Below are positions 1 to 44,500 of a stretch of DNA of 44,500 bases, piece after piece. How positions within the stretch are numbered: the first letter of the stretch is position 1; each line of letters opens with the position of its first letter. The DNA is from Akkermansia muciniphila (GTDB lineage Bacteria > Verrucomicrobiota > Verrucomicrobiia > Opitutales > Opitutaceae), in contig CAMDHP010000006.1 in NCBI GenBank assembly GCA_945898185.1, forward strand, positions 1 through 44,500, read 5' to 3'. A program made the position numbers and the translations under genes. The notes under the pieces were generated by a model that made no database searches, was not told the origin of the DNA, and was given only the letters and a program-made list of their open reading frames with translations.

Positions 1-95
1 TCGCGGGTCATGGCCCAGAGCGCAAGGGCGAGCACCACTGTCAGGCATGCAACCGGCAGAATCCAATCCGGCCGGTTTCGCGGAATATCGCTCAT
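1..95 (-). CDS. N-terminus of a membrane protein (partial, runs off the left edge)
   Basis: The minus-strand ATG at 95-93 overlaps the TGA stop of the upstream methyltransferase as ATGA, a classic translational-coupling junction. The visible 31 residues begin MSDIPRNRPDWILP and continue into a hydrophobic stretch (VACLTVVLALALWAM), so the product starts with a short basic cytoplasmic tail followed by a transmembrane helix. The rest lies outside the window, so the family cannot be named. Its place after a GT2 and a methyltransferase suggests a role in the same glycan or lipid-sugar pathway, which is inference. Confidence 0.6.
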   Translation of the reverse strand, partial: MSDIPRNRPDWILPVACLTVVLALALWAMTR

Positions 96-757
96 GCGCG
101 GACTACTACGAGAAATTGCTTACCGAAAAATGGCCAGAAAACCGGCATCTTGAGGTAGGCCTTGATAAACAGGTCTGGGATCGGCCGTTTTCTCGACATC
201 GTGTAAGGAAGAAAGCGACCGAAGCACGCTTCAGTAGTGAAGCCGCGGGTTTCCAAGGCCTCTTTGAGTGAGGAATCGCTTAGGGCGACATGGTGGTCCC
301 AGAAATCCCAATACGCTTCCGCGAGGTGTTTAATATTGGGGCCGATCGCGATGAGGCAATCGCCGGGTTTCAGACAGCGACGAGTCTCATCCAAGGTCTT
401 ACCGAGGGATGTTTTGTCGGGCAGGTGCTCGAAGAAGTTACTCGTGAAAACTACATCAAGCGAGTGGTCTGGAATTTCCCAGCGTTGAGCGCAATCTTGA
501 TAGAGAAACTTCACGTCCGGATTGAGGTGCGCCGGGGTATCAGGATTAAGATCCATGCCGAATTTGGACGCAGCCCGCACATGGTTTCTGAACTCTCCGT
601 AGCCGCAGCCCAAATCGAGGACCGAAGCGTTTTCCGGGATGTATTTCGAGAAAAAATCCCCGACTAATATGCGCCAGACCCGGTTTCGGTAGGCCAACTG
701 CGAAGAGAAACGCTGGGCATAAATACGGCTTAGATCGGCTTGGTCGTTGGCGGGCAT
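92..757 (-). CDS. Class I SAM-dependent methyltransferase
   Basis: A 221-residue protein with the Rossmann-type methyltransferase fold. Motif I is VLDLGCGYGEF at residues 46-56, an acidic residue that would bind the ribose follows in MDLNPD near 69, and the post-II segment VVFTSNFFEHLPD (about 110) is typical of the Methyltransf_11/23 group. The substrate is not evident. The gene follows the GT2 at 787-1548 with a 29-base gap and overlaps the next gene by ATGA, so the three probably form one operon. Together with the methyltransferase fused to a glycosyltransferase at 5470-6987 it suggests methylation of a sugar or polyprenyl-linked glycan. The ATG at 757 has no competing upstream start. Confidence 0.82.
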   Translation of the reverse strand: MPANDQADLSRIYAQRFSSQLAYRNRVWRILVGDFFSKYIPENASVLDLGCGYGEFRNHVRAASKFGMDLNPDTPAHLNPDVKFLYQDCAQRWEIPDHSLDVVFTSNFFEHLPDKTSLGKTLDETRRCLKPGDCLIAIGPNIKHLAEAYWDFWDHHVALSDSSLKEALETRGFTTEACFGRFLPYTMSRKRPIPDLFIKAYLKMPVFWPFFGKQFLVVVRA

Positions 758-786
758 GAAAGGGAAGCGGGGGGAATGGAGGCGAC

Positions 787-1548
787 TTAGGATGGCTCAG
801 GAGTTCTTTTCATGTAATCCCCGCGCGAGAAGTATTTCTCCATCCATAAATACAGGCAGATAAAGAGGTATCTTGAGCCCATTTCGCGAATTTTGAGTTT
901 GGCCACGCCGTGGCGGCGGTTTCGCCACGTGATGGGTATCGTCGTGAAAGAGTAGCCGCGTATCACCGCTTTAAGGGGAATCTCTACGGTGATATTGAAG
1001 TGGGGCGAGAGGATCGGACGGACGCCGTCAATCACGGCGCGGCGATACGCTTTGAAGGCGTTGGTCGTGTCGTTGAGGCCGTGCCTAAAGAGGACGCGGA
1101 TAAAAAGATTGGCCGTGCGGTTAAGCACATACTTCACGGTTGGGTAATCAATCACGCCGCCACCTTTGATGAAACGACTACCAAACACGCAATCCACTCC
1201 TTTGTTAAGCTCCTCCCAGTAGCGGACCACGTCCCGGCAATCGTCGGATTCATCGGCCATCATGATGACAACGGCGTCGCCACTCATCGCATCTAGGCCG
1301 CGCGTAATGGCTCGACCGAATCCATGCGGGCCGGGACTTTTCACCGGACGCAGGGCGGAAACCTTTTCTCTCAGGCTTTGGAGGATGGCCCAAGTGGCAT
1401 CGCTAGAGCCGTCATCCACTACGATGATTTCATGGGGCACGCCACGCAGCCGAAGTTCAAGGTCGAGGTGTTCCACCGTGGAGGCGATGCAGCCTTCCTC
1501 GTCACGAGCGGGGATGACGATTGAGAGAAGTTGGAGCGGGGCCGGCAT
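787..1548 (-). CDS. Family 2 glycosyltransferase, dolichol/polyprenyl-phosphate-mannose-synthase-like
   Basis: A 253-residue GT-A fold enzyme. SIVIPARDEEGCI near the N-terminus and VVDDGSSDAT (residues 43-52) form the nucleotide-sugar site. MADESDD (97-103) occupies the metal-binding acidic position and FGSRFIKGGG follows, all as in DPM1-like enzymes. There is no C-terminal membrane domain, so it is the short soluble or peripheral form that transfers a sugar from a nucleotide donor to a polyprenyl phosphate. Donor and acceptor cannot be read from sequence. It is the first gene of the minus-strand set that continues into the methyltransferase and the partial membrane protein. Confidence 0.85.
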   Translation of the reverse strand: MPAPLQLLSIVIPARDEEGCIASTVEHLDLELRLRGVPHEIIVVDDGSSDATWAILQSLREKVSALRPVKSPGPHGFGRAITRGLDAMSGDAVVIMMADESDDCRDVVRYWEELNKGVDCVFGSRFIKGGGVIDYPTVKYVLNRTANLFIRVLFRHGLNDTTNAFKAYRRAVIDGVRPILSPHFNITVEIPLKAVIRGYSFTTIPITWRNRRHGVAKLKIREMGSRYLFICLYLWMEKYFSRGDYMKRTPEPS

Positions 1549-1783
1549 GGGGTGAAATTTCCGTCCTCAAAGAAAGGCGGTGTGACGATAAACGGAAGCC
1601 TTGAAATCGCGATGTCGGCGTAAAATCGCTGGGCGATACGCGGCTCTTTTCTGAGACGTGCGGGCTGCGGGTGGAGGCGGCTGGCCCTCTGGCGGTATCA
1701 GCGGCTGCTCTTGAACTCACGTTCAAGCCTACGGGGAACCGGGCAGAAGCGGGCGACGTTACAGATTAAGCATATTGAGTAAT

Positions 1784-1809
1784 CGTTCTCATACTCATTC
1801 TCGTTCTCG
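1784..1809. repeat. CGTTCTC-type pyrimidine repeat, copy 1
   Basis: Degenerate tandem units of the form CGTTCTC / ATTCTCG / CGTTCTCG in pure intergenic DNA. A second, longer copy of the same style lies at 38735-38795, also intergenic. The pattern is six- to seven-base units built on GTTCTC and ACTC. It could be a slippage-prone microsatellite or part of a dispersed repeat family. Confidence 0.5.
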
Positions 1810-1830
1810 GGCTTGAGTTAGAGTTCGGAG

Positions 1831-1849
1831 GCCGAGCTGGAGATCGGCG
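1831..1849. repeat. Short palindromic segment (GCCGA...TCGGC)
   Basis: A 5-bp stem GCCGA/TCGGC around a GCTGGAGA-like centre, followed by GTTCC. I recall similar 'GCCGAGCTGGAG..TCGGCG' palindromes as dispersed intergenic repeats in Verrucomicrobiota, but only one copy is present here, so assignment as a repeat rests on memory. Confidence 0.3.
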
Positions 1850-2105
1850 TTCCCTGTGATACCAATCACCGCTTTAATTTAGACTACACGGGTGAGCGCG
1901 CGCGTCCCAGCGCACGCTGCCTTGGGGTGAGCGGCTAATCCGCGGGCGGAGGGACCTGCCCATCCACCGTGGGCCCAGAAGCTCGGGGCACCTGTATGAC
2001 TTCAAATCGCGTTCGAGCTTTCGGGGAGGCGCAAACCCGAGTCCGAGGTCTCCTTCGGGCCTTTAGTGTGTAATGGCGAACCGGAACGGGTCGCTTGCGC
2101 TCCCG

Positions 2106-4763
<2,658 letters not shown>

Positions 4764-5315
4764 ATGAGCCAGACTACGTCAGAAACCATTGTCATCCGCG
4801 CCGAACCTATCGAGCTGTCCCAGTTGTTGAAATTTGCCGGAATCTTCGGCAGCGGCGGAGAGGCAAAGTTCGCGATCAACAGCGGCGAAGTCACGGTAAA
4901 CGGCACAGTGGAGCTTCAGGCGCGCAAAAAAATCCTTGGTGGACAAACGGTGGTGATCGCAGGTCGCACCCTGCTGGTGAAGCTGGGCGCTGCGCCGGCG
5001 GCGAAGAGGAGGGTGGCGCCAAAGCCGGTCGCGAAGAGCTCGACAAAGCCGGCGGCGCGCGTGCCGGTGAGGGGCGTGGTTCACCCTTTCGCAACGGAAG
5101 CGCCAAAGGCACCCATTGAGAAGCCAAGGGGCTTTGCGAAGCCTCCCGGCGGCGCGAGACCGGCCAAGAAGGCGCCGGCTTATCGTGAGCGTCCCGACGA
5201 TGGTTATGAGGACAAGCAGCCGAAGGAGAAGCCGGCTCTGTCGGCGGCGGGGCAGCGCACGTTTTTCTACACCGAGCTCTTGAAAGCGCAGCAATCGAAG
5301 CGGAAGAAGCGTTGA
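4764..5315 (+). CDS. S4-domain RNA-binding protein (YbcJ/YaaA-like) with a basic tail
   Basis: 183 residues. Roughly residues 8-75 form an S4-like RNA-binding domain: IELSQLLKFAGIFGSGGEAK, then INSGEVTVNGTVELQARKKI, which matches the small YbcJ-type S4 proteins where the 'GEVxVNG' turn contacts RNA. The remaining 110 residues are a low-complexity Ala/Lys/Pro/Arg tail ending QQSKRKKR, likely disordered and nucleic-acid binding. The frame is open upstream to 4659, but the S4 alignment starts just after the ATG at 4764, so that start is used. The exact RNA target is unknown; ribosome-associated roles are typical of S4 proteins. Confidence 0.8.
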   Translation: MSQTTSETIVIRAEPIELSQLLKFAGIFGSGGEAKFAINSGEVTVNGTVELQARKKILGGQTVVIAGRTLLVKLGAAPAAKRRVAPKPVAKSSTKPAARVPVRGVVHPFATEAPKAPIEKPRGFAKPPGGARPAKKAPAYRERPDDGYEDKQPKEKPALSAAGQRTFFYTELLKAQQSKRKKR

Positions 5316-5469
5316 GCGCGTAGTGCGGGCGGGCATGCACAATGTCGCCCCCACTGCCGCATGGGAGAGGTGAATACCGGACAAGCACGGCGGTGGGCCT
5401 TGGAAACGGCGAAGAACCTTTCGTCATTGGCAAACGCAGCTTCGCCCAGCAACAAAGTCTGGTCACGCA

Positions 5470-6987
5470 ATGCCTTCGACCCACCCCAAGTCCCTCATCT
5501 TTATCGTCGCCTACAACGCCGAAGCGCACCTCGAGAGCGTTTTCAAACGTATCCCTTACGCGCGTTTGCCTGCCGGTTCCGAGGTCATCGTCATTGATGA
5601 CGCCTCGCCTGACGCGACCTTCGAGATCGGTAAACGCGCCGCATTGTCCTGCCCGGTGCCGGTGCGGGTCCTGAAGAACCCCAAAAACCTCGGCTACGGC
5701 GGCAACCAGAAACTCGGCTACCAAATCGCAATCGAGGAAGGGTTTACCGCTGTGGCCTTGCTGCACGGCGACGGCCAATACGCCCCCGAACTACTGCCGG
5801 AGATCTTCGCCCCCATTCTCACCGAGGGCGCCGACGTCGTGCTCGGCTCGCGCATGTTGCGCAAGAAGGACGCCCTTGCTGGCGGCATGCCTTTCTACAA
5901 GTGGGTCGGCAACCAGATCCTCACCAAAATCGAGAATCGGATGCTTGGCGCTCAGCTCAGCGAATTCCACACCGGCTACCGCGCCTACCGCGTCGCAGCC
6001 TTGGAGCGGATTCCGTTTCATTTTAACACGAATAACTTCCACTTCGACACCGATATCCTCATCCAATTTCTACGGATCGGCTCCACTATCAACGAGATTC
6101 CCATTCCCACCTTTTACGGAAACGAGGTCTGCCACGTTAACGGCTGGAAATACTTCTACGACTGCATCCGCAGTTGCACTCACGACTGGCTCACGAAGAA
6201 AGGTATTTTCTACTGCCGCCGCTTCGACCTCGCTCCGCCGGCCGGCCGTTACGAGTCCAAGCTTGGCCTCAAGCACTCATCCCACGCCGTGGCGGTCGCA
6301 TTAGTGCCCGATGGCAGCAAAGTCCTCGACCTCGGCGGCGGCAACGCCTGGGTGGCCGACTTTCTTTCAACCAACAAGGGCTGCACGGTGGAGATCGTGG
6401 ACAACTTTTTCCGCGAGGAGCCACCGATCCGCCATCGGATGATCAATCACGATCTCTCCACCCCGATAAACTTCGCGCTACCGCCGACGGAAATCGTGAT
6501 GTTGATGGACATTATCGAGCACATCCCGAGGCAGAACCACGTCGCGTTGCTCGACCGCCTGCGCGAGGAACTGGATGCCCCGCCAGTTAAGCTGGTCATC
6601 AGCGTGCCCAACACCGCATTTCTACCCCTGCGGGTCGTTTTTATGTTCCTAGGCCGCCTCAACTACGGACGGCGCGGCATCCTCGACGATACCCACGCGT
6701 TTCTCTTCACCAAATCCTCGCTCAAGGAACTGATGGAAGGGTGCGGCTACGATATCCAGCGCTGGCACCACACGCCCGCGCCCTACGAACTGGCCTTCGG
6801 CCCAGGAATAATCGCGCGCAGCCTGACTGCGGTGCATGCCACTGCCGCCCGTCTGCTGCCATCGCTCTTCGCCTACCAGCACATCATCGAAGCCAGCCCG
6901 CGCCCCACCGTATCCACCTTGATCGGTAAATGCTTTGAAAACTCGCAATGCCCGCGGACGGCGGCTTTGACCGTATCAAAGCCGTGA
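5470..6987 (+). CDS. Fusion protein: family 2 glycosyltransferase + class I SAM methyltransferase
   Basis: 505 residues in two modules. Residues 1 to about 235 are a GT2 domain: FIVAYNAEAHLESV at the N-terminus, VIDDASPDATF (41-51), LLHGDGQYAPE (about 98) with the catalytic acidic residues, and HTGYRAYR. From about 280 a methyltransferase domain begins: VLDLGGGNAWVADF (near 284-297), an acidic ribose position in VEIVDNFF, and MLMDIIEHIPRQ (about 346). There is no long transmembrane segment, so the protein is probably cytosolic or peripheral. Fusion implies that sugar transfer and methylation act on the same glycan or lipid carrier. The neighbouring genes are a separate GT2 and methyltransferase pair and a large membrane protein. 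Confidence 0.85.
   Translation: MPSTHPKSLIFIVAYNAEAHLESVFKRIPYARLPAGSEVIVIDDASPDATFEIGKRAALSCPVPVRVLKNPKNLGYGGNQKLGYQIAIEEGFTAVALLHGDGQYAPELLPEIFAPILTEGADVVLGSRMLRKKDALAGGMPFYKWVGNQILTKIENRMLGAQLSEFHTGYRAYRVAALERIPFHFNTNNFHFDTDILIQFLRIGSTINEIPIPTFYGNEVCHVNGWKYFYDCIRSCTHDWLTKKGIFYCRRFDLAPPAGRYESKLGLKHSSHAVAVALVPDGSKVLDLGGGNAWVADFLSTNKGCTVEIVDNFFREEPPIRHRMINHDLSTPINFALPPTEIVMLMDIIEHIPRQNHVALLDRLREELDAPPVKLVISVPNTAFLPLRVVFMFLGRLNYGRRGILDDTHAFLFTKSSLKELMEGCGYDIQRWHHTPAPYELAFGPGIIARSLTAVHATAARLLPSLFAYQHIIEASPRPTVSTLIGKCFENSQCPRTAALTVSKP
6962..6984 (+). other. Perfect 9-bp hairpin at the 3' end of the fusion gene
   Basis: CGGCTTTGA and TCAAAGCCG pair perfectly around a five-base loop, ending just before the TGA stop (6985-6987). 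There is no T-run after it, so it is not a canonical intrinsic terminator. It may be a transcript-end stabiliser or a Rho-assisted stop, or simply a codon-level coincidence. Confidence 0.4.
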
Positions 6988-7000
6988 GCAGCGTCTCAAA

Positions 7001-7034
7001 AACGGAAGGACGACACAGATGTCGTCCCTCCAAA
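7001..7034. repeat. Palindromic element with 8-bp stem (GGACGACA/TGTCGTCC)
   Basis: A perfect stem at 7008-7015 and 7020-7027 with a four-base loop, flanked by GGA and CTCC. On the minus strand it is preceded by a run of T (from the AAAAAA at 7032-7037). It lies between two convergent genes and could serve as a terminator-like structure. I recall similar GGAGGGACGACA palindromes as dispersed repeats in Verrucomicrobiota, which is not verifiable here. Confidence 0.4.
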
Positions 7035-7156
7035 AAAGGGATGGGGGGCCTCCGGCGTGTGGACCTGGCCGCCTATGATAGGCTCTACCCTAATTCCAAT
7101 TCCGGGCTCGAGCGAAACCGCCCTACCCGCGCCCAATCAACAAAAGCGCTCGCTGC

Positions 7157-9073
7157 TTAGAGCCCAAGGTCGAAGAGACGGACGTTACCGGCCTTAGCGA
7201 TGGCGGCACCACCCTTGTCCAACTCGTCGAGGTTGTCCATGACGTCGAGAAAACGGGGCCGCCATATCTGTGGGTAAAACCACTCCGGGCGGGTGGTCTC
7301 GGTCCAGAGCTTTCTGGTATAGAGAAGCACTGCCTGGTCGAAGTTAACCGCGATGACGTAGCGGATCCCCTGCCCTTTCAAATAATCGGCGAGCGCTCTG
7401 GAACCCTTTTCAAACGGAATACCCGGAGGCGGGCTGGATCCACCAACGGCGTTGATGGAGTAGATCGGGTTGCGCTTGTAGTTGAGCAAATAGCTCGCAT
7501 CCACCATCGAAAGAATCTTGGCACCTTCGGGCACCAATCCCTGTAAATCGGCGTAAGCCTTGTTGAGGCTGGGATCGAAGAATGGCTTCACTACTTTCAT
7601 CTGGGCAGACAGCCCGGTCGCTTGCTCTCGAAGTTCGCTTCCACCCTGGGTGGCATTGGCAAATAACAACCCACTCAAGGCAAGTGCCACGGCGGCTACC
7701 GGGACTTGAAGCCGCTCCGAAAAAGGCGTCGTGGATTCCGCCGCGTGCGCTCGCGCCGATTGCTGTAAAACGGCGCAAAGGTACCAAAGCCCCATCGGCA
7801 CAAAAATCGGATAGAGATAACGATACTGGTCAAGGTAGGCTAGCGCGCTGAAGCGATGCAAAATCACCCCGGCGGCGAAGACCGTTGCTCCGAGAATCAC
7901 CCGCGTGGACGGATAGATCGGGTAAAGCGCCGCCACCCCGAGCAAGGCAAACATCCCCAGCGTAGTCGGGGCGGTAAAAAAGCCCAACACGCCGCCTATA
8001 TTCTCCGACTGGGTTTGAAAGGAATAGGTTTGATAGGCCTTACTCACGAAGCCGCTCAAAGGCGGCACCATGGGAGTTCCATTCGATGTATAAAGGACGA
8101 TCATGAACGGCAAAAGCACCAACACACAGGCCCCACCTGAGACGATATACGGACGAAGGCTATGCGAAATCATCGCCCGGGGTTCTGACCGGGCACCGCG
8201 CCAGAAATCCGCCACCGCCAAGGCGCCCATGATGGCACCCGCTGCAAACGTGAAGGTGGGGCGAATGCTACAAGCGCCGGCCATGAGCACGCCCACTGGC
8301 ACATAGCCAATCCAGTCCTTGCCGGAGGCTTTTGCCATACGCTCCCAGGTCGCCAGCATGGCCAGCAGAAGGCAGCCGCCGACCATCGCGCCGTTGGTGC
8401 TGATACGCGGCACCGGGACGAACCAGAAAGTGAATAAGAGCACAAAGCCGACGGTCGCGTGCTGCCCCTTCAGCCCCCGCGTGGCCCCGAGCAAAATCCC
8501 AAAAGTCACCAGCATGGCGAGCCCCCGATCGGGAACGTGTCCGTTTCGCTCGCCGCCGACAATCATCACGATAGCCTGCAGGAGCGACTGCCCGCCAAAG
8601 GTGCCTGCACGTTGAAAACTGAAGGGCTCGATGAGCGTGCCAGTCTGCAAAATCTTCACCGGCAGCATAAGGTAACAGACGAGGTCGTCGTTTGGATCTA
8701 TATGGTGTGGCCACGCAATCGAGGAGGCGAAGGCCAAGGCTGCCAATCCGCCGAGGACGATCCCAGGAACCGTCACCCGAAAGTCGGCCCAAGTGGGCGG
8801 CTTTTTTAGCAAGGAATCCACCGCGAAGCCCGCCGCGGCGACCACGCCAGAGATCACCACGATACTCAGCACCACCGCGACGGCCAGATGCAGCGCCATG
8901 AGCACACCGCCAATAGCGAGCACTACGGCCATGCCCCACGCCGCCTTCAACCCCCAGCCGAGGTCGTCAAACTCGCGGCGGTTTAGCGTCCGCCGCAACA
9001 GTTCGCCGTAACCGAGGAAACTCGCGAAGATAAAGGAGCTCCACCACAGGACTGGAAAATAAGCAGTATGCAC
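7157..9073 (-). CDS. Large polytopic membrane protein, glycosyltransferase-39/GT-C-like or O-antigen-type, function unknown
   Basis: About 638 residues with many predicted membrane helices (for example VLWWSSFIFASFLGYG, LHLAVAVVLSIVVISGVVAAAG, VGFVLLFTFWFVPV, VSGGACVLVLLPFMIVLYT) over the first 480 residues. A soluble C-terminal part of about 150 residues contains GAKILSMVDASYLLNYKRNPIYSIN-like sequence and ends NVRLFDLGL. This layout fits GT-C type transferases or related membrane proteins that hold undecaprenyl-linked sugars, but I see no diagnostic motif. The frame is open to 9259, yet that extension reads through a palindromic repeat, so it is not protein-coding. The GTG at 9073-9071 directly before the first helix is the best start, with moderate certainty. 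Confidence 0.7.
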   Translation of the reverse strand: MHTAYFPVLWWSSFIFASFLGYGELLRRTLNRREFDDLGWGLKAAWGMAVVLAIGGVLMALHLAVAVVLSIVVISGVVAAAGFAVDSLLKKPPTWADFRVTVPGIVLGGLAALAFASSIAWPHHIDPNDDLVCYLMLPVKILQTGTLIEPFSFQRAGTFGGQSLLQAIVMIVGGERNGHVPDRGLAMLVTFGILLGATRGLKGQHATVGFVLLFTFWFVPVPRISTNGAMVGGCLLLAMLATWERMAKASGKDWIGYVPVGVLMAGACSIRPTFTFAAGAIMGALAVADFWRGARSEPRAMISHSLRPYIVSGGACVLVLLPFMIVLYTSNGTPMVPPLSGFVSKAYQTYSFQTQSENIGGVLGFFTAPTTLGMFALLGVAALYPIYPSTRVILGATVFAAGVILHRFSALAYLDQYRYLYPIFVPMGLWYLCAVLQQSARAHAAESTTPFSERLQVPVAAVALALSGLLFANATQGGSELREQATGLSAQMKVVKPFFDPSLNKAYADLQGLVPEGAKILSMVDASYLLNYKRNPIYSINAVGGSSPPPGIPFEKGSRALADYLKGQGIRYVIAVNFDQAVLLYTRKLWTETTRPEWFYPQIWRPRFLDVMDNLDELDKGGAAIAKAGNVRLFDLGL

Positions 9074-9173
9074 GATCAGAATTGGAAGAAATAAACCCTC
9101 GGAAGTTAGGTCAGGGGCAGCGCTCGTAAAGGGGAAAGGCTGAGCAGTGCTGGAGGGTCTAAGCCACTCCGGC

Positions 9174-9264
9174 GTGGCACGGGCATCTTGCCCGTGTTCC
9201 GCTCCGCTACCAAAGGCGTCCCGTATCTTCGACCCCAAGCCCATGGGCGGGACGCCCATGCCAC
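9174..9264. repeat. 91-bp palindromic repeat element with GTGGCAYGGGC terminal inverted repeats
   Basis: The ends are GTGGCACGGGC (left) and GCCCATGCCAC (right), inverted copies differing by one base. Two hairpins sit inside: CACGGGC/GCCCGTG (9178-9196) and CATGGGCG/CGCCCATG (9242-9260). Read on the minus strand it would encode MGVPPMGLG...EHGQDARAT, a peptide string I recall from many spurious N-terminal extensions in Verrucomicrobiota annotations. This supports a dispersed mobile palindrome (REP/MITE-like). It sits directly upstream of the membrane-protein gene and creates its false extension. Confidence 0.7.
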
Positions 9265-9288
9265 TTCAAACCCCCAGCGCGAGGCCGT

Positions 9289-9401
9289 CCCTCCGGTGGA
9301 TCTGTGTCCATCCGTGATCATGTGTGCTTCAAACTGTCTGCTTTGGGTTTATCCACGGCCCGCGCGGCATTCGCGGTCGGTTTGAACTGCCGTTTTTAAT
9401 C
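9289..9401. repeat. Repeat-derived intergenic segment (two motif families)
   Basis: It begins with GTGGATCTGTGTCCATCCGTGAT, related to the 20-base arms at 23235-23303 (ATCCGTGTCCATCCGTGG type). It ends with GGTTTGAACTGCCGTTTTTAAT (9379-9400), which matches an end of the element at 23401-23575. The whole stretch 9074-9632 between the membrane protein and the peptidase contains no gene other than these repeats; 9402-9632 shows nothing recognisable except the peptidase leader. Confidence 0.55.
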
Positions 9402-9632
9402 TCAAACACCCTGCTGAACTTAGCTGCGGTTTGCCGCCGGCGGATCGGTCTCTCGCCTTAGAAATCTTTGCGGTTACAAACTTCGGCGGTTTTTTTATGA
9501 GCGGCAGGTTCCCCTTGCAAACACCGTCTGCGTAGGTCCCTTACACATTGCTTACGCCGTCATCCGACGACTTCGGTCGCAGGAACACGGCACCCACCAA
9601 GCGACTCAAACCCTCCTTCAACTCGCTCCATC

Positions 9633-10328
9633 ATGAATCCTCTGTATCTCATCCTCCTCTTTATCGGGCCGATGCTTTTCGGCTTCTATGCGCAAATGAA
9701 GATCCGCAGCGCTTACGCCAAAAACCTCCAGGTCGGCTCGCGCGGCGGAATCACCGGCCGCGAGGCGGCCGAGGCCGTGATCCGCTCGGCAGGCATCAAC
9801 GATGTCGAGATCGTCGAAGTCCCGGGCCAACTGAGCGACCATTACGATCCAATGCATAAGCGTCTCGCCCTCTCGTCGGACAACTATCGCGGCACCAGCC
9901 TGGCCGCCCTCGGCGTCGCCGCCCACGAGGCGGGGCACGCAATCCAGCATAAGGTCGGCTACAGCATGATGACCGTTCGCCAGACCCTGGTTCCAGTCAC
10001 CCAAATCGCGTCCAGCGTTTCCACCTTCGTGATGATCGCCGGCTTCTTTCTCGCAGGCGCTTTCGGCCCCGGCCTGCTCTGGATTGGCGTGATCGCCCTT
10101 TCCGTGATCTGTTTGTTCCAGTTCGTCACGCTGCCGGTGGAGTTCGACGCCAGCCGTCGCGCCAAAGAGCAACTGGTGGGCCTCGGTATCCTAGACCACG
10201 ACGAGATGGGCGGCGTGAAAGAAACGCTCGACGCCGCCGCGCTTACCTACGTCGCCGCCTTTATCGCGGCACTCGGTTCCTTGCTTCACCTCCTCCTTAT
10301 ACTGATGGGCAACCGAAACCGCGATTAG
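9633..10328 (+). CDS. Zinc-dependent membrane peptidase, YugP-like (neutral zinc metallopeptidase, PF04298)
   Basis: 231 residues, the family's normal length. An N-terminal membrane helix (LYLILLFIGPMLFGFYAQM) is followed by the catalytic HEAGH zinc site at residues 98-102 within GVAAHEAGHAIQH. Two further hydrophobic segments lie around 120-160 and one at the C-terminus. LPVEFDASRRA near 168 supplies the expected acidic third zinc ligand. The family's physiological substrate is not established. It is a single-gene transcription unit, closed by the strong terminator 40 bases downstream. The upstream leader from 9402 shows no other gene. Confidence 0.9.
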   Translation: MNPLYLILLFIGPMLFGFYAQMKIRSAYAKNLQVGSRGGITGREAAEAVIRSAGINDVEIVEVPGQLSDHYDPMHKRLALSSDNYRGTSLAALGVAAHEAGHAIQHKVGYSMMTVRQTLVPVTQIASSVSTFVMIAGFFLAGAFGPGLLWIGVIALSVICLFQFVTLPVEFDASRRAKEQLVGLGILDHDEMGGVKETLDAAALTYVAAFIAALGSLLHLLLILMGNRNRD

Positions 10329-10363
10329 TGCGGCTCCGCCGGATCAATCGGCGACAGTTTCAG

Positions 10364-10407
10364 ACGCAAAAAAGCCGCCCCCATCATGGGGCGGCTTTTT
10401 GCGTTTT
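10364..10407 (+). terminator. Intrinsic terminator of the YugP-like gene (bidirectional)
   Basis: A near-perfect hairpin with left arm ACGCAAAAAAGCCGCCCC and right arm GGGGCGGCTTTTTGCGT around an ATCAT-type loop. The T-run lies in the right arm and beyond (GCGTTTTT). Because the left arm carries A6 it also works for transcripts from the minus strand, such as the decayed gene at 10584-11411. Confidence 0.9.
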
Positions 10408-10583
10408 TGGCCCAACGTTCTTCTATATCTTTTCAATTCAAGTTATTCGCGTAAGTCGCGGTCGATTTAAAAAGCCGTCTTTAGGTCCCAGTGTAAGAAT
10501 TGAATCCGAAGGGGCGGCGCGCCGTCCTGCTTTACATCAACAAATCTGCGAGCGGCATTACTCACTTCGTAAATCCCTAATAC

Positions 10584-11411
10584 CTAATTTTTAGGGATGG
10601 CCTCCAAGCTGGCGACACGAAAGCCGATATTGCTGCCCTCGTGCGTCACGGCGGAATTGTTCTGGAAAGACGAACGAATCACTCCTTCCGGGATGAGCCA
10701 CGAGCCGCCTCGCACTTCACGATCGAAGGCGCTAGTGGACTCGATCTACTCCTTCGATTTATCGTGTCGGTTTATTTCACAACAGTGGCCGCAAATGGAC
10801 TCGGTCCACTCCATTAGGTTACCCCCTTGGTCGAAGGTGCCTTAGGCGCTCGGCGCGTCCACATACGCGCCGACGTCTGTCGCTCCCGGACCGTTAAAGC
10901 CGCCATTGGCGAAATCACCGTCGGCATGGTTCGCAGCATTAATGGTCGTAAACGCTTTGTTGTCGCCGACCGGATCGCTCCTCGTTGCATGTAGCCAATA
11001 ACCGCCTGCGCCGCTTATCTTCAGCGGGTCGTAATACGCCGCTTTTTACCACTCGTTCTCACTTGTAACCATCCACTTAGCGCCCAAGTTGCGCGTCGCA
11101 CTGGCATTCTCTGGATTTGCCACGCTGCCGAGGGTGTAACTGTCCGTTTCCGTGCTTCCGTTGCCCTGTCCGTTGCTTAGCCAGTTGGTGAGACGTGTCG
11201 CATCCCAAAATGATACATAATTACCCGGTTGAAAATCAAACCCAAGCTTTACCGCGTAAGTAGAACTTCCTTTGCTGCCAGATCGCTTAATGCTGCCATA
11301 TTGATGCGAGTTCATTCTCGAATTGTAGAGGCCATGGGTATCTTTCGCCGCTACCTCGTTCAAGAACTCCGCATACTGCGTATTTGTCGGCTTTAAGTGC
11401 AGCGCATTTTA
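10584..11411 (-). pseudogene. Decayed formylglycine-generating-enzyme (SUMF1/FGE-sulfatase) domain gene
   Basis: Reading on the minus strand gives a recognisable SUMF1 domain: TNTQYAEFLNEVAAKDTHGLYNS, then NYVSFWDATRLTNWLSNG, WMVTSENEW, KAAYYDPL, GTFDQGGN, EVRGGSW and finally IGFRVASLEAIPKN before a TAG at 10586-10584. It is broken by in-frame stops at 11048-11046 (TAA where Tyr is expected), 10844-10842 (TAA, again for Tyr) and 10748-10746 (TAG), and a frame change is needed near EVRGGSWL to reach the true end. The N-terminus is missing: homology fades before TNTQYAEF, and 11412-11515 is AT-richer non-coding DNA. No active product is possible. 10408-10583 shows nothing recognisable. Confidence 0.85.
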
Positions 11412-11515
11412 ACTTCCAGATGTTTTCTCACGATAGTATCTCTGCGAAAATAACTAGGCCTGCTTCTCAAGTTTAATTTACGTCTAGCTTAAAAATAAAC
11501 CGTCAATCATTGCGC

Positions 11516-12229
11516 TTACGCCGCGTGAAAACCGCCTTCGCGGAGAAACAGCGGCCGAGCGCAACGCGCCGCATGAGTCGGGTTGTGGGTCACAAGCACC
11601 AACGCGGCGCCTTCCTCCGCGCAGAGCGCGAGCAGGAGGTTGATCACCGAGTCGCCGCTGCCTTCATCGAGATTACCCGTAGGCTCGTCGGCAAGAATCA
11701 GTTTCGGACTGTTCATCAATGCCCGGGCGATAGCCACGCGCTGACGCTCGCCGCCGGAGAGCTTTGCCGGCACATGGCCCGCGCGCTCCGCGAGGCCGAC
11801 GCGACGCAGCAATTCCACCGCCCGCGCCCTTTCGGGCGAGCCGATTTTGCCGAGCAGGCGCGCCGCGAGCAGCACGTTCTCCAGTGCGTCCAGCTCCGGC
11901 ACGAGGTAGAATGACTGGAACACCAGCCCGATCAGCCGCCCTCGCGCCGCTGGTGTGATCGCAGGCACGCCTTCCCAACGGATTTCGCCCGCGTCGGGTG
12001 CATCGAGTCCGGAGAGTAGGTTGAGTAGTGTGGATTTACCCGAGCCCGACTCGCCTCGGATAGACACGCTCTCTCCCGCCGCCACCGCGAGATCCACGCC
12101 GCGCAGCACCTCCAGCCGACGTTCGCCGCTGACGAAGCTTTTGTGCAGCCCGGTTGCAACCAACAAGCACCCGTGCTTCGCATCCTGTTTTAACACGTGC
12201 TCGTTCATTGGAAATTGGTCGTTCGCCAT
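11516..12229 (-). CDS. lolD: ABC transporter ATP-binding protein, LolD-like
   Basis: 237 residues. Walker A is GESGSGKST (59-67), the signature LSGGERQR begins at 157 and Walker B LILADEPTGNLD at 177, with the H-loop in LVTHNPTHAARC. It is a MacB/LolD-type ATPase that powers lipoprotein release from the inner membrane. It starts 14 bases after the stop of the LolC/E-like permease and completes a lysS-lolC-lolD minus-strand series. The N-terminal MANDQFPMNEHVLKQDAKHG may be partly non-coding, since homology starts near LLVATGLHKSF; Met8 is an alternative start. MacB-type roles cannot be excluded, but the permease partner argues for Lol. Confidence 0.88.
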   Translation of the reverse strand: MANDQFPMNEHVLKQDAKHGCLLVATGLHKSFVSGERRLEVLRGVDLAVAAGESVSIRGESGSGKSTLLNLLSGLDAPDAGEIRWEGVPAITPAARGRLIGLVFQSFYLVPELDALENVLLAARLLGKIGSPERARAVELLRRVGLAERAGHVPAKLSGGERQRVAIARALMNSPKLILADEPTGNLDEGSGDSVINLLLALCAEEGAALVLVTHNPTHAARCARPLFLREGGFHAA

Positions 12230-12243
12230 CGTCGTTCAACGCG

Positions 12244-13473
12244 CTACTCCGAGCGCAGCGCCTCCACCGGTTTTAGTTTTGCCGCCCGCCAGGCCGGAAG
12301 CAGGCCGGCCAAAGTCGAGACAAAGAGCGCGCTTACGACTATGAGCAGGAGATCCTTGCCCGAAAGATAGGCCGGCAAATTACTGAACTGATAAAACCGC
12401 TCCAAGGCCTCCGCACTCCCGGTAAGTTTAGTGAAGCCCCCCACTAAGTCGTTGCGGAAATGCACCACGGTGAAGCCCAGCGCCAGACCTGCCGCCGTGC
12501 CGGCGACACCAATAATAATGCCCTGGTAACAAAAGCACGCCGCAACCTGCCCCGGCGTCGCGCCCAGCGCACCGAGCAGACCGATCTCGCGGGTCTTGCG
12601 CACCACTGCAATCAGCAGCGAGGAAGCCACCGAAAAGGCCGCCACCACGATAATGAAAAGCAGGAGGAAAAAAATCATGTTCTTCTCCAGTTGCAGCACG
12701 AAGAGAAACTCCTGGTTCGCATCCATCCAGGTCTTGGCCACGCCGTCCACCGGAAGGGCGCGGTTAATCTTTTTCGCGACCTCGTCGGGGTCGGCGCCGT
12801 CCATGAGTTTCACGTTGATACCGTGCACCGCGTGACCGAGCCCGTAGAGCTCCTGCATGGTGCGCAGGGTCACGATGACGACACTGCTGTCGAGTTGCTG
12901 GTGGCCGATCTCAAAGATGCCGCAGACCGTGAGTTCGCGAGGCAGCAGGACCTCGTCGTTTTTCAGCTTCTCCAAGAGCAGCGGCGAATACACCTCGATG
13001 GTGCTGCCGAGCCGCGCGCCGATGGTCATCGCGAGTTGTGAGCTTAAGATAACGCGGTCGTCGTCGAGGTCGTCAAATTGCCCGGCGATGATGTATTTTC
13101 GGAGCGGGACCACGCCGTCCACGTGGTCCAGGTCCACGCCCTGGATGGCGGGAAACGCCGGCTTCCGTTGATGCTCGATCATCGCCACGCCCTCGGCGAA
13201 GGGCGTCGAAGCCGCCACGCCTTGAACCTTGTTAACCGCCGCTTGCACGAGCGCCGGAGCGTTGATCAGGCCGGAGCTGCGCACCTGCACTTCGCCCTGG
13301 GTATTGACGATCATCTTGCGGATCTCACGGCCGAAGCCGCCCATCACCGAAATGGAAACCACCAGCAAAGCCACGCCGAGCGCCACTCCCAGCATGGAGA
13401 TGGCGGTGAAAAACGGAAACCTCCGCCCGGTCGGGAAAAGCTGCTTGAGAGCGAGATAGAGCGGCCAGGACAT
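12244..13473 (-). CDS. lolC: Lipoprotein-releasing ABC permease, LolC/LolE family
   Basis: 409 residues with the LolC/E/MacB architecture. One N-terminal membrane helix (about 22-45, FFTAISMLGVALGVALLVVS) is followed by a periplasmic MacB_PCD domain of some 220 residues, and the C-terminal FtsX domain has three helices (IFFLLLFIIVVAAFSVAS, GIIIGVAGTAAGLALGFTV, LLLIVVSALFVSTLAGLLPAW). The typical ending PAWRAAKLKPVEALRSE is intact. With LolD downstream it should extract outer-membrane lipoproteins from the inner membrane for transfer to LolA. Only one permease is present, so it presumably acts as a homodimer, as in single-LolF systems. Confidence 0.92.
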   Translation of the reverse strand: MSWPLYLALKQLFPTGRRFPFFTAISMLGVALGVALLVVSISVMGGFGREIRKMIVNTQGEVQVRSSGLINAPALVQAAVNKVQGVAASTPFAEGVAMIEHQRKPAFPAIQGVDLDHVDGVVPLRKYIIAGQFDDLDDDRVILSSQLAMTIGARLGSTIEVYSPLLLEKLKNDEVLLPRELTVCGIFEIGHQQLDSSVVIVTLRTMQELYGLGHAVHGINVKLMDGADPDEVAKKINRALPVDGVAKTWMDANQEFLFVLQLEKNMIFFLLLFIIVVAAFSVASSLLIAVVRKTREIGLLGALGATPGQVAACFCYQGIIIGVAGTAAGLALGFTVVHFRNDLVGGFTKLTGSAEALERFYQFSNLPAYLSGKDLLLIVVSALFVSTLAGLLPAWRAAKLKPVEALRSE

Positions 13474-13485
13474 TTGAGGAAAAAG

Positions 13486-13571
13486 ACTGAAAGTCTGAAG
13501 GGCTGAAAGGCTGAACGAAGAGGTGGCGGAGGCGGCAGGTTTCTTAACTTTTTAGCCTTCAGTCTTTCAGT
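13486..13571. repeat. Imperfect inverted repeat between lysS and lolC
   Basis: A left arm at 13486-13508 built from CTGAAAG / CTGAAGGG units and a right arm at 13549-13571 that is nearly its reverse complement (TTTTTAGCCTTC then AGTCTTTCAGT). Transcribed from lysS to lolC it would form a long hairpin with a loop of about 40 bases in the 102-base gap. It may attenuate read-through from lysS into lolCD, or be another dispersed repeat made of CTGAAA units. Confidence 0.6.
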
Positions 13572-13575
13572 TTTT

Positions 13576-15096
13576 TCAGCCCTTTGCATCACGGAGCTGC
13601 GGGAAGAGGATCACGTCGCGAATGCTCTCCGCGCCGGTGAGCAAAATACATAGACGGTCAATACCGATGCCCATCCCTCCCGCCGGCGGCATGCCATGCT
13701 CCAGCGCGAGCAGGAAATCGTGATCAATCCTCTGCTGCTCCTCGCCGGCCTGCGCCTCGAACATCGCGCGCTGCACATCGGGGTCGTTTTGCTCCGAATA
13801 CGCCGGTGCAACCTCCATGCCGCCGATGATCAGCTCAAAGACATCAATCGTCGTCGCGTCGTCCTGCGTGATCTTGGCCAGCGGGCAAAGCTCTTTGGGC
13901 AGATGCGTAACGAAGGTCGGCTGGATGAGCGTCGGCTCGATGAGTTTGCCGAAAATCTCGTTCGTCAGTTCAAACTCTTCCCACTTCGGGTCCGCGAAGA
14001 CGCCGAGTTTTTGCACGCCCGCCACCTTTTCTTCCTTGCTCCGTCCGAACCACTGCGCGTCGCCGGTCTTTTCGATAATGAGGTCTTTGTAACGCACTTC
14101 GCGCCAGTCCGCGCCGAAATCGATCATCTCGCCGCTCTGCGCGTGCTTGATCTTCATCGTGGGGCGACGCGGCGCGTCCTCGCCTTCGCCTTCGGGCTCG
14201 GTCGGCTTCACCACGTCGCTCACGAGATGGGTAATCAGGTCCTTCACCAGTGTCATCATGCCGCGATAGTCGGAGTAGGCCTGGTAAACCTCGAGCATGG
14301 TGAACTCGGGATTGTGGCGGCGCGACACGCCTTCGTTGCGGAAATTCCGCCCGATCTCAAAAACGCGGTCGTAGCCGGCGACGAGCATGCGCTTGAGGTA
14401 AAGTTCCAGCGAGATGCGCAGCACGAAATCGGTGTTAAGCGCGTTGTGGTGGGTCTGAAAGGGTCGCGCCGCCGCGCCGCCCGCCACGCTCTGCAACACC
14501 GGCGTCTCCACTTCGAGGAACTGCCGGTCCTCCAGAAAACGGCGCACGGCGCTCACGATGCGCGCCCGCGTCATGAGACGGTGCCGTGACTCGGTGTTCA
14601 CGATGAGATCCAGGTAGCGTTGACGATAGACCTGCTCGGAGTCGGTCAGCCCGTGCCATTTTTCCGGCAGGGGCCGCAGCGCCTTCGATACAAGTGTGAA
14701 CGCATCCACGCGGATCGTGATCTCGCCGGTTTTGGTCTTAAAAAGCGGGCCGCTCACGCCGATGATGTCACCGAGATCGAGTGACTTCTTGAATACGGCA
14801 TAGCGCTCCTCACCGATGACATCTCGACGGAAGTAGAGCTGGATCGGCCCCTGCTGATCTTGGATCTTCACGAAAGAACTGCCGCCCTGCACGCGAAACG
14901 TGATCAGGCGCCCCGCCGCCGAGACGGGCGTCACGTAATCCTGGCCGTCAACGTAAAGCGCCTTGGCGTCCTGCGAAAAGTGAGTCTGTTCCGCGTTGGC
15001 GCGGAAAGGATCGAAGCCACCTGCGCGCAGCTCGGCCAGCTTCTGGCGGCGCACTGCATGTTGGTCATTGGAAATATCATTAAGGTTCTCGCTCAT
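13576..15096 (-). CDS. lysS: Lysyl-tRNA synthetase, class II
   Basis: 506 residues. An N-terminal OB-fold anticodon-binding domain (VSAAGRLITFRVQGGSSFVKIQD) precedes the class II catalytic core with motif 1, motif 2 (FEIGRNFRNEGVSRRHNPEFTMLE) and motif 3 (GMGIGIDRL). It charges tRNA-Lys with lysine using ATP. The frame is open to 15135 but the ATG at 15096 (MSENLNDIS) is the natural start. A somewhat charged insertion (KPTEPEGEGEDAPRRP) sits between motif 2 and motif 3, longer than in E. coli LysS. It is the first gene of the minus-strand run into lolC and lolD; the divergent 234-base gap to lipB holds both promoters. Confidence 0.96.
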   Translation of the reverse strand: MSENLNDISNDQHAVRRQKLAELRAGGFDPFRANAEQTHFSQDAKALYVDGQDYVTPVSAAGRLITFRVQGGSSFVKIQDQQGPIQLYFRRDVIGEERYAVFKKSLDLGDIIGVSGPLFKTKTGEITIRVDAFTLVSKALRPLPEKWHGLTDSEQVYRQRYLDLIVNTESRHRLMTRARIVSAVRRFLEDRQFLEVETPVLQSVAGGAAARPFQTHHNALNTDFVLRISLELYLKRMLVAGYDRVFEIGRNFRNEGVSRRHNPEFTMLEVYQAYSDYRGMMTLVKDLITHLVSDVVKPTEPEGEGEDAPRRPTMKIKHAQSGEMIDFGADWREVRYKDLIIEKTGDAQWFGRSKEEKVAGVQKLGVFADPKWEEFELTNEIFGKLIEPTLIQPTFVTHLPKELCPLAKITQDDATTIDVFELIIGGMEVAPAYSEQNDPDVQRAMFEAQAGEEQQRIDHDFLLALEHGMPPAGGMGIGIDRLCILLTGAESIRDVILFPQLRDAKG

Positions 15097-15330
15097 GGGA
15101 TCGGTCACCGTGAAGCCCGCTCCGCCCTCGCGCAAACCGATTATCCGCCGTAGCGATCTCCCGCTCGCAGGGTCGGCATTACCATTTGCACCCGTGCTCG
15201 TTTTTTCACATCCGTAGTGCTAGGCTCTTCCTCCCGCCATGCCACGACTTCCCCAGTTTTTCCTGCCCGCCCGCGCCGTTAACAATGGCACCTTTGATTT
15301 ACGCGCGTTCGCCCAAGTTTCGTTGCTCAA

Positions 15331-16020
15331 GTGACACCCTCCGCCGTTCCCATCCTAGCCACCAGCGACTGGGGCCGCACCCGCTACGAACCCGCGTGGC
15401 GCGCTCAGGAGGCCCTCGTCGCCCGCCGCCTCGCTGGCGAAATTCCAGATACCCTCGTGTTCACTGAGCACGAACCCGTTTACACCGTGGGCCTGCGCAG
15501 CGCTGCTGAGAAAAACCTCGTCTGGGACGCCCCCCGCCTCGCCCGCGCCGGCATCGAGGTCGTCAAAACCAACCGCGGCGGCGACATCACCTACCACGGC
15601 CCCGGCCAGATTGTCGCCTACCCGATCGTGAGCCTCGACACCCGCCGCGATCTCCACGCCTACCTTCGCTTTCTCGAAGAAGTGCTCATCGCGACCGTCG
15701 CGCGGCTTGGCCTAGCCGCCGAGCGCCGCGATGGGCTTACCGGCATCTGGATTGGTGCGCGCAAGGTCGCCGCAATCGGTGTTTCGGTGCGCCGCTGGGT
15801 CTCCTACCACGGCCTCGCGCTCAACGTCTCCCCTGACCTCGCGCACTTCACCGGTATCATCCCTTGTGGCATCGCCGCAGCCGACGGCACGGTCACCTCC
15901 CTCGCCGCCGAACTCGCCGACCGGGGCTTGCCCGCGCCAACGCTCGCCGAGGTTCGCGCCGTCCTGGCCGCCGAATTCGCAGCCCGTTGGCCAGCCTTTC
16001 TCTCGCCTGCTTTCGCCTAA
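15331..16020 (+). CDS. lipB: Lipoyl(octanoyl) transferase
   Basis: 229 residues. It transfers octanoate from acyl carrier protein to lipoyl domains. The conserved substrate pocket TNRGGDITYHGPGQ, the catalytic lysine in RKVAAIGVSVRRWVSYHG and the catalytic cysteine in IIPCGIAAADG are all present. The start is a GTG at 15331 (then ACACCCTCC); no ATG precedes the conserved region in frame. lipA follows 85 bases downstream on the same strand, giving the complete LipB-LipA route for de novo lipoate attachment to 2-oxoacid dehydrogenases and the glycine cleavage H protein. Confidence 0.95.
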   Translation: MTPSAVPILATSDWGRTRYEPAWRAQEALVARRLAGEIPDTLVFTEHEPVYTVGLRSAAEKNLVWDAPRLARAGIEVVKTNRGGDITYHGPGQIVAYPIVSLDTRRDLHAYLRFLEEVLIATVARLGLAAERRDGLTGIWIGARKVAAIGVSVRRWVSYHGLALNVSPDLAHFTGIIPCGIAAADGTVTSLAAELADRGLPAPTLAEVRAVLAAEFAARWPAFLSPAFA

Positions 16021-16047
16021 TGCGCCTCAGTCCTCCGCCTACTCATA

Positions 16048-16092
16048 TGTTTTTCTTTTTGCGCTTTCTGCATCTCTTTGCGGTGTTCTCCC
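16048..16092. repeat. T-rich segment with TTTTTGCGCTTT-like units between lipB and lipA
   Basis: A low-complexity segment (TTTTTCTTTTTGCGCTTTC, then TGCATCTCTTTGCGGTGTT) lying wholly in the 85-base gap. Its reverse complement (CAAAGAGATGCAGAAAGCGC) resembles 4511-4550, and ACGCGAGGACGCAAAGAA at 17137-17154 is in the same style. This looks like scraps of a dispersed repeat, with low certainty. Confidence 0.35.
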
Positions 16093-16105
16093 CCTTATCG
16101 CCCCG

Positions 16106-17005
16106 ATGAACGACACTACGCGCAAACCCGCTTGGCTCCGCGCCAAACTCCCTTCCGGTCCCGGCTACAACGCCGTGCGCAAGCTCGTGGACGACCATAA
16201 ACTCCACACCGTCTGCCAGAGCGCCCAGTGCCCCAACCTCGGCGAATGCTGGTCGCGCGGCACCGCCACCGTGATGATTCTGGGCAACATCTGCACCCGC
16301 TCCTGTAACTTCTGCGCCATCCAGACCGGCCGCCCCACCGAATTCGATCTCGGCGAACCCGCCCGCGTTGCCGAGGCCGTCGCCGTCATGGGCCTGCGCC
16401 ACTGCGTCATCACCTCCGTCGCTCGCGACGAGCTCAAGGACGGCGGCGCCGCCGTCTGGGCCGCCACCATCCGCGCCATCCGCCACCTTAATCCCCAGAC
16501 CGCCATCGAGGTCCTCACCCCCGACTGGAAGGGCCAGACCGATCTGCTCGACCTCGTGCTCGACGCCAAACCCGACATTTTTAACCACAACCTAGAGACC
16601 GTCGAGCGCCTCCAAAAACCCGTCCGCGTCCAAGCCCGCTACGATCGTTCCCGTCTCATCCTGCGCCACGCCAAAGCGCGCGGCTTCACCACCAAGACCG
16701 GCATCATGCTCGGCCTTGGCGAGGAACAACACGAGATCGAGCAAACGCTTCGCGACGTCGCCGCCGACCAGACCGACGTTCTCACCATCGGCCAATACCT
16801 CCAACCCACGCCGCAACACTGGCCCGTCGCCCGCTGGGTCCACCCCGATGAGTTCATCCGTTGGAAAGAATTCGGCCTCGGTCTCGGCATCGGTGTCGTC
16901 GAGAGCGGCGCGATGGTGCGCTCCAGTTACCACGCCGACGAGCAGTCAAAAAAATACACCGGCGTCGAGCACCTCAACACCGCCAACGCTCTCGCCAGCG
17001 TCTGA
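16106..17005 (+). CDS. lipA: Lipoyl synthase (radical SAM)
   Basis: 299 residues. LipA inserts two sulfur atoms at C6 and C8 of protein-bound octanoyl groups. The auxiliary-cluster motif CQSAQCPNLGEC, the radical-SAM CxxxCxxC motif CTRSCNFC, and the C-terminal RSSYHADE segment (the serine ligand of the auxiliary cluster) are all visible, so both iron-sulfur clusters should form. The ATG at 16106 begins MNDTTRKPAWLRAK; the open frame upstream of it reads through lipB and intergenic DNA and is not coding. It pairs with lipB directly upstream. Confidence 0.97.
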   Translation: MNDTTRKPAWLRAKLPSGPGYNAVRKLVDDHKLHTVCQSAQCPNLGECWSRGTATVMILGNICTRSCNFCAIQTGRPTEFDLGEPARVAEAVAVMGLRHCVITSVARDELKDGGAAVWAATIRAIRHLNPQTAIEVLTPDWKGQTDLLDLVLDAKPDIFNHNLETVERLQKPVRVQARYDRSRLILRHAKARGFTTKTGIMLGLGEEQHEIEQTLRDVAADQTDVLTIGQYLQPTPQHWPVARWVHPDEFIRWKEFGLGLGIGVVESGAMVRSSYHADEQSKKYTGVEHLNTANALASV

Positions 17006-17195
17006 TACCCACCTCCCCTGGCAGTGAGAGCTTGGCCAAGGTTAGCCCGATTTACGGCTGTTTTTGACCGCGGGTTGCGCGGCTGAATGTGCACGCCAGA
17101 ACCGTTACCGTGTGGCCCAACCGTTCAGATTTTTAACGCGAGGACGCAAAGAATTTCCTTTTGTCGCCGTGGCCTGCGTCGTGCATGTTAATCCC

Positions 17196-18767
17196 ATGTT
17201 TACCCGTTTTGTTCACCGTTTCAGTCTCTCGCTGGCGTTTACATCGTTCACCGTCTGCGCTTCCGCTGCCGAGGCACTAGTCGAATTGGTTCCCGCTTCC
17301 TCGCTCATTTCCCCCGCGCCCGGCACCCTCGTCTCCGGCCCGATGCTCGGCTACCGCACCCATCGCGAGGTCTTGATTTGGCTCGAAACCCGCGACGCCG
17401 CCGAGGTGAGCCTCACTTACCAACTCGCCGACACCATTGAGGCCACCGGCCTCACGCCGGTCATACCTGCCAGTCCCGCGAAAACCGAAGCCGGCCTGAG
17501 CGTGTTCACCTTCGCCAGCAACGCGCCATCCGTTGCCACCGCGGTAGTGACGATCACCCACCGCGCCCCTGCTGTCTCACCCGCCGGCACCCAGCCGCAG
17601 AAATTTGTGCTCCCGTTGCTCGAGATGGGCCGCCGCTACACCTATTCAATCACCGTGGACGGCAAACCGCAGATCTTCCCCTACCCGCTCGGTTTCCAGA
17701 CCACCGACCAATGGGAATGGCGCAAACCCGAACCGGATTTCTCCTTCCTCTTTGGCTCGTGCGCCTACCTCAATGACCCTACCTACGACCGCCCCGGCAA
17801 GCCTTACGGCCAAGGCACCGAAATCTTCAAACACATGGCCGAGAGCGGCGCCGACTTCTGCCTCTGGGGCGGCGACAACATCTATCTCCGCGAGGCCGAC
17901 TTCTCCTCTGAGAGCGGCATCTGGTATCGCTACTCCCACGACCGCGCCACCGCCGACCAGCAAAAGCTCTTCGCCGTCATGCACCATTACGCCACGTGGG
18001 ACGACCATGACTACGGCAACGACAACGCCAACCAGTCCTTCGAGTTCAAGGACATCACCCTCGCCGCCTTCAAGGCCTACTGGGGCAACCCCACCTACGG
18101 AGAGTCCTCCAATCCCGGCGTCTACGGCAAATTTCTCTGGAGCGACGCCAGTTTCTTCCTGATGGACGACCGCACCTATCGCGATGAAACCACTCTCGAT
18201 CAGGACAAGGTTCACCGCAAGACCGCCTGGGGCGACCGCCAGTTCAACTGGCTCAAACAATCCCTCCTAAGCGCCCAAAGCAAAAAAAGCCAGCGCTTCA
18301 AGTTCATCATAAGCGGCGGCCAGGTTATCCAGTCTGTGATCAAAACCGCCCGCTCGGAGACCCACGAACTCTACCGACGCGAACGCGAAGAGCTCATTGA
18401 TTTTATCCGCGAAAACAAAATCACCGGCGTCATCTTTCTCACCGGAGATGTCCACCACACCGCCCTTTACCGCCGACCGCTCGACGAGGCCGGCACCCAG
18501 TTCATTTACGAGCTCACCTCGTCGCCCCTTTCGTCGAGTTCCTGGGCCGCTGCCGCCAGCGAGAAAGCGGATGACCCTGCCGTCATCGCCGGGACCATCG
18601 TCGGCACCCAGAACTACTGCAAAATCAGCGCGACCGGCACCGAAGACACCCGCGCCCTTGTCATCCGCTGCTACGATAAAGCGAACGTTTTCCAGTGGGA
18701 AAAAACCATCCCCGCCTCTGCCCTTGAGCTCCCCCCTGCCGCCAAGCCCGCCGCCACGGCACAATAA
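17196..18767 (+). CDS. PhoD-like alkaline phosphatase / phosphodiesterase, exported
   Basis: 523 residues with an N-terminal signal peptide (FVHRFSLSLAFTSFTVCASAAEA). An Fn3-like N-terminal domain leads to the metallophosphatase core: FLFGSCAYLND (about 185), LWGGDNIYL, WDDHDYGNDNAN (metal ligands), FFLMDDRTYR, IISGGQVIQ and GVIFLTGDVHHTAL. This set is diagnostic of the PhoD family, Ca/Fe enzymes that hydrolyse phosphate mono- or diesters, typically outside the cytoplasm. The start at 17196 is chosen because it gives the signal peptide; the frame opens earlier at 17064. It is convergent with the glycosyltransferase gene at 18864. Phosphate-starvation control is usual for the family, but no Pho box is visible. 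Confidence 0.92.
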   Translation: MFTRFVHRFSLSLAFTSFTVCASAAEALVELVPASSLISPAPGTLVSGPMLGYRTHREVLIWLETRDAAEVSLTYQLADTIEATGLTPVIPASPAKTEAGLSVFTFASNAPSVATAVVTITHRAPAVSPAGTQPQKFVLPLLEMGRRYTYSITVDGKPQIFPYPLGFQTTDQWEWRKPEPDFSFLFGSCAYLNDPTYDRPGKPYGQGTEIFKHMAESGADFCLWGGDNIYLREADFSSESGIWYRYSHDRATADQQKLFAVMHHYATWDDHDYGNDNANQSFEFKDITLAAFKAYWGNPTYGESSNPGVYGKFLWSDASFFLMDDRTYRDETTLDQDKVHRKTAWGDRQFNWLKQSLLSAQSKKSQRFKFIISGGQVIQSVIKTARSETHELYRREREELIDFIRENKITGVIFLTGDVHHTALYRRPLDEAGTQFIYELTSSPLSSSSWAAAASEKADDPAVIAGTIVGTQNYCKISATGTEDTRALVIRCYDKANVFQWEKTIPASALELPPAAKPAATAQ

Positions 18768-18863
18768 GGGTGAGGGCCCTTTCCTTTTATTAAGCTCTCA
18801 TTTCCGCGTCGATCCACCCATCCGTGGAATTTTTGGATAAGACCTGCGGATCACAAAATTCCC

Positions 18864-20054
18864 TCAACCCTGCGGGCGTTCGTTGAGGCCGAGATAACTA
18901 AAGATGAGGCTGAAGAGAATGGTTTGAAACCCGATCGAGGCGAGCGTGCGGCCAGCGATCACGGTGCGCGTCGCATCTTGCGGATTAAGGTCGCCAAAGC
19001 CCCCGGACGCCCAACCGAGTAGAACCGAGGCAATCACCACGAAACCCGCGATCAATACGAGGCCGCCGCCGATGAGGCCTTTTTCCAAGGTGTAAACCTT
19101 GAATGCCTTCGTTAGCCCGCCGCTCGGAGGCAGCAGGCCGTGCGTGAACGCATAGATACGCGCGAAACAGGCGAAGAGGATCATCTGGTAACCAAAGAGG
19201 AAAACGAGGCCGGAGACCTCGAGGGTGTTGAGGTCAAAGTTAACGCCGCCGACGATGATCGGTCCGGCCAGCAACCGCAAGAGGGCCAAGCCGCCGACCA
19301 AGAGCGTCAGGATTCCCGGATAAAGAAGCAGCCACTTGGGGGAAAAAAGCAGCATGAAGCGCAGGTGGCGCCAGCCGTCACGCCAGCTGCGCAGGTGCGG
19401 CGGACGGGAGCGGCCGTCTTTGTGCAGTGTGATGGGGACCTCGAGAATATTGAGTTTAAGCAGCGAGGCCTTGATCACCATCTCGGAGGCGAACTCCATG
19501 CCAGTGGTGCGCAGATCCATTTTTACGAACGCGGCCTTGGTGAGGCCGCGCAGGCCGCAGTGAAAATCCTGGCTGGGGCACTTGAAAAGCAGGCGTCCGA
19601 TAAAGGTGAGCACCGGGTTGCCGATCCACTGGTGTTTCCAAGGCATTGCCTTGGGCATAATGGTGCCGCCGCCACGAGGCATACGGCAACCCATGACGAG
19701 GTCTGCACCGGCGCGGAGTTTCTCAATGAAAGGCGTGATTTTAGAGAAATCGTAGCTCAGGTCGGCGTCGCCCATGATGAGAAAGCGACCGCGGGCTGCG
19801 CTCATGCCGCCGCGAAGCGCATTGCCGTAGCCGCGCGCAGAGATGGGCACGACGCGGGCACCGAGTTTCGTGGCGATTTCCTGAGACCCGTCGGTGCTGC
19901 CGTTGTCGGCGATGAGGATTTCGCCCTCGACCCCGGCGGCGGCGAGACCGGCGCGTGCGGCGGCGATGCAGCCAGCGAGGGTCTCCGCTTCGTTGAGGCA
20001 GGGCATCAACAGAGTGACTTCGGGGGTATCGCCTGAGGTTTGGGAAACGTTCAT
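18864..20054 (-). CDS. Membrane-anchored family 2 glycosyltransferase (polyprenyl-phosphate glycosyltransferase type)
   Basis: 396 residues. The N-terminal 235 residues form a GT2 domain: VTLLMPCLNEAETL, LIADNGSTDGS and FLIMGDADLSYDF (DxD), plus the DFHCGLRGLTK and GMEFASEM segments found in dolichol-phosphate-glucosyltransferase-like enzymes. From about 240 there are four hydrophobic helices (WLLLYPGILTLLVGGLALL, GLVFLFGYQMILFACFARIYA, GGGLVLIAGFVVIASVLLG, GFQTILFSLIFSYLGL), so the enzyme is membrane-bound. It likely loads a sugar on a polyprenyl phosphate. It follows the RibA-like gene on the same strand with a 200-base gap. Confidence 0.88.
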   Translation of the reverse strand: MNVSQTSGDTPEVTLLMPCLNEAETLAGCIAAARAGLAAAGVEGEILIADNGSTDGSQEIATKLGARVVPISARGYGNALRGGMSAARGRFLIMGDADLSYDFSKITPFIEKLRAGADLVMGCRMPRGGGTIMPKAMPWKHQWIGNPVLTFIGRLLFKCPSQDFHCGLRGLTKAAFVKMDLRTTGMEFASEMVIKASLLKLNILEVPITLHKDGRSRPPHLRSWRDGWRHLRFMLLFSPKWLLLYPGILTLLVGGLALLRLLAGPIIVGGVNFDLNTLEVSGLVFLFGYQMILFACFARIYAFTHGLLPPSGGLTKAFKVYTLEKGLIGGGLVLIAGFVVIASVLLGWASGGFGDLNPQDATRTVIAGRTLASIGFQTILFSLIFSYLGLNERPQG

Positions 20055-20252
20055 CGTGCCTTCAAAACGAAGAGCGTGGCGAAGCAGGCAACGCCAAAAA
20101 CCAAGTCATCACGGTCATTTCAAATGGACGGAAGAGCGCATGAGCTTTCCTCGGAGTGACCAGCGTCCTGGCGGGACTACGCTGCCGGCGCGGATGCTCA
20201 TCGGGTCGAGAATGAGGACGGTTCCGAAAATGGGAGGCACCGCGGCGGCGCG

Positions 20253-21857
20253 TCAGTCGTGGCCGGGCTCGTCTTCGAGAAAGATCCATTTATCGACGTC
20301 TATTTTGTGGCGGTTGAGCGCCTCGGCATACTCGGGTTTTTTGACCAGACTGGCCGGGGAGTTCATCACCATCTGGATCTTCTCGTTCGGGATGTGGTGA
20401 CGCAGAAGAATGATCAAGGAATCGTAGTCACGGCTATCGTAGCCGACGCCGAGTTTACGGTAGGCGTCGTCGGAGGAAAGGGCCTGGTCGGTCTCAGTCA
20501 TCATGCGATCGGTGGCATGGGCACCGAAACCGGCGCCGCGTCCGTCGTTGTGGAGGAGAAGCATGGCACCCACGCCGTAGGTGACGATGTGTTTGACCGA
20601 CTGCTTCATTTTGTCGCGGTTCTCCACCGCGCGCAGGGGGAAACGGTTAAAGAGCGACTCGCTGTGCAGGCGCACCACGGGCAGGTCGCGGATGCGGGGC
20701 GTGCCGTAGGTGAGCACCACAAAATCCTGCGAGGTCACGATGTCGTAGTAAACGTGAACCTTGAACCAGTAGGGCGTGGTGAGCAGGTCGAGGATGGGGT
20801 CGTCGGGGTTGTCGCGTTTAAAGTAGCTAAGATTATCCACCGAGATTTTGACGAAGTAACGATTCTCTCGGATGGAATGGTAACTGAGCACGAGCGGATG
20901 CGGGCCGGCGGTGTAGCGGCTCATGCCGTCGTGTTGGAAGAGCTCGTTGAACTGGGCGCCGGTGAGGAGGATGTCGTTGTCCACCGGCTTCATGGGGAGG
21001 AAGTAGCTGGCGGAGTAAATAAAGCGGCGGGCCTCGGGGAGCGCGTAGGGCTTGAAGGGGACGACCGGCTCGGGCGGGAGGGCGCGTTTGACGAGCGTGG
21101 CGGAGGGGCGTTTGAGGATGTGGCCGCCGGCGGCTTTAGAGGTGAGGTAGGCGAGGTTAAAGGGCGAAGGCTCGAACTCGAGGGCCTCGGTGCCGGCGAC
21201 CGTGAGACCTTGGGCCTTCATGGCATCAACCTTATCGGGGTTATTGGTTAGGACGGTAAAGGAAGCGGTGATCCCGAGCAGGTAGCAGATGTGGGAGATG
21301 TTGTCGTAGTTACGGTGGTCCTTTTTGAGGCCCATCGCTGAATAGGCGGCGAAAGTGGAGAGCTGGTCGAGGGATGCTTGCACAAGCATGCGGTCGCGGG
21401 CCTTGCCGACGTAGCCGACACCGCGGCCCTCTTGCATGAGATAGAAGAGGATGCCCTTGCCCTTCTCCGCGATGACCTTGAAAGCGCCCTCGAGCTGCTG
21501 CACGCAATCGCAGTCGCAGCCGCGCAGGGTTTCGCTGGTGACGCAGGAGGAGTGGAGGCGGGTGTGGAGGGTGGTGGCATTGACGATGTCGCCGAAGGCC
21601 AGGGCGATGATGTAGTGCTTATCGATAATGTCTTGAAAAACATGGGCGCGGAAGTGACCGAACCGAGTATCGAGCTTGCAGGTGGCAATGTAGAGCGTCG
21701 TGCCGTAGAGCGGACGATCATCCAACGCTCGGGGGGCTACGAGGGCGCCAGTGGCATGCTGAAGCTCGGCGACGACCGCGTCGAAAGCGCCGCCAAGACT
21801 AGCTTCGGCACTCGGTTTAGCCGGAACGGGGGCGCGAGGGATGGCGGTTGAATGCAT
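20253..21857 (-). CDS. ribA: GTP cyclohydrolase II-like protein with two tandem RibA domains, second domain lacking zinc ligands
   Basis: 534 residues. The first half (about 50-250) is a RibA domain: HSSCVTSETLRGCDCDC gives the zinc cysteines C105, C116 and C118 with the E. coli spacing, followed by MQEGRGVGYVGKARD (the EGR..G segment), DHRNYDN and the LTNNPDKV motif. RibA converts GTP to 2,5-diamino-6-ribosylamino-4-pyrimidinone 5'-phosphate, the first step of riboflavin synthesis. From about 390 a second RibA-like half appears: VRLHSESLFNRFPL, LLHNDGRGAGFGAHATDR and DSRDYDS, then MNSPASL. It has no zinc cysteine at all, so it is likely catalytically dead or structural. There is no RibB partner domain here. 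The exact role is uncertain. Confidence 0.85.
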   Translation of the reverse strand: MHSTAIPRAPVPAKPSAEASLGGAFDAVVAELQHATGALVAPRALDDRPLYGTTLYIATCKLDTRFGHFRAHVFQDIIDKHYIIALAFGDIVNATTLHTRLHSSCVTSETLRGCDCDCVQQLEGAFKVIAEKGKGILFYLMQEGRGVGYVGKARDRMLVQASLDQLSTFAAYSAMGLKKDHRNYDNISHICYLLGITASFTVLTNNPDKVDAMKAQGLTVAGTEALEFEPSPFNLAYLTSKAAGGHILKRPSATLVKRALPPEPVVPFKPYALPEARRFIYSASYFLPMKPVDNDILLTGAQFNELFQHDGMSRYTAGPHPLVLSYHSIRENRYFVKISVDNLSYFKRDNPDDPILDLLTTPYWFKVHVYYDIVTSQDFVVLTYGTPRIRDLPVVRLHSESLFNRFPLRAVENRDKMKQSVKHIVTYGVGAMLLLHNDGRGAGFGAHATDRMMTETDQALSSDDAYRKLGVGYDSRDYDSLIILLRHHIPNEKIQMVMNSPASLVKKPEYAEALNRHKIDVDKWIFLEDEPGHD

Positions 21858-21995
21858 TTAGTAGCGGAGAACGTAGCTGAAAAACGGGACGATAGGGAAG
21901 AATTGGAAAAAGAAAATCACCGTGATCACATAACGGAGGGCCATGAAGGTGAGAAATTCCCCAAAGGCGTGGGCGGGCTCAACGGCACTGCGCAC
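21858..21995 (-). CDS. Short hydrophobic ORF abutting the RibA-like gene (small membrane protein or gene remnant)
   Basis: 45 codons from a GTG at 21995; the frame is closed upstream by a TAA at 22013-22011. The residues VEPAHAFGEFLTF lead into one strongly hydrophobic helix (ALRYVITVIFFFQFFPIVPFF), ending SYVLRY. Its TAA is immediately followed by the ATG of the RibA-like gene. It may be a real small membrane protein translated ahead of that gene, or the C-terminal leftover of a longer membrane protein. No family recognised. Confidence 0.35.
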   Translation of the reverse strand: MRSAVEPAHAFGEFLTFMALRYVITVIFFFQFFPIVPFFSYVLRY

Positions 21996-22185
21996 GACGT
22001 CTGCCGCGCGTTAAAGCCCCCGATGTAGTTGAAAGCCTGTGACACTGCAGTCATCGATACGGAGCACATCGGAATGCTGATCAACCCGGTGGTTTATCAA
22101 ACCATGGCCGACGCGAGACCATGGCCGGCAAGAACCAGGCTTGCTCCGCTGCCTTTGGCGCGGCGGTCTAAAGCTAAAACCTTCA

Positions 22186-23178
22186 ATGCGCGTAAAACTC
22201 GACTGGTTTCTAATCGGCATGATCGCCGCGGTGGGTCTCGCCTGGGCCTATCCGCAGCTCGGCGCAAAGAACGGACCCCTGCATCCCGACCTCATCAACA
22301 AGGCGGGCGTCGCGCTGATATTCTTTCTGAACGGCGCCGCCCTCGCCTTTGCCTCATTCAAGTCAGGCGCGCTGCGCTGGCCGCTCCACCTCGTCGTCCA
22401 AGGCGCAACTTACCTGTTGTTCCCGCTCCTCGGCTTGGGACTGCTGTTCCTCGCCGGAGGCCTGATCTCGCCGGCGCTTACCTTGGGTTTTTTCTTCCTG
22501 TGCGCGCTGCCATCAACCGTCTCTTCATCGATCGCGATGACCTCGGCAGCGAGAGGGAACGTGCCAGCGGCACTCTTTAACGCCACACTATCTAGCATCC
22601 TGGGTGTGTTTCTCACGCCGATCTGGATTGGCTGGATGGTAAACAGCCCGGGCGCGCATACGATACCGCTCGGCAAGGTAATTCTCGACCTCGTCACCTG
22701 GCTGATCTTTCCGCTCGTGCTAGGGCAACTCAGCCGGCCCTTCATCGCCGGCTGGGTAAAACGCCACAAGGCGAAGGTCTTCCTCGTGGATCGCGGCACC
22801 ATCCTGATCATCATCTACACCTCTTTCTGTGACTCGATCATGCGCGGAGTCTGGTCGAACGAGGGCGTGATGACCGTGTTAGCGGCGCTGGCGGGCGGGC
22901 TGCTCCTGTTTGCCATCGTTTTCGCTGGGGTGAACGCGGTGTGCAGTGCGCTTAAGTTCTCCGACGAGGACCGCATCGCAGCCGTGTTTTGCGGCTCCAA
23001 GAAGACCATCGCTGCGGGCGTGCCGATGGCGCAGCTGATCTTTGGCAGCGATCCGCGCATCGGCCTGATCCTGCTCCCGCTGATGGTTTACCACCCGATG
23101 CAGCTCGTGATCTGCGGCGTGCTTGCCAGGCGCTGGGGAAGCGATGAGCATAACGGCACACAGCTCGAACGCAGGTGA
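22186..23178 (+). CDS. Bile-acid:sodium-symporter-like transporter (SBF-like, YfeH type, PF13593)
   Basis: 330 residues with about ten hydrophobic helices and the layout of the YfeH/SBF-like family (usual length 320-340). LDWFLIGMIAAVGLAWAYPQLG is the first helix, and the segments ALPSTVSSSIAMTSAARGN and CGSKKTIAAGVPMAQLIF are the two discontinuous-helix crossing regions that form the ion and substrate site in this fold. Family substrates are anionic organic compounds; the specific one cannot be told. The frame opens at 22141, but the ATG at 22186 sits just before the first helix. It is divergent from the RibA-like gene. Confidence 0.88.
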   Translation: MRVKLDWFLIGMIAAVGLAWAYPQLGAKNGPLHPDLINKAGVALIFFLNGAALAFASFKSGALRWPLHLVVQGATYLLFPLLGLGLLFLAGGLISPALTLGFFFLCALPSTVSSSIAMTSAARGNVPAALFNATLSSILGVFLTPIWIGWMVNSPGAHTIPLGKVILDLVTWLIFPLVLGQLSRPFIAGWVKRHKAKVFLVDRGTILIIIYTSFCDSIMRGVWSNEGVMTVLAALAGGLLLFAIVFAGVNAVCSALKFSDEDRIAAVFCGSKKTIAAGVPMAQLIFGSDPRIGLILLPLMVYHPMQLVICGVLARRWGSDEHNGTQLERR

Positions 23179-23234
23179 GTTTGATCACACTTACCCTGAG
23201 AGTCTCGACGATGAGAGACCTCAAAAAATGCGTG

Positions 23235-23303
23235 AACCACGGATGGACACGGATGAACACGTATTCCAAACAACTCTGTTCTTATCCGTGGCCATCCGTG
23301 GTT
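23235..23303. repeat. Inverted repeat with 20-base arms (ATCCGTG..CCATCCGTGGTT type)
   Basis: Left arm 23235-23254 and right arm 23284-23303 are inverted copies differing at one base (AACCACGGATGGACACGGAT versus its complement), around a 29-base centre. A related piece is found at 9289-9330. I recall this 'ACGGATGGACACGGATGAACACGG' motif as a very common dispersed repeat in Verrucomicrobiota and Planctomycetota. Confidence 0.65.
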
Positions 23304-23400
23304 AAAATCTAACGCTTGGAATTCGGTCTAACGCCTTACTTTCCAAGACCCGAGCCCACGGTTGCGCTCTCCGCAGTGTCTTCGCACTTGCCGTCAAAAC

Positions 23401-23575
23401 CTAGATTCGGCAGTTCAAACTGGCCGCGGATTACGCGGATCGAGCGAATAAAACAGGATACAGAAAATACCACGAACCGAAGGAACTCAACCTGGGGGTG
23501 ATGCATCGGTATTTGGCAATCATCTGGTATCCGCGTCCATCCGCGTAATCCGCGGTTTCAAATGCCGTTTTTAGG
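23401..23575. repeat. MITE-like element, about 175 bp, with 38-40-base imperfect terminal inverted repeats
   Basis: The left end reads CTAGATTCGGCAGTTCAAAC, then CCGCGGATTACGCGGAT (23424-23440). The right end, read in reverse, is CTAAAAACGGCATTTGAAAC, then the identical 17 bases (23555-23539). The internal part is not coding. A third copy of the end motif (TAAAAACGGCAGTTCAAACC) lies at 9379-9398. The right tip contains the stop codon of the downstream Cys-rich gene. No transposase is nearby, consistent with a non-autonomous element. Confidence 0.6.
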
Positions 23576-23825
23576 CTAAACCCTCATCCTTGGCGGCCTT
23601 CTTTTCAGTCGCGCGCCCCTTGGCTTTTTCGCCGGTGCAGCAACACTTCGTATCCACGCCGCACACCTTGCCATCCGCCTTCACTTTGCAGCTGCAGGGG
23701 GCGGCCTTGGCGGGATCTGGTTTTGCGGAGGGTTTTTCAGCGTAGGCCGCGATGCCGGTGAGGGCGATTGCAACGCAGCGGACGAGAGACGAATAGGGAA
23801 TCTCATCGATCTTCACACCATCCAC
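23571..23825 (-). CDS. Small exported Cys-rich protein, function unknown
   Basis: 84 residues. A hydrophobic N-terminal segment (SSLVRCVAIALTGIAAYA) looks like a signal peptide with cleavage near AYA. It is followed by a Lys/Ala/Pro linker, a short Cys cluster (PCSCKV, GKVCGVD, KCCCTGE: six cysteines in about 23 residues) and a charged tail ending EGLA. The Cys-x-Cys and Cys-Cys-Cys spacing suggests metal binding or disulfide packing, as in small metallothionein-like exported proteins. The family is not recognised. The TAA stop falls within the last bases of the MITE-like element, so the original C-terminus may have been trimmed. It follows holB by 65 bases. Confidence 0.6.
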   Translation of the reverse strand: MDGVKIDEIPYSSLVRCVAIALTGIAAYAEKPSAKPDPAKAAPCSCKVKADGKVCGVDTKCCCTGEKAKGRATEKKAAKDEGLA

Positions 23826-23890
23826 ACCGCCTCAATCTGCAAGCCCGACGTCCCGCCGAGCGATCCCCGCATGGTGGTCGCGGAAAACCA

Positions 23891-24889
23891 TCACTTCCTC
23901 GTCCAGGCGCGGAGGGTTTTGAGGAGAAACAACTCGAGGGCGGCCGCGTCGCTGAAGTTGACCCTCAGAAGGCCGACGGCCTGTTCGAGGTGTTTGACCG
24001 TCTCAGCAAAGGCGCGGGCGGCGGCACGGGCGTCGGTGCCTGATAACACCGAGCGGGCAAAGGTGCTGGTTGCACGTTCCACGTCTGCGAAAAGCCGGTC
24101 GCGCAGTCCCTTGCTGAGGCCGGTTTCGATCGCCTCCTGCTCTTCGTGGGTGATTTCCTCCGGCAGGGATTTCTTTTGCGCGTCCCAAAGGGTGTCGACC
24201 GCACTCTCCAGCAAGAGATCGAAGCGGGAAACCAAGCCGTAAAGCGCAAAAATGGCGTCAGCCGGCGCGGTCCGAGCAGTGCCTTGGTGCAGCCCGCCAA
24301 GCCAGGCGCGGTAGTCGTCGAGCCAGGCAGACCAGCCGTCAATCGCGGTCACACTGCCCGGCACCGGAAAGCGAAAGAGCTGGCAGCGGCTGCGAATGGT
24401 CGGGGGCAGAGCGTGCGGCCGGGCGGTCAGCAGGATGAGGGTGGTGTTCGCCGGTGGCTCTTCGAGGGTCTTGAGAAAGATGTTCGCGGCGGCGGTATTC
24501 ATCCGGTCGCACTCGTGGAGGATCGCGACCTTGTGCTCGCCGGCGGACGCGGAGACCTGGACCTTGCCGATGAGCGCTCTCGTAGCGTCGGCGCTAATCT
24601 GGCGCATTTTCCCGGCGGGACGCAGGTGGAAGCAATCGGGATGTGTGCCATCGTCCACCCGGCGCCAGCGCTCGGGTGCGGTGGCGGGCGGGTTGAGCAG
24701 GCGGTCGGCGAGCGCGAGGGCGACGTGCCGAAGCAGCTCTATGTCGACCCCGGATAGCAGGAGACTATGCGAAAGGCGGCGGCGCGTCAGGGCTTGATCA
24801 AGAACCGCGACGACCGGTGTGCCCGAGAGGGAATCAGGCCAAGGAAAAACGGGGGCGACGACAGCCACGTGACGAGAACCAGGGCTCAC
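23891..24889 (-). CDS. holB: DNA polymerase III subunit delta' (clamp loader)
   Basis: 332 residues of the HolB/DnaX AAA+ family, part of the clamp loader that opens the beta sliding clamp. HSLLLSGVDIELLRHVALALADRLL replaces a true P-loop, as expected for a delta' subunit that does not hydrolyse ATP. GEHKVAILHECDRMNTAAANIFLKTLEEPPANTTLIL-like sequence and the arginine-finger motif PPTIRSRCQLFRF are characteristic. No zinc-binding cysteine module is seen. The start is a GTG at 24889, three bases after the tmk stop; pfkB-tmk-holB appear to be one operon. tmk-holB adjacency is common in bacteria. Confidence 0.9.
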   Translation of the reverse strand: MSPGSRHVAVVAPVFPWPDSLSGTPVVAVLDQALTRRRLSHSLLLSGVDIELLRHVALALADRLLNPPATAPERWRRVDDGTHPDCFHLRPAGKMRQISADATRALIGKVQVSASAGEHKVAILHECDRMNTAAANIFLKTLEEPPANTTLILLTARPHALPPTIRSRCQLFRFPVPGSVTAIDGWSAWLDDYRAWLGGLHQGTARTAPADAIFALYGLVSRFDLLLESAVDTLWDAQKKSLPEEITHEEQEAIETGLSKGLRDRLFADVERATSTFARSVLSGTDARAAARAFAETVKHLEQAVGLLRVNFSDAAALELFLLKTLRAWTRK

Positions 24890-24892
24890 CGA

Positions 24893-25540
24893 TCAGGCGA
24901 TGTGCCGCTGCACTGTTTTCCAGACTTCCTTCTCAATAACCGCCTCGGGCTGAGTGCCGTCAATCACATGGAACCTCGCGGGCAGGCTCTTGGCGAGGAG
25001 CAGGTAGCCTTCTCGCACTTTCGCGAAGAAGGCAGCGTTTTCGCGCTCCATGCGATCGGGCAGATCGGAGGCGCGAAGCCGGATGCGCGCGAGGCTGACC
25101 TCGGTGGGCACATCGAGGACAATGGTGAGATCGGGCATGACGTTGCCCACCGCAAAGTCGTTGATCTGCTGCACTGGATCGGAGGCGAGGTTGCGCGCGA
25201 TGCCTTGATACACCGTCGAGGAGTCGAGGAAGCGATCACTCAACACCAGGGTGCCTCTTGCGAGCGCCGGGGCAACGACCTGGCGCACGAGCTGGGCGCG
25301 GGCGGCGGCGAAGAGGAACAACTCCGTTTCGGCACACATCTCGTCGCCTCGCGAGTTATGCACGATAATGTTTCGGATCTGTTCGCCAATCTCGGTGCCG
25401 CCGGGCTCGCGGGTGGTCAGCACTTCACGGCCAAGGAGCTGGATGTGTTTGGCGAGCGCGGCGATCTGGGTGGATTTACCGCTGCCCTCGGAGCCCTCGA
25501 AGGAGATCAGCTTTCCGGCGGGATGATTTTTTAGAGACAT
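24893..25540 (-). CDS. tmk: Thymidylate kinase
   Basis: 215 residues. The P-loop FEGSEGSGKSTQ, the TREPGGTEIGEQIR motif, the SDRFLDSSTVYQG motif and the lid-region arginines (RIRLRASDLPDRMERE) match dTMP kinase, which phosphorylates dTMP to dTDP for DNA synthesis. The ATG at 25540 (MSLKNHPAGKLISFEG) is taken as start; a GTG at 25558 directly after the upstream TGA would add six residues. It is coupled between the PfkB-type kinase gene and holB. Confidence 0.96.
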   Translation of the reverse strand: MSLKNHPAGKLISFEGSEGSGKSTQIAALAKHIQLLGREVLTTREPGGTEIGEQIRNIIVHNSRGDEMCAETELFLFAAARAQLVRQVVAPALARGTLVLSDRFLDSSTVYQGIARNLASDPVQQINDFAVGNVMPDLTIVLDVPTEVSLARIRLRASDLPDRMERENAAFFAKVREGYLLLAKSLPARFHVIDGTQPEAVIEKEVWKTVQRHIA

Positions 25541-25558
25541 GTCGGGAGTCTGGAGCAC

Positions 25559-26686
25559 TCAAGCCCACGATGCGAGGAAGGTTTCGAGGTTAGCGAGGGT
25601 CGGGCTGATGCCGGTGCGCACGTAATGCCCGCTGGTGCAGACGCCGAGCGCGAGGCATCCCTCGGGGTCGAGACCGAGCAGCTGTCCCTGGCTGAAGCCG
25701 CCGTTGAAGTGGTCTCCTGCGCCGGTGGTGATCAGAGGCTTGTCGGTGTAAGGCCCGGGCACCCAGGCAGTGCCGGCGGCGGTCGCGCAAGCGGCGGATT
25801 CACGCGGATGCACCACAACCGTGGCCACGCCGAGTTTTTCCCTAATGGCGGCGGCGGAGGAGCGCAGCGATGCCTCGTCCTTGTCGGGCGCCGGGAGTTG
25901 CAGCACCTCGGCGACCTGTTGGGCCTCCTTCAGGTTTAGGCCAAGCGTCACCTCGCCAAAGGCGCCGAAACGAGCGATGAGGTGCAAAACATCCAGCAGG
26001 TCGGCGCGCGTGCGTTTCTCGGGGTCGGCGAGGTCGAAGAAAAACAGGCGCGGCGGCAGACCGGCGGCGCGCGGAGCCAGCCCGGGAAGCACCTCCTCCA
26101 CCAGCGCGGTGAAAATCCCGGACATGTTGGGGATCATCGTCCAATTGACCAGCGCTACGAGATCAGCGGCGGCGAGGGTGGAGCGAAAACGTGCCGCGCC
26201 CATGACCTCATCAATTTTCGGAAGCGTAATCCCGTCGAGACTGCGAAGCTGGCCGAGCATGAGCTTTCCATCCTGAAACTCGACCGCGATAGTCGTGCCC
26301 GGGCCAGCGAGTGAGACGACATCCGCCTTGGAGGCGAAAGCGTGGAAAACGGGATGAATAGTGGGGTGACCGAGCGCGCCAACGTAGGTGATGCGCGTGC
26401 CGCCCGCGAGCAGAGCGGCGGCCATGATAGGACCGTTGCCGCCAAGTTTATCCATCAGCGGGTAAAATTCGATGTTGGTGCTTTTACCCGCTGCGCCGGC
26501 GATGCGGCTGGAGAATTCCGGGATCGTGAGGATGGGGGTGAATGCATCGCCTTGGGCCGTCCGCTGGGCCACCGGAGTCACGATGGTGTCCACAAAGCCA
26601 TCGAGGCCGACGAGGGCGGATTTATCGGCGGCCCGGTGGGCGGCGGCACGAAGTGAGGTGAGTGCGCGGGGTTTAAAAGATGCCAT
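25559..26686 (-). CDS. PfkB-family carbohydrate kinase
   Basis: 375 residues of the ribokinase fold. LVGLDGFVDTIV and GGNGPIMAAALL are in the sugar-binding half, and the C-terminal signature ITTGAGDHFNGGF carries the catalytic aspartate and the anion hole. It phosphorylates a sugar or nucleoside-like hydroxyl with ATP; the substrate cannot be fixed from sequence. The ATG at 26686 (MASFKPRALTSLR) is chosen because upstream codons run toward the exbB promoter region. It is first in the pfkB-tmk-holB minus-strand set and divergent from exbB. Confidence 0.9.
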   Translation of the reverse strand: MASFKPRALTSLRAAAHRAADKSALVGLDGFVDTIVTPVAQRTAQGDAFTPILTIPEFSSRIAGAAGKSTNIEFYPLMDKLGGNGPIMAAALLAGGTRITYVGALGHPTIHPVFHAFASKADVVSLAGPGTTIAVEFQDGKLMLGQLRSLDGITLPKIDEVMGAARFRSTLAAADLVALVNWTMIPNMSGIFTALVEEVLPGLAPRAAGLPPRLFFFDLADPEKRTRADLLDVLHLIARFGAFGEVTLGLNLKEAQQVAEVLQLPAPDKDEASLRSSAAAIREKLGVATVVVHPRESAACATAAGTAWVPGPYTDKPLITTGAGDHFNGGFSQGQLLGLDPEGCLALGVCTSGHYVRTGISPTLANLETFLASWA

Positions 26687-26838
26687 AAAGGGGAAACGAT
26701 GGAGCAGGCCCTGCCACCGATTTGGGCGCAAACTGGAAATGCCTCCACGAAGATGTGAACAAGTCGCGGGGGTTTTGCGTTGAACGAGCCGCAGTGAGGC
26801 TCCTTGTTACCAATACTTTATTCCTCATTTTTAGGACC

Positions 26839-27534
26839 ATGCTCACCGCCGCGCCCATCCTTGCCTCCGTCAATCTCATCAAGATTTTCACCACGACTGA
26901 CTTTGTCGGCCAGGCCATCACCGTAGGCCTGATGCTCTTTAGCATCGTCGCGTGGACCGTGATGTTCGGTAAATTCTCCGAGTTAAAACGGCTGCGTGAG
27001 CTGAACCTCGCGTTTGAACAACGTCTGCGCGACGAACGCACGCTTTTGGATCTGCCGGAGTCGTTCCGCGCCCGCCGGTCTATCCCCTACGCCGATGTCT
27101 ACGCAGACGCGGTCGAGGCCTACTGGCGCGCAGCGGGCATCTTGAAGGAAAAGGGCCTGGACTCCGGACGTGCGCGGCTGGAACACGCCGAAAACGGCAT
27201 CCAGCGCGCCATCGCGCGCCAGACCCTGCGCTACGAGAGCAGCATGATTTTCCTCGCCTCGATCGTGTCGGGCGCGCCTTTCCTCGGCCTTTTCGGGACG
27301 GTGTGGGGCGTGATGGAGGTGTTCCAAGCTGTCTCTTCGCAGACCTCGGCCAACCTGCAGACTCTCGCTCCAGGCGTGTCGGCCGCACTCATGACCACCA
27401 TCGCAGGCCTCGTCGTGGCGATCCCGGCGGTGTTCGGTTATAACGTGCTCCTGACCAAGACACGCCAGCTCGCCACCGAGCTTGAAAACTACGCATCCGT
27501 CCTGGCCGACCGGCTCGAGCTGGAGTCGCGCTGA
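26839..27534 (+). CDS. exbB: MotA/TolQ/ExbB proton channel protein
   Basis: 231 residues. An N-terminal helix (ITVGLMLFSIVAWTVMFGKF) is followed by a cytoplasmic loop of about 110 residues and then two C-terminal helices (MIFLASIVSGAPFLGLFGTVWGVM and ALMTTIAGLVVAIPAVFGYN), the standard three-helix plan. GAPFLGLFGTVWGVM is the family signature. With ExbD it forms the proton-motive-force stator that drives a TonB/TolA-like protein across the periplasm. The ATG at 26839 has TTAGGA as a nearby Shine-Dalgarno-like site. The exbD gene follows after 39 bases. Confidence 0.93.
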   Translation: MLTAAPILASVNLIKIFTTTDFVGQAITVGLMLFSIVAWTVMFGKFSELKRLRELNLAFEQRLRDERTLLDLPESFRARRSIPYADVYADAVEAYWRAAGILKEKGLDSGRARLEHAENGIQRAIARQTLRYESSMIFLASIVSGAPFLGLFGTVWGVMEVFQAVSSQTSANLQTLAPGVSAALMTTIAGLVVAIPAVFGYNVLLTKTRQLATELENYASVLADRLELESR

Positions 27535-27573
27535 GGAGCCGGTCCTCTTTGTAACCGAAAATCGGATACCTCC

Positions 27574-28023
27574 ATGGCCCGCCGCTTCAAACGCAACCAG
27601 CAGATGCACGCGCTCTCCGAGCTTAACGTGACCAACCTGCTCGATCTGGCCTTCGTGCTCCTGATTATTTTCATGATCGCCACGCCCTTGATGAACGTGG
27701 AACAGACCGTGCCAGTCGAACTTCCCATCGAGTCGGCCAGCGAGCAGAGCCCGCCTGACGAGGATACGAAATTCGTCGTCGTCACCGTCAAATCCAATGG
27801 CACCTACCTGCTCGAGTCAGACGCCAACCGCCCGCTCACCAGCCGCGAGCTGCCCGGCCGCCTTCTCGCGCTCGCCTCAATCTCCGCCGGCGGCAAAAAG
27901 CAGCCGGTCATCCGCATTCGCGCCGACGCCACCGTGCCTTACCAGAATATCATCACATTAATGGATGAGTTGAAGAAAGCGAAACTTGGCCGCGTCAGTT
28001 TCGACACCCAGGTAAAAACCTAA
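27574..28023 (+). CDS. exbD: ExbD/TolR biopolymer transport protein
   Basis: 149 residues. A short cytoplasmic N-terminus (MARRFKRNQQMHALSELNVTNLLDLAFVLLIIF) contains the conserved aspartate in the first turn of the single helix (LLDLAFVLLIIFMIATPLM). The periplasmic domain has the usual FVVVTVKSNGTYLL and PVIRIRADATVPYQNIITLMDELKKAKL motifs. It is the ExbB partner of a proton-driven trans-envelope motor, acting in the inner membrane. It is transcribed with exbB and the TonB-like gene 64 bases downstream. Confidence 0.93.
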   Translation: MARRFKRNQQMHALSELNVTNLLDLAFVLLIIFMIATPLMNVEQTVPVELPIESASEQSPPDEDTKFVVVTVKSNGTYLLESDANRPLTSRELPGRLLALASISAGGKKQPVIRIRADATVPYQNIITLMDELKKAKLGRVSFDTQVKT

Positions 28024-28087
28024 GCATCCCGCCACCTTTCACGATCTCACTCCCCTGCCCTCGCCTTCCGCACCCACAGACAACGCC

Positions 28088-29080
28088 ATGTCTTCCCTGG
28101 TAAAGCCCTTCTCCTACGGTCCGACCAGCGCGGCGAATCCGAACGAGGGCAAGCGTTACAGCGGTGCGTTTTGGGTTTCGGCCACCTCACACGGCTTGCT
28201 CTTGGGCCTGCTCATCGGGCTTACGATTACCCTGCGCGATAAAATCGAGGACCCCCCCCAAGTCTTCGAGTTGGTCGCGGGCGAAGGCAGTGACTATATG
28301 GCTACCGAGGCGCCTGCGGGCAGCGAAATCGGCACCGCTGCGACCGGCGAACTATTTACCACGCCCGACGTCCCGGTGGCAAAGCTGCCTCCCGCGGCTG
28401 AGGCCCCCGCCGAGCCCTACGTGCCGCCGGCGCCCGTCGCTCCGGTGCCTGTTACCCCACCCGCTCCCGTCCTTCCCGCCGTCCCCGATATCCCTAAAAC
28501 GCCGAACCTCGCCAAAGACTTTAAGCGCACCGTGGACAGAGCCAAAAAGAAGGCCGAGGCGGCGTCGCAAAAGCGCATCGAAACCGCGGAGCGCGCCGCC
28601 AAGGCCGCCGCCTTGGAAAGTAAACGGATGAGCGTGGATGACTTTCGCCGCCAAAACGCCGCCAGTTCCGCCGCGCCTTCGGGAGCCGCCTCCGCCAACC
28701 CCGGTAAACGCATCGACGTCGGCAGCATTAAAAAAGGCGTCACGGGCGCGACGGGTGCCGGCAGCACTGGAGCAGGCGGGGCGGCCATGCAAAGGGCGAT
28801 CCAGGACGCGCAAGACAGCTATTTCGCGATGCTCATCCAGCAGTTGAAGAGCAACCACGTGAAACCCGAGGGACTAAGTGACCTCCTGAGCGCGGACGTC
28901 TCCTTTCGTATCTCAGCCGACGGCACAATTTCGCAGGTCACGATCACCCGCTCGTCCGGCAACCCGGAGTTCGATCAATCCGTCCGCGCCGCCTTCGCCC
29001 GCACCGGCTCCATCGGCCCCCGCCCCGATAAGAAAAGCGACGCCTCGTCACTCACCTTCCGCATGAGAGAGGCCAGTTAG
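28088..29080 (+). CDS. TonB/TolA-like energy transducer
   Basis: 330 residues in the TolA/TonB plan. An N-terminal helix (residues 26-48, GAFWVSATSHGLLLGLLIGLTI) is followed by a Pro/Ala-rich segment (APVAPVPVTPPAPVLPAVPDIPK). A charged Ala/Lys stretch (about 150-190, AKKKAEAASQKRIETAERAAK) looks like a coiled coil as in TolA. A C-terminal domain from about 240 (SYFAMLIQQLKSNHVKPEG through SADGTISQVTITRSSGNPEFDQSVRAAF) is the TonB_C fold. Directly downstream of exbB-exbD, it would transmit the proton-motive force to the outer membrane. There is no TolB or Pal neighbour, so TonB and TolA roles cannot be told apart. Confidence 0.88.
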   Translation: MSSLVKPFSYGPTSAANPNEGKRYSGAFWVSATSHGLLLGLLIGLTITLRDKIEDPPQVFELVAGEGSDYMATEAPAGSEIGTAATGELFTTPDVPVAKLPPAAEAPAEPYVPPAPVAPVPVTPPAPVLPAVPDIPKTPNLAKDFKRTVDRAKKKAEAASQKRIETAERAAKAAALESKRMSVDDFRRQNAASSAAPSGAASANPGKRIDVGSIKKGVTGATGAGSTGAGGAAMQRAIQDAQDSYFAMLIQQLKSNHVKPEGLSDLLSADVSFRISADGTISQVTITRSSGNPEFDQSVRAAFARTGSIGPRPDKKSDASSLTFRMREAS

Positions 29081-29110
29081 TGTTCCGGCGGAGCGGATCG
29101 TTCCAGGCAC

Positions 29111-29145
29111 AAAAAAAGCCACCGGAATAAAACCGGTGGCTTTCA
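29111..29145 (-). terminator. Intrinsic terminator after tRNA-Ala, usable in both directions
   Basis: Stem GCCACCGG (29118-29125) and CCGGTGGC (29133-29140) around a seven-base loop. The A-run at 29111-29117 becomes a T-run on the minus strand, as expected for a terminator of the tRNA; on the plus strand a short TTT follows, so it may also close the TonB-like gene. Confidence 0.85.
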
Positions 29146-29148
29146 AAG

Positions 29149-29224
29149 TGGTGGACCCTAGCAGTCTCGAACTGCTGACCTCCTCAATGCCATTGAGGCG
29201 CTCTACCAACTGAGCTAAGAGCCC
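29149..29224 (-). tRNA. tRNA-Ala (anticodon GGC), 3' CCA encoded
   Basis: Read on the minus strand, a 76-base cloverleaf begins GGGCTCT and ends AGGGTCC plus A73 and CCA. The D-arm GCTC AGTTGGTA GAGC, the anticodon arm CCTCA/TGAGG with loop ATGGCAT (anticodon GGC) and the T-arm AGCAG TTCGAGA CTGCT all pair. The acceptor stem has two G-U pairs (G3-U70, U5-G68). It is transcribed alone, followed by the hairpin at 29111-29145. 29225-29316 between it and the SDR gene shows no gene. Confidence 0.97.
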
Positions 29225-29316
29225 GTAACAAAACAGGAGAGGCAGAGAGCTGGTTTGGGCGCACGAATGCAAGCGGTTTTTTTGTAAATTTAGCACCCTC
29301 GAAAAAGTGCGGGGCA

Positions 29317-30066
29317 TCAGGCCTTTGGGCGGGGGCGGACCGAACTCATACCGCCGTCAACCGCCCAGACCTGACCGGTTATCCAATCCGCTTCCGGCGA
29401 CAGCAAATGGACGATTGTCGCCGCAACCTGATCCGCAGTGCCTATTCGGCCGAGGGGATGCAATTTCTCGGAGAACGCCCGCGCCTGCGGACTGCCCAGC
29501 AGGGACGCCGCCATCGGAGTGTCCACGAGCCCGGGAGCGACGGCATTGATGCGCACGTTGCGCGAGGCATAGCTGGCAGCGGTGGCCCGAACAAGGCCCT
29601 CCACCCCACCCTTCGCGGCCGCGATGGCCTCGTGGGAGGGCAATCCAGTGCCGGCGGCGACGGAGCTGATCAAGACGACCGATCCAGCCCCCTGCGCCTG
29701 CATCGGACCTACTACCGCCTTGAGACCGTAAAATGCCGAGTTCAGGTTGAGATCAATCGTTCGCCGCCACTCCTCAAGCGACATGAGATGAAGAGGCTTT
29801 AGTAATATGGAGCCCACCGCGTGCACATAGCCATCAAGCCGGCCGCCGCCCCGTGCGATGAGGTCGGCAATCGCCGCCTCGACACCGGCGGGATCGGTTG
29901 CTTCGGCGATCGCCGTTTCCAGACCGGGCAACTCCGCGGCGAGCGCGGCAAGTTTATCCGCCGATCGGGCGTAACCACCCACCACAAAACCAGCGGCGTG
30001 AAGCCGGCGGGCAACAGCTGAGCCAATGCCACCGGTAATACCTGCGATGATAACAAATGATGCCAT
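29317..30066 (-). CDS. Short-chain dehydrogenase/reductase-like protein lacking the catalytic tyrosine
   Basis: 249 residues of Rossmann fold with the NAD(P)-binding turn GITGGIGSA (9-16), HAVG (82-85, in place of NNAG), the active-site serine in LISSVAAG (about 134) and NVRINAVAPGLVDTPMA. The canonical YxxxK is replaced: IAAAK at 148-152 has isoleucine where Tyr belongs, preceded by SHEA. The lysine is retained. Without Tyr normal SDR oxidoreduction is doubtful, so the gene may encode a binding or isomerase-like role. The ATG at 30066 is preferred; the frame opens four codons earlier. It lies 60 bases after the AttH-like gene on the same strand. Confidence 0.85.
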   Translation of the reverse strand: MASFVIIAGITGGIGSAVARRLHAAGFVVGGYARSADKLAALAAELPGLETAIAEATDPAGVEAAIADLIARGGGRLDGYVHAVGSILLKPLHLMSLEEWRRTIDLNLNSAFYGLKAVVGPMQAQGAGSVVLISSVAAGTGLPSHEAIAAAKGGVEGLVRATAASYASRNVRINAVAPGLVDTPMAASLLGSPQARAFSEKLHPLGRIGTADQVAATIVHLLSPEADWITGQVWAVDGGMSSVRPRPKA

Positions 30067-30126
30067 GGATCGGATCATACTCGCTTCCGCCGAAACGCAA
30101 AAAACTTTGCGCTCGTGCGAGCGGCT

Positions 30127-31365
30127 TTAGCGAAGCACGGACACCGCCTTGTCGTAACCAGTGAGTTCGAGATAGGCCGAACCCGTCTCAATGCCATCAG
30201 CGCCGAGAACACGACAAGCCCCTTCCCAATAGGTCACGCCGCCCAGCGTGCCGCCCAACTCCTGGTCAGCGTGCAATGGCTCCACCACCAGCACTCTTTC
30301 GCGTCCGTCGGCCGGATCTGTCGTGGTAAGTCGAATACGTTGGGGATAGCGAGCTCCGGTATGCGGACTGGTCCATCGGGTGAGCGGCTCCCAGCGATAG
30401 GCGGCGCGAGTGGCTTTGCCCTCACGATCAATCCAAGTAAGGCTCGAGGCCGCATCGAAGCTCCCGTCGCTGTTGCGCATTGCATAGAACATCAGTTCAC
30501 GACCGTCGTTTAATTGCACGCTAAGCCAGTCCCAGCCAACCTGGTTTTTGTCGAGCTGACTGCTGCTGATCTCGTGGTCCATCCACGCCGTTCCTGATAC
30601 GGACAAATCAACGCCATCAAGGGTCAGCGTGCCCGCGGCAGCGAGGCGACTGTAGGTCAGGTAGTAGCTGGCGGCGGTCGGAGCGGAGCCTTTGCGCGAG
30701 TAGCCGGCGTCGCCAAAGAGGACCAGCGGCTTGGCCGGGGTAAGGGTAAAAGCGAAACGTGCCTCAGCCCGTATGCCTCCCTTTAGCACCAAGGGCACCA
30801 TTAAATCTCCCCCGCTTCCCCTTAAAACCATGTTGTCAATCAATGATTGACTAGATGGTTTTTGGGTGTTTTGTTCCGGCTCCCCGGCTGGTGCGAACGC
30901 CAGCGACCAGTCGCCGTTTACGACGTCGAGTGAATTAGTTGAGGCGGAGGCGTTCCAACCGGCTCGGTTTAGGCGTTCTTGGTGGAGAAAACGCCCGGCT
31001 CCGACGTCAATCAAGGCCATGTGCGCAAGATAGATTTGGTCATGGCAAAAGGCGGGCGCGCCGCCCGCAGTGCTGGAGTGCGCTGCAGGAAGATCGCGCG
31101 GGGAGGCGTTGCGAAAAAACGTGGCCTGAAAACCAAAACGGCGCGGCGCGGCCTCGGTCGTAAAGAGGTGCCCTGTGATATACCACCATTCGATTTTGAA
31201 ATCCGGGTGCGCCCCGTGATCGCGTGGAAAGGCGAAGGTCGGCTGCGGTTGCGGGACGCTGTAACCCTCGGCTGTAGTGGCTGGAATCTCCATGCCGCGG
31301 AGAAAAGGGCCGCCGAAGGCACAGAAGACGCAAAGGAAGGGAAGCAAAAGAAAATGGACTTTCAT
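30127..31365 (-). CDS. AttH/CrtC-like lipocalin-related protein, exported
   Basis: 412 residues. A signal-like N-terminus (FLLLPFLCVFCAFGGPFLRG) precedes KIEWWYITGHL (the WWY turn conserved in the AttH/CrtC, DUF2006 group), FGFQATFFRNA and, near the centre, SYYLTYSRLAAAGTL with GTAWMDHEISSS and WDWLSVQLNDGRELMFYAMR. This is the carotenoid-1,2-hydratase/AttH family, a double-lipocalin-like fold. It follows the FtsX-like permease gene with a 22-base gap. In the AttEFGH arrangement such proteins are exported partners of the ABC system. Its substrate is unknown. Confidence 0.85.
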   Translation of the reverse strand: MKVHFLLLPFLCVFCAFGGPFLRGMEIPATTAEGYSVPQPQPTFAFPRDHGAHPDFKIEWWYITGHLFTTEAAPRRFGFQATFFRNASPRDLPAAHSSTAGGAPAFCHDQIYLAHMALIDVGAGRFLHQERLNRAGWNASASTNSLDVVNGDWSLAFAPAGEPEQNTQKPSSQSLIDNMVLRGSGGDLMVPLVLKGGIRAEARFAFTLTPAKPLVLFGDAGYSRKGSAPTAASYYLTYSRLAAAGTLTLDGVDLSVSGTAWMDHEISSSQLDKNQVGWDWLSVQLNDGRELMFYAMRNSDGSFDAASSLTWIDREGKATRAAYRWEPLTRWTSPHTGARYPQRIRLTTTDPADGRERVLVVEPLHADQELGGTLGGVTYWEGACRVLGADGIETGSAYLELTGYDKAVSVLR

Positions 31366-31387
31366 TGTTTAGGCATTTTTGGACCGA

Positions 31388-34108
31388 TCATTCCTCGCGG
31401 TCAGCCGGAAGTATTGCACCCCAACGGCCGACGAAGTAACTGACAACCGCGCCCGTGCCGACCACGAGCACGGACAGCGCAGCGAGTTGTCCAAGCGGCA
31501 CGGCAAGGGCGAGCGTCCAGCCGAAGGATTGTTTGTTGATCACGTAAATCAGCACCCAGCCGAGCGCAAAGCTGAGCGCGAGGCCGGAAAGAGTAGCGCA
31601 GAGTGCGAGCACGCCGCCCTCGATTGCGGTGGCACAGGCGATTTCAGAGCGGCGAAAGCCTAACGCGCGCAAGGTCGTGAGCTCATCACGCCGATCCAGC
31701 AAGACGCTGACTAGCGTGAGCGCGAGGCCAACCACCGCGACGATTACTCCAATGGCCTCCAGCGCGTAGGTAATGGAAAAGGTCTGCCTAAAGATGCGCA
31801 GCACTTCGCCGCGAAGGGCGACGTTGGTGTAGATCGCGAGGCCGGGATTGGCCGCGAGAAGTGCCGCGCGAACCGTCTCCGGTTGAACGCCGGGCACAAG
31901 ATTAAGCGAAAGGCTGGTCGCGTGTTCGTCGCCCCCGAACCACCTCACCGCATGGCGGCGCTCGACAAGGATGGTGCCGCGCTCATTTCCAAAGTCGGCA
32001 AACACCGCCGCCACGGCCAGCCGCTGGAAACCGAGAGGAGTCGGCACGGAAAGAGAATCCCCGCGGCGAACCCGGAAACGTTCACCAAAACTTTCACTCA
32101 CCAGCGCGGTGCCGGCGTTTTGCTCCGGATCAAACACCGCAGCCGAGGCCGGCGGCCCGACCCACATGAATCCACCACCTGCGTTCTGCGCCGCCAGATC
32201 AGTGCCGCCCAGCGTGGTCGGGAGACCATCAAGCTGGATCGGGTAGGCATTGAACAATGCGGTGCGGGCGACCGCCGGGTGGGCGGCGATGGCCTGCCAC
32301 GTGCCGGCGGAGATGCGGTTGTTACTCGATGCGCTCTGGGCGCCCTGACTCGACAGATAGAGGTCCGCCTGAAGCGCGGTATTTATCCAAGTGCGCACCG
32401 ACCGTTCGAAACTCGCCACCAGAATCGCCATGCCGGCCGCCATGCCTATCGCGCAGACGAGGGCGGCAGCGGCCAACCGGTGGCGGCCAGTCGGACGACG
32501 GATATGGCCAAGCGCCACCCGCCACGGTGCACCACTGGCCGCAAAAGGACGCAAGACCCGGCCCAATACCGGAATCGCCAGCGCGGCCAAGACGCCTCCG
32601 CCGACGATGCCGCAGAGCGCGGCGCCATGTCCGGCGATCGGAAAACGGTTTCCGCCCGCCAAGGCCAGCGGCGGCATTTTAACGAGTAACGCGCCAAGCG
32701 CGAGGGATCCGATCGCAACAGGCCAACTGCGCAGCCAACGTGCGCCAGTAGAGCCGGGAGCGCCGCGAACCAGGATCTGCGCGGGCGGCGTTAGCGATGC
32801 AGCGCGGGCGGGCGCCCAGCCAGCCACGATACTCGCGACGACCCCGGCAGCCAGACTCAGGGCAGCTTCAGGCCAGGCAAGCTGCGCAGCGGAGACGCTA
32901 GTCGCGTAATAAAGAGCGTTCACCGTTTGTCCGACAGCGCGGACGGCAACTTGCGCGCCGAGCCAGCCAAACATTAGCCCAAGCGCGCCGCCCGCCAAAC
33001 CAAGCAACGCCGCCTCAACCAGCCAGGCACGACGCAATGCGCCGCCATCAAATCCAAGAGAACGCAGCACTGCAATCTCACCACGGCGGCGGACCACCGC
33101 GCCATCCAGCGCTTGAAAAACCAGATACAGCCCGACCAGAAGAGCGATGAGCGAGAGCACGGTGAGATTTAGCCGGAAGGCCTGGGTCATCGTCGCGGCA
33201 GTCTCGCGCCGTGCACCGGGAGTCGTGGCAAGCCAGCGTTCGCCCGCCGCCGTGCGGCCGAGCGCGGCAAGCCGCTCGCCGAGCGCGATACGGCGGGCGT
33301 CAAGGGCGTGCCCGGCTTCGAGAATAAACTCAACCCGGTCAATCTGGCCCTCGCGGCCGACGAGGCGCTGAAGTTGCGGCAGGTCGAGCACAAGAAGATT
33401 GGCAGGCGCCGCAGGTCCGTCGGGCACTTGCGGGATCAGTCCGGCGACGGGGAATGAGAGGAGCCTTTCGTTTACGATCAGGTTCAACGAATCAGTGCCC
33501 GGCCGTTTTTCCGCCGCGAGCGCCGGGCTGGCCCACACTTTTGGACCGTCGCGAAACAAAGACCAGAAATCGACATCAACGGGTAACGTCGCCCCAGATT
33601 TAGAATCTGGTTTAGACCGCCCGAAAAACGATTGGGCCGCGGCCTGTTGCGCCGCGAGGTTGGTCACGCCGATGAGGTCCACTCCGAGCAGCGTATAAGT
33701 GCGACGCCCAAACACGGTTGCCGGCGGCGCGTTGTTCACAGCCGCCTCGGTGGCGGTGCTCTCAATCACCGGATGGATTTGCACCGCGAGATCAGCCAGC
33801 GCGTCGCGAAGTTCAGGCAGGATGCTTTCCGGCAGGGGTCCCGCGGGAGCCTGGATAATCCAGTCGCTGCTGCCGGTCAGTGTCTCCGTGAAATGGGTAA
33901 AACTCGAGACGGCGGCGCGGTTCGCAAGCCGCACGGCGGTGAAGACTCCGACTCCAAGTGCCAGGATAAGCACGAGCAGGATGTTCTGCCCAAAGGCCTG
34001 GCGCCAGTGGCGCAACGTGAAACGAATGAGCAACAAGGGCAGCAATGAAACGCGGGTTGAGTCGGCAGACATGGCGATGGAGGACAATGGGCGGACGCTT
34101 CGGTGCAT
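31388..34108 (-). CDS. Large ABC transporter permease with two FtsX domains (AttF/AttG-like)
   Basis: About 906 residues. An N-terminal helix (NILLVLILALGVGVFTAV) is followed by an extracytoplasmic domain, then three FtsX-type helices (VLSLIALLVGLYLVFQAL to LAGGALGLMFGWLGAQVAV), helices around WPVAIGSLALGALLV, a second extracytoplasmic domain, and a final FtsX domain (GVIVAVVGLALTLVSVLL to LSVLVVGTGAVVSYFVGRWG). This is the double-permease form of the LolE/MacB superfamily. The start is uncertain: ATG at 34108 overlaps the upstream TGA as TGATG, and an alternative ATG lies at 34072. It is coupled to the ABC ATPase upstream and the AttH-like gene downstream. Confidence 0.88.
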   Translation of the reverse strand: MHRSVRPLSSIAMSADSTRVSLLPLLLIRFTLRHWRQAFGQNILLVLILALGVGVFTAVRLANRAAVSSFTHFTETLTGSSDWIIQAPAGPLPESILPELRDALADLAVQIHPVIESTATEAAVNNAPPATVFGRRTYTLLGVDLIGVTNLAAQQAAAQSFFGRSKPDSKSGATLPVDVDFWSLFRDGPKVWASPALAAEKRPGTDSLNLIVNERLLSFPVAGLIPQVPDGPAAPANLLVLDLPQLQRLVGREGQIDRVEFILEAGHALDARRIALGERLAALGRTAAGERWLATTPGARRETAATMTQAFRLNLTVLSLIALLVGLYLVFQALDGAVVRRRGEIAVLRSLGFDGGALRRAWLVEAALLGLAGGALGLMFGWLGAQVAVRAVGQTVNALYYATSVSAAQLAWPEAALSLAAGVVASIVAGWAPARAASLTPPAQILVRGAPGSTGARWLRSWPVAIGSLALGALLVKMPPLALAGGNRFPIAGHGAALCGIVGGGVLAALAIPVLGRVLRPFAASGAPWRVALGHIRRPTGRHRLAAAALVCAIGMAAGMAILVASFERSVRTWINTALQADLYLSSQGAQSASSNNRISAGTWQAIAAHPAVARTALFNAYPIQLDGLPTTLGGTDLAAQNAGGGFMWVGPPASAAVFDPEQNAGTALVSESFGERFRVRRGDSLSVPTPLGFQRLAVAAVFADFGNERGTILVERRHAVRWFGGDEHATSLSLNLVPGVQPETVRAALLAANPGLAIYTNVALRGEVLRIFRQTFSITYALEAIGVIVAVVGLALTLVSVLLDRRDELTTLRALGFRRSEIACATAIEGGVLALCATLSGLALSFALGWVLIYVINKQSFGWTLALAVPLGQLAALSVLVVGTGAVVSYFVGRWGAILPADREE

Positions 34109-34797
34109 CACGCGACGACAACGACACCATCACGCAGATGAATGCGGCGGTGACAAATCGCGGCGGCCTCCTCGCTGTGGGTGACCAGAACGAGCGCGGT
34201 TCCAGTTTCGTCGGTGAGTTCGCGGAGAAGTCGAAGGATGTTTTCGCCGTTCGCCGTATCGAGATTTCCCGTCGGTTCATCGGCAAGGAGCAACGCGGGC
34301 CGATGGACGAGCGCCCGCGCGATGGCGACGCGCTGCTGTTCTCCGCCGGAGAGCTGCGATGGCAATGCGTGTGCCCGCCCGGTCAAGCCGACCCGCTCAA
34401 GCAATGCGGCCACCCTCACCGCACGCTCGGTCGTCGGGACACCAATCAATTGGAGCGGAAGCTCCACGTTTTCCGCAGCAGAGAGCGTGGGCAGGAGATG
34501 AAAAAACTGAAAAACCGTGCCCACCCGCTCCCGCCGGAGGCGATTCAGCCCATCGGCATCGAGCCGGTCTATTCGGGCGCCGAGCAGGTGAATCTCGCCG
34601 GAATCCGTCCGATCAACGCCACCCAGACAGTTGAGCAGGGTCGTCTTTCCGCTTCCGGAAGGGCCGGTCAACGCGACCCGCTCGCCGCATGCAACCGAGA
34701 AAGAGACGTGATCAAGCACACGGCGCGCACCGTAGTTTTTAACGACACGTGTCACGGCAAGAGCGGCGACGGCGGGAGAGGAGACGGAGTCATACAT
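34108..34797 (-). CDS. ABC transporter ATP-binding protein (AttE/LolD-like)
   Basis: 229 residues. Walker A GPSGSGKTT (45-53), signature LSGGEQQRVAIARAL, Walker B LLLADEPTGNLD and the H-loop LVTHSEEAAAICHR are complete. It belongs to the MacB/LolD branch that works with FtsX-type permeases. The start is ATG at 34797, one codon after a GTG. It is the first gene of the ATPase-permease-AttH series on the minus strand, divergent from lspA with a 167-base gap. Confidence 0.92.
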   Translation of the reverse strand: MYDSVSSPAVAALAVTRVVKNYGARRVLDHVSFSVACGERVALTGPSGSGKTTLLNCLGGVDRTDSGEIHLLGARIDRLDADGLNRLRRERVGTVFQFFHLLPTLSAAENVELPLQLIGVPTTERAVRVAALLERVGLTGRAHALPSQLSGGEQQRVAIARALVHRPALLLADEPTGNLDTANGENILRLLRELTDETGTALVLVTHSEEAAAICHRRIHLRDGVVVVA

Positions 34798-34964
34798 CAC
34801 GAAGCATGCAAACCAAGCCGGCGAAGAACGCCAGCGGCGGCGGATAACAAAAGAGGAGCGGTCCGCCGCCTTTTCGACCTCGCACCGCCATCAACCCGCA
34901 CGAGAGCGTCTGATACCCCGATTCACTCTATCCGCTGGTAACGGACCCGCTTAAAACTTGCGCT

Positions 34965-35564
34965 TTGCTTCCTTCCGAACAGCGCACTATCTCTGTTAGA
35001 CCCACTCCCTTGGAACTTCACCTTAAAAATAATAAGCCCGTAGACTCCGGAGAACCCGCAGACCGGCCCGTCTTCACCGCGCGAGTTGCAGTTTACCGCG
35101 TTCTTTGGAGCGTCGGCTTATTCGTTTTCTGTCTAGACCAGCTCACCAAAATCTGGATTTCGGCTACCCTCAATTTTCCCACCTATTGGCCCGAAGACGG
35201 CGCGATTACCGTCATCCAGGGATTTTTCTACATCGTGCATGTCGGCAACACCGGCGCGGCATGGAGCCTATTCGCAGGCAAGAGTGCTTTTCTCGCCCTT
35301 CTGGCTGCTTTGACCCTTGTGGGTATTTTCTATTGGCGCCGTCACCTGGGCCTGCGCGCCACCACGGCCCAGCTTGCCTTCGGCCTCCTCTGCGGCGGCA
35401 TCGTGGGTAATTTCGTCGATCGCCTCGTTTACGGCCACGTCATAGACTTCCTCGATTTTCACTTCGGCAGCTATATCTACCCGACTTTTAACATCGCAGA
35501 TGCCGGCATCTGCGTCGGCGTGATGCTCTATCTCTGGCACTCCTGCCGCGAACCAGCCGCGTGA
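34965..35564 (+). CDS. lspA: Lipoprotein signal peptidase (signal peptidase II)
   Basis: Up to 199 residues; LspA is usually about 160, so the N-terminus is uncertain. Four membrane helices are present. VGNTGAAWSLFAG, GGIVGNFVDRLVYGHVIDFLDFH and TFNIADAGICVGV carry the two catalytic aspartates (NFVDR and NIAD). It cleaves prolipoprotein signal peptides after diacylglyceryl transfer in the inner membrane. No ATG precedes the first helix; a TTG at 34965 or a TTG at 35010 is the candidate start, the latter giving a length nearer to normal. The ppx-like gene follows. Confidence 0.9.
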   Translation: MLPSEQRTISVRPTPLELHLKNNKPVDSGEPADRPVFTARVAVYRVLWSVGLFVFCLDQLTKIWISATLNFPTYWPEDGAITVIQGFFYIVHVGNTGAAWSLFAGKSAFLALLAALTLVGIFYWRRHLGLRATTAQLAFGLLCGGIVGNFVDRLVYGHVIDFLDFHFGSYIYPTFNIADAGICVGVMLYLWHSCREPAA

Positions 35565-35598
35565 TCGACATCCGCGTCAGAGCCAATCTTCCAGACTC

Positions 35599-36540
35599 AT
35601 GCGCTCAGGCCCCGTCGCAGTCTTGGATATCGGCAGCAACTCGATCAAAGTGCTGGTCGCCTGCCGCCTCGCCAGCGGACGCTTCGAGTCGCTCAAGAGC
35701 AAGACGCTCGACGCCCGCATCAGCGCCGGCATCAACCGCGCCCTATCCCGCCTGACCGAGGAAGGCATGGCGCGCGGTCTATCCGCCATCGTGGAGTTGC
35801 TCGCGATGGCCGCGCCTTTTTGCCCGGTGCGCACCGTGCTCGTGGCCACCAGCGCGGTGCGCGACGCCGTCAACGGCGACGAGTTTCTCGCCCGCGTGCT
35901 CGCCGCCACTGGCCATCCCGTGCGCCTTCTGTCCGGAGAAGAGGAAGCTAACTTCATCGGACGGGGCCTTACCCGCGACCCCGCCCTCGCACACCTGCGC
36001 GATTTCTACGTCTGCGACCTCGGTGGCGGCAGTCTCGAGTGCCTCACGTTCCGCGAACGTCGAATCGCCCAGGCGCTCAGCCTTCGCCTTGGCTGCGTGC
36101 GCATGACGGAGAAATTCGTGAGCGACGCCGACGCCCCGCTCAGCTCCGACGCCGCCATTGGTCTCGCGCTCTACACCAAAAAGGAGCTTAAAAAGAGCGG
36201 CTTCCGTTTCGATCTACCCGCGCCGGCCGAGGCCGTTTTCACCGGCGGCACCGTCACCAGTATCCGCCTTATAAAGGGAGCGCGCCACGGCGTCGCGTTG
36301 GAGGAAACGCCCGCCACCGTGCCGGTGGAGACACTCTCCGAGCTGGTGAATGAGCTAGCCCCGCTCACGCTTGAGGAGCGCCGCGCCGTCCCGGGAATGC
36401 CCGCCGCCCGCGCCGATATTTTCCCGGCTGCGTTAGTGACCTTGCTCGCACTGACGGAGGCCGCAGGGATAACGCGTTTCCACCACTCGCTCTACAACCT
36501 CCGCTGGGGCATCGCCGCCGATCTGCTGGACGCGGAGTGA
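35599..36540 (+). CDS. Ppx/GppA-family phosphatase (exopolyphosphatase / guanosine pentaphosphate hydrolase type)
   Basis: 313 residues, the short Ppx/GppA form without the C-terminal HD domain. The N-terminal AVLDIGSNSIKVLV phosphate-loop, RLLSGEEEANFIGRGL and VCDLGGGSLECLTF (ATP/polyphosphate motifs) are typical, with FTGGTVTSIRLIKG toward the C-terminus. It hydrolyses polyphosphate or (p)ppGpp. It starts 34 bases after lspA and may be cotranscribed, and is convergent with prfB 95 bases downstream. Confidence 0.9.
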   Translation: MRSGPVAVLDIGSNSIKVLVACRLASGRFESLKSKTLDARISAGINRALSRLTEEGMARGLSAIVELLAMAAPFCPVRTVLVATSAVRDAVNGDEFLARVLAATGHPVRLLSGEEEANFIGRGLTRDPALAHLRDFYVCDLGGGSLECLTFRERRIAQALSLRLGCVRMTEKFVSDADAPLSSDAAIGLALYTKKELKKSGFRFDLPAPAEAVFTGGTVTSIRLIKGARHGVALEETPATVPVETLSELVNELAPLTLEERRAVPGMPAARADIFPAALVTLLALTEAAGITRFHHSLYNLRWGIAADLLDAE

Positions 36541-36635
36541 AGGATTGATTTTCCGTTGCAGAAAGGATCGTCGCTCGCGGAGCCCCTGCGTAGGAAAAAG
36601 AATCGCCGCCCAACCGCGCTCAGCGCAGCGCCCGC

Positions 36636-37778
36636 CTACTCCTCCATTTGAATATCTTTGTTCCGGTGACGCGGGCAGCCAGCGCGTAACCACGCGGTGA
36701 TAAAACGATCGATATCGCCGTCCAGCACGCCCTGCGTATCCGATGTCGACGCGCCGGTGCGAAGATCCTTCACCATCTGATACGGTTGGAGAACATAGCT
36801 TCGGATCTGCGCACCCCAGCCAATCTCTCCCTTTTCGCCGTAGAACCGCTCCATCTCGGACCGCTGCTCGTCCTGGCGCTTTTCATACAAACGCGCCCTC
36901 AGGACGCTCATCGCGGTGGCCTTGTTTTTAATCTGGGAGCGTTCGTTTTGACAGACCACCACGGTGCCGGTCGGGATATGCGTAATGCGGACCGCGGAGT
37001 CAGTGGTGTTGACGCCCTGACCGCCCTTGCCGGATGAGCGGTAAACGTCGATGCGCAACTCGGTCTCGGGGATCTCGATTTTGATCTCGTCGGTGATCTC
37101 GGCGATAACGTCCACCGCGCAAAACGAAGTGTGCCGGCGCGCGTTGGAGTCGAAGGGTGAGATGCGCACGAGGCGATGCACGCCACGCTCAGCCTTGCAG
37201 TAGCCGTAGGCGTTTTCGCCTTTGATGAGGATGGTGGCCTTACTGATACCAGCGGTGTCGCCCGGCTGCACGTCCATTAGCTCAGTCTCAAAGCCGCGCC
37301 GTTCGGCCCAGCGCGAATACATGCGAAACATCATGTCGGCCCAGTCGTTGGACTCCGTTCCACCGGCTCCGGCCTGAATGGAGAAAATGGCGTTATTGCG
37401 GTCGAACTGGCCGGTGAGAAAGGCGCCGATCTCCAGTGCGTCCAGCTCGTCCAACATGGTTGTGGCCTGAGTGGCGAGCTCGGCACCGAACTCCGCCTGC
37501 TCGTCGGCCGAGCCGGCATCCATCAACTCGCGCAACGCGTCGAGATCGCCTAGGCGCTTTACAAAGGCGTTCACCGGAAGAACGGCGCGTTTGAGACCAT
37601 TGAGTTTACCGATGTGTTTTTGTGCACGCTCGTTGTTGTCCCAAAAACCGGGTGCGCCCATCTGCGCCTCGAATGCCTCGATCTCGCGCAGCTTTTGTTC
37701 GCCATCGAGAAACTTCCATAGGTGTCCGGCACGTTTCTTGATGTTGTCGATCTGATCGAAGGTTTCGGGGGCGATCAT
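36636..37778 (-). CDS. prfB: Peptide chain release factor 2
   Basis: 380 residues. It ends translation at UGA and UAA. The stop-decoding tripeptide SPF (in [16 protein letters not shown]) and the GGQ loop ([24 protein letters not shown]) are both present. The first 40 codons ([25 protein letters not shown]) run without an in-frame stop, so the programmed +1 frameshift found in many RF2 genes is absent. The frame is open upstream to 37904, but the alignment starts at this ATG at 37778-37776. It is a single gene, divergent from 38075-38701 with the TM2 remnant between them. Confidence 0.96.
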
Positions 37779-37916
37779 GGTGAAAAGGAAAAAGATTGAT
37801 GTGCAGGGCTGGGAGGGAATGGCGCAAACAAAAAGCCCCGCCGACCCTCTCGGGCCGCAGGGGGCGGATATGAAGCCGCACGCAGGTATGAACCGGTGTG
37901 GCAAAGCCTGGATTAA

Positions 37917-38009
37917 TTAAAACCAGCCTTTTTTTCCGGTAATGTAGGTCGCGACGAACTCAGCGTCAGGCCTGGTCGGGTAAAAAATACCTTCGATGAG
38001 TCCGATCAC
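37917..38009 (-). pseudogene. C-terminal remnant of a TM2-domain (NINE) membrane protein
   Basis: 30 codons ending in TAA read VIGLIEGIFYPTRPDAEF, then YITGKKGWF. I recognise this as the usual C-terminal tail of TM2-domain proteins, which close with a LIEGIIYLTKSDEDF...GKKxWF sequence. The two TM2 helices that should precede it are absent: the in-frame codons upstream are charged and glycine-rich. It is therefore a truncated fragment rather than a gene. Confidence 0.5.
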
Positions 38010-38074
38010 GGCCCGCCCGCCACGGCTCACTTTTCCCCTTCCCGAACGAGACCCGCACCGACAGCATTGCCTTC

Positions 38075-38701
38075 ATGGCCTCCACACCCGTCCGCGCTTG
38101 GTTCCCCACCCAGATTTATTGCACACCGCTCCAGCCGCGAGGGCTCGAACGGCTCAACGCCGAGCTCGCCACCGAGTGCCGCCAGTTGCGCGATTTCGAC
38201 GCCGCCGGCCGTAAATGGTCGGCCAAAAACTACCCGGGCGGCTACACCAGCTACGCCTCGATGAACACGCTCCACACGTTTTCCAGCAGCTTCGGCGACC
38301 TCGAGCGCAAGCTCAGCCGCCACGTGCGCGCTTTTGCCAAGGCGCTCGACATGGATTTGCGCAACCGCGAGATCCGCATGACCGACTGCTGGGTCAACAT
38401 CATGCCTCAAAACGCCGCCCATTCGATGCACCTGCACCCAAATAGCTTTATCAGTGGCACCTACTACGTCGCCACACCCGCCGGTTGCCCGGGTCTCAAG
38501 TTCGAGGATCCCCGCCTCGCGTCGCTGATGGCCGCCCCGCCAAAAATTGCCGCGCCGCACGATGCCAACCGCCTTTACACCACCTATCCCGCCGAGGCGG
38601 GCAATGTCATCCTTTTTGAAAGCTGGCTCCGCCACGAGGTCGCTCAAAACCGCTCCGCCGAAGAGCGAATAAGCATCAGCTTTAACTACGCCTGGTCGTG
38701 A
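38075..38701 (+). CDS. TIGR02466-type 2OG-Fe(II) oxygenase-like protein
   Basis: 208 residues. The N-terminus (VRAWFPTQIYCTPL) and NYPGGYTSYASMNTLH followed by AHSMHLHPNSFISGTYYV and VILFESWLRHEVAQN match the TIGR02466 family, a putative 2-oxoglutarate/iron dioxygenase-like group. The histidines in MHLHPN and WLRHEV with the downstream basic residues (ISFNYAWS end) fit the iron site and a 2OG anchor. The substrate is unknown. It stands alone, with intergenic DNA on both sides. The ATG at 38075 is used. Confidence 0.85.
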   Translation: MASTPVRAWFPTQIYCTPLQPRGLERLNAELATECRQLRDFDAAGRKWSAKNYPGGYTSYASMNTLHTFSSSFGDLERKLSRHVRAFAKALDMDLRNREIRMTDCWVNIMPQNAAHSMHLHPNSFISGTYYVATPAGCPGLKFEDPRLASLMAAPPKIAAPHDANRLYTTYPAEAGNVILFESWLRHEVAQNRSAEERISISFNYAWS

Positions 38702-38734
38702 GCGGCCGCCAGACTGCCGCCCTTTCTCAATCGC

Positions 38735-38795
38735 TCGTTCGAAAACGTTCTCGTCCTCCTGCTCGTTCTCGACCTCAGCCTTTCCGTTCTCAGTC
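38735..38795. repeat. CGTTCTC-type pyrimidine repeat, copy 2
   Basis: Units CGTTCG, CGTTCTCG, CTCGTTCTCG and CCGTTCTC follow one another at variable spacing. This matches the pattern at 1784-1809, so at least two copies exist in the window, both intergenic. Further scraps (AATGTTCTC) lie at 38858-38867. Confidence 0.5.
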
Positions 38796-38911
38796 CCAGC
38801 AGGCCCGCGCAACCTCGCTTTTCGAGCCCGGTCCCATTCCCGAGAACCAGGAACGAAAATGTTCTCTTAAGCGGAGATAACCTGATTCTCTAACGCCCGC
38901 GATTCGCATTT

Positions 38912-39148
38912 TTGGCCGACTCGGGCATCCTCCTTTTCACCGTGCTTGTTATACGACGTCTCGTTGATCGTCACCGCGCTTACACCGGCATCTTTTTGCC
39001 CGGTGAACCAGCGCGTATTTTCCCGACAAGCGACTCCGAGCACGCCCGTATCCTGCAAATCTACAAACAGGACCGCCCGCACGAGGGCATCGTGAATGAC
39101 TTCAGCGAACTCGGCCTAGGCCACGACAAGCTCCCGCCGCGCCAGTAA
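38912..39148 (+). CDS. Short hypothetical protein or gene fragment
   Basis: 78 codons starting with TTG, or from the GTG at 38942 (about 68 residues). The readable part is HRAYTGIFLPGEPARIFPTSDSEHARI, then YKQDRPHEGIVNDFSELGLGHDKLPPRQ, soluble and charged. The codon usage is like that of neighbouring genes, and no domain is recognised. The sequence begins without a good start or ribosome site in a repeat-rich gap, so it could be the C-terminal remnant of a longer gene. It converges on lptG. Confidence 0.35.
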   Translation: MADSGILLFTVLVIRRLVDRHRAYTGIFLPGEPARIFPTSDSEHARILQIYKQDRPHEGIVNDFSELGLGHDKLPPRQ

Positions 39149-39168
39149 CCATCTGCCGGCCCGCCGCC

Positions 39169-40296
39169 TTATTTGGCGCGTGCCCAAGCCACGCCGCCCG
39201 CGCCGAGGAGTGCCAGATGCGGCAGCAAGGCCGCCACCGTCGGCGATAGAAATCCCCGCCCGCCGAAAACCATACCGAGCCGCAGCGCCACGAAATACAC
39301 CACGAAAAGCCCGAGCGCCTTCGATACCCCCACCGCCGGATTCACCCGCACACCCGCAACCGCAAAGGGAATCGCGAACGCGATGATCACCAGCGGCATC
39401 AAAGCCTCGGCCAGCACACTCGCATAGCGCAGCGCATAGACCTGCTCTTTCGGGCTGCCCGACTCGCGGTAGTGCTCCACCACCCGGCCAAGTTCAAAGA
39501 GCGAAAGGCTATCCGGCTTCGCGTCGTAGATCTGCATCAAACCCGCGTCTTCGTTAAAATCCCGCATCGCCACTTCCCGAAATGCCTCGGTGCGGATCAC
39601 CTCGCCGCTCACCGCATCAAATTCGATTTCTCGCCCGTCCCGAAACACCCAGCCGCCCAGCTTCTCATCCTGCCAAGCCTCGCGCGCCAGCCAGCGCGTC
39701 GTCTCGTTCCGCTTCGCGTCGCGCTCGCTCACCGTGACCCCGTAAGCCCGCCTCGTAAACTGGCTGTAACGGTTGATAAACCAGAGCCGCCCAGCCCCCG
39801 CGTTATCGAAGGTCACAGCCGAGCGAGAACCCACCCTGTCGGGGGCCTTGCCCGCCAACTCCTGGCGCACCTGCAACACTTCCCAAACTTTTCGCGATTC
39901 CTCGAAGGACCAAGGCACCACCGTCGCATTCAGCAGCCAAACCACGCCGCAAAACAACAGCCCGCCCACCCACACGCTGCGCGTAATGCGAAACAGCCCC
40001 AACCCAGCCGCCCGCATGGCCGTGATTTCACTTCCGTTGTGTAATTTCCCCAGCGCATAAAGCACCGACACCAACAGGCACACCGGCAGAAGGGTCGCCA
40101 GGAACCCAGGGATTTTTATCACGCTGTAGGCCACCACTTCGCCCGCGTTCGCGCCCAGCGCCAGCAACTCTTCCAGGTCCTCGTAGAGCGCGTGCATCAC
40201 CAACAGACCGAGCGTCGCCGCCAGCACGAGTCCGAGTATGCCCAGCCACTCGCGTAAAATATATCGGTCAATAATAGGCATGCGTTGTAGGTCCAT
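39169..40296 (-). CDS. lptG: LPS export permease LptG/LptF family (YjgP/YjgQ)
   Basis: 375 residues. Helices at both ends (IIDRYILREWLGILGLVLAATLGLLVMHALY, LPVCLLVSVLYALGKLHNGSEITAMRAAGL; and C-terminal ALMPLVIIAFAIPFAVAGV, ALGLFVVYFVALRLGMVF) flank a periplasmic jellyroll-like domain of about 150 residues. GSEITAMRAAGL is the coupling helix that contacts LptB in this family. It is part of the LptBFGC complex that extracts LPS from the inner membrane. The frame is open to 40710, but the LptG start is at MDLQRMPIIDRY (40296). LptF or LptB genes are not in the window, so F versus G is a best guess. Confidence 0.88.
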   Translation of the reverse strand: MDLQRMPIIDRYILREWLGILGLVLAATLGLLVMHALYEDLEELLALGANAGEVVAYSVIKIPGFLATLLPVCLLVSVLYALGKLHNGSEITAMRAAGLGLFRITRSVWVGGLLFCGVVWLLNATVVPWSFEESRKVWEVLQVRQELAGKAPDRVGSRSAVTFDNAGAGRLWFINRYSQFTRRAYGVTVSERDAKRNETTRWLAREAWQDEKLGGWVFRDGREIEFDAVSGEVIRTEAFREVAMRDFNEDAGLMQIYDAKPDSLSLFELGRVVEHYRESGSPKEQVYALRYASVLAEALMPLVIIAFAIPFAVAGVRVNPAVGVSKALGLFVVYFVALRLGMVFGGRGFLSPTVAALLPHLALLGAGGVAWARAK

Positions 40297-40387
40297 GAGA
40301 AACCCTCCACGCGCCCGCAGTGCAATCCTGCAACGCAGCTCCCGCCGAGCGCTTGCCCCGTTCCCGCTTGCGCTCCAGTATCTACCC

Positions 40388-41353
40388 ATGCGCCTTACCC
40401 CGCCCTCCCGCGCCTTGCTGCTTACAAGCCTGCTCGCCGCCTGCGAAGCCACTTTAGCCACAGGCCAGCCTGCGGCCGGCCCGAGCTCCCCGCCCTCACC
40501 GTCCCATGCCGCCACTCCTGCCGCCGAGCCGTCCTCGGGTGGCGAGGCTGCTGCCTTAGGCTCCATTCGTCTCACCGGTGCCAATGGCCGCGCGGTGGAC
40601 TTCGCTGGTATCTGGGAGGCCCGCCCCGAGGGCTTGCTCGTGATCACCGATGCCGAGGCCTCGCTCCAACTCGTGCCGTGGGATCGCTTCGATCTCAAAT
40701 TACTCCGCACCGAACAACCAGCCCTCGACGCCGCCCGCCAGCGCGCGCGTTTTCTTCGTAGTCCGCAGCCAGTAAATCTAGGCCTTTTCGCCGGCTTGCT
40801 AACCCCCGGTCAGGCCGGCGCGGAACTTCGCCGCCTGCTCGACACACCACTCACCGTAAAAGTCCCCCTGACTTATCGCACGACCAGCAAGACCTCCAGC
40901 TCCACCAGCATATCCAACCCTCCCACTTACATTTACGATGGCATCGCGATCCACCCGGCACCCGACATCCAGCAGGTTATCACGCAAAATAATCGCACCG
41001 TCACCGAGACCCGCCAGAGCCCCGACGAACTTACCACTTCGCCTCGTCGCGTGATGCACATTCTGGCAAACACTGATACCGTCTCGGTCGCCACCCGGCG
41101 AGCACTGCTCGACCTCCTCAAGGACAATCCGATCCTGCTCGAGGAGCTCGCCGGAGGCCTGGAGCGCATCGCAGCCTCCGTTCCCCCTCGCCACCTGCTC
41201 GCGAATGACCCGACCATCCTGACTCTCGCGTATCGCTTGCGCGAATACGCAACGGCCGTGCGCGGACTGGGCACCTCGGTTAGCCTCGATTTCTCCCGGC
41301 AGATGCAACTGCGCGACCTACTCCTGCTCGCCGAGCACCCCGTGCTGCGCTGA
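40388..41353 (+). CDS. Hypothetical lipoprotein
   Basis: 321 residues. The N-terminus MRLTPPSRALLLTSLLAAC has a lipobox-like LAAC, so the mature protein would be anchored by Cys19 and face the periplasm. After a Pro/Ser/Ala-rich linker the sequence has VDFAGIWEARPEGLLVI and VPWDRFDLKLLRTEQP, a Ser/Thr-rich middle (TTSKTSSSTSIS) and a helical C-terminal half (TRRALLDLLKDNPILLEELAGGLERI). No domain is recognised. It is divergent from lptG over a 91-base gap, so the two may share promoter control, and is convergent with msrB at nine bases. Confidence 0.75.
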   Translation: MRLTPPSRALLLTSLLAACEATLATGQPAAGPSSPPSPSHAATPAAEPSSGGEAAALGSIRLTGANGRAVDFAGIWEARPEGLLVITDAEASLQLVPWDRFDLKLLRTEQPALDAARQRARFLRSPQPVNLGLFAGLLTPGQAGAELRRLLDTPLTVKVPLTYRTTSKTSSSTSISNPPTYIYDGIAIHPAPDIQQVITQNNRTVTETRQSPDELTTSPRRVMHILANTDTVSVATRRALLDLLKDNPILLEELAGGLERIAASVPPRHLLANDPTILTLAYRLREYATAVRGLGTSVSLDFSRQMQLRDLLLLAEHPVLR

Positions 41354-41362
41354 TAAAAGCGT

Positions 41363-42025
41363 CTACTTCGCCGCCTGCTGCCTCGCTAGCCAAGTCGTAT
41401 ACTCCGCGCGCGGCACAAAGCGCAGCGATGCCGAGTTAATGCAGTAACGCAGACCGGTGGGCTGCGGACCGTCCGGGAACACATGCCCAAGGTGAGCGCC
41501 ATCCACGGTGCAGTTCACTTCGTCGCGCGACATGCCGTAACTCGTATCGCTCGCCACCGCGACGAAGCGGCCTTCGATCGGCTTGGTAAAGCTCGGCCAG
41601 CCCGTGCCGCTTTCGAACTTGTCGCGGCTGTCAAAGAGCGGTGTTTCGCTGCACACCGAAAAATACACCCCGTCCGCGTGGTGGTCGTGGTATTCGTTGC
41701 GGAAGGGCGGCTCCGTGCCTTGCTGCCGGGCGACCTTGAACTGAATCGGCGTGAGCAACGCGCGCCACTCGGCCTCGGTGCGCTTCACCGCCGCGCCGGC
41801 CATATCAATCACGACGTTGCTCGGCAGCCCGCAAGCCGACTGGCCACCCACCGGGCAGGCAAACGGAGGCATCACCGCATCGCCCGCCTTCGTCGCCATG
41901 ACCTCGGATCCGCCCTCGGCGTGCTTTTCCTCACCCGCAGCGTTTGCGCCTGTCTTCGCCTGCTGCGCCCAGACCGCAACGCTGACCACTACAACCGCCG
42001 TCACCACCATCCAGATTGATTTCAT
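41363..42025 (-). CDS. msrB: Peptide-methionine (R)-S-oxide reductase, exported, zinc site lost
   Basis: 220 residues. A signal-like N-terminus ([18 protein letters not shown]) suggests export. A linker containing [10 protein letters not shown] leads to the MsrB domain: [38 protein letters not shown] and [14 protein letters not shown] with the catalytic Cys195. It reduces methionine-R-sulfoxide. The zinc tetrad seen in E. coli MsrB is incomplete: SVCSETPLF and [10 protein letters not shown] have S123, S126 and D175 at three of the four positions, so this is the zinc-free form. The linker cysteines CPVGGQSAC might hold disulfides or a metal. Convergent with the lipoprotein gene. Confidence 0.93.
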
Positions 42026-42158
42026 ACAAGTAAAATAGCGAAACCGTGCAATTATTCCAGCGTCCCCGTGATCTAAAATGTTAGCTCACGAAAAATTCCG
42101 GTTTCTTGCATTTTCCGTTTTGAAATCTTCCCCTAGGCGATTCAGGTTCGGAACGTCC

Positions 42159-42764
42159 ATGCAAACCGCCCGCACTCTGCGCTTCTTATTTGTCCTCGGC
42201 TTTGTCGCCGTAGCCGGGATGCGTGCCGCCCCGGCCGATGACGCCCGGGCCGCTCTCGTCGGCGGGATTGACGAGGTCTCCGCCGCCCTGCGCGCCCATC
42301 CGAGCCAGCAGGATCTGATCACACTTCTTGATACGATGGTGGACAAACACTTTGCCTTTGCCACCACCACCCGGCTTTCCATCGGTCCCGCCTGGCGCGA
42401 TCTCCCCCTCGAACAGCAGGCAAGACTCACCATCCTCTTCAGCCGCCTGGTGATCCGCACCTACGCGGACCAGTTTCAGAGCAAGAATCCTCCGGTCGTC
42501 ACCTATGGCCCGGCTCAAGAGCTGCGAGCAGGCCGCTACGAGATACCCACTCGCGCCGTCAGCGACGGCAAAACTTACGCCATCAGCTACCGAATGGATT
42601 ACGATCCACCTTCCAGTCGATGGCGCATCTACGACATCGTCGCTGAGGGCGTTTCGCTCATCGCCAACTACCGCGCCCAGTTTGATCCCATCATCCATAA
42701 ATCCGGTGCCACGGGCCTCATCCAGACACTCGAGGCCAAACTCGCCGACGCCTCCGCGCGCTAA
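42159..42764 (+). CDS. mlaC: MlaC/Ttg2D-family phospholipid-binding protein
   Basis: 201 residues. An N-terminal signal peptide (LRFLFVLGFVAVAGMRA) is followed by the ABC-substrate-type Tol_Tol_Ttg2 domain: DLITLLDTMVDKHFAFATTTRLSIGPAWRDLP, LEQQARLTILFSRLVIRTYADQF, PTRAVSDGKTYAISYRM and a C-terminal WRIYDIVAEGVSLIANYRAQF. It carries phospholipids across the periplasm between MlaA in the outer membrane and the inner-membrane Mla transporter. mlaA follows 38 bases downstream. The ATG at 42159 gives the signal peptide. Confidence 0.9.
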   Translation: MQTARTLRFLFVLGFVAVAGMRAAPADDARAALVGGIDEVSAALRAHPSQQDLITLLDTMVDKHFAFATTTRLSIGPAWRDLPLEQQARLTILFSRLVIRTYADQFQSKNPPVVTYGPAQELRAGRYEIPTRAVSDGKTYAISYRMDYDPPSSRWRIYDIVAEGVSLIANYRAQFDPIIHKSGATGLIQTLEAKLADASAR

Positions 42765-42802
42765 GGCACCGCGCATCCCCGTTTAATCTTACGCCTTTAG
42801 CC

Positions 42803-43624
42803 ATGTCCTTAAGTCCTTCGTCGCACCTCGCACTGATTCTCTGTGGCGTCCTCCTCGCCGCCGCGCCCCACGCCCGCGCCCAGACCGGTGCCTCTGCGCT
42901 GAAGCCATTCCCGGCGCCCATGTCCGCCTCGTCCTCCTCCGCCGGTGCAGCCGAACAAGCCGATTTTGACGACTATGCGCCGCTCCGCGTAAGCGACCCG
43001 TTCGAGGGCTTCAACCGCTCCATCTTCACGTTCAACGATGTCGTCTACACCCGCGTCCTCTCCCCCGCCGTCAAGGGCTACGAGTTCTTCATCCGCCCGC
43101 CCGTCAATCGCGCCATCGCCAATTTCTTCGATAACCTGCGCTACCCCGTGCGCCTCGTCGCAAATGTCGCCCAACTCAAATTCGATCGCGCGGGCCGCGA
43201 AACCGGGAAGTTCGTAGTCAATACTATCGGAGGTCTCGGCTTTTTACGCACTGCCGAACGGGTGCCTGCCCTCGCCAGGATCCCGCGCGAAGACATCGGT
43301 CAGGCTCTTGGTTTCTGGGGTATTTCGCACGGCCCTTACCTCGTGATCCCCGTCCTCGGCGGCGCCAGCCTGCGGGATCTTAGCGGCCGCGTCGGCGACA
43401 CCGTGGTCTCCCCGACCGGCTGGCACTATATCAACATTGGCAACCGCGACTGGCTCGATTCCCTCGATTGGGAGTGGCAGGCAACCTTGTCCGTCACCGA
43501 CGTCATGAGCGGCCTGCCCCCGAATTTACAGCTCTACAGCGACATGAAAAAAGCCGCGGTGGACCCCTACCTCTCCGTGCGCGACGCCACCCGACGCTAC
43601 CGCGACCGCGAGACCGCCCGCTGA
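42803..43624 (+). CDS. mlaA: MlaA/VacJ family phospholipid-removal protein
   Basis: 273 residues. The N-terminus has a signal peptide (HLALILCGVLLAAAPHARAQ) with apparent signal-peptidase-I style cleavage after ARA, and no clear lipobox, which is odd because MlaA is usually a lipoprotein. The VacJ domain follows: DPFEGFNRSIFTFNDVVY, PPVNRAIANFFDNLRYP, RETGKFVVNTIGGLGFL and GFWGISHGPYLVIPVLGGASLRD. It removes misplaced phospholipids from the outer leaflet of the outer membrane. The partner mlaC lies directly upstream; MlaBDEF are not in the window. Confidence 0.95.
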   Translation: MSLSPSSHLALILCGVLLAAAPHARAQTGASALKPFPAPMSASSSSAGAAEQADFDDYAPLRVSDPFEGFNRSIFTFNDVVYTRVLSPAVKGYEFFIRPPVNRAIANFFDNLRYPVRLVANVAQLKFDRAGRETGKFVVNTIGGLGFLRTAERVPALARIPREDIGQALGFWGISHGPYLVIPVLGGASLRDLSGRVGDTVVSPTGWHYINIGNRDWLDSLDWEWQATLSVTDVMSGLPPNLQLYSDMKKAAVDPYLSVRDATRRYRDRETAR

Positions 43625-43662
43625 GCCGGACTTGGTAGCCGCGGCCGGTTACGAACCTGCCG

Positions 43663-44500
43663 TCACCCTTTCGTATCCGTGAGTCGGATACCATGCGCTT
43701 CGATCACAAGGCGGCGCGCCTTGAAGAGGGTGCCGATGGCTTGCTTGAAGGCTTTCTTGCTCACCCCGAACGACACTCGGATTTCCTCCGGCGAGCTGCC
43801 GTCGTGGAAGGGCATACGCCCGCCCGCCGCCCGCACCTTTTCCACGATCGTGTCCGTCAAAGGCGCGATGCGGTGGTAACCGGCGCGGTCCAGCGCGACG
43901 TCGATTTTTCCGTCTTCGCGCACCTGGCGCACGTAACCCTTGAAACTCGCGCCATAAGTCAGCGGCGCGGCGAGATCGGTGTGATAGAGCAAGGCGCGGT
44001 GGGCGTTTTCCACGATGACGTTGTAGCCAAGCGGAGTCTCGCCAATCACCAGCAAATGCACCGCCTGCCCCTCAGCGTAGGCGGGCGGCGTGAGATTCAG
44101 CCGACGGTTAAGCCGTGCGCTGGCCACGATGCGGTCACTGCGCTCGTCGAGCATGACTTGCACCACGACAAGCTCGCCGACCTGGAGCGGCCCGGACTGC
44201 TCGCGCACCGGCAGCAGGAGATCCTTGTCGAGACCCCAATCGAGAAAGATGCCGATACGGGGATTGATGCCCACCACGCGCAACGCTGCAAACTCACCCA
44301 CTTGGGCGAGCGGCTTCTGCGTGGTTGCGACGAGGCGGTCCTCGGAGTCCCGATAAATAAAAACCTCGATGTCTCCGCCCGGAGTCGCGCCGGCCGGGAT
44401 GAGGCTGCCGGGCAGCAAAATTTCGCCATAAGAACCGCCATCCAGATAGAAACCGGGAGGTGCGCCGCGCAGGATGCGGAGGATATTTCGTTTACCGAGG
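43663..44500 (-). CDS. cvfB: CvfB/YitL-like S1-domain RNA-binding protein (partial, runs off the right edge)
   Basis: The reading frame is open to the window edge, and translation of the last 80 bases (KRNILRILRGAPPGFYLDGGSYGEILL, then PGSLIPAG) is the expected N-terminal part of CvfB, so the gene begins outside the window. Visible downstream are the second S1 repeat (VFIYRDSEDRLVATTQKPLAQVGEFAALRVVGINPRIGIFLDWG), a third S1-like segment and the C-terminal winged-helix (FHDGSSPEEIRVSFGVSKKAFKQAIGTLFKARRLV). This family binds RNA and affects virulence-factor expression in Gram-positive bacteria; in this host the role is unknown. Confidence 0.92.
   Translation of the reverse strand, partial: LGKRNILRILRGAPPGFYLDGGSYGEILLPGSLIPAGATPGGDIEVFIYRDSEDRLVATTQKPLAQVGEFAALRVVGINPRIGIFLDWGLDKDLLLPVREQSGPLQVGELVVVQVMLDERSDRIVASARLNRRLNLTPPAYAEGQAVHLLVIGETPLGYNVIVENAHRALLYHTDLAAPLTYGASFKGYVRQVREDGKIDVALDRAGYHRIAPLTDTIVEKVRAAGGRMPFHDGSSPEEIRVSFGVSKKAFKQAIGTLFKARRLVIEAHGIRLTDTKG

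Follow-up and report, generated by a model that had tools for sequence, protein, structure and literature searches.

Known purine breakdown mostly proceeds by way of urate, formed by oxidising the bicycle while its rings are still closed. In GTP cyclohydrolase II (GCHII), a conserved tyrosine (Y105 in E. coli, whose enzyme supplies the residue numbers R49 to K154 used below) has a catalytic role, and UTP cyclohydrolase acts in uracil catabolism (URC pathway). According to the PDB titles, UTP cyclohydrolase is a solved GCHII relative acting on another nucleotide (7eev, 7ej3). For GCHII itself, a review states that zinc is needed for ring opening and not for the release of pyrophosphate, and describes a contact of Arg128 with the alpha-phosphate that serves both pyrophosphate release and a proposed covalent intermediate (PMC10366380). 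In Shewanella, a RibX domain that lacks zinc regulates the domain to which it is fused (PMC10012899). BrbF, which is annotated as a creatinine amidohydrolase, deformylates a riboflavin precursor, a formylamino-pyrimidine nucleotide (PMC9478397).

The window analysed here, a stretch of 44,500 nucleotides, encodes on its minus strand (20253..21857, open frame) a two-domain GCHII-family protein of 534 amino acids, termed P0001. The initial annotation had described a two-domain RibA-like protein at this position without giving the strand, and PF00925 indeed matches P0001 twice (whole protein 176.4 bits, cut-off 23.3). In a six-frame search of the genome with the same model, the two P0001 stretches scored 136 and 45.9 bits, and the AlphaFold model of the protein reached a mean pLDDT of 88.0 and a pTM of 0.86. 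P0001 is a fused pair of GCHII folds and not simply RibA: it does not reach the NCBIfam equivalog TIGR00505 (RibA; 138.7 bits, cut-off 205.85) and passes the broader subfamily model NF001591 (181.5 bits versus 148). Genomes annotated with the latter model could thus be wrongly assigned a riboflavin enzyme. PF00926 (RibB) was not found in P0001, where PF00925 was the only match at E values up to 1. A search by title and abstract opening, with most subscription journals outside its scope, found no paper describing the architecture or the pathway. P0001 adds a novel form to the GCHII family. The pathway, should it be demonstrated, would be novel too as far as the literature searches reach.

A fused pair of GCHII folds

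The first half, H1 (residues 55-252; 21102..21695, minus strand), is a zinc GCHII domain with the PF00925 match at residues 58-222. In the fold search, H1 (model residues 52-228) matched E. coli GCHII (2bz0) with a Z score of 21.4 and an rmsd of 1.6 over 173 aligned residues, the search with the whole P0001 model covering mostly residues 52-255. The zinc ligands C105 (21543..21545), C116 (21510..21512) and C118 (21504..21506; all minus strand), equivalent to C54, C65 and C67 of E. coli, had been read correctly in the initial annotation together with the segment EGRGVGY, as had DGRGAGF and RDYDS in the second half. All three are Cys in 58/58 rows of an alignment of P0001 with 57 of the 80 loci described below (23 were left out: fragments, near copies and some others), and in 79 of the 79 sequences with a letter there among 81 aligned sequences. 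Eighteen of the 20 compared E. coli GCHII positions are kept in H1, each in all 58 rows (R49, S52, C54, C65, D66, C67, Q70, L71, Q91, E92, G93, R94, D126, R128, T149, N150, N151 and K154). The E53 position is Ser in every H1 row, with E or Q in the canonical rows, and R156 (21390..21392, minus strand) replaces the canonical Tyr at Y105 in 58/58 rows. The same position is Tyr in 10/10 canonical RibA rows of the phylum, which stand for nine distinct genes (L084 and L157 are one gene; L155 and L156 were left out by the motif filter). In addition, S108 replaces the Gly of the published zinc motif in all 58 H1 rows. Compared with L001, H1 has a dN of 0.0066 and a dS of 0.53 (dN/dS approximately 0.013).

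H1 is followed by a linker and an extra alpha/beta segment ahead of the H2 fold (residues 253-361; 20775..21101, minus strand; model secondary structure), which in the 58-row alignment is conserved less well than H1 and H2. The second half, H2 (residues 362-527; 20277..20774, minus strand), was delimited by PF00925 and profile comparison as a zinc-less GCHII-like domain. Judged by its sequence, H2 is a true GCHII homologue: a PF00925 search of the second half alone gave an E value of 1.6e-11 (44.5 bits, cut-off 23.3), and profile-profile comparison matched it to H1 (E 6.7e-17) and to canonical RibA (E 3.6e-14). The predicted fold of H2 is derived from sequence profiles and the whole-protein model.

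The loss of the zinc cysteines from the second half, as claimed in the initial annotation, is real. The C54 equivalent is S, T or A in 58/58 rows (Ser in 53) and the C67 equivalent is Asn in 53/58, a residue matching that depends on the alignment across a one-residue gap. In the separate 81-row alignment, Cys occurs in no row at the ligand-equivalent columns 401, 411 and 413, and relatives thus also go without ligand cysteines in H2, which argues against a loss in this strain only. The further statement that the second half has no cysteine at all holds for this strain, whose protein has no Cys after residue 191, but not for the relatives, as 28/58 rows carry one to three Cys within residues 362-527 at non-ligand positions. 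H2 keeps R49 (56/58), S52 (56/58), E53 (57/58), G93 (58/58), R94 (56/58), D126 (54/58) and R128 (56/58), has Asp at E92 in 55/58 rows, and replaces Q70 by Lys (53/58) and K154 by Ser (56/58); T149 is also replaced. As it retains and replaces set positions (Ser at C54, Asn at C67, Lys at Q70), H2 has a conserved signature of its own. Its dN of 0.025 and dS of 0.32 compared with L001 give a dN/dS of about 0.08. With its conserved sequence and retained phosphate-site signature, this pseudo-enzyme half offers a clean case for studying what such domains do.

Relatives of P0001 were kept for 80 of 99 loci in a contig scan, their best segments being 54-93% identical. Within the family of the window, the gene was present in 20 of the 61 genomes sampled, all of which have a completeness of at least 90%; both halves were found by PF00925 in 19 of them, whereas G025 showed one half and, on reading, the full gene. 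Among 383 genomes of the phylum, near full-length matches also occurred in four further families (f2, f5, f6 and f29). The match in G378 covers the C-terminal part only, at a contig end, the copy of G033 is broken, and among the matches listed the others cover about 19-262 of 505 positions, i.e. one RibA-type domain. The architecture is therefore old and conserved and not a strain-specific loss. Conservation in Opitutaceae as such is too strong a statement given the 20/61 genomes, and the protein also occurs in four other families of the phylum.

In a 67-row tree, H1 (support 98/94) and H2 (100/100) form two separate clades, which the initial annotation had proposed to look for, and the zinc-less RibBX domains of the family form another group (100/100). 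The latter branches among canonical RibA domains and H2 elsewhere, so that on this tree, which has a midpoint root, a not fully settled bootstrap and a long H2 stem (2.46), the cysteines were lost at least twice. A zinc loss common to H2 and RibBX is not supported by it.

Neighbouring genes and co-occurrence

Neighbours of the two-domain gene were counted with single query proteins in the 80 loci, with flanks of 6 kb at most and many contigs shorter than that. Genes in this context scan were called with a simple script based on codon bias, and since contigs are often short, the absence of a neighbour from one locus means little. An SIS phosphosugar protein was found in 42/80 loci (in 38 within 400 bp of the two-domain gene) and a purine permease (PF00860), AzgA-like in our reading, in 25/80 (in 20 within 400 bp). 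Further neighbours were a TonB receptor (20 loci), RidA (19), an amidase (18), an Amidohydro_2 protein (17), a nucleoside permease (PF06516; 16), adenosine deaminase (16), a phosphoribosyltransferase (13), DUF3891 (9), adenine deaminase (5), FAH-like, amidohydrolase, creatininase and FmdA-like proteins (4 each) and an SBF-like protein (2). At least one of the permease, nucleoside permease, adenosine or adenine deaminase and phosphoribosyltransferase genes was present in 44/80 loci; in the other 36/80, no such purine-type gene was found within flanks of 6 kb at most. The best models for the neighbouring phosphoribosyltransferases are xanthine or hypoxanthine enzymes, all of them below cut-offs except the Pfam ones. 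CTP synthase, found in 7/80 loci and adjoining the two-domain gene in 6/80, does not fit the purine pattern. The identified neighbours in relatives point to purine uptake and breakdown. Gene context had not been used in the interpretation given by the initial annotation.

The SIS gene was present in 13/61 family genomes, all of them carriers and 12 with the gene adjacent to the two-domain gene, and it was not found in 7/20 family carriers, the genome of the window included. A Pfam search with the SIS protein returned no match, and no sequence relative was found among solved structures. Its model, however, has a double-SIS fold, with 50 listed matches at Z scores of 20.3-25.2 (rmsd 2.7-3.7, 271-310 aligned residues) that include NagB-II, the GlmS isomerase domain and the deglycases FrlB and FraB.

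The neighbouring genes occur in larger sets as shown by a survey of 11 stretches from nine carriers. In G254 (L224), 12 genes lie together: those for the two-domain GCHII, SIS, FAH-like protein, amidase, amidohydrolase, the N and C parts of creatininase, an SBF-like transporter, RidA, DUF3891, an FmdA-like formamidase and a phosphoribosyltransferase. Pfam names were obtained for 10 of the 12, the creatininase N part having no Pfam match. Overlapping gene sets were found in G203, G386, G188, G033 and G074, which together with G254 makes six genomes of four families. The set is split between contigs in G097 and G074, four cluster genes were found in G388, and in G105 the GCHII-SIS pair alone is in view.

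Beyond physical linkage, both creatininase halves were present in 20/20 family carriers compared with 5/41 non-carriers (G017, G018, G021, G051 and G060; Fisher 8.5e-12, uncorrected for kinship). As PF02633 matched in 39/61 genomes, creatininase was dropped as a simple marker, and a genome was scored as positive if it had the N-half as well as the C-half. These are found at two contig ends in G044. The pair was also found in 10/11 carriers versus 0/13 non-carriers among 24 further genomes, which had been chosen by handle, and hence in 30/31 carriers examined; the carrier G388 gave no creatininase match. In a tree of the C-half, 20 carrier-type copies, one per carrier and labelled before the tree was built, form one side with moderate support (76/96), and the five non-carrier copies group with a general type that is also found in some carriers. 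The copies in the physical links seen first (L073, G033) fall into this general type and not into the carrier-specific one.

Strong xanthine dehydrogenase, defined as a TIGR02965 score of 750 bits or more for a single piece or for the sum of pieces, was absent from all 20 family carriers and present in 19/41 non-carriers (Fisher p 9e-5, uncorrected for kinship). TIGR02965 scored above the curated cut-off in 16/61 genomes and reached 756-777 bits in three more, whereas the best match in a carrier had 127 bits. Outside the family, the 24 genomes gave no xanthine dehydrogenase match above 52 bits in carriers or non-carriers, and this comparison therefore says nothing on carriers outside the family. 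On a RibBX tree with 45 of the 61 family genomes, nine changes are required to explain the carrier label, which indicates that the gene links do not reflect one inheritance event.

Proposed function and alternatives

From the genomes we infer, as a reading that is somewhat on the probable side, that H1 acts on a purine nucleotide, whose imidazole ring it opens, probably to yield a formylamino-pyrimidine, with H2 as its zinc-less partner. An imported purine would be made into a nucleotide by the phosphoribosyltransferase, and H1 would open its imidazole ring and go no further than the formylamino-pyrimidine nucleotide. Formate would next be taken off by the creatininase pair, in the manner of BrbF, and ribose phosphate by the SIS enzyme, with amidohydrolase, amidase, RidA and formamidase acting further down. 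The stop at the formylamino product is predicted because H1 has lost the Tyr, on the basis of SCO6655 from S. coelicolor, which reportedly has Met for Tyr and makes the formylamino product. The residue at the Tyr position is Met in SCO6655 and Arg in H1, which weakens this prediction. Further points against the reading are the 36/80 loci in which no purine-type gene was found, the low count of creatininase, FmdA-like, FAH-like and amidohydrolase genes (4/80 each), the SIS gene missing from 7/20 family carriers, the lack of a creatininase match in G388, and the loss of much of the cluster from the genome of the window. H2 should be unable to open a ring by zinc chemistry. Its most likely arrangement is that of an intramolecular pseudo-dimer with H1, and it probably still binds nucleotide, structurally or as a control site.

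More tentatively, we consider it a serious possibility that the locus represents an undescribed, xanthine-dehydrogenase-free purine degradation, with P0001 as the entry enzyme and the zinc-less half as a nucleotide-binding module for control or phosphate chemistry. Opening the ring at the level of the nucleotide, by chemistry of the riboflavin type, would do for purines what UTP cyclohydrolase does in the breakdown of uracil. Among the options put forward by the initial annotation, a new specialised activity is the best supported, namely by Ser at E53, Arg at Y105 in 58/58 rows, the purine-type neighbours in relatives and the lack of a strong xanthine dehydrogenase in family carriers. Its other option, a regulatory or dimer-stabilising pseudo-domain, is plausible by analogy, with RibBX as precedent. 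The initial observation is confirmed, and its interpretation is partly supported.

A role in riboflavin synthesis had at first appeared likely. Apart from P0001, a single PF00925 protein was found in the genome of the window (92% complete), a fusion of RibB with a RibA domain that lacks the zinc cysteines (PF00926 plus PF00925), which leaves P0001 as the only zinc GCHII found there. P0001 might thus be a replacement RibA that performs, together with the creatininase-family protein, a two-stage first riboflavin step resembling that of archaeal GCHIII and ArfB. The occurrence of both creatininase halves in every family carrier even where the SIS gene is absent, the presence of RibH and RibD, and the activity of BrbF on a riboflavin precursor are in favour of this reading. 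We nevertheless regard it as unlikely and lowered our estimate, as 37/41 family non-carriers have the zinc-less RibB fusion as their only PF00925 protein and yet keep RibD and RibH, so that the family seems to have another route. Among the other non-carriers, G014 has a canonical RibBA and G035 the fusion plus a canonical RibA, with no match in G037 and G060. RibD_C was found in 61/61 family genomes and RibH in 59/61 (missing in G046 and G060), and the family presumably makes riboflavin without needing the two-domain gene. GCHIII as the missing riboflavin enzyme was discarded, with PF05165 in 0/61 family genomes and positive controls in three archaea. Moreover, the identified neighbours of the two-domain gene are not rib genes, and the absence of strong xanthine dehydrogenase from all family carriers, compared with its presence in 19/41 non-carriers, also speaks against a riboflavin role.

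Still less probable is a substrate other than a purine nucleotide, in which case the ring opened would be that of a different heterocycle, for instance a pyrimidine or a base carrying an oxidation or other modification. The GCHII fold has changed its substrate before, as seen from UTP cyclohydrolase, which was the next best solved match of the P0001 model after two true GCHII structures (7ej3 and 7eev: Z 17.7 and 17.6, rmsd 5.1 and 5.0, 230 and 231 aligned residues), and the invariant Ser at the E53 position, E or Q in canonical rows, would be in line with such a change. The neighbours, however, are of the purine type (PF00860 permease, PF06516 nucleoside permease, adenosine and adenine deaminases, xanthine/hypoxanthine-like phosphoribosyltransferases).

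We attach a similarly low probability to H2 being catalytic itself, as a zinc-independent nucleotide pyrophosphohydrolase or nucleotidyl-transfer half that splits the labour with H1. The conservation of D126 and R128 in H2, together with its own signature, would fit such an activity, given the zinc independence of pyrophosphate release and the contact of Arg128 with the alpha-phosphate described for GCHII (PMC10366380). On the other hand, Q70, T149 and K154 are replaced in H2, and D126 and R128 are already kept by H1.

In the window, the neighbouring pathway genes are deleted and the two-domain gene is intact. Next to it lies the remnant of a purine permease C-terminus (21882..21989, minus strand; PF00860 family in relatives), whose reading frame of 36 amino acids is 56% identical to the permease beside the two-domain gene in L001 (E 0.002). 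It is followed by 48 residues of a fumarylacetoacetate-hydrolase (FAH)-like C-terminus (21978..22121, plus strand) that match residues 225-272 of the FAH gene of L227 (E 2.1e-7), and by an SBF-like transporter as a surviving cluster member (22141..23178, plus strand; PF13593, E 2.3e-98), which shares 88% identity with its counterpart in the L227 cluster. At the nucleotide level, positions 21978-23137 of the window are collinear with 2325-3484 of L227, comprising the SBF gene and the end of the FAH gene. In L227, the genes for RidA, FmdA, both creatininase parts and DUF3891 lie between those for FAH and the two-domain protein, and the permease gene immediately precedes the two-domain gene on its upstream side (cf. 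L073). This is most simply explained by a deletion in the lineage of the window, which measures about 7.4 kb on L227. Although the FAH and permease remnants abut beside the two-domain gene and the SIS gene was not found in the genome of the window, it is very improbable that the gene is a leftover heading for loss in this lineage, in view of its intact frame, the low dN/dS of both halves compared with L001 (a pairwise value that does not separate the branch of the window from that of L001) and the persistence of a protein with both creatininase halves on contig C50.

Relation to known systems

With E. coli RibA (2bz0), H1 shares the fold, the three zinc cysteines, D126, R128 and the other kept positions listed above. 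It differs from RibA by Ser at E53, Arg at Y105 and a three-residue insertion, and its zinc motif reads CX2SX7CXC instead of the published CX2GX7CXC (PMC10366380). In contrast to RibA, P0001 also has a fused zinc-less second half, and its relatives have purine-type neighbours.

Like UTP cyclohydrolase (7eev, 7ej3), P0001 has a GCHII-type domain with a C-x-C motif. In our reading of the alignment, UTP cyclohydrolase has its Tyr four residues after the motif Lys, as in E. coli, whereas H1 is without it. NF005536 (PRK07198), which carries the library name 'GTP cyclohydrolase II' and which we take to be the UTP cyclohydrolase/Urc1 family model, is not reached by P0001 (18.8 bits versus 403).

The C-half of the accompanying creatininase belongs to the same broad family as the BrbF formamidase and archaeal ArfB. 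It matches NF033501 (ArfB) weakly (17.6 bits, cut-off 180), and the named models that fit it best, MftE and creatininase, also score under cut-off. Unlike BrbF and ArfB, the accompanying creatininase is a two-part protein, and the likeness, drawn from model matches, is one at the family level.

RibBX (6mnz) likewise joins a GCHII-like domain that lacks zinc to an active one, H1 being the predicted active part in P0001. The partner is RibB in RibBX but a zinc GCHII half in P0001, and H2 and the RibBX domains of the family stand at different places in the tree.

The first riboflavin step in the family

In 37 of the 41 genomes of the window's family that do not carry the two-domain gene, the sole protein of the GTP cyclohydrolase II (RibA) family PF00925 is a RibB fused to a RibA domain without zinc cysteines, and RibH and RibD are retained in all of these 37 genomes. 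No match to GCHIII was found in the 61 sampled genomes of this family, and no enzyme that would catalyse the first step of riboflavin synthesis is evident in the 37 non-carriers. The corresponding fusion gene of the window's own genome is located on contig C58 (L081 859-1950), and further fusion genes are present among the stretches L086-L131 and L203-L213. Genome G014 is the only one of the 61 sampled genomes with zinc cysteines in its RibBA fusion. Its ribH, ribBA and ribD genes adjoin one another (G014:C22:120222-122913) and could represent an operon gained horizontally.

Additional copies, frames and repeats

Another, broken copy of the two-domain gene was observed in genome G033, with matches in separate frames (G033:C1:483104-484124). 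Antisense to the two-domain gene of the window, an open frame of 330 aa (20259-21251, plus strand) is probably a shadow of the high G+C coding sequence. Furthermore, 40 bases of the window (17113-17152) are 92.5% identical to positions 3961-4000 of stretch L001; this segment does not lie within an alignment shared by its surrounding genes and is possibly a dispersed repeat.

Other members of the gene set

DUF3891 (PF13030), a family without an assigned function, was found repeatedly in the cluster around the two-domain gene (L224 15411-16232, L226 5038-5862 and L228 8545-9309 in relatives), which provides a lead to a candidate role in purine breakdown. Contig C50 of the window's own genome encodes a protein of 519 aa (L163 834-2390) in which both halves resemble creatininase; the first half yielded a weak match and is probably degenerate. 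Within the same gene set as the two-domain GCHII, this protein is a second duplicated enzyme with one half altered.
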